NCBI RefSeq assembly: GCF_000003605.2
Contig: NW_003155740.1
Location: 513,110-554,557 of the forward strand
Direction: 5' to 3'
Origin: Saccoglossus kowalevskii
Lineage: Eukaryota > Hemichordata > Enteropneusta > Harrimaniidae
Length of the DNA stretch: 41,448 nt
How positions within the stretch are numbered: the stretch's first letter is position 1; every line of letters begins with the position of its first letter. The position numbers were made by a program, and so were the translations under genes. The notes beneath the pieces are model-generated. The model was not told where the DNA came from. It saw only the letters and a list, made by a program, of their open reading frames with translations, and did no database searches. Of the stretch, positions 1 to 41,448 are shown in pieces.

Positions 1-540
1 CTAGGCGCAGTGAATAGTTGTGCGATATATGATTTCTTAAGTAGTGATTGAGATTTAGTTCTGAAATTACAATAAAATATTAAAATTAATTCATTACAAT
101 TCTAATATTACAAGCAGTGAGTATCTAGTTATGCTTTAATTAGAGAAGGTATACAATTCACTCACCTGTAAACATACTATGGCATGACTTATAACTTGTA
201 GCCATAGGGGGGGGGGGTCAGTCTAGCCACAGTTGTAATCTTTTAAAATATGACTTCTCGGTTAGTGAATCAGCTTTAGTTCTGAAATTAAATTAAATTA
301 AATTATAAAAATTAATTCATTAATATTACAAGCAGTGAGTATCTAGTTATGCTATAATTAGAGAAGGTATACAATTCACTCACCTGTAAACATACTATGG
401 GATGACTTTTAACTTGTTCCTATAGATTTTGTAGCCTAGGCGCAGTGAATAGTTGTGCGATATATGATTTCTTAAGTGGTGATTGAGATTTAGTTCTGAA
501 ATTAAAATAAAATATTAAAATTAATTCATTACATCTGTTC
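1..540. repeat. Tandem repeat, about 218-bp monomers
   Basis: The phrase 'tttagttctgaaatta' recurs near 51, 270 and 487, giving monomers of about 218 bp. The longer phrase 'ctaggcgcagtgaatagttg' recurs at 1 and 436, so two monomers make a higher-order unit of about 436 bp. The 'aagcagtgagtatctagtta' block is also repeated. The array runs off the left edge of the window. A run of about ten G lies near 208. It has no coding content. It could be a satellite edge or a piece of a larger element. Confidence 0.8.
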
Positions 541-689
541 TATTTTTATAGAAGAACCTTCCCAAATAAAAGAAATTCTAAAATTTAAAAATATAAGAGG
601 TAGTCACTAAACCATGTACTTTCACACTCAAGCAAGAGAATAGACATGTTGGCGAACTAGCCTTACACTGTGAGTGCAGTAAAATACCT

Positions 690-1480
690 TTGATTCACAC
701 TATATTGAACATCAAGATGTTAATATTTCAAAATCTCTTTGTCACAATACAAATGCTCCCTATCTTATTTCATTTTTCGCAACAATTTTCCTAATTACGA
801 AAAACGGTGATATGTTGTGAATTGTTCATCCCACTATGAATAGTTAGGTTGAATGGCGATAACACTGCTCTCCGCAGTTAAATAGAAAAAAAAAGTATTT
901 TACTTTTCCAGCAAAATTGTCTGCAATGAACAATTCAATTGGCCTTTTGGTGGAGGCGTTAAAGACACGTGGGATGTGGGACGATACGCTATTTATATTC
1001 ACATCTGACGTAAGTAATCAATTTCCGTTGTTACATTGAAAAGTGTTTAAAAGTGTGTCTGTTCTGTTCGTTTACTTTTTGTTGACTAGACTTTACAAAT
1101 GATTTTGTGATTTCATTCGAAATGTTATGAGATATTGTTGACCTCCCATTTGAAACCGGCTCAGATTGATCCTTCGTGGCTCAATGTCGGTTTGTGAATT
1201 GTTCATTTAAACATAATGGAGCGGCAGCGTCTACATCCGGGTCCAATTGGCCTTTACGGGGCACTATTGGAACACTTTTTGAAGGTTGTACTCCTATACC
1301 AACATTCTTCCATGGGAGTATGTTGAAAAAGACTGGATACGTAAATAACGAGTAAGTTATAGGTATTTATAAAAGTCTTACATTGTTGCTCACGACTAAT
1401 TTTATGTTCCCTAAATATGCCACTATATGCAACCCGTCAAACTATCGTGTAAACTATATTTACTACTTGTCCGATAGTAT
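690..1480 (+). pseudogene. Sulfatase copy C, relic of exons 10-11
   Basis: Exon 10 equivalent is 912-1009 (98 bp) and exon 11 equivalent is 1215-1351 (137 bp), the same lengths as in copies A and B. The frames are open and encode the 'FIFTSD' segment followed by '[16 protein letters not shown]'. The exon 10 acceptor (ttttccag) and both donors (gtaagt) are intact. The acceptor before exon 11 reads 'taaacat' where copy B has 'taaacag', so the invariant AG is lost. The expected 'EGGTR' reads 'EGCTP'. Flanking intron sequence matches copy B from about 690 onward. Exons 1-9 and 12-16 are not present nearby. This is a truncated, non-functional relic of an arylsulfatase B-like gene. Confidence 0.85.
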
Positions 1481-1689
1481 AGTGTTGTTTTAGTAGGGTT
1501 ATTCTGTGTATAGCAAGTTTGATAAAAATAATGTATTAGGTAGTCAGCGCCAATGGCAATATACAGCATAGGCAATGAATCACATAAGATATAAACATTT
1601 TTTTTTATTTGCACTTTCATCATATTATTAAATACACAAGTATGAAAACAGACATTGAAATGTTACCAGTTAGTAACACTTTCTAAAAT

Positions 1690-3000
1690 ACAAAAAGTGA
1701 CGTGCATCTGTAGCTTGAATTGTATTTGCACCAAGTTTGAACAAAATTAAATGTATGTTTCAGAATTTGAAACGCACATTCCAATTATAAACTATTTTAT
1801 TTACTTTTTTATATATTTTTTTGTACTGAGACTTCGTCTTATCAATGAGTAAAAATTTAACACGCTTACCCAAGAACAGAGAAAATACCTGCGTTTTGTC
1901 AGCTATTTACAGAAATCATTTACCATTTCGCTATTCTAAGTTTCTATCACAACAATTTGCAAAATGGACGCAATGATGCTGTTCCATAGGCAGACTATGT
2001 TTTGGTTTTCATATATTCTGAATTTTTATTTTTATACGTATCTGTAAAATCAAACGACGATTGTTATTTATTTGGCATTAAATGTCATATTAATATTGTA
2101 ATAATAAGTGTTATTTAGTATTAATGTATAAACCGCTTTAACTAGGAGACATGAAAATTCCCTATGACAGATTTTACAGTGGATATTGAACAACATCCCT
2201 CTTCATTCTACATTCCAATTAATTAACATTACTAATAATATCAATGTTTTTGCTTTGTATTGACAAGCGACGATTTTAAACTTGAAAACATCAAAATATT
2301 CAGCCTTGCAGGACATATATGACATTTTAAATAGACCAAGCAATGATTCTGATCGTAAAAAAATGCTTGGATGTTTGGTCGCTTAGACTTGTCATCAAAC
2401 AAATAAACTAAAGGCGTACAGTAATATTTTCCACATTCCAGCTTTTGCAAAATATATACATTGCTATATATACAGATTTAACTTAATTACACAGCTACTG
2501 TTAAAAATATTTCTATCTATTTAAACTGTTCGACCCTGCTATTTTAAACAGTTTAAACCATTCAATCTCACAATGTTTGACACTATTATAGTGAACATTG
2601 CATCGTAGTAGGGGATAACATTTACACGGAGTTACCAGATTCGCCCCAAAGAAATGCATATTAGTACACAATCTATTTATCAATTCCTGTAATATAAGTT
2701 TATAATCTCAACCCTAAACATGCAAGTTGGTGATTATAAACAACATTGTTTGACAACAAGCTGACCATGTTTCACCCTACTTTGCAACTTTATTCAGTTC
2801 AAACCATTCAACATGACCATGTTTAACCTACCATGCTACCATTCTACAAGCTATGAACCTGACTATTTTTGACCGTACCTTGCTACATTAACCTGTTCTA
2901 GCTATTCTACCAAACCATACTTTAACCTGTTCAAAAAATTCGATCTGACTATGTTTGACCCTACCTTGCAGCTTTAATCTTTTCAAGCTATGCAAACTGC
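1690..3000. repeat. Inverted duplicate of the 24830-26440 region
   Basis: Read in reverse complement, this stretch follows 26440 down to 24830 through many shared blocks, for example 'caccaacttgcatgttta' (right arm) against its complement near 2713 here. At 2760-2995 it contains several degenerate copies of the 52-bp unit that is amplified at 24010-24835. In copy B the equivalent flank lies downstream of exon 16, so here it has been brought close to exon 11 of copy C by loss of the DNA between. No gene is supported in it; the open frames are short and unconvincing. Confidence 0.75.
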
Positions 3001-4560
3001 ACACACAACATTGAAAGACGGATGGTTATGCATCCTCACAATACATAACACATTATATTATCACTCAAAAATAATGTTGACCCGACAAGTATACATATAG
3101 TGGAAACCCATCTCAAATACAGATACATGTCTACGGGAGGTGAATCTCATCTAAAAACATAAAAAAAACAATCGACTAGGAGAACATGAACACACTGCTT
3201 TGTTATATTTGATACTTCATTGTGATGTTTGTTAAGCAGTACAACAGTGATTGCAAAATGTTGTTTCTCTCCCCTAATTGCTACGTTGACTATTGTAGCC
3301 TTTCACTGATATGCGTACCACAATCAATATCCCCTACCATAAAAACACCATCTCACTCCTTGTGTATTCTGTTTACCCAGTTAACAATAATATGTAAATA
3401 TCTTCAATAACAAAAACAATGTGATAGGTATATTAAAGGGAAGTGCAGGGAATTTGAGATCAATGAATGAATTATGACGATAAAAACAACTTGTATGTGC
3501 TGCGAAATGCGCTATATATTGCATCGCTTCGTTTTGCCTATAATGGGCTTGTCGATGACGTCACCAATGAACACTGATCATTGAACCCATTCCTTCTAGT
3601 ACGACATTCCCACAGAAGTGCTACTTTGACACGGACAATTTAAAAGTTAAATCATGGTGAGTTGCAGATTCATGTAATACCTCAGTTGATGTTACGTTTC
3701 TCGGAATCCTAGATAGACACCTCCGTTATCTCCGCGACAACCACCTCCAAAATAATTATGCGCTACCTGAGGCCTGTCTTCCCGATTGAGAAAAAAAAAC
3801 CAAGGTCTGAATTTATTTCCTGTAGCTATTGTAGTAGTGATAGTCCTGCATGAATTTTTGACCTTGGATTTTAAACATTCGGTAATAAATTGTGTTCAAA
3901 TTCAGTGCATAACTAGAAAATGTGCCGAGTTTTTAGTATAATTGTCTTCAAATATTGAACATATATATACTCAAGTATAATGAAAAGTTGTGAAACGACA
4001 ATTTATTAGTACTTGTATTGTTATGTCATGACTTAATTGATATAGTTCATTTTTTTATTTAAAAATTACTATGTTATGCCATATTTGTATAACCAATAGA
4101 AAGAAATCGATTAGACTCTTATTATTAAAGAATACCTAATTCAGAAGGACCACCTTAATTTTGCCAGAGCCCTGCATATTTTAGTCAATCAAGAAAATAT
4201 TTGTGTACTGCTTAGAAGTATGTTACATCTCTAAAAGAACATGAACATACTTTTATTGCAAGGTATTCCATATTAGACCCTTTCTCAGAGAAAAGTTGTT
4301 TTGTATAATCCAAAATATATCAACTAATCTGAGTGTCATGAAAAAGGAATTAATTTTGTGGTTAATCTTAAGGAGATTTGCCCGTTTCCCCTCATCACCA
4401 ATTATTAAATGAATTTGAGTTTTCTTCGCATTAGCTTTAACTGTAAAATACATTCAGTTAGTTGGTCAGAAGGATAGTTCCCGCTTCAAGTTCTCAAGAA
4501 GTCATAACTCTCTCTCTTCGTTCATGGCAATTTGTATTACTATATTGTATAGTTATTACA
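3001..4560. other. No gene recognised; one promoter-like stretch
   Basis: AT-rich sequence without a coding frame I can support. Around 3430-3665 the base composition rises in CpG and there is a perfect CRE palindrome plus an ATG at a splice donor (listed separately). The rest shows only scattered stop-rich frames. Confidence 0.6.
3556..3662 (+). promoter_or_regulatory. CRE site and possible first exon ending in ATG
   Basis: A perfect CRE/ATF palindrome TGACGTCA lies at 3556-3563, followed directly by a CCAAT motif. About 90 bp downstream 'aaatcATG' at 3654-3656 is followed at once by 'gtgagt', a consensus splice donor. This is the arrangement of a gene whose start codon is the last codon of exon 1. 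I cannot identify a second exon, so the gene is unproven; the pattern may be chance. Confidence 0.25.
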
Positions 4561-4569
4561 TAATTTAGT

Positions 4570-5010
4570 CCTATCCTACCCACCCAATGAGTCAGTAAAA
4601 TCTAAACTTTCTTTTATCCACTTAGGCGGAGTATCTTTGATGAACTCACAATAATCTGCATCTGTTAACAAAACAGTAATATATTTCCAGTAAGAAAGAG
4701 GCGTAGGCGAATCCCAAAAACGAAGTTTAAGAGAAATAGCTGAATGATCAGTAAGCAATCATAAGCAATCGTTCATATTTGTTTGGGTTTTTCCCCCAAC
4801 ACAATCGCAGCTATTATTCAAAGTATAATAATAGTCACTGCCCCACACAATAATAATTTCAGGATCTGATGTATTTTCATGCAATAATTCAATAATATGA
4901 ATTAACCAATATAAATCGCAAATTTTCAATTTTCTGCCAGAGCTTAGGTGAAATTCAATGTAATTAAAACTATTGATACTATTTCTGAAATGGAAACTTT
5001 GCATGTGACA
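4570..5010 (-). mobile_element. LINE endonuclease-domain relic
   Basis: On the minus strand, 5004-4759 encodes 'PEIIIVWGSDYYYTLNN', which fits the strand before and after the GGDFN motif of an apurinic-type LINE endonuclease, though the motif itself is degraded. After a frame change, 4758-4576 encodes 'LTDHSAISLKLRFW' and then 'YWKYITVLLTDADYCEFIK'. The first matches the terminal SDHS motif and the second the linker into the reverse transcriptase of L1/Tx1-like elements. The 60 or so residues normally found between these motifs are missing, so there is an internal deletion. No reverse transcriptase follows. It is a dead fragment. Confidence 0.6.
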
Positions 5011-5544
5011 TCAAAAGGTCAACTAATTTGTTGTTGGAATTTATTGGGAGGCTACATTGTGTCCCAGGATGGCGGACAATGGATAGAAAACTGCGTTAAA
5101 AGTTCTTTGAAGGAAATATGGCCTGTAAATGAAAGTTGAATAGTGCAAATTCACTTTTTACTTATTATTAAGAGGCTCGTATGAGTTAGTTGACAAATGA
5201 TTGCTGTTTTATTGCAGGGGAATGTTTACGTGGCGTTCCTGTTTGTTAACCCCAGGTCACGCAATATGCGCTAGCTCACAAACGATGAAAGCGTAAACGT
5301 CATGGTTTCTGAAGATTGTAATTGAAAATCAGAATTCATGCTATACACAGAACTAAACCGAGTAACTGTATAAGGCCATTTAATATATCATAATTCGAAA
5401 CACAAAGTGGATATGTGATTTATCCCCGATATTATTTCTTAATATAGGGAGGATAGGTTACTAGGAATTATACATACATGATACTGAATCTGTTCGAGAA
5501 GATGGCCAAGTTATAACTGTGATGGAATTCCTAAATGAAGAATG
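5011..5544. other. No feature recognised
   Basis: Short open frames on both strands lack motif support and splice context. Part may be the upstream edge of the LINE relic. Confidence 0.5.
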
Positions 5545-6304
5545 TTTAAATGTCAGAAATATTCGTCTCTGTCTGAATCATTGACAGAAAATAGCACCAT
5601 ACACCATACAAAGCCGACACCATATTATGCAGTATATTTGGAAACAAGATACATGAAGTGTAGTGTAGATCAAAATAAAATGCTTTGTCTCTGACGGAGT
5701 TAAACATATTTTTTTATTGACCGGTATAGCAAAAGATGTTACGACGTATATCAAATATCCAGTCACACTATAGAGTATGTGTCATCAAATATATTGCCAG
5801 ATCAGACAAACAATGCTGTAACATTTAACTGTTTTGAAGCAACATTAAAATAATGCTAGTCAAGACTAAACAAAAAGAATTGCTACAAAATGTGGGTAGT
5901 CATATCCTCCATGCAGTATGTCAGACAGCCGTGTGAAGTTAACAGTAAATTTATTAGTTTCATCTTTGATGTCATATGATGTCATATGATTTGTTTAAAA
6001 GTTCTAGAACAATTCATGAAAGCAAAGGCGTATAAAAGTCTTGTGACAATTTATAGAAATAAAATGATTTGAAAGAAGAAAATGAAATATTCAAATGAGG
6101 CATTCTGATTGGTGGAGAATCACAAGGTAGGTGTTTATTATCGGATGAAACTAGACTATCAGCCTTTCGCTTTGATATAAATTATTTGTACATAAATAGA
6201 ACAATATACATTTATATAGTCAGAAGAACAGTATCTACTCAACATCATGGCCCTATACATGTCATTCCAAGAGGAAACAACGCATTGCATTTTTACTTAG
6301 ATAC
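5545..6304. repeat. Tandem duplication, first copy
   Basis: This block and the next (6309-7130) align end to end with an offset of about 764 bp: 'attgacagaaaatagcacc' near 5580 corresponds to 'attgacacgaaatatcact' near 6344, and both end in 'ccctatacatgtcatt' followed by 'aacaacgcatt'. The copies differ by many substitutions and small indels, so the duplication is old. Neither copy has a conserved open frame, which argues against a coding role. Confidence 0.8.
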
Positions 6305-6308
6305 CTAA

Positions 6309-7130
6309 ATCAAAATGTCGGGCATATTCGTATCTGTCTGAAGCATTGACACGAAATATCACTATACATCAAAAAAAGCCGACACCATATCATGCAATAT
6401 GTTTGAAAACAAGATGCATGCAGATCAAAATAGAATGCTCTGCCTCTCACGAAGTTACATATATTGTTTTTATTAATAGGTATAGCAAAAGCTGTCATAA
6501 CGTCTATCAAATATCAAGTCACAATATACAGTATGTATCAACAAATATGGCCAGACCAACCAAACGAGGTGGCAGTGGTCATAATTTATACAAATTTAAA
6601 AATGTAATATACTCTCAGACATGATATAGAAATTCATGGGTTTGTATTTATTTGTCTTCATGTGAAACTTGAGGTATATATCGGTACAGTTATTTGTAAG
6701 TGATTTAATCTCACCACAATGCTGAAACATATCACTTTTTCGCTAGAAATATTACATTAGTGCTAATCTAGACTAAACAACAACAATTGCTACAGATTGT
6801 GAGTAGTCATAGCCTCTATGCAGTTCACAGTAAAATTCATCAGTTTCATCCCTGATGTCATATGATTTGTATAAAGGTCCTAGAACAATTTATGAAAGCA
6901 AAGTTGGGAAAATGACATATTCAAATGGAGCATTCTGATTGGTCGAGAATCACAAAGTAGGTTTTAAGTATCGGATGAAGCTAGACTATCAGGATTTCTC
7001 TTTGATATAAATTATTTGTAAATAAATAGAACAATATGCATTTATATAGTCAGAAAAACAGTATCTATTCAACCTCATGACCCTATACATGTCATTGCAA
7101 GAGGGAACAACGCATTACACTGTTACTGAG
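6309..7130. repeat. Tandem duplication, second copy
   Basis: Diverged partner of 5545-6304. Shared phrases include 'agccgacaccatat', 'gcattctgattggt' and 'actagactatcag' / 'gctagactatcag'. No terminal inverted repeats or poly-A tail that would name an element class were seen. Confidence 0.8.
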
Positions 7131-9059
7131 GCCAACACGTGTTATCGAGCGTGACTCGAATGTGTTATGTACAGTAATGATTAGTAACATAGTTCGCCAA
7201 ACACAGCCATGTACCTTCCATATAGTTCACCTCAACCCAACACTAAATACAAATGTCAAATGATACAACCAGTCACATAACACAGCAGGATACAGGTTTT
7301 TAGTAACTATCCCCCATCCCAAATATATTTTATACAACCAGGTGTTTTTCGACGAATCAGTGGTCTCCAGATCGTGTGTCGTATGCACCAGTGGTGTTAT
7401 GTAACATCCAATCAGTGGCTTCCACCCTTTTATATACAGATGTATGTTTATTCGCATGTAGCAATAAGTATGTCGCCCTCTAGTAGTTAATATATCAGTT
7501 CTTTTTTATTTAGATAATGGCAATTTTTTGGCCAGAACGTCCTCTAGTATTTGTGGGAATCATGTTTATTTGGAATGCTCTCATTGGATGGAAGTTCGAG
7601 CCTAGCGAGGTGTGATAGAATTGGTCTGTTATGTTCAGATTCAAATAAGCATGAACCACTAATTTGACTGGGAAGCGATACGTATAATGCAGCAAGCTGT
7701 TTTAATTGCTGTTGTGGTAGAGTTTTTATATTTTCCTTGAGGCATTTTTAAAATCATTCCACTGAAGTTATGACCCGTTGTCCCCTATAAAATAATGGTT
7801 GCATCTAATACTAAAATAAAGATGGCGGAGTATAGCGTTGATTCATCTCGTTCTACTCTGGATTACTTGGAGCCAATAAAGATTCTAGAAAGTTAGTATT
7901 TATATGCCTGTGTGTTTTTTTGTATTTTTTTTCAATGTCTTTGACTTACCCAATATGTTTGTTGCTATTAACAACAATTCAGTTCTTTGCTAAGCTTCAG
8001 TCAATGTTTGTCTTCACTACCTACCCAGCTCCTCGTCGGGCGCTATGTAGCTGGTGTGGTATATTTATCACAGTAGGGCATTTGTCACATTTAGTGCTTC
8101 GAGAATATATTCTCTGTCTATGTGTATTTATATAAATAGATGCAGTTTCTTTGGCTTGAATAACGTTCACTGGCTTCGTACATACAGGTATTGTATTATG
8201 CTTTCTATGAACTGTAATTGAATACATGTGTTTGTGTAGGTTGTTCTCGGGCTGTTGGTCACGAACATAATATTGATGAAGCCCTCGCATTCGGCTCTGG
8301 CATCAATCAATATTATGGTCATTCTTTGGGCAGGCCGAATGACCATGTGTTATTTATTTTATCACATCGAGCAGACATCTTCCATGCACAATCACATCTA
8401 CCATACACCACTCATACCCGCTCTCCCACAAAATAACAACACTAATATTTGAAGTATGCAATTATATTTTATGTATTGTAACAAGTTTCACATTTTTCAT
8501 TAGCATAGATACATTGTTTGCTGAAAAAGCTGCGAAATACACACAGTAAATGTTATTTTCAGCCATGGATACTCTTTTTAGTAACTGTGTTTAAGCAGTG
8601 TGAATCACTCAATTTATCGAGTATAACATTTTGAAATGAATTGAGAAACTCTTAAACGCTAGTCATTTGACCACTCACCAGATAAATATGTCTGAGCGCC
8701 GTTGAAGTGACTGAAATTACCTTCTCATGAACTTACCACACCTTCTATTCTCAAGTCACACAGCTTAGAGCGTTTTCACGTGGCGGCTTTGCCGTACATT
8801 TTTGCTTCGTATAAAGAATACCCTAACCAAGAAAGCAAGAGCGGCCGGGACAGCAGCAGTGCAGCGAACGACAATTTTGTATGCGTTGCCCATGTAATAT
8901 ACCCATGTAATATCTACTTGGCGGGCAATATACCATGTAATATCCATTTTTATCCAATGTCATATGACACGATCAATCACAGCATGTGTAACAGCAGTGA
9001 GATATGATAAACCAATTTGACATTTATTAGTTATTTTGGGAAAATAACAAGCATGAAAC
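7131..9059. other. Intergenic, no supported gene
   Basis: Two items stand out. A short ORF of 24 codons begins at 7822 in the context 'aaagATGGCGGAG' (listed separately). A perfect 10-bp inverted repeat, ATGGTCATTC at 8315-8324 and GAATGACCAT at 8337-8346, forms a hairpin with a 12-nt loop. The decamer 'catgtaatat' is repeated three times at about 8893-8944. Other open frames here have no recognisable domains. Confidence 0.5.
7822..7896 (+). CDS. Possible short ORF or first coding exon
   Basis: ATG at 7822 sits in a strong initiation context and in an AAGATGGCGG sequence resembling a YY1 site, which in animal promoters often overlaps a start codon. The frame encodes 24 residues beginning MAEYSVDSSRSTLDY and ends at TAG 7894-7896. 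A possible donor 'gttagt' lies just before the stop. No partner exon or homologue is recognised, so this is a weak candidate. Confidence 0.15.
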   Translation: MAEYSVDSSRSTLDYLEPIKILES

Positions 9060-9110
9060 CTCGTATAGCAAATATTAATAGCTTGGACCCTACATTGCTG
9101 CTATATATAG

Positions 9111-9293
9111 TTGCACAATCAATCATTTGCAAAAAACATGGTGAATAAATATAACTACATGTTGCCGTTTGATGTGTCCGATAACAGAAGCATATAAATT
9201 CATCTTCAGATGTATTATCAGTTACTATACCAAACCCGGCTGATAGATAACATTTGTACATTGACTGAAGTGAGAGGATACATTTTTTAAAAG
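9111..9293 (+). promoter_or_regulatory. Promoter and 5' UTR of sulfatase A
   Basis: TATAAAT lies at 9193-9199 and an initiator-like TCAGTT at 9218-9223; the TATA-to-initiator distance is about 27 bp, so transcription probably starts near 9220 with a 5' UTR of about 74 nt. The whole block aligns with the sequence upstream of copy B exon 1 (35850-36034, other strand), including 'caatcatttg', 'gtttgatgtgtc' and 'atcagttactatacca'. This level of noncoding conservation marks it as the promoter region inherited by both copies. Confidence 0.6.
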
Positions 9294-12200
9294 ATGCGTT
9301 TAGCCTGTTCAATACTGGTAGCACTTGTGTGTGTAAGTATGTCATATGTATATAGGCTCGTGTCTTATGTTAGTTGATGTATTCGACATTGTTATTTGAA
9401 ATTCCCGCAATATGACTTCCATCAACATGAACACCGTAAATAGTGGTGAATACATGGATGAGATCGCTAATGATGCAGAATAATGTCACAAACTATATAT
9501 TTATTTTTGTATTGCAGGTGAGTGTTGTTAAATCAGGTAAGACGTGTACATAATTTGAATCTATTCTCAAAACGTTTTCCGTTTTTCAAACTACATACAT
9601 GTGCATAGTACATTCAGAGTTTACATATTCACATGCTCACCTTCTTCCTTCTAATTACTGTTAATTTCAAAACGTAATATCTATGAGGTACAATTAATGA
9701 ATAATAAGTATTTATTCAGTAAGCGAGTGTGGAATGTGGAATGTGGAAGTGGAATGTCGAATTTGTATACCTTTCGATCTTTATCACTGTTAAAACCATT
9801 CCCATACGATGTTTATTTTAAAATTTTCGCCACCAACATCTTCCCTATTTCGATTTATGGAACCGAAATCTGAGACTTCCAAAAATACGACCACTTAGAG
9901 CGCGTTCGTCTCTTGGCTTGCAGATCATTTCTTGGTGTTTCTGTGCGTGCACCAAACAACAGCATGCTTGGTGAATATGGACAATTCCCCACATTTCAGC
10001 ATACTGCAAAGCCTTGGGCGAAATTATAATATGTATGCCCAATACACGTTATTCAAACAAATACTACAATATGCTATACAATATTGAACAGTCAGGTAAT
10101 ATGACGAGACATAAATGTTGTTAAAAATGTACTTTTAACTTGTAATATAACTGAGGTTTGGTTTCCACAGAAAGTTAGCAATGTAAATGAATTTATTAGT
10201 ACTTTAATGACAAGGCTTAAGGTTCTTTTAACTTATGAGTGGCGGACAGATATCTGTTTGTTAGACAAACTAGAGACAGATTGTCACTTTAAATCTACCC
10301 TTGAACCCCATCACATTGCCTAAGAATATAGACCAGCACCTATCCGAATTTTGTGATCTAAATGTAATTGAAAATGATTTCTATTTTTTACTTGTATGTA
10401 AGTTTAGAAGGAATGCCACTGAAGTATTATTGTAACTGGGTAAAAAGAATATTCTTGTGATATGTACTAACCTTTTTGGTTCGATGGCCTTTTTTCTGGT
10501 AATAAAGATCCGATATAAAAATCGAGATTTACGGCCATTGTCATTGCATATTACAGCATATGACATGATGGCATGTGTACAAATCATCAGTTAGTTGCTG
10601 GCTATTTAGATGTTTCATATATCTGGTAGCGTCGCTTATGTATGGGCTTCGAATACAAAGACAACGTTCAGCACACCATGAATGTGGTCAAACCCATTGA
10701 CGGTGCTGAACATGACATTGCACGTAACGTAAATTTCGATTGACCTCACTGTGATGACGCATGCGTTGTGGAATACGAAAAAAGAGACCGAAGCATGCGC
10801 ACTGCGTACACAATATGCTAATGACCTTTAACGATAGTATGAAGTAGACATATTTCATGAATATTAATTGAAAATTCGGTCTTGACCCCCACTCTGTCTA
10901 TTGTGGTTATTTGAAGACTGTAAACGCTTTCTATCATACTAAACTGGTCACCAAATTTAACAACTACATTTTCATTTTCATTTCACATTGAAATCTAAAT
11001 GAGCTACAGCAAGCAGGCTCCGAGCCTATTGTCAGAAAATCATAGTATCAGTAGGAGATATATACTGGCTAAATAAAAATAGTATTAATTATACCTTAAC
11101 ACCATTTTCGGCTTTGCATGATCTGTAATTTCTATAAATCATTCAATAAAACAAACACAGTGACGTTGGTGTTAAATGTTAAAATCTTAAAGTGTTTACC
11201 ATCAGAAACTCTGAGGATCGAAGACAGAATTGAAAAAAAAAATGCACAAGAAACGTGAAACCATAACCAAAACAGATGAAACTATTCTTCACGCCTAAAT
11301 CTTGGGGTGGGAATTATTCCACAAAATATAAAATTATAGCAAATTCAACACAAAAATAAATGGTCAATTGATACTTAATCAGTAAGGAAATAATGAAATT
11401 AATTAATTAGTTAGTTAGTTAATTAGTCATGTTCATTAGTATAATCAGACAATATAAACAAATGTTTAATTTGGTGTCGTTAATTAATTTCTTTATCAAT
11501 TAGAACTCGGGTACCATATTTTTAATAAACAGAATAAATTCATAAGAGCCCCCAGCGTTTCAATGAATAAACGTTATGAGTACGTTTTAACTTATTAAAT
11601 AACAAATGTTTTACTATTCACATTAACAAAGGTCTATAGAACGATTGATTTTATATCTTGCACTCTTCAGTGAGCAGAACGTAGTTAATCATACATACTA
11701 GCTTTGGACAGAGACGACATTAAAATAATGAGGTTGTACACAAGTTTTATTTCGAATTGATGATAATAGATTTACCCGAATCACACATTGTGTTTCAAAT
11801 TATTTAACATTTACAATAATTCTCGAACATAATTAAGTTAGAAAATGGCTATACATTACATGCACATCGCATTAAAGCGTTTAATATTTCATAGTTCACA
11901 GGTTATTCAAGTTGCCATCTGCTGAGAAACTAACATAATGATTATCTTATATATTTGTATTAAATCTAACAACATGATAACGAATGGAAAATATAAATTA
12001 ATTATCCACCTTACGTTCAGGAACATTTCAGGCAAATTAAATCTGTAACGTTTTATTTCAATAAATAAATTTTCACAATACATCGCTATTATCATGCTCA
12101 TCAATTGTAATAGTGAGTGGAAGTAGAAAGTTACTATTAAAGTGTGTTTGAAAAAAATTAACACGGTTACCTCTATCGTCCGCTACATTAACTGACACTT

Positions 12201-15200
12201 AGTAATTCAAAGATCAACTCATACATATTTGCGTATATACGTAATTGTAAACCAGTTTGATCTGCTTGAAGTGATTACAACATTACATATAAACCTCTCA
12301 AATGTGACACTGTTTCAAAAAACATTGCGTCACGGAACGTGACTGCCGCCCAGTCATACAAAACTCGTAATTGCATGTGACAACCATTTGAAAGCATGAC
12401 TTTGTTATCACAAAAGCTTCTATGGTACACTTTTCATGTACTAAAGTACACGTATTATATAAACCATATTCGGTATCACTCAAAATGGTTCAAATATCGA
12501 TGGGCCTGGCGTTAATCTTAATCTCAGTACACAACAAGGCAAACAACAACTTAGCACGCAGTTTATAGTTGCCTTTCGGCATTATATGACATTGTTTACA
12601 AGTTCGGATTTTTGTTTTAGCGATACATCGAGAAAAAAAGTGTGGTCAATTGACACTAACCAGGGCCCTGCAGTCTACAGCTAATCTTACCTCATTTTTT
12701 TCTTAGTGTGTAGTGAGATAGTAAATTACTATACAAAATAGTTAAGTTTCATTTGTAAAATATCAGACTGAAACGTCTAAACTGTTTGTATACAAGAAAC
12801 AGTTACTTGGGTTTTCTGTCAAAAACACGAATCAAATGATTTGCCATTCAGATCAGGATTAAGGGCGTACTTATTTTCCTGGAAGAATTGTTTTGAACCA
12901 GGGTCAAACCATTGCTACGTTTACACGACAGCATTTTATTAAAGCCCCACGGCTCGAGCCAGCATAAATGGCCGTGTAGTCGCGTTCGGCTCGAGCAAAG
13001 CTCGGTTCGAATCTACCCACCGGGTTGAACTCCAATAGGGTTGGGCCACGACATGCAGGCTCACACTTCATTGAACATCATACGAAGCCAAATTTATTGC
13101 TGGATTATATAAATGTCAAACAAAGAGCGTTTTTAAACATATTTATCATGTTATTAATTATATAAATTGAAAGGAGAACTTTTTAAAAAAACTTTAAAAA
13201 CAGGATGACTTAAAATTAGATTTCAATTAACACTTTTGATGTGCAACTATATTATTTGCTTCATCATTAGATAAACAACCACACATTGTTCTAATACTAG
13301 CAGAGGATCTTGGGTGGAATGACGTAGGATGGCACAACCCGGATCTCAAGATGCCCATCCTCAATCAACTCGCCGCTGACGGCGTTATATTCAACCAATC
13401 ATACGTCCAGCCTGCATGTACACCGTAAGTGACAAGACATGTAATGTTGTCGGTATGTAGTTACAGATTGTACAGTCAACTTCACTATCAACAAATCACC
13501 TGTACATCTGTTTAATTATGTTTTGCATGTATGTTTCATTCTTCAGATCAAGATCTGCTCTATTTACCGGTTATTATCCGTTCAAAATTAAAAGACAGGT
13601 AATTTGTTTATTGGAACACAATTATCTGTATTTTTGTTGACATATGTTTGTCTGCAATTTAAATCTAAGATGTTCATGTCCAGCGCGCACTATGTACTCC
13701 TTTATACACTGTTCATTTTCCTATACGAATATGTTTTAAACAATGTCAAACTATATATTTCAGGAAAGTGATTAATTCACACTAATTGATATTTGGTCTT
13801 ACGTTGGATGCATCCAGTTGCAATTGTGTTTTAATGTTAAATGGCGGCCTAAAACATGCTTTTTCAATTATATTATAAGTATTATGAGTGATTTCACCAT
13901 ATCTACAACCTCTGAAACAAGTGAGAGAATCTGATGACTGCAACTCATTACAGAGATAATTTTGACCTCAGAACTAGAACTAGGATGTACACTAGTTTGC
14001 CCATTGAAAGATGAACAGTGAGGCTATTAATAACTGGTTACTTAAATGGTCAAACCAATTCATGTGACCAATGTGTGACTCCATTTTTTGACTGGTAGGC
14101 ATCTAAATATGTTCTAAAATTATGTTATACTTAATTGTGTAAAATTTCTTAATGTGATTGTCAATTTTATCACAGTTTTGAGTATGATTAACTTTTTCCT
14201 TGGAATAATTATATATAGCTATAGATTATGTATGAAAAACCTTTAAATTTTAGTTTTTTATTATTAATTACAGCATCAAATGCTGCTTAACCTTGAAGCT
14301 GACGGGCTTTCATTAGATCTTAAGACATTGCCAGAAATGTTGAAAGATGTCGGGTATCTAACTCATCTTGTTGGAAAGTAAGTAGACTGCAGAACACATC
14401 AGATGAGTTTAAAAATGTAGGGTAATTTGCTGCTGTGATTATGGGAATGCGAAATCAAAATACATATCAATTTCTTAGAGACGCGCCTGGTGTTATGTAG
14501 TAATGTTGACCAACAAACGAAAGTATGTCCAGCATAACTAAAGTATTTACCAAAAACTATAAAAGAAGAATCTCAATGATATAAATAGGTTTCCAGCACG
14601 TTAATTACGATATATATGGCAATTATAATTGCTAATTGTTTTAACAACAATACGAGGTTTTTTAAGAAAAAAACTTATGCTTCACACACGTTACTGTATT
14701 AGGTACATATATATATAAAGTACACAATTTCAGATCAATGTGATTAGCAGTTTCTGAAGTTGTTTATTTATGGTAGTTAATATAAGTTAATATATTCATG
14801 GTAGTTAATATAAGAATAGTGATTATACAATTATTACAGATTGTCTAGGTCCCTGATGTGTGGCCGCCGGACTATGTCGATGATGCAAATTTTGGAAGTC
14901 AAGTACAATAATTCATATTAGCTCCTAGACATTGAACATAGAACCTCACCGCTCAAGGGTTTTTTCAAATAAGATAATAATAGTAATCCCCTCATATAAC
15001 ATCTTAGATCCATAAATATAGTGTGATGTATAGAAGATCTATATGAAACAGATTTGTGGAGTAACGGAAGTGGGTAGATAACGCCTATATAAATACAACC
15101 AACAATCTGTCACCTGTTTGTGTCTAAATGTTAAATAATATATAACACAATCAAGTGCGTATGATTTTATTCGTAGATGGCATTTAGGATTTTGTAAGGA

Positions 15201-18200
15201 GGAGTATCTTCCAAATAAACGTGGCTTTGATTCTTTCTATGGATGGCTGACATTGGGAACCGATCTATATACTAAAGAGAATGTACTTGGTAAGTACAGT
15301 AACATATGAGAAAACAGTATTGGACTGCGAACAACAGTATACAACTATTGTAAAGTCCGGTAAATATACATCTACACAAAAACAATGTCTAGTCTTCAAA
15401 AACACATTTCTTATTGCGAGCTTGGTCTTCGACTTTTGACTTTTTAAATACAAAGTCCGAAATATTGTTTTCATCACTGTGTTGTTTCGCTTTCCATTTA
15501 ATATTAGAATGTTTTTAGTTGCCAGTACGGTTTTGTCTTGGTGCATTTTAGCACGAGTTGTGCAATATGACTAGATCAGTGCTTTGGTAAAATTTGAATG
15601 TTTTATCACAATATTCGTGTTGATATAAAACAACCATTCTAATAAGACCTTGCCTGTCAGTACACAATTTCTGACCTGTTTCCCACACAGTTACCAAAAC
15701 TTCACACGTTTTTAATTTCATCTTTTAAAACCAGTTACAAATTTGTGAGTCAATCTCATATGTAAGATGAATTTAAAAATATTTCGTGCATTTAGTTTAA
15801 AATCTTACATAAAACATGTCTTATTTTAACATTTTGATTCTCAAAGTTGTAATGGAACATGTATATTTATCTGCAGTGCTGCAGTTCTGCAGTTATGTGC
15901 CAGTATATTAAAAGTATCTTATCAATTTATTGCCAACAAGGCCAATGTAGTTTATATATTGTTTTACAACATCTTCAGTTCATGGTTCGTCGATTTGATC
16001 TGTATGGGGTTTTTGATTATGGTCTTTTTTTCCCGTTCTAGCTCCGGGGTATGATTTCCGCGACAACACGGGAGTGGTACAAGAAAGTGACACTTATCTC
16101 CCAGTGAGTATCAGTGTTTTGTCTCCTTGGTTACAAACTTATGTCAACGCTCCGAATTTATATAACACAATGTTTGCAAATGGACAATTTTATGAAGTCA
16201 AAGTTGCTATAACCTCGGTCTTGGTCTCTCTCAATCGGGGTCGATTTTGATGATCCGATAATTTTGCCACAATATTTATCGGTAAAAAAATATAACCATA
16301 TTTTGGGAATTTTGGGTTGTAATGAACACTTTTACTTTCTTATACTTTGTTTGTCAAGAATAATATCATTATATTGTACTTTGTTTTATTTCTTTGCTTC
16401 TTTACAGTTCATGCTTGCTGAAAGAGCAGTAGATATAGTAATGGGACATTACAAGGAATATCCACTATTTCTTGAGTTCAGTATGGCCTTACCTGGAAAA
16501 TTTCTTGAGGTAACCTACTTATTATTTGGGTATACACTAGACTACCGACAATGGTAAAATAATCTCGAATTAGATATATCAGCATAAATTCAGCAATTTG
16601 CGCAACCCAATACAGAAGACAATCAACATTCTCCTACGTGTGTGTGTGGTTATTCCTCCTAGGTACCACAGGACTATGAAGATTTATATTCCGATATCGA
16701 TGATGATCGAACAAGGAAATTTTATGGTATTTGTAATTTAAACATCGTTGTATCTAAGAACACTAAATTACCGAATCGTAATAAAATAATAACATGTGGT
16801 ATAAAACGCTGAAGGGGATGATATGTAAAATCTGCCTGGACCATCGAACCAAACTTTCGTCAAGTATTGTTATAATTTTCAGATTTTAATGTCAAAAATC
16901 CGTTATATACAAGGTTTTTCAGCAGTGTGAAGTCTTTGGCTATTCTGTTATCAATAGGCATTTTTTCTAATCATCATCAATAAAAAATGGATGCCATGAT
17001 AATGTAGTATACATGTTATATGCTACAAAGGTTTACCGTGTAACCCGTCAAATATAGGCCACTAAGTCCATACCTAATTTACATATTTAGGTTTTGAAAA
17101 TAAAGAAAGTTGATACATTATTCAACATTTAGAAAGGAACACCATGTATGTAGCATTCCATTCTGAAATGTCTGCTTACAACTCTTCCGATAGTGATTTG
17201 GATTATAGCACGATCTTTAAGCCAAAAAGCTTTCTTTTGTGTTTGTGTTTTGATGACTGTTGCGCAGATCAACGAGTACAAACTAAGACGTTGCCAAGCT
17301 TTAATTAGGTATTTTTTAAGTGATTTGAAGCAGTCACGGGCGGTATTTAATGCAAGTCGCGCCCAGGTCAAACCACATACTTGTAATTTATATTAGAAGA
17401 GCACATTAGATTATGGGAAAAATCAATAGTTATCAACACAAATGTCGCACTGGGCGCAGCGCGACGTCTACCGCCCTTTAAGAACAGCTAAAGAGGGAAC
17501 ACGTCTTAATGAGCAAAACCCGAAAACCAGATAGATAACGTTTTGCGAATTCAAAAGTACACTAAATAAACCAAATTTTAATTTGATTTACCAGTATTTA
17601 ATCAATTGTTAACACCTTAGCTATGTATTGGCTGTGTATTTAATTGATTTAGCTTTTGGGCGAACTTTAGCTAACTGATAACAGATGTTAAAAACGTGCG
17701 CAGATTTTACTAAAGCCGATATGAGTAATTTATTCATACTATCCTGAGCATCAGTATGTAATATTTCGAAATCTCACTGTTTCTTTTTCAGGAAAGTTGT
17801 CTGCGATGGACAATTCAATTGGCCTTTTGGTGGAGGCGTTGAAGACACGTGGGATGTGGGACGATACGCTATTTATATTCACATCTGACGTAAGTAATCA
17901 ATTCCCGTTGTTGCAAATCTAATGTCTAATAGTCATTGAACAGGTTTTAGTATGTCAGTGATCACTTCGTTTTTGTTTCATTGGCTTGAATATTTTTTTT
18001 AAATGTTACGAAATATTTTTAGTTTCTCATTTTAATCAAAGGAAAGATTCAAATTGATCTTTTATGATACAATTTTCGTTTGATAATTTTCATTGATACA
18101 GAATGGAGCGTTTGCAACGGAATCCGGGTCAAATTGGCCATTACGGGGTAATATTGCAACATTGTTTGAAGGCGGTACTCGTGTACCAACATTTTTCTAT

Positions 18201-20419
18201 GGGAGTATGTTGAAGAAGGCTGGATACGTAAATAACGAGTAAGTTACTAGTAGTCAATCACAGTCGTACATTATTGTAACGACTGATTTTTCCGTAAATA
18301 TGCCATTATTTTCAACCCGTAAAACTAAGCTATATTTAATACTCGTCCGATAGTATCGCGTTATTATGTTGTGGGGCTATTTTATATAAAGTAGCTTTGG
18401 TCAATTTAATGTATAAGGTAGTCAACATCAGTTGCAATATGAAATAGTTGCTGAGCAATTCAAAGAACTTTTATTAACTTAGATTTTGTTGTATTGTCCA
18501 TACAGTGTTAATGAAATCATTACATTGCTATTTGAAATACATAATCAAAATACGTTTTGAATTTTTGGAGCCCACCTATTCTGTCGGGTAATATACACTA
18601 AATTGTAAATTGGATGTAGCTAATGCCGAGAACTTCAATGGGCTACTCAACTAATATTTAGATCATTTTATTTAAAGCTAATTTATTCTTTGAAAGCCAA
18701 CTGACAACAATTTCCTAGTGGACTAACGTTGCGAATCCAAGTAGTATTGAAATTAAAAATAGTATTTTCTGCATATATATAATGGTCATGTTATCTAATA
18801 TTGACACAAGTGGAGTCTGGACATTTTCATTTGTTTCATATTTCAGGTTAATTCACATTGTCGATTTGCATAAAACAATAATTGAATTGGCTGGAGCTAC
18901 AACTGGTGAGATTTTTAAATTATTTCAAATTACGGTATTCCATTGCAGGTCACTTTAACTATAGCTGCTATAATCTGCATTGTATTGTACTTGACAGAGT
19001 CTGATATTGATGGTATGGATATGTGGAAGACAATCTCAAAAGGTGAACCATCGCCAAGAACGGAATTTGTATATAATATCGATGATAACGAGTTGTCCCC
19101 TGGTGCTGCCATCAGGTAAGCGTTAATACAATGTGCATATATATGTGTGGGTGTTACTGCAACTATGATTAAATTTGGTTAGTAAACTTCCAACATAGAA
19201 CAGACCTTCGAAACTATTCAAAATATGTCACGTTGATGACCCAGAGTTACGAAGAAACTGTATGTGCCGTCTGTTTGCCAGGTGTGTACTCGCGTATGTG
19301 CAAGTGTCGTACATAGAGGCGTGTTTTAACGCCATCACATTTAACTGTCATTTTGGTTGCAAGATAAATAATAATACTATGTTTCATTCAATGATTGTAG
19401 GGTCGGGGATTATAAACTCATTACAGGACATCCGGATTTAATGTATCCATTTCGATTGTTGAACAGATCAGGTAAATATGTTTTATTATAACTCATTGAA
19501 TCCAATATGCAGAAAGATTGGCTAAGGCTGGTATACTGTGAACCCTGAAGGTCATGAATTTGTAGCTCTGTATTTTAATGGTAATCACATCATCTAATGT
19601 ATGACAACGTATGGTATTTCAGATGATTGGTACAACTATGGTGACGAACCTATTAGCGGGATTCTCCTTCCTCCAACTGGAAATGAACCACCCCCAGCAA
19701 ACGTGACATACTTGTTCAATATCATAGGTATGACTGATGTAAGCTGGCCATGTATGGCTTGAGTTCGACGATTATCGCGTTTCATACATAAACTGTGTAT
19801 CTGTTTTTTTTCTCTTTTAAAAAGCGGAAATAATCTTCGAAGGACAATTCAGAAAATATCATGTGTAGCTCGCAGAAACATTTGGAGAATGATCCATGCT
19901 GTATCCAATCGAAATCTTACCAAGGTGACAGGCGTCAAGAGCCTTGTCACATTTACTATCAAAGCGAGGTCAAAGAATTATGCAGCATAAATTTAACAGA
20001 TGTTCATGTTTGTAACAAGATTGTAGTAAAAGTATACACTTCCAGATGAAAGCGATCACTTACATATAACCTGTTTTTTGGGGATTAATATGACATCTGC
20101 TTTGACCTAAGGTTGTACGCACATAATCACTTCCAAAACACATTTCCCATGATATCTGAAAGTTGTATATTGTGCGAATAATGTTATGTACTATATCATA
20201 AAATTTACACGTCATTTAATAGCAAAATGCCTTTCTCTCAATGCAGATGATCCTGAAGAAAGAAATAACCTCGCGGACGTTTATCCAAACAAAGTAGAAG
20301 AGTTACGCCATCGCTTGGACGAATACCGTGAACATCTAGTCCCACCAGAGAGCCGAATTTTTGACCCATCCGGTGACGCCGTGAATTTTGGTGGCGTTTG
20401 GTCGCCTGGCTGGTGTTAG
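9294..20419 (+). CDS. ARSB-like: Arylsulfatase B-like protein, copy A (16 exons)
   Basis: Exons: 9294-9332, 9518-9536, 13271-13424, 13547-13598, 14274-14377, 15177-15289, 16042-16103, 16408-16509, 16663-16726, 17792-17889, 18102-18238, 18847-18905, 18998-19115, 19401-19471, 19623-19727, 20247-20419. Every intron is GT-AG and phases agree, giving 489 residues. A hydrophobic N-terminus ([12 protein letters not shown]) fits a signal peptide. Sulfatase landmarks: AEDLGWND at 30-37, CTPSR at 69-73 (Cys69 would become formylglycine), GKWHLG at 122-127, TSDNG at 267-271, EGGTR at 292-296. N-glycosylation sequons occur at N395 and N424. The family hydrolyses sulfate esters in the secretory or lysosomal route. 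Gapless alignment with ARSB places Gly211 at the active-site His and Ile287 at the second active-site Lys, and Glu31 at the first metal Asp. Sulfatase activity is therefore doubtful despite an intact frame. Length is slightly below ARSB, lacking a short loop around residue 155. Confidence 0.93.
9518..9536 (+). CDS. ARSB-like: 19-bp micro-exon 2 of sulfatase A
   Basis: Flanked by 'attgcag' and 'gtaagac', it encodes VSVVKS plus the first base of the next Asp codon. Copy B has the same 19-bp exon at 35685-35703 with the same splice sites and encodes VIVVES. Conservation of so short an exon in both copies confirms that it is real. Confidence 0.85.
9537..13270 (+). other. Intron 2 of sulfatase A
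   Basis: A 3.7-kb intron, AT-rich, with no nested gene I can support. Its 3' part holds a tRNA-derived SINE-like sequence (12945-13080). A 9-bp inverted repeat (GTTCAGCAC / GTGCTGAAC) lies near 10665-10710. The corresponding intron in copy B is only 1.4 kb and contains a different insertion. Confidence 0.7.
12945..13080 (+). mobile_element. tRNA-derived SINE-like sequence
   Basis: An A-box-like TGGCCGTGTAG begins at 12969 and a B-box GGTTCGAATCT lies at 13014-13024, at tRNA spacing. The T-stem flanks do not pair, so this is not a functional tRNA. It is probably the head of a tRNA-derived SINE. A related head occurs at 22890-23130 on the same strand. Confidence 0.5.
13271..13598 (+). CDS. ARSB-like: Exons 3-4 of sulfatase A: formylglycine site
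   Basis: Exon 3 (13271-13424) encodes the first core strand with the metal site, where the usual Asp-Asp pair reads Glu31-Asp32. Exon 4 (13547-13598) supplies the rest of the signature, so CTPSR is split across an intron between the two bases CC and A of the Pro71 codon. Formylglycine-generating enzyme recognises CxPxR, which is intact. The same split is found in copy B. Confidence 0.9.
14378..15176 (+). other. Intron 5 of sulfatase A
   Basis: Noncoding, AT-rich; begins gtaagt and ends ttcgtag. No nested feature recognised. Confidence 0.6.
16727..17791 (+). other. Intron 9 of sulfatase A, with dispersed repeat
   Basis: Contains at 17388-17620 a diverged copy of a sequence also present at 22501-22668 ('caatagttatcaa' followed by 'caaatgtc', and 'tttgatttacca'). 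The intronic copy has an extra segment of about 45 bp (from about 17446) absent from the other. No gene is supported. Confidence 0.6.
17792..18238 (+). CDS. ARSB-like: Exons 10-11 of sulfatase A: DNG and EGG motifs
   Basis: Exon 10 ends in the Asp and exon 11 begins with the Asn of the metal-binding DN pair (Asp269, Asn270). Exon 11 then encodes WPLRG and EGGTR. Between these, the position of the conserved substrate-binding Lys holds Ile287. These two exons are also the only ones kept in relic copy C, where the Ile is the same. Confidence 0.88.
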
Positions 20420-22500
20420 AGATAATGATGCATATATCCCAAGCATGCTACCCAAACCTATTATATTATTATATTACGTGTTATCACTGCCAGTCTCATA
20501 AAGCACGCTTAGAGTGTCGTTGTTGTACCTATTAGACTAGTGTGGGATGAAGGGGCTCTCTGTGGAATACAATATTTAAAACAATATACTATGATTATCT
20601 ATTATATTTACTAACACACACGAATGCAGGCTGAAGTTCACTGAAATCGGGATGCACATTATAGTCATTGTCAAATTGTATTAGTATCGAATATATAGTA
20701 CATATAGCAACATCACGAATCTGACACATAAATCTTGTGTCACACGCAACGTAACATTACCGTAATTGGTATAGTACAGGTGTGATGGTTCAAATACCAA
20801 AATGGCAACAGTAACAGAAAGACTTCCCTGGCGGCGATGATAAAATACGAACACGGAGCCAACAGATGAGGTTTCAACTGGTACTGGTATTATTATACTC
20901 TGCAAACATCAAGTACAATAACGCGGTAAAACTCCACTACTCCAATAACTAGATACTTAAACTCCAATACAATTCAACGAGATCTCCGATCTGAACTCAG
21001 TACTGAAAAACTCCCCTATATATACCCACACTGTCTATAAATAGACCATTACATCAGCATACATAATGAGTCTGGAATTTGCTATAAATTTCTAGAATGT
21101 TCCATTACCTTCCATTGCCTCCTACAGTGTTCTATTACCTATTCAACCAGTTTCTAAAAAAAATCTAAACTATTCCACCCAGACACAGTACGGTTCTAGA
21201 ACATTCTCAGTGACACGGAAGTGGTAAATAAGTCTTATGCGACATCTTGAAAGTTTTGGCTGAGAATGATTAAACGGTGCACAATGCTATTTGATATAGA
21301 TCTAATCTTACAAAAACGTTTGCCAATATGTCGGAATTAATATGATAGGATATTGTGTTTAGACCGTACAACATACAACATAACTAAAAACTAAACTAAA
21401 AACGAGAAATATTATAAGATATTAAACATTCATTCATTTGCCAAAGGTTTGACGCTTTGAATACAACAAATACTTTTTGTTTTTAACTATATATAATTAT
21501 TGCACGCAATCTGACCCTTTGAACTAGATTTGACTGGGATGGAATATTTTATTCAATACATACAACATTTTGACGTTACGTACTGCCACAAAAATGTATT
21601 TTAACACAAGTACGGTATGATTGTCTGATTTAGATAGCACATTGGTGTAATTTCTGGGCTTCCTTTTCTGATTGTTGACTCTTCACGGTGTGTGTTCATG
21701 ATTCTCCACCACGAAGTTAAATAAAGAGCTCCATGCATGGACTGTGTGAACGAAAATTTTGCTAAGCCTAAAACATAACATAATGGTGTATTTTTGGTAT
21801 TACAGTATGTTTGTAAATATCTCGTCTTTCGATAATAATTTCGATTGTTTAAAATACCTATCGACTGTGTACCGTCCAAAATGTGTTTTGAATATCTATC
21901 GTCGTTGGTTTCTCCATAATTACGGTCCCGACGTCATTCCACACAATCAGCCGCGAGAGAGACAAACATTGACCGTAATTCATGGGGATCATGTTCAGTA
22001 ATTTGATGTCTGAAAACCCAAATAATTAAACAAATATTATTTATTGAATATATATTTTTGATTGTTCAAGGCCAAACTATAAAAAACTAGACTTGCCTCA
22101 GTGAAACGGTTAATTACTACCATCCATTATTTACCTTTAAATGAAACAATTCGAATAGTATCGGGGAATATATTTATAACCATTTTGACCATTCTCTAGC
22201 TTTATGTTATTCAAACCCGTTTTCCGTCATTTTTGGCAACTTCGGGTCGTGCTTTGATCGGGTGACTTTCAGCCAATCAATCTGTGCTGCACACATATTA
22301 GTGACACCTCGAACAAAGCTGAACAGACACCGCTAGAAGCGACCAAGTGTAATACGGCAAAACCAGAGTACACTAAACAGTCTTAATAATTATGGAATAC
22401 CAATAAATATGGCATCTGGAGGGGAGCATATAATATTTATGCTCTGGGAAAGAGCATTTGAATCAGTGTTACAAACAGCATGCATCCCAACTGACAACTG
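20420..22500. other. Intergenic between convergent A and B, left part
   Basis: The first 90 bp after the A stop codon resemble the 3' flank of copy B ('agagata.tgatgc.tatatcc', 'ctgccagtct'), so they are probably shared 3' UTR. No canonical AATAAA was found close to the stop. Beyond this lies a promoter-like stretch near 20990-21210 (listed separately). Open frames at 21600-22000 on both strands have no recognisable domain. Confidence 0.5.
21011..21206 (-). promoter_or_regulatory. Promoter-like region with two heat-shock elements
   Basis: Two perfect TTCnnGAAnnTTC sites lie at 21090-21102 (TTCTAGAATGTTC) and 21194-21206 (TTCTAGAACATTC). TATA-like sequences occur at 21036-21044 (TATAAATAG) and 21017-21024 (TATATATA). 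Read on the minus strand, the order is HSE, HSE, TATA. It may be the promoter of an unrecognised transcript or an LTR-like fragment; the downstream minus-strand frame (20905-20681) has no known domain. Orientation is inferred. Confidence 0.35.
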
Positions 22501-22668
22501 ATTTACATTAGAAAAGCACATTGGGTTGTGGGAAAATCAATAGTTATCAATACAAATGTCTTAATGAGGAAAACCAGAAAACATGATGGATTATGTTTTG
22601 CAAGCTACTGAGTCCAAGTACACTAAATGAACCAAATTTGAATTTGATTTACCACTACTTAATCGCTG
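22501..22668 (+). repeat. Dispersed repeat shared with intron 9 of A
   Basis: Matches 17388-17620 in the same orientation, with a gap of about 45 bp. Shared phrases include 'atcaatagttatcaa' and 'atttgatttacca'. Element class unknown. Confidence 0.6.
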
Positions 22669-22889
22669 AATTCGCCAAGGGAACGTGAGCTGGATTTAGA
22701 CCGTCGTGACACAGGTTAGTTTTACCCTACGGATAACCAAAGACATTGGTTGAGAGGTACCGCCTCAGATATATGTAATCAATGTTGAAATTGCATATCA
22801 AAATGCTTTGAATTAGTTACAGGAGAGATTTGGCACCTCGGCTGTGATTACAGATGTTAACATCGGAAAACTAAACTTTTCCCCTAAAT

Positions 22890-23130
22890 TAAGAAGAGAT
22901 GACAATGGTAGCATTGTGGTTGTCGCTTCAGACTCATGACCCAAGTTCAAATCCTACTTTAGGCTGAATATCAAGGGTCGACCCCTACCCTGGGTGAGTG
23001 TGCCACAGACTCAATGGGAAGGCAATTCCACTGGCCGAGATTCATTTACTAACAAAATGCGACTTTGGGGGAACCTTGGTTAAGGTCTGCAGGGGCTTGT
23101 GTTCAACCGAGCCTGGTTGACGCCAGGATA
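22890..23130 (+). mobile_element. tRNA-derived SINE-like sequence
   Basis: An A-box-like 'tagcattgtgg' at about 22911 is followed at tRNA spacing by a B-box-like 'agttcaaatcc' at about 22945. The following body ('gggtgagtgtgccacagac') has no coding content. Base pairing is too poor for a tRNA gene. The head resembles that at 12945-13080. Confidence 0.5.
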
Positions 23131-23275
23131 GCGCATTAAAATTGCTATTTGACAGACTGCCCTGCCCTGTCATGAATATGACTTCCGGGGCAAAAATGCA
23201 CTATGTGTCAGTACTAGCACTTGTAATTAGCACATACAAAAAAGAAAAAGTTAGAAGAAACAACAGTGACACTCA

Positions 23276-23760
23276 ATGTCCAGAACTGTCGCCTGGCACA
23301 ACAATTATTTTAAAAAAAGAGGAGATGACAACACACGTCTACTAGAATTTTCAGATCTGTTTATTGATATGGTAGCGCACTCGGGGGAAGTCGCCCACCT
23401 CAGTAAACTGAATGCATCACATGGATTGAATCCAATTATAGAGAAACTGCCAGCATTCATACTCAACAAATGGAGTAAAGGGTATCGTCATACAAGCAAA
23501 GCCATTGTATATTTCCATCATTCAGCTTGTTTGCAGAGTTCATAAACTTGAAGGTTGTTGCCATAACTCAAAATCATCCAGATGTTCCTAAGTCCTATGT
23601 TGCAACTACCTAACCAGAAAGGGTGAGACCCAGTCACCGGTAATGAACTTGAGCATTATCACAACAACTTCTAGTAACACAAATCAATGTGTATATCATG
23701 ATTTCCCTGGTCACCACATAACAGAATGTAAGGCTACCAATAACAGAGAGAATGGAACTT
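23276..23760 (+). mobile_element. BEL/Pao-like gag relic (tentative)
   Basis: The frame 23276-23545 contains 'LEFSDLFIDMVAHSGEVAHL' and then 'NPIIEKLPAFILNKWSK', a pattern like the BEL/Pao-type gag region that ends in 'klP..l..kW'. In another frame, 23688-23729 encodes CVYHDFPGHHITEC, which has the spacing of a CCHC zinc knuckle (C-x2-[C]-x4-H-x4-C) but with His at the second Cys. The frame change and the degraded knuckle show that the element is dead. No protease, reverse transcriptase or LTR was recognised nearby. Confidence 0.4.
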
Positions 23761-24009
23761 TGTAGGTTTGTGTTTCAAACGTACACAAAAGAATCTAGCA
23801 AGAGACTAAATCATGCCAAAGCACTAAAAACATAATCTGCCCCGTCACACATATGGAGAAACAATGAGAAGCATACTCAATCAGTGCAAAATTTTCAAAA
23901 AGCTAAGAACAAAACCGTTAACTCAGATAATGGCTGATCTCTCAGCTGAAAGATGATGGTATTGATGTTTTTGGGCCATGGAATGTAGCAACAAGAAAGA
24001 CTCAGAACG

Positions 24010-24835
24010 ATACAGCAGCAACCAAGCAAGTTAGGGTCAAACATGGTTTGGTTGAATAGATTGAACGGGTTAATGTAGCAAGTTAGGGTTAATCATGGTT
24101 TGGTTGAATAGATTGAACAGGTTAATGTAGCAAGTTAGGGTTAATCATGGTTTGGTTGAATAGATTGAACAGGTTAATGTAGCAAGTTAGGGTAAATCAT
24201 GGTTTGGTTGAATAGATTGAACAGGTTAATGTAGCAAGTTAGGGTTAATCATGGTTTGGTTGAATAGATTGAACAGGTTAATGTAGCAAGTTAGGGTTAA
24301 TCATGGTTTGGTTGAATAGATTGAACAGGTTAATGTAGCAAGTTAGGGTTAATCATGGTTTGGTTGAATAGATTGAACAGGTTAATGTAGCAAGTTAGGG
24401 TCAATCATGGTTTGGTTGAATAGATTGAACAGGTTAATGTAGCAAGTTAGGGTTAATCATGGTTTGGTTGAATAGATTGAACAGGTTAATGTAGCAAGTT
24501 AGGGTCAATCATGGTTTGGTTGAATAGATTGAATAGGTTAGTGTAGCAAGTTAGGGTTAATCATGGTTTGGTTGAATAGATTGAACAGGTTAATGTAGCA
24601 AGTTAGGGTTAATCATGGTTTGGTTGAATAGATTGGACAGGTTAATGTAGCAAGTTAGGGTCAATCATGGTTTGGTTGAATAGATTGAACAGGTTAATGT
24701 AGCAAGTTAGGGTCAATCCTGGTTTGGTTGAATAGATTGAACAGGTTAATGTAGCAAGTTAGGGTTAATCATGGTTTGGTTGAATAGATTGAACAGGTTA
24801 ATGTAGCAATTTAGGGTCAAAAATAGTCAGGTTTA
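24010..24835 (+). repeat. 52-bp minisatellite, about 15 units
   Basis: The phrase 'gtagcaagttagggt' recurs every 52 bp from about 24020 to 24810. Units are nearly identical; the main variation is ggttaatc / ggtcaatc, with a few private changes (gaacgg, gaatagg, attggac). The edges (24835 onward) decay into degenerate units. The homologous inverted region at 2760-2995 has only a few degenerate units, so the array expanded on this arm after the duplication. Confidence 0.95.
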
Positions 24836-26440
24836 TGGCTTGTAGCATGGTAGGTTAAACATGGTCATGTTGAATGGTTTGAACTAAATAAAGTTGCAAT
24901 AAAGTAGGGTGAAACATGGTCAGCTTGTTGGGCTTGAAAAGGATCAAGTAGTAAGGTAGGATTAAACAATGTTGCACTATTGTTTATAATCACCAACTTG
25001 CATGTTTAGGGTTGAGATTATATACATATATTACAGGAACTTGATATATAGATTGTGTACTAATTGTATTTAATAGTCGCAACTTTGCCAGGCTTTAACC
25101 GTGAAACACATCCCTGGTAATCCCGCATAATCGTTCCAACGACTGCAGCGATTTGCTGGTCGCATGTTTACTCTGCCACGCCATAGATACTTCTAAGATA
25201 GATAGTTTTTTTTTTTGTAACATGAGAATGAGGAAACTGGACAGCGAGGGGTTACCTCAGCTGACTGTTTCGATGAATGAAGCTGGACTATCCGTAATGA
25301 ACTAATATGTATTTCCTTGGGTCGAATCTGGTTACTCCATGTGTAAATGTTATCCCCAAATTCGATGCAATGTTCACTATAATAGTGTCACTATAACATG
25401 GTCAGATTGAATGGTTTAAACTGTTTAAAAGCAGGGTCGAAGTTTAAATAGAAAGAAATATATTTAACAATAAGTGTGTAATTACGTTAAATCTGCATCT
25501 ATAACAATGTATATATTTTGCAAAACCTGGAATGTGGGAAATATGACTGTACGCCCTTAGTTTATTCGTTTGCTGACAAGTCTAAGCTACCAAACAACCA
25601 AGCATTTTTGTATGATCAGAATCATTGCTCGGTTCTATGTCCTATATGCTAAAAATGTCATATTTGTTTCACATTTCTTTTACCATTCGCTGATTATTTT
25701 GATGTTCTCAAGTTTAAAATCGTCGCTTGTCAATACAAGGCAAAAACATTCATATCATTAGTAATGCTGACTAATTGGAATGTAGAATGGAGAGGAATGT
25801 TGTTCAATATCCTCTGTAAAATCTGACATAGGGAATTTTCATGTCTCCCAGTTAACGCGGTTTATACACTAATACTAAATAACACTTTAACAAAATGAGG
25901 CCTTAAAGTCATCGATATTAATATGACATTTAATGCCAAATAATTAACAACAATCGTCGTTTGATTTTGCAGACACGTAAATAAATAAAAATCCGGAATA
26001 TATGAAAACCAACACCAAACATAGTCCGCCTGTGGAATAGCATCATTGCGGCCATTATACAAATTGTTGAGAACAAATCTGAGAATAAGATAAATAGGTT
26101 CTGTAAATAGCTGACAAAACACCAACAATGAATTCAACTATATACTACTCTTGTTTTAATATTACCTTGCAGGACTATTTCGTCAAACCTTGTTGGTCAG
26201 AGTCGTTTGATGCATTGGTATATAAGTATGTACTATGCAGCAACTGTCAGCAAGTCGTATTTCGCGCAGGTATTTTCACTGTTCTTAGGTAAGCGTGTTA
26301 AATTTTTACTCATTGATAAGACGAAGTCGCATTACAAAAAATAAATTAAAAAGTAAACAAAGTGATTTATAATTGGGTTGTGTGTTTCCAATTCTGAAAC
26401 ATACATTTTAATTTCAGTCAACTTAGTGCAAATAAAACTC
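24836..26440. repeat. Right arm of the inverted duplication
   Basis: Matches the reverse complement of 1690-2760, block by block, with a 236-bp insertion at 25065-25300 absent from the left arm. It lies downstream of the stop codon of copy B. No gene is recognised in it. Confidence 0.75.
25065..25300. mobile_element. 236-bp insertion with 6-bp target duplication
   Basis: In the left arm the reverse complement reads 'gtgtactaatatgcattt' without interruption. Here the same site reads 'gtgtACTAAT', then 236 bp, then 'ACTAATatgtattt'. The direct repeat ACTAAT on both sides (25059-25064 and 25301-25306) fits a target-site duplication. The insert has a run of about 12 T but no clear terminal inverted repeats or tRNA boxes, so its class is open. 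Confidence 0.65.
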
Positions 26441-27134
26441 AAGCTACAGGTGCACGTTTTTGTTTGTATTTTAGCAAGTGTTGCCAACTGGTGCCCATTT
26501 GCATGTTTGTTTGCATTCCTTTGTTGCTGATATTATGATGTTTTCATTTGCAAAATATTTTTGTAACTAAGCATGTCTTTATTATGGCACGGGTCTGCTG
26601 AAACAGGTCGCTTGTTATTTGTGTTCATGACTGTGCTTTAATGTAATTTGTTGCCATACCATCATATTTGTGAAGCCCGGGAATTGAATCAGCTAATGCG
26701 GGACTTGAAGTTTCAACCCAGCATCATGGGAACGGTGTTAGGAATAAGGATTCAAGTATTGTCGCATAAAAAAAGCGGATTGCAACGGGATTACTAGTTA
26801 TAAGTAGATGTAAATATTCATCTCATCGTTCTACCATAAGTAACTGGTGCACAACACATAGCAAATGCAAGATAATATTTGTTGCAACTATCTAACTTGA
26901 CACACACGTACAGATGCACATACAGAAAAGCATGTTTTAGTTCAGTTATTTGTTAATATTATATAATAGTTCTATTTTTTGGTTTGTTAAATAATATAGA
27001 CAAATGTTATATATTGCCTTGATTATTTTATCCCATGCTAGTCTAATAGTTACAAGAACGACACATTTTGTGTAATTATAAGACTGGCAGGAACATACAT
27101 AATATAATATGCTTGGATATACGCATCAGTATCT
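26441..27134. other. 3' flank of pseudogene B
   Basis: No gene recognised. The 100 bp next to the stop codon resemble the 3' flank of A. On the minus strand near 26680-26735 'gattcaattcc' could be a B-box of a degraded SINE, but no convincing A-box is visible. Confidence 0.45.
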
Positions 27135-30100
27135 CTAACACCAGCCTGGCGACCAAACACCACCAAAATTCACGGGGTTACCGGCTGGGTCAATTATTCG
27201 ATCGACTGGAGGAACTAGATTTTCACGGTATTCATCCAAGCGATGCCGTAATTCTTCTACTTTGTTTGGATATACTTCGGCGAGATTGTTTCTTTCCTCT
27301 GGATCATCTGCATTAAAAGGAATTCATTTCATGAAAGAATACATTACATCATAATTCAAAGCATATTAAACAATCAGCCTATATGTAAGTGGTCACTTTC
27401 ATCTCTAATTGTATACACGTGGTGTTACTAAAGGATACTTTTACAAGTTTTTTACAACCATGTATGTCTATGTGTTGAATAAAGGATTTCAATTTGAGAA
27501 CAATAGTGACAAGGTCTCTTGGTGATTGTCACAACTGTCAGATTTCGATTGGATACAGCATGGGCAATTCTCCAACCGTTCCTAATTGATTGCAAGTTTG
27601 AGATTACGGTATTTGCTTAATTGTTGCGAGAAGAAAATTTTCGAAGAAAACAAAAACAGAACCAACTTTATGCTATGAGGCGCGATAATCGTTGAACTCA
27701 AGCCATACATGCCAATACCTTATATCCAATCTAAGCTACATAAATCATACCTATGATATTGAACAAGTATGTCACGTTTGCTGGAGGTGGAAGAGGAGAA
27801 TTCGGAATTCGAGTTATTGGATCGTCACCATAGTTCCACCAATCAGCTAAAATACCAATACATTGACATACATTAGATTATACAGAAACTTCAAAATCAG
27901 TACCTTCAGTGTTCACACTAATTCGAATCGTACATCCAGCGAGTTATCAATAGAACAATATATGTATTTACCTGAGCTGTTCAACAATCGTAATGGATAA
28001 ACTAAATTCGGATTTCCTGTAATCAGTTTATAATCCCCGACCCTAGAAACATACAACCAACAAGTCAGGACGAGATTGTATGAAACATGTTAGTATTCAT
28101 CTGGCCGCCATAAATGAATATAATTCATTAATTCATAAGCTATACAAATGTCAGAGATAAAGTGTATGCATGACAGTTGTGAGCATGCGCATCCACAATG
28201 GAACATGTAATGGCTTTCAAAAGCCCCTATAGATAACACAACGCAAGTACACACCTGGCAAATACATGGCACAGTTTCTCACTGTATATGTCATTGTCAG
28301 GTGATGAAGCCAATTGGTGGTAAATTCTGATTGACAATGTGACATCTTTCGCATAGTTTTAGAGGAACGTTCATGTATATGTTGAAAATATACAAGGTTT
28401 ATGAACCACACACCCACACATACACGCACCCCCTCCCTCATACACACAGACGCATGCATTGTATTAACGTTTACCTGATGGCAGCACCAGGGGACAGCTC
28501 GTTATCATCGATATTATATACAAATTCCGTTCTCGGCGATGGTTCACCTTTTGAGATTGTCTTCCACATATCCATACCATCAATATCAGACTCTGTCAAG
28601 GACAATACAATGCAGATTATAGCAGCTATAGTTAAAGCGCTCTGTGATGAAACATCGTACTTAGGTTATGACCCTATACTAAATGCTTTCATTGGATACA
28701 TCTTATTAGAATTGGGGCACAGACTCGAATAGTTTTACGCAGACTATATCTGCATTCCACACCAGATAACAAATTGTGAATTATTATTATTATCTTATGT
28801 ACATATTTTTTGTTTTTTCGCGTGAAAATAAATTTACGCAATTATACTTTCAAATAATTATAAAATCTCACCAGTTTTAGCCCCAGCCAATTCAATTATT
28901 GTTTTTTGCAAATCAACAATGTGAATTAACCTGAAATAGAAAACAAATGGAAATTAACATAAGTTACAACAGTGCACGTGATCTGACTCCTTGTTTTCGC
29001 GGGACATTCTCTGGCCGATTGACTCATTGCTGGGCATTACCGCCCACCATCGATCTACAAAGGGAACACCTGTGCTAATTTTAGAGAACGTGACTATCCT
29101 GTGATCCTCACGTATATGTAGAAAATACAATTACTTGTCGGCAACGTAATTACTTAGATTTGAACTACCAAAACTCAGAGGACAAAATTTTGTCATTTCA
29201 TGACGATGTCAGTCAGCTTTCGTTCAATTTTAGTTATAAATATTCAATTAGCCGTGTAATGCAATACACTTGCAATAATTTTATCTCGAAATATTATTTT
29301 AATTGAAAGAAAGAAAGACGTGTGCACATTTATACCAACATAACCAGTTGAACAAGATTGTCCAGTAAAAAAAGTGATGTACGTGTTGTAAGTAAGCTAA
29401 TTCACATATTAGATCTCGATTTGCGCTTGCCACCCTCGTGTCAGTCAAATATGTTAACAAATATACTTTACTACATCATTCAATACTTGTGATGTCACAA
29501 AATAATGGAACACCCGTATTGTGACCACGAGATTTTAAAATATTATTTCTGAACAGCGTGAATACATTTGTTTTCGAAGAATTCATCAAAAACAAGTACA
29601 AATTATATTGTTTTATTATAGGTCGTTGGGTGTAAGCATATCCAAAAAGTAAGACATGGAAACTTTGAGGTAGTTTGAAATCAACTTGGAGCGTGTCCTA
29701 GAACTAATCACCCAATCAATTGTAAAGGAGATTTTTTCATTGGTGATACCCGGGACTCGAATAATATTTTATTTAGATCACTAAAGTACTGGGGTTGCCG
29801 TTCTATAATGATTGAGGAAGGCAGGTGATGAGGGAGATACGAAGAGTAGCCCACTGTAGGTTTCCTTGAAGTTTCTGGTTTTAGCTTAAGGTATCTATTT
29901 CCATTCACCCGGTCATGTATTTTATTTAGGTAATTTAAATAACATATATAGACAACATAAAATCAGTCGTGAGCAACAATGTAATACTGTTATAAATACC
30001 TATAACTTACTCGTTATTTACGTATCCAGTCTTTTTCAACATACTCCCATGGAAAAATGTTGGTATACGAGTACAACCTTCAAAGAGTGTTCCAATAGTG

Positions 30101-33100
30101 CCCCGTAATGGCCAATTGGACCCGGATATAGACGCTGCCGCTCCATTCTGTTTAAATGAACAATGAACAAACCGACATTGTGCCATGAAGGATCAATCTC
30201 AGCCGGTTTCAAATGGGAAGTCAAAAATATCTCATAACATTTCGAATGAAATCACAAAATCATTTGTCAAGTAAAGTCTGGTCAACAAAAAGAACACAAT
30301 CAGAACATACATTAAACACTTTTCAATGGAATTGTAACAAGGGAAATTGATCACTTACGTCAGATGTGAATATAAATAGCGTATCATCCCACATTCCACG
30401 TGTCTTCAACGCATCCACCAAACGGCCAATTGAATTATCCATTGCAGAAAATTTTGCTGGAAAAGTAAAATACTATGTTTTTTTCTATTTAACTGCGGAG
30501 AATAGTGTTATCGTTTTGACACCTGGTCGTGCCATGCACTACAATACCGATATATATCAATATACAACCAATTATCACCGTTCAACCTAACTATTCCGAA
30601 TGGGATGACCATTTACAACATTACTGTTTTTTGTAATTAGGAAAATTGTGGCGAAAAGTGAAATAAGGGGATTTGTATTGTGACAAAGACTTTGAAATAT
30701 TAACATCTTGATGTTCAATTTAGTGTGAATCAATTACTTGTATTACCCTTTCGAGTGATTCACGAAGAAAAAAACAAAATGCTGGAATATAACTATAACC
30801 CCTTTTACACCACATGATGTGTATTTCTGCATGTCGGATCGTGTATAAACAACTAACAAAATATTACTGAACATTTTCTGAAACTAAGTATGCAATTTAT
30901 TCAATGATAACATTATTTTTTGAATTATAAGATTTCATTGGCAAGCTAAAAGTAGCCGAGATATATATAGGTGACGTAGTGCGTGATAAACTTATGCAAC
31001 ATGTGGACTATTTTATCAAAACAGACGAAAGACTTTATGAGATAGAAAAACTTTGTATGTATATAAGGCAATTTCTCACTAAAATCTGAATATTTTTAAC
31101 AATACTCGACACAATTTTGATTCGATAATCTTTTCAAATGTTACACCATATGTTAGTATTTGATTGTGACTCGGTATTTGTGTTTCTCTTGTGATACTAC
31201 ATGGTACATACCATACAACGTCCTGGTTCGATCATTTTCGATATCGGAATACAAATCTTCATATTCCTGGGGTACCTAGGGTAATCAATAGAATGTAGAA
31301 TTCTAAACTTCATCTCAATTTTCTTCTGCAGTGGATTGCACAAATTGTTTAATTCATTCTAGTATATCTTAATTGTTGTACCATTGTCGGTACTAGTCTA
31401 CTGTATATATACATAATAAGTGAGTTACCTCAAGAGCCTTTCCAGGTAAGGCCATACTGAACTCAAGAAATAGTGGATATTCCTTGTAATGTCCCATTAC
31501 TATATCTACTGCTCTTTCAGCAAGCATGGACTTTAGAGAGGACAAATAAAATATAAGTACAATTTAACGATTTATATATATATATATACATATATTATGC
31601 TTACTTAATTTCTTACCAAACATATTTAGAAATAGTGAAAATGTTCATAGATTCTTGTTTAGCCCGAAATTGCCGAAATATGCTTATATTATTTATTAAT
31701 AAATATTGTGGCAAAATTTCCGGAAGTTTTATGTAACTAAAGTATGATAGTCAAAGCCGAGTCACGCTAATCGTTTTTGAAAATTTACTAGTTGGAGCTA
31801 GTTAAAACAGGTTTGGTTGATTTAGGCGGCACTACGAGCTGCGTTATATATAGTTCAATTAGTGCTGACATTGTTATACTTATTCCCGAGAGCTGACAAC
31901 TTCCAGCTTTAAATTGATATAAAGTGAGAAAAGGCGAGGCCAAGAATAGAGCAAGTTTGAGGTTTTTTTCAATTGTTGTTTGTTACCAAGTAGTGAAGAC
32001 ATCGATTTGAGACAATATACTCACTGGGAGATAAGTGTCACTTTCCTGTACCACTCCGGTGTTGTCGCGAAAATCATACCCTAAACCTAGAAGAGAAATG
32101 TAAATCCTCACTAAAAAACACCATTCAAAACTGGTCATCAAAGATTGAAAAAATTGCCCTCCAAAAATACTCTTGTAAAATTTTCCTCACTAGAATATGA
32201 ATATGTTTTAACAATGAAATGATAAGATAATACAATTTTGTTATCGCGTTGTAAAATATGAGATTTGAAATCGTGTGTAGTGATGGTGAAAGTTTAGGGG
32301 AAGAATCTGATCAGAAATGTAGTACTGCCTGGCAAGGTCCCATTTCAATATTTCTGATTTCTTGTCAGCAAGCAAATTGATACAAAACATTCTTCCATTA
32401 TAATATTTAACGGGAAGTAGAACAAATGAAAAATGACAAAACACACTGCATAGTGACGAATTTTTTTTGATTGTTGACTCAATTCTTTTTAAATACAATT
32501 GCCATGGTCGTAAGTGTTCTGTACTTACCCAATTCACTAGTCTGTTTACTATAGAAGCTGGTTCCCGATGTCAGCGAACCATAGAAAGAATCAAAACCAC
32601 GTTGATTAGGCAGATACTCCTCCTTACAAAATCCTAAATTCCATCTACGAATACAAACCGCAATTAACATTTAGAAAAAAACAGATGATATATTGTTGTA
32701 TTTGTTTAGAAGCGTTATTCATCTACTCCCCATACGATGGGCTGCAACAGAATGTCGGCGTAGCATACAAACACATAGAATAACATATAAGTTTATTTTT
32801 TTATATAGATCCGCTATATATCACATTATATTTTTGGATCCAAGAAGTTATCGTTGGGTTTATTAACAATAAATGTTAATTGTTTACTGGATTTTCATGT
32901 GATTTACTATAAAAAGACAATACAAATGTACGCTTTTGTTGCCGCACTGAAGTTGGTATGTAGCATATATGCAGCTAGTGCATTGACGTTCATGGAGCAT
33001 TTGACGAAACATCTTCATTGCTCACAAACTTGTTTTGCTTTAAAACCTGATTAATTAACATGTATAGCTTGGGGAGAGGGGGGGGGGCTAACTTGGGTAT

Positions 33101-33301
33101 TAGATAAAAGGATTGGAATCTTAATATTATCTTTGAGATTCTTGTTTTATTGTTTTTGGATACACATATGTTTTACTGTTTTGTGTTTGAAAACATTGAC
33201 TAGGCAGAAATGTGATTTGTCAATGTATTTTAATAAGCCCCTAGTACAGCAGTCCATAGTTCATTTTTAAATTCAACCCTTGTGTTCTGCAGTCTACTTA
33301 C

Positions 33302-33404
33302 TTTCCCACTAATGAGTTAGATACCCAACATCTTTCAACATTTCTGGCAATATCTTAAGATCTAAAGAAAGCCCGTCAGCTTCAAGGTTGAGTAGAAATT
33401 GATG
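33302..33404 (-). pseudogene. Disrupted exon 5 of copy B
   Basis: 103 bp against 104 bp in copy A. After 'TATCTAACTCAT' copy A reads CTTGTTGGAAA and copy B reads TAGTGGGAAA: one deletion plus two substitutions. The TAG is in frame. The following donor gtaagt is intact. A single homopolymer read error would not produce this change. Confidence 0.85.
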
Positions 33405-34834
33405 CTGTAAATAACAATAGTAACAGAAGGATGCATTAAAAAGTTAATCAAAATACACTTTTTATACTTTAGCTATTTTTATTATTTCTGGGAAAAAAAC
33501 ATATGACAAACCCGCATTGTTTTGACTAAATTTTCAGATGTGGTTAATATGAACAATACATCGTCAGCATTTCTTGTTGAATTCACGCGTTCTACTAATC
33601 TGAATGTAAAATCAGACTTTAGAAAAAAAAAATAGACATTTTGCGTCAAACATAAGACCAACTAGTAATTAATGTGAACTTTGACTGAAAATAAATACTG
33701 AATGCTACTCCCTGGAAACCTCTTCTACAAAGTCCACATCCACAGCATGATAAGTCAACAGGTGATGTAGCATTGCATTCAGGTTATTTTATGTCAACAT
33801 TGTAACACCAATCTTCAGACAAGGTGAACTTTTATATCATCAGTTTTAAATCATAGACGAACAGAAAACTTGTCAACAAAAATCTGGGAATACAGATAAT
33901 TGTGTTCCAATAAACAAATTACCTGTCTTTGAATTTTGAACGGATAATAACCGGTAAATAGAGCAGATCTTGATCTGAATAATAAAACATACATGAACAA
34001 ATAATTTAACAGATGTACAGGTGATTTGTTATGATATTGTACAGGCCCACGTTTTATACTTAAAGCATTTCACTGATGTTGACGATATAACATGTTGTAT
34101 ATACACATGTTGAGTAAACAATCTATCACTAAATTCCAGGAACATTAATGGCATTGTGACTTACGGTGTACACGTAGGCTGGACGTATGATTGGTTGAAT
34201 ATGACGCCATCGGCGGCGAGTTGATTGAGAATAGGCATCTTGAGATCTGGATTGTGCCATCCAACAGCATTCCACCCTAAATCCTCTGCTAATATCAACA
34301 CAATGTGTGGCTGTTTATCTATCGATAAAGCAAATGGTGGTATTTCGAAGTGTAACATTACAATATAACACAAACATTATAACATTTTCTATGACGAGCT
34401 GGTTCACAATAGACATCTTAATACCTGCATTGTTTCATATCATTTTACAAAGTATATGGTTATTTTGTCAATGTTTGCATACTGCTAAAACTAATAAATG
34501 ACAATTAAGGTGAAATACTAAAACATAAACAACTATAATATTGTATGGATATTTTTTTTTATTTTTTGTACGACACCAGTGTAGTTGTATCTAATCTAAT
34601 CTTATCATATTGGAGAAGAGACAAAGACGTCATGGCCAGAAGTGAGGCACATATAGTTTACTATATATCTAAACACTTTCCAACTGATGTAATACTCATT
34701 ATGCATTATTTATACCTCCAAGATATTGAGAATTAGTGTTGAAATTTAAAGTAATGAGAAAGAAGAAGGTGAGGGTGAAAATAAATAATCTGTTGATTTA
34801 TGTAGTTTGAAAAATGGAAAACATTTCGAAAATA

Positions 34835-35644
34835 AGTAAAACCTGTCAAAATCGACCATGACTGGGACTGGGATCTATGGTCGGTTTTCAGATGGTTTAT
34901 ACAGGGTGGGCGTGACTTCGATTGAAACAACAATGACATGTGCTGTAATCACAGGACAAATGAAAGACATCGGAGTTTTCCTCCGGTGATTATTTTTACA
35001 TTTATTGTATTGTTGCAATAAAATAATTTACCAAACAAGCCATTAATATTACGGTATGTACATGAAATCAATAATTATTAAAATAACTGTTCGAACAGAC
35101 AGGGTAAGTATCGATTATCGTATCTGAAGGTGCCCATTTCGAATGACATCACAAGTAAGGTAACATGATGTACTTATCATAATTTATGCAGACAGTCGAT
35201 TTTGCTGTGAAGTCAATGGATCAAATTACGATGTCAAAACAAAATTGTCAAGTGTTGACTGCTTTAAAGAACATCTTTTTCAACGATTTTGTTTTGTGAA
35301 AAACATAATCAGTTGCCATTGTTTTACACAGGGGACGTTACTAGTAGTGTGAGATTTATTATTGTTTCTGTGACGTTCACGGTAAATTGAACACAATGCA
35401 CACTTTTTAGGTCGGGCAGGCCGGATTACTAGACATAGGATGTGATGCAACTGATCAGATGGTCGATATATTCAGTGTGAATACTGGACTTGGGACCGAT
35501 CAATGCGGTCGGTGTTCGGAGTAGACATTGGTCGAATTTCACAGGTTGTTTTTCTATGAATAAATTTCGGGGAAACATAAATCGGCCGGTTCTGACAGTA
35601 GGTCGGTCGGTTTATCCATGGGTCGATTTTGACAGGTTTTACTG
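34835..35644. mobile_element. pogo/Tigger-like non-autonomous element
   Basis: Terminal inverted repeats: AGTAAAACCTGTCAAAATCG at the left end and its complement (ending in 'ggttttactg') at the right end, each flanked by TA. The CAGTnnAACCTnnn..CGACC start is that of pogo/Tigger elements of the Tc1/mariner superfamily; the left end has lost the first C. It sits inside intron 2 of copy B. There is no transposase frame, so it depended on a transposase supplied elsewhere. Internal 'ggtcgg' and 'ggtcgatttt' motifs repeat parts of the ends. Confidence 0.65.
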
Positions 35645-35849
35645 TAGTTATAAATTTTAGTTATAAATTATGTATACGTCTTACCTGATTCGACAACAAT
35701 CACCTGCAATACAAATAGAAATATAGTGTTTGTGACATTATTGTACATCATTGTGAAAATAATATAACATTGCAATAAGATGCGAGTATGTACACATAGA
35801 ACATACTTACACACACCAGTGCTACCAATACTAAACAGGTTAAACGCAT

Positions 35850-36034
35850 CTTTATAGAACTGTATCTGCACTTCCGTCAATGTACAATCGTTATCTATCT
35901 GCCGGGTCTTGGTATAGTAACTGATAGTACATCTGAAGATGTATTTATGCTTCTGCTATCAGACACATCAAACGTCAGCCAGTAGCTATATTTATTTACC
36001 ATATTTTTTATCAAATGATTGATTATGCAAATAC
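35850..36034 (-). promoter_or_regulatory. Promoter and 5' UTR of copy B
   Basis: Aligns with the promoter of A. The initiator-like TCAGTT (35924-35919) is kept, but the TATA region reads CATAAATAC instead of CATATAAATTC, a 2-bp loss. An octamer ATTTGCAT lies at 36032-36025; in A the corresponding sequence is altered. Transcription would begin near 35922. Confidence 0.5.
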
Positions 36035-36163
36035 AGCTGCAATCAGCAGTGTAGGGACTATTTGACCCTTGCTGCACGTGACCTCTTGTTTCCAATAGGC
36101 TAATGTCAATTGCAAAATGCTATAGACTAACCATATACCAATATAATCGGATACTTCTACTTG

Positions 36164-37500
36164 CTAGGATGGCATGCCAACAGGACATATGTCCTACAAT
36201 ATTGTTGCAATATTGGTGGAATACATTTAAATACAATTACGATATTCAATTGCTAATTTTTCAATGGTCACCGGTATACAAGGTCAAGCATCAAGGATGA
36301 GAGAAAATAACGCACGAAAAAGTTAATGTTTTATATAGAAATTGGCTACCTACATGACCAGCAAGAATCAAATTGACCAGTATTAAAATAGTAAAAATTG
36401 TCATGTCTATCAAAAATCACAATAAATATGTATCTTCAAATATTACCGAAGTTAGACCAGTGAAACAAGGTGACAGGGATCGCGATTTATACAAATTTTA
36501 AATTTTCATATGCTGTTGGTTGAAATTGATTTGTGTGAGATTTTTGTTTACACTGTAAGTTTGAGTGAGATCGACATGAGTTATCGAGTGATACTGTATA
36601 TTGTGTGTTATATCAGTGAGTATAGAAATTAGTGCTTTTGTTGTAAATGTCTTGTTCTTTTCAACTGACTTTTAACAGAAATGCGGAATTGGACTTGGTG
36701 TAGACTGTGACCACAATTCAAATAACAGGGTATTTGGTTCGAGGTTTAATACTGTGTATACAACAATCTGATATTTTAGTGTAACTCACATGCAAAGACG
36801 TACATTGTGAAGTTAACTGAGTTGAATCGATTATTGTGTATTCTTGCTCCACTCTAACCAATAGATATTGTAGATATTGTGTTTGTCAAAATGTTTCAAA
36901 GGATGAGAGAGAAAAGAGAGCTAGGGAAAATAAATATGCTTTGGGAAAACAAAACGCCTTCAGGTGATAATACTGTAAAACATGTCTTTTCGCGAGCATG
37001 TCTTTTTTCGCGAATTTAGCGAGAGAATTGATTCGCTAATTCAGGATGACGCCAATGGCTTTATTATCAATTCAAAATGACCGAAAAGAGAGATTCGCTA
37101 AATCAACATTTCGCTATTACGTCATTGTACCACAGTTCGCTAAAATTGTATGCCGCTTTTTCAACATGATTTACAGTAGTTAATTTAGTTAAGTGGGTAT
37201 GTGTAACCTGAGGTTATATGCAGCATGGTAATATAACCTTGTTATTGTACAAACTACCAAAACATTGCTTGGTTCGGCGAGTGATTGTCATTAGTAGACT
37301 TGATGGCGGATCCATTATTTACTAGCGGACTAGCAACAATTTGCCATGTTTACGTAATGCATGATCTTTCATGGCATGATCGCATCTGGTTATTTTAGGA
37401 ATGTTGGCCTTTAGGTGTTATGCAGTGTGAGAATGCACCTGCTTAAAAAAAATGGAGCAATGAAAGGGAATCAAAGTGTGAATAAGCAAAATATTCTCAA
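36164..37500. repeat. Duplicated block, copy 1
   Basis: Matches 38394-39460 in the same orientation (offset about 2.2 kb), from 'ttgctaggatg' through 'gcacgaaaaagttaatg', 'gtgacagggatcg' and 'gttaatttagttaagtggg' to 'agtgtgaataagcaaaata'. It differs by a TA-flanked MITE (36973-37176), by an extra 37228-37455, and by lacking about 75 bp and about 170 bp found in copy 2. No gene is recognised. Confidence 0.8.
36973..37176. mobile_element. 204-bp MITE with TA target site
   Basis: Ends are CTGTAAAACATG and, inverted, CTGTAAATCATG (11 of 12 match), flanked on each side by TA. The paralogous block at 39350-39365 reads 'gataatagttaattt' with no insertion, giving the empty site. TA duplication and short inverted ends fit a Tc1/mariner-type MITE. 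The inside is rich in 'ttcgcta' and 'cgcgaa' motifs and has no ORF. Confidence 0.75.
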
Positions 37501-38393
37501 GCCATGCCATGTTTACGATATGTGCATTGGAAACGATGTGCAAAATACCCACCACCCGTAAAGTTGCTGCAAGAACAATGTAGTTATAGGTGTGGTCTTT
37601 TGTCAATTCAGTTGCTGAAACCCTGTACAGCCATGTCATAGTATTGAAGGTAAATTATTTTACAGTAGAACTGTTTGATATATATATATGGTTCAAAACA
37701 CAGAGGGTTAAAGTGCGGTGGTTGTCGTGCAGCGTGTGTTCGAATTTCATGTAAATAAACAATGTATTTTACACGCGTTGTACACGTTGCTATGAATCAC
37801 ATATCGAACAGGACGAGGCATGATGACTGCCGCCCTTTAACATGTTGCCTATAAGAACGCCTGCATCTGTTTAACGTAGCTGAGTGGAAATTATCTCATC
37901 AACAGTAGAATGGAAGTCGTATAGGGGAAGTTCAAGAACACAAAAGTAATAGATGACAAAAAAAGACATCAATCCATCGGGAATAGAAAGACTTATGAGC
38001 AGTGTACCGTCCAACTCGCAGTACAGTGTCCAACTCGCAACATAAAAAATTCCCTCAAATGAAACTGCCACCATCTTTCATCCTGTTATCAGATGGTGAC
38101 TGGGCGGTGTTTGGGGTCAGATGCATATTCAATGATTCTACATATTTGTTCTGATAGTTTGAACAACATATGCCCCATTCATTGTTTAGGTTAGGAAATG
38201 CTTTTATCTCGCAATTGGTCTATGTATGGCTATTTGAACATCATTTGCTTGTGAACCCATAACTGAAACACAAGCATAACTTGCACAACTTGCTTACCAA
38301 ATATTGAGTAGTCTTTAATACAAAAATAATAACCATTTTTTAACATCGTGTCACTGTGATTGTTCTACAATATTGATGCACCGATTGCTAGGA
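37501..38393. other. Intergenic, no gene recognised
   Basis: Near 37705-37755 'gcggtggttgtcgtgcagcg' followed by 'gtgttcgaatttc' resembles a degraded tRNA-like SINE head (B-box-like end). Otherwise nothing is supported. Confidence 0.45.
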
Positions 38394-39460
38394 TGAGTGC
38401 CAACAGGACATATGTCCTACATATTGATGCAAATAGTATTTTGAGGTCGGCTGTCAATTGGAAGATTGGATGTACGTCATGCTATATTGATGCAAACATT
38501 GGTGGAATACATTTCAATACAGTTACGATATTCAATTGCTCATTTTTCAATGGTCACCTGTATACAAGGTCAAGCATCAAGGATGAGAGAAAATAATGCA
38601 CGAAAAAGTTAATGTTTTATATAGAAATTGGGTACCTGCATAACCAGCAGGCATCCTTAAAAAATGATGCTTATTATAACATTTAAAATCAAACACTACA
38701 GATTTTTTTTAGAATTCAAGATGGTTCAAAAATATTAAGCCAATAAAAATAAATGTCCTACAACCATTGGAAATTGTTGTAGATCGAATTAGAATATTTT
38801 TCCGCCCGGTATTACCCATTTGGTCCAATTGACAAGTATTAAAATAGTAAAAATTGTCATGATGTCTATAAAAAATCAAAATAAATATGTATCTTCAAAT
38901 ATTACCAAAGTTAGACCAGTGGAACAAAGTGACAGGGATCGTTATTTATACAAATTGTATATGCTTTTGGTTAAAATTGGTTTGTGTGAGTAAATGTTTT
39001 ACACTGTAAGCATGAGTGATGTCGACATGTGTTGTCGAGTGAGACTGTATATTGTGTGTGATATCAGTGACTATAGAAAATTAGTGCTTTTGTTGTAAAT
39101 GTCTGTGGCCACAATTCAAATACCTATTTCGTTTGAGGTTTTACACTGTGTATACAACAATATAATATTGTATCCTGCTTATTGTAACTTACATGCAAAG
39201 ACGTACATTGTAAGTTATCTCAGTTGAAACGAGTATTGTCTCCACTCCAATAGATATTGTGCTTGTCAAGATGTTTCAAAGAGAGAGAGAGAGTAGATAA
39301 AGTAGAGAGATAGCAAAAATAAATATGATTTGGGCAAACAAAACGCCTTCAAGTGATAATAGTTAATTTAGTTAAGTGGGTATGTGTAACCCGAAGTTAT
39401 ATGCAGCATGATCATGAAGAAATGAAAGAATATTAAAGTGTGAATAAGCAAAATAGCACA
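38394..39460. repeat. Duplicated block, copy 2
   Basis: Partner of 36164-37500. Near its left end 'ttgatgcaaa' recurs at a short interval, a small internal duplication. It carries about 170 bp (roughly 38654-38826) absent from copy 1, and lacks the MITE of copy 1. Confidence 0.8.
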
Positions 39461-39637
39461 CAATGGGAATCTTTGTAGTTAGTGTGTGTGGGGGTGTATG
39501 CGTTTGTCTAATCAACGTTGTGACGACTTCCATTTAACTTTATATCTACCAAGAAGACAAATCTACTTAGTGACGACCCTCACAATTGTTCATATTTTAT
39601 ATTAATATGTAATCGAATTTAAGTCAGTTTGCATAGG

Positions 39638-39722
39638 TTAGGGTTATTAAAGGGGAAGATATGGTATTCTTTATATTAATATTTATATAACTGTACCATA
39701 CCTGCCCCTTTACTTAACCCTA
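39638..39722. repeat. Long imperfect hairpin
   Basis: Left arm 39638-39666 and right arm 39694-39722 are imperfect inverted repeats of about 28 nt (TAGGGTTA, AAAGGGG and ATGGTA blocks pair), with an AT-only loop of about 27 nt. It could be a small foldback element or a transcribed stem-loop. Confidence 0.65.
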
Positions 39723-40046
39723 GCTTCGCAGACAAATCTATGTTACAACACAGGATGTATGATTTTATTTCTACTTTTTTGCTTTTATTCAATTAAAATT
39801 GAATTAAAACGCATTTCTATATTTGATTGCAATGTAATTGAGTTCAATTAAACTCCAATTAAGGCAGAGATGCAGTTTATTTGTGAATTTCAATCAAAAA
39901 TAGTTTTTTTTCGTGTTTTATATAGATTTTTATCTAAAGAACATTCTGTAAAAATTTGACCAATGAATTCTTATTGGAACACCGTTAAAACTGATGTTTA
40001 TTTTCTGGTTAAAAATAAAAAAACTCACACGTGGCAATGTTTATGT

Positions 40047-40107
40047 CCAATTGCCTAATTTGCATGAGTAATCAAATAACAGGACCTTTGATTGACAATA
40101 TGCAAAT
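40047..40107 (+). promoter_or_regulatory. CCAAT box and two octamer sites
   Basis: CCAAT lies at about 40047, ATTTGCAT at 40058-40065 and its reverse ATGCAAAT at 40100-40107. Octamers of this type bind POU-domain factors and occur in histone and snRNA promoters. They stand about 120-165 bp before the ATG at 40223. The functional link is inferred. Confidence 0.3.
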
Positions 40108-40222
40108 CGAGATTGTACGGGTCATAGTTCATTCAATTCACGCGCATGTGCAATTATTCTCAAATCAGTTATCGCTCGCTTATATTTCCTCGGTGTTTTT
40201 TCCTAATTGTTATCATTACATT

Positions 40223-40804
40223 ATGCGTGGTGTGAAAAGAAAGAGAGGTAGAAAGAAGATTCAGATGATTTCTATGTCGGAAGAGGCAAAAGCTACACTG
40301 AAGGCATCAGCCCACCGAACGAAAAACAAAATCGATGTGAGCGTCCAAACGTGACTTCCCCTGAAGGCGTGAATCCGAGTTTCTGATTGACTGAGAGATT
40401 TTATTTTTAAATCAATGTTCTCAAAAAATCAACTGAGCATGTGAAGAATAATTTAACATTGTTTACAGTGATAACTGCTCATTGTCGAAACGAAGCTTAC
40501 CCATTCACGCTAGTCACAATACACATGATCATACTCTTGAATATGCGTCAATGACTACGGTAAAACTTAGACTCTATTTTAGGCATCAGGAATGATTGAA
40601 ATGTCCGAAAATGACGCCAAAATACACCTTTTATGTTTTTCTAAATCCCATCCCGAATGTATGGCAGAATCTGGTCTCTCAAATAAGGGACACGTGAGCT
40701 TTGATTCTAACCGGATATATTGCACTGGGTCGGGCAGATACAAACTTTCGTGTATCTTTTGTCCAATGGGTACCTGTTCTTCGATCATTCGCAAGTTTTG
40801 CTAG
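40223..40804 (+). CDS. Candidate two-exon gene, basic N-terminus
   Basis: Exon 1 would be 40223-40336, encoding 38 residues that begin MRGVKRKRGRKKIQMISMSE and end TKNKID at the donor 'gtgagc'. Exon 2 would be 40583-40804, from acceptor 'ctctattttag', opening in the same phase with ASGMIEMSEND and ending at TAG after 73 residues, with several Cys (CIFCPMGTC). The KRKRGRKK run looks like a nuclear localisation signal. I recognise no family. The agreement of donor, acceptor and phase is suggestive only. Confidence 0.25.
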
Positions 40805-41448
40805 GTGGTGCGAGACAGCTTTGTTTGCAACCGGACGAACTCCATTTAATTCAATGAAGCAAACAACAGACAATGCTAAAATAAATTGCATAGGTACACT
40901 AAAATTAATTGAAAACAAGCAAATAATTTCAATGAAAAATAAATCACAGAGAGAGGTAACTTGATATATTAACAACTCTTTTGCCCGCTGGCCGCTTCTC
41001 CGCGTCTGATGTTTTGTTAATACTTACAGATTGATGATTTTGTTTTGATTTTTGAGTTTTTTAGCCTGCAACTCGGCCACGACCTTTGCTTTTTCCGTGA
41101 AAAATTGGGGAAGTGTACGTCAATTTGACGGACATTCCATTTTTTTAAACTAACGAAGCACACTGTTTAGCACTCCTATTTTTTTCATTTGCTGATTTCT
41201 ATTCAGAAAAATTCGACCGCTCGAAAATGCACCTTAATTTTGCACTCTTAAAACATGTCAGATTTCCAACACAAAATATTTAAAACCGGTCGAAATTTTA
41301 AAAATTTTACGTTAAGAGCTGGAGATCTCTTCTTCAGGCGACCGTCGCCGGTAGTACAACAGCATGTTTTGTACGTACATCAGTGCGCTGATTGTCTGCG
41401 ACTGTCTTAGAAAATCCCAGAATAAGGCGTTACCAAAATCGGAAAAAA
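40805..41448. other. Right end, no feature recognised
   Basis: Somewhat richer in CpG than the rest ('gcgaccgtcgccgg' near 41337), which could indicate a promoter or first exon continuing outside the window, but no start, frame or repeat can be supported. Confidence 0.4.

Follow-up and report, generated by a model that had tools for sequence, protein, structure and literature searches.

Copy A, a sulfatase-family gene of Saccoglossus kowalevskii, encodes an arylsulfatase-B-like protein in which both of the residues that bind sulfate in the enzyme are replaced, and the same positions are altered throughout nearly all of an expanded clade of related genes in this genome. The best, as yet unproven, reading of copy A from its sequence is that the product is a pseudoenzyme. 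For the clade as a whole, we favor, with a probability of roughly 0.5, a sulfatase-derived family whose hydrolytic activity would be absent or very weak and whose members may serve as binders, decoys or antagonists of sulfated polysaccharides.

Copy A and its neighbors in the window

The DNA analyzed here (the window) is a stretch of 41,448 nucleotides from contig C4507; the genome searched for relatives comprised 572 Mb in 4830 contigs. Copy A has 16 exons spanning 9294-20419 of the window, all of its internal exon borders are AG/GT, and its 489-residue product is free of internal stops, in agreement with the initial annotation, which had described a full open frame. That annotation had placed the locus at 13271-18238; these positions coincide with the first base of exon 3 and the last base of exon 11, and the whole gene is larger. 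Within the window, no ORF of 120 or more residues was found, as is expected from the short exons, which are separated by long introns. The exons of copy A, together with two further sulfatase-like copies (B and C), are as follows.

9294..9332, + strand, copy A exon 1: 13 residues, start of the likely signal peptide (counterpart in copy B, 35849-35811)
9518..9536, + strand, copy A exon 2: VSVVKS, likely end of the signal peptide (counterpart in copy B, 35703-35685)
13271..13424, + strand, copy A exon 3: Glu31 (13303-13305) at the position of ARSB Asp53; Cys69 of CTPSR
13547..13598, + strand, copy A exon 4: SRSALFTG
14274..14377, + strand, copy A exon 5: its end falls inside the Lys codon of GKWHLG
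15177..15289, + strand, copy A exon 6: WHLG
16042..16103, + strand, copy A exon 7
16408..16509, + strand, copy A exon 8: Gly211 (16495-16497) at the position of ARSB His242; Lys212
16663..16726, + strand, copy A exon 9
17792..17889, + strand, copy A exon 10: last residue is Asp269 of the metal pair
18102..18238, + strand, copy A exon 11: Asn270; Ile287 (18153-18155) at the position of ARSB Lys318
18847..18905, + strand, copy A exon 12
18998..19115, + strand, copy A exon 13
19401..19471, + strand, copy A exon 14
19623..19727, + strand, copy A exon 15
20247..20419, + strand, copy A exon 16: includes the stop codon
27135..35849, - strand, copy B: 16 exons, inverted relative to copy A
912..1009, + strand, copy C: exon 10 remnant
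1215..1351, + strand, copy C: exon 11 remnant, with Ile at the Lys318 position and AT as its acceptor

By reading of the sequence, the first two exons of copy A (19 residues) likely encode a signal peptide; a hydrophobic N-terminal stretch is present in both copy A and copy B. The sulfatase domain (Pfam PF00884) was matched by copy A at 158.3 bits, against a curated cut-off of 25. As first described, copy A retains CTPSR (residues 69-73), which conforms to the C/S-x-P-S-R formylglycine motif, as well as GKWHLG (122-127) and the Asp269-Asn270 pair.

Copy B carries the same three pocket replacements as copy A, as had been claimed, and a further change of WHLG to WNLG (His147 to Asn). Its exon 5 lacks 1 nt relative to that of copy A, resulting in a frameshift and a stop just ahead of the WNLG motif; its exon 6 has 3 nt more than the counterpart in copy A, and its exon 15 has 9 nt fewer. 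Copy C consists of exons 10 and 11 alone (912-1351), and here too the earlier observation of a shared Ile (in RGTIGTLFEGC) holds. The 3′ flank of copy C (1084-2928) is collinear, in inverted orientation, with that of copy B (30278-24761), but lacks the part in which B carries exons 12-16. An internal deletion in a B-type copy would thus seem to have given rise to copy C.

Some other features of the window were also recorded. An array of 15.2 copies of a 52-bp unit (97% matches) lies at 24025-24817, and the 2 kb that contain it are strongly GC-skewed (0.30). A block several hundred bases long, possibly a mobile element, is repeated at 36209-36972 and 38495-39361, with pieces 84-93% identical and about 2.3-2.5 kb apart; a fragment at 6553-6613 is 75% alike to it. 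A Pfam comparison of ten open fragments, out of many, gave no match, and neither did a comparison of the window with Rfam at gathering scores.

Both sulfate-binding residues are replaced in copy A

The nearest solved structure to copy A is arylsulfatase B (ARSB; PDB 1fsu), matched by phmmer in two stretches (343 bits, E 2.6e-101). In this alignment, which is free of gaps from before Gly211 to past Ile287, Glu31 (GAG), Gly211 (GGA) and Ile287 (ATT) are placed against ARSB Asp53, His242 and Lys318, respectively, the same three correspondences that had been proposed in the initial annotation. The roles ascribed to these positions also hold: in the residue table in the accessible part of PMC4014121, Asp53 is a metal ligand of ARSB, and His242 and Lys318 bind sulfate. 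According to the portion of PMC5066984 available, the His is conserved in 99%, the Lys in 96% and the first Asp in 96% of 4058 formylglycine sulfatases.

Copy A therefore has Gly211 in place of the sulfate-binding His of S1 sulfatases (99% conserved) and Ile287 in place of the sulfate-binding Lys (96% conserved), and without His242 and Lys318 it does not carry the full ARSB pocket. As for the four calcium ligands, Asp-Asp-Asp-Asn, copy A has Glu-Asp-Asp-Asn; all four are present in its relatives on contigs C2543, C166, C1967 and C2048. Ordinary ARSB-like genes are found elsewhere in the same genome.

Relatives of copy A elsewhere in the genome

When copy A was compared with the whole genome, at least 92 exon matches were obtained. 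At least 20 of the copies of exon 3 are close (51-93% identity), with two on C4507, three on C3655, eight in an array on C843 (51-72%) and others on C367, C2543, C1967, C166, C3897, C2602 and C2048. Exon-3 matches from the ordinary ARSB-like genes are 38-49% identical to copy A. Exon-by-exon models were built for the ten close loci that lie on the eight contigs other than C4507 and C843; the pocket counts below cover these ten together with copies A and B and, for the Lys, copy C.

The exon order and phases of the modeled relatives are those of copy A. In five loci (A, C3655a, C367, C2543 and C166) the frame runs from exon 3 through exon 16 to the stop codon without an internal stop, and each of these five has lost both the His and the Lys. 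The open frame covers exons 3-13 in C1967 and exons 3-12 in C2048, in each case reaching almost to the contig end. A script made the initial splice-site assignments, and the exon 6/7 borders of C166, C2048 and C367 were then set by hand; the script's model of C166 contained a stop where exons 6 and 7 join, and the hand-set borders gave open frames in all three. The C367 model uses one GC donor. Exons 1 and 2 were modeled in copies A and B only, and exon 1 also in C3655b and C3655c; a search for exons 1 and 2 of C3655a, C367, C2543 and C166 did not find them. C3655b and C3655c are without later exons in the stretches read, and the C2602 sequence runs into N. At exons 3, 8 and 9 of C3897, a search over 12 nt did not turn up an AG acceptor in phase.

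Pocket residues across the clade

Pocket residues were tabulated from an alignment anchored on copy A, with each count covering the loci that span the site. The position of His242 is Gly in A, B, C3655a, C3655c and C367, and Ala in C2543, C166, C1967, C2048 and C2602; the His is thus lost in 10 of 11 loci, on eight contigs, the exception being C3897, which keeps it. The position of Lys318 is Ile in A, B, C, C3655a and C367, and Ala in C2543, C166, C1967 and C2048, so that the Lys is lost in all nine loci, on seven contigs. Given that these sites are 99% and 96% conserved among sulfatases, replacement on so many contigs exceeds chance. The Asp53 position was more variable: among 12 loci, six have Asp (C2543, C166, C1967, C2048, C2602 and C3897), five have Glu (A, B, C3655b, C3655c and C367) and C3655a has Gln.

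The remainder of the pocket is largely kept. The formylglycine Cys (Cys91 in ARSB, Cys69 in A) is present in 11 of 12 loci, with Ser in C3655a; the Arg (Arg95; Arg73 in A) in 12 of 12; the Lys (Lys145; Lys123 in A) in 9 of 9; the His (His147; His125 in A) in 10 of 12, with Asp in C367 and Asn in B; and Asp269 and Asn270 in 9 of 9 and 8 of 8, respectively. Also, the residue that follows the lost His (Lys212 in A) is Lys in 11 of 11 loci; the ordinary paralogue C3824 likewise has Lys there. C3655a combines the change of the formylglycine Cys to Ser with that of the first metal Asp to Gln, yet its frame is uninterrupted between exon 3 and the stop codon, as is that of C367 with its His147-to-Asp change. 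Residues such as Trp40, Asn42, Cys129 and Ala272 are invariant in the lineage and absent from the three to six ordinary paralogues that cover those columns.

Among the ordinary ARSB-like genes, represented by short loci only, the His is kept in 3 of 3 (C2107, C201 and C3824) and the Lys in 3 of 3 (C4733, C2107 and C201). Two of them differ at other sites, with Gln at the Lys145 position in L018 (C4733) and Glu at the Asp54 position in L020 (C2966). In more distant sulfatases, the Lys is kept in L002, L006-L009, L014 and L026, and is Val in L001; the C3460 rows (L001-L003 and L017) are gapped at the His position. Contig C2176 holds a separate cluster of sulfatase matches (L004-L010, L012, L013, L015, L022 and L024) in which the Asp pair, the Cys and the Lys are kept where aligned; L005 has His at the Asn position, and L004 gave no row.

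It is very improbable that copy A is an ordinary active sulfatase in which the losses are an artefact of alignment or assembly. The alignment with ARSB has no gap between the flanking conserved stretches, the His is lost on eight contigs and the Lys on seven, and ordinary paralogues align with both residues under the same procedure; no observation in favor of an artefact was made.

A weak search of bacterial genomes with part of copy A yielded four loci, none of which has the Gly/Ile pair. In the best match, L051 (Akkermansiaceae, 32%), the Lys is retained and a His is displaced by one alignment position; L052 (23%) could not be read at the pocket; and L053 and L054 cover the later part only, with no Lys at the Lys318 position.

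History and selection

A maximum-likelihood tree (LG+G4) was inferred from 17 partial sequences, 12 from the lineage and five from ordinary genes; ordinary genes with fewer than 120 aligned residues (C1948, C2966, C3824 and C1938) were left out. The lineage was separated from the ordinary genes with 100% ultrafast bootstrap support, on a branch of length 0.75. Because the replacements of His and Lys are common to loci on eight and seven contigs, respectively, and the clade split is fully supported, both losses are most simply placed on the branch leading to the lineage, and are most likely ancestral to a retained, expanded clade. The initial annotation had dated all three replacements before the local duplications; this fits the His and the Lys. 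Glu31 does not belong to the ancestral change, since Asp is kept at that position in 6 of 12 loci; judged by this distribution, it is a later and partial change inside the clade.

Two loci complicate this history. C3897, which keeps the His, groups with C1967 at 98%; this grouping and its missing acceptors lead us to take the copy as broken and its His as having arisen late, parallel loss in the other loci being the less probable alternative. C367 has Gly, Ile and Glu as in A, but groups with C2602 at 76%, and gene conversion or parallel change is therefore possible.

Pairwise Nei-Gojobori analyses, in which each value averages both branches of the pair, show purifying selection on copy A and its relatives: dN/dS was 0.09-0.64 over 36 pairs of nine lineage genes. 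When copy A was compared with eight relatives, dN/dS was 0.09-0.52, and nonsynonymous changes were fewer than synonymous changes per site in each comparison (p from 1.6e-5 to 1.1e-16); against copy B, the 437 codons that remain once the break is excluded gave 0.23. The highest value, 0.64 for C3655a versus C2048, also carried the weakest sign of constraint (p 3.5e-3).

These values bear on whether the clade consists of relaxed, decaying copies without a role, of which copy A is simply not broken yet. Copies B and C are broken, C3897 looks broken, the later exons of C3655b and C3655c are missing from the stretches read, and the 0.64 of C3655a versus C2048 points the same way. However, five loci have an uninterrupted frame between exon 3 and the stop codon, C1967 and C2048 stay open to near their contig ends, and all eight comparisons of copy A with a relative give a dN/dS well under 1. 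We regard decay as improbable.

Discussion

Both sulfate-binding residues are gone in a clade that is selected and amplified, and further losses are found in genes that remain open; hydrolysis is thus likeliest no longer what selection keeps. In the explanation that we favor, an arylsulfatase-B-like enzyme would have been the source of the expanded clade, the proteins of which are probably secreted or endolysosomal, and the clade ancestor most likely lost both residues (His242 and Lys318 in ARSB). Little or no catalysis would then remain, and the fold and metal site that are kept, with the basic residues Arg73, Lys123 and Lys212, may still dock sulfated glycans. The proteins could act as binders, decoys or antagonists of sulfated polysaccharides, much as heparanase 2 stands to heparanase 1. 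By this analogy, binding of sulfated glycans would be the natural role that remains. Some observations count against a binder: retention of Cys69 (11/12), Arg73 (12/12) and His125 (10/12) is more than a pure binding role seems to need; the Lys after the lost His (11/11) could take over sulfate binding, although the ordinary C3824 has this Lys too; and C3897 has His at the lost position.

Retention of Cys69, Arg73 and Lys212, with that of Lys123 (9/9), Asp269 (9/9) and Asn270 (8/8), would be expected of an active but altered hydrolase in which formylglycine forms, and in which Lys212 and local changes rebuild a site for sulfate or phosphate esters with a new specificity. In the 4058-sequence survey, so far as its available portion goes, Lys is the main replacement of the His, in ten sequences (PMC5066984). 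However, in this clade both sulfate-binding residues are gone together, the Cys is lost in C3655a and His147 in C367 with frames otherwise open, and the phosphonate monoester hydrolase BcPMH, which is looser elsewhere, keeps both the His and the Lys in the accessible part of PMC4014121. We consider such a hydrolase unlikely, though it deserves more weight than decay. As doubtful as decay is a scheme in which a glycosaminoglycan sulfatase gave rise to a clade of formylglycine-bearing, sulfate-recognizing proteins. Their aldehyde might have been kept for something other than hydrolysis of esters, for instance to capture glycans that are sulfated or carry amines, in a covalent or lectin-like manner, and Lys212 would be a new residue of the pocket.

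Several known systems resemble copy A or its clade in part. Copy A resembles ARSB (1fsu; PF00884) over nearly its whole length, including CTPSR, GKWHLG, the DN pair and the C-terminal region; the lineage differs by Gly or Ala for His242 (10/11), Ile or Ala for Lys318 (9/9) and, in a subset, Glu for Asp53. Heparanase 2 belongs to an enzyme family other than the sulfatases. It (HPSE2) is a non-catalytic duplicate of a glycosaminoglycan-acting enzyme, for which a non-catalytic function gained after duplication has been proposed, as stated in the accessible part of PMC12406646; HPSE2 is one gene, whereas here we infer a function for a large clade. Nine planctomycete and lentisphaeral sulfatases have been suggested to be inactive through loss of a positive residue of the catalytic signature (PMC5066984, in part); these are bacterial, and the lost residue, which we read from that text as the Arg of CxPSR, is kept in 12 of 12 loci of the present clade.

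In sea urchins, an arylsulfatase has a role in the extracellular matrix. Molluscan arylsulfatase B-like families resemble the present many-copy clade in the number of transcripts per species: in a triton snail, 29 further arylsulfatase transcripts are listed for one salivary-gland region and 36 for the other in the accessible part of PMC5519703, which differs in giving no pocket residues. Altered members of the sulfatase family seem to be little described, and a search of the literature on sulfatase pseudoenzymes, inactive sulfatases and arylsulfatase expansions, most subscription journals being outside it, found no such clade. A clade kept and amplified despite replacement of both residues would show that the sulfatase fold can be recruited to another job in animals, and its members would be natural variants for testing what the pocket needs for formylglycine formation and sulfate recognition.
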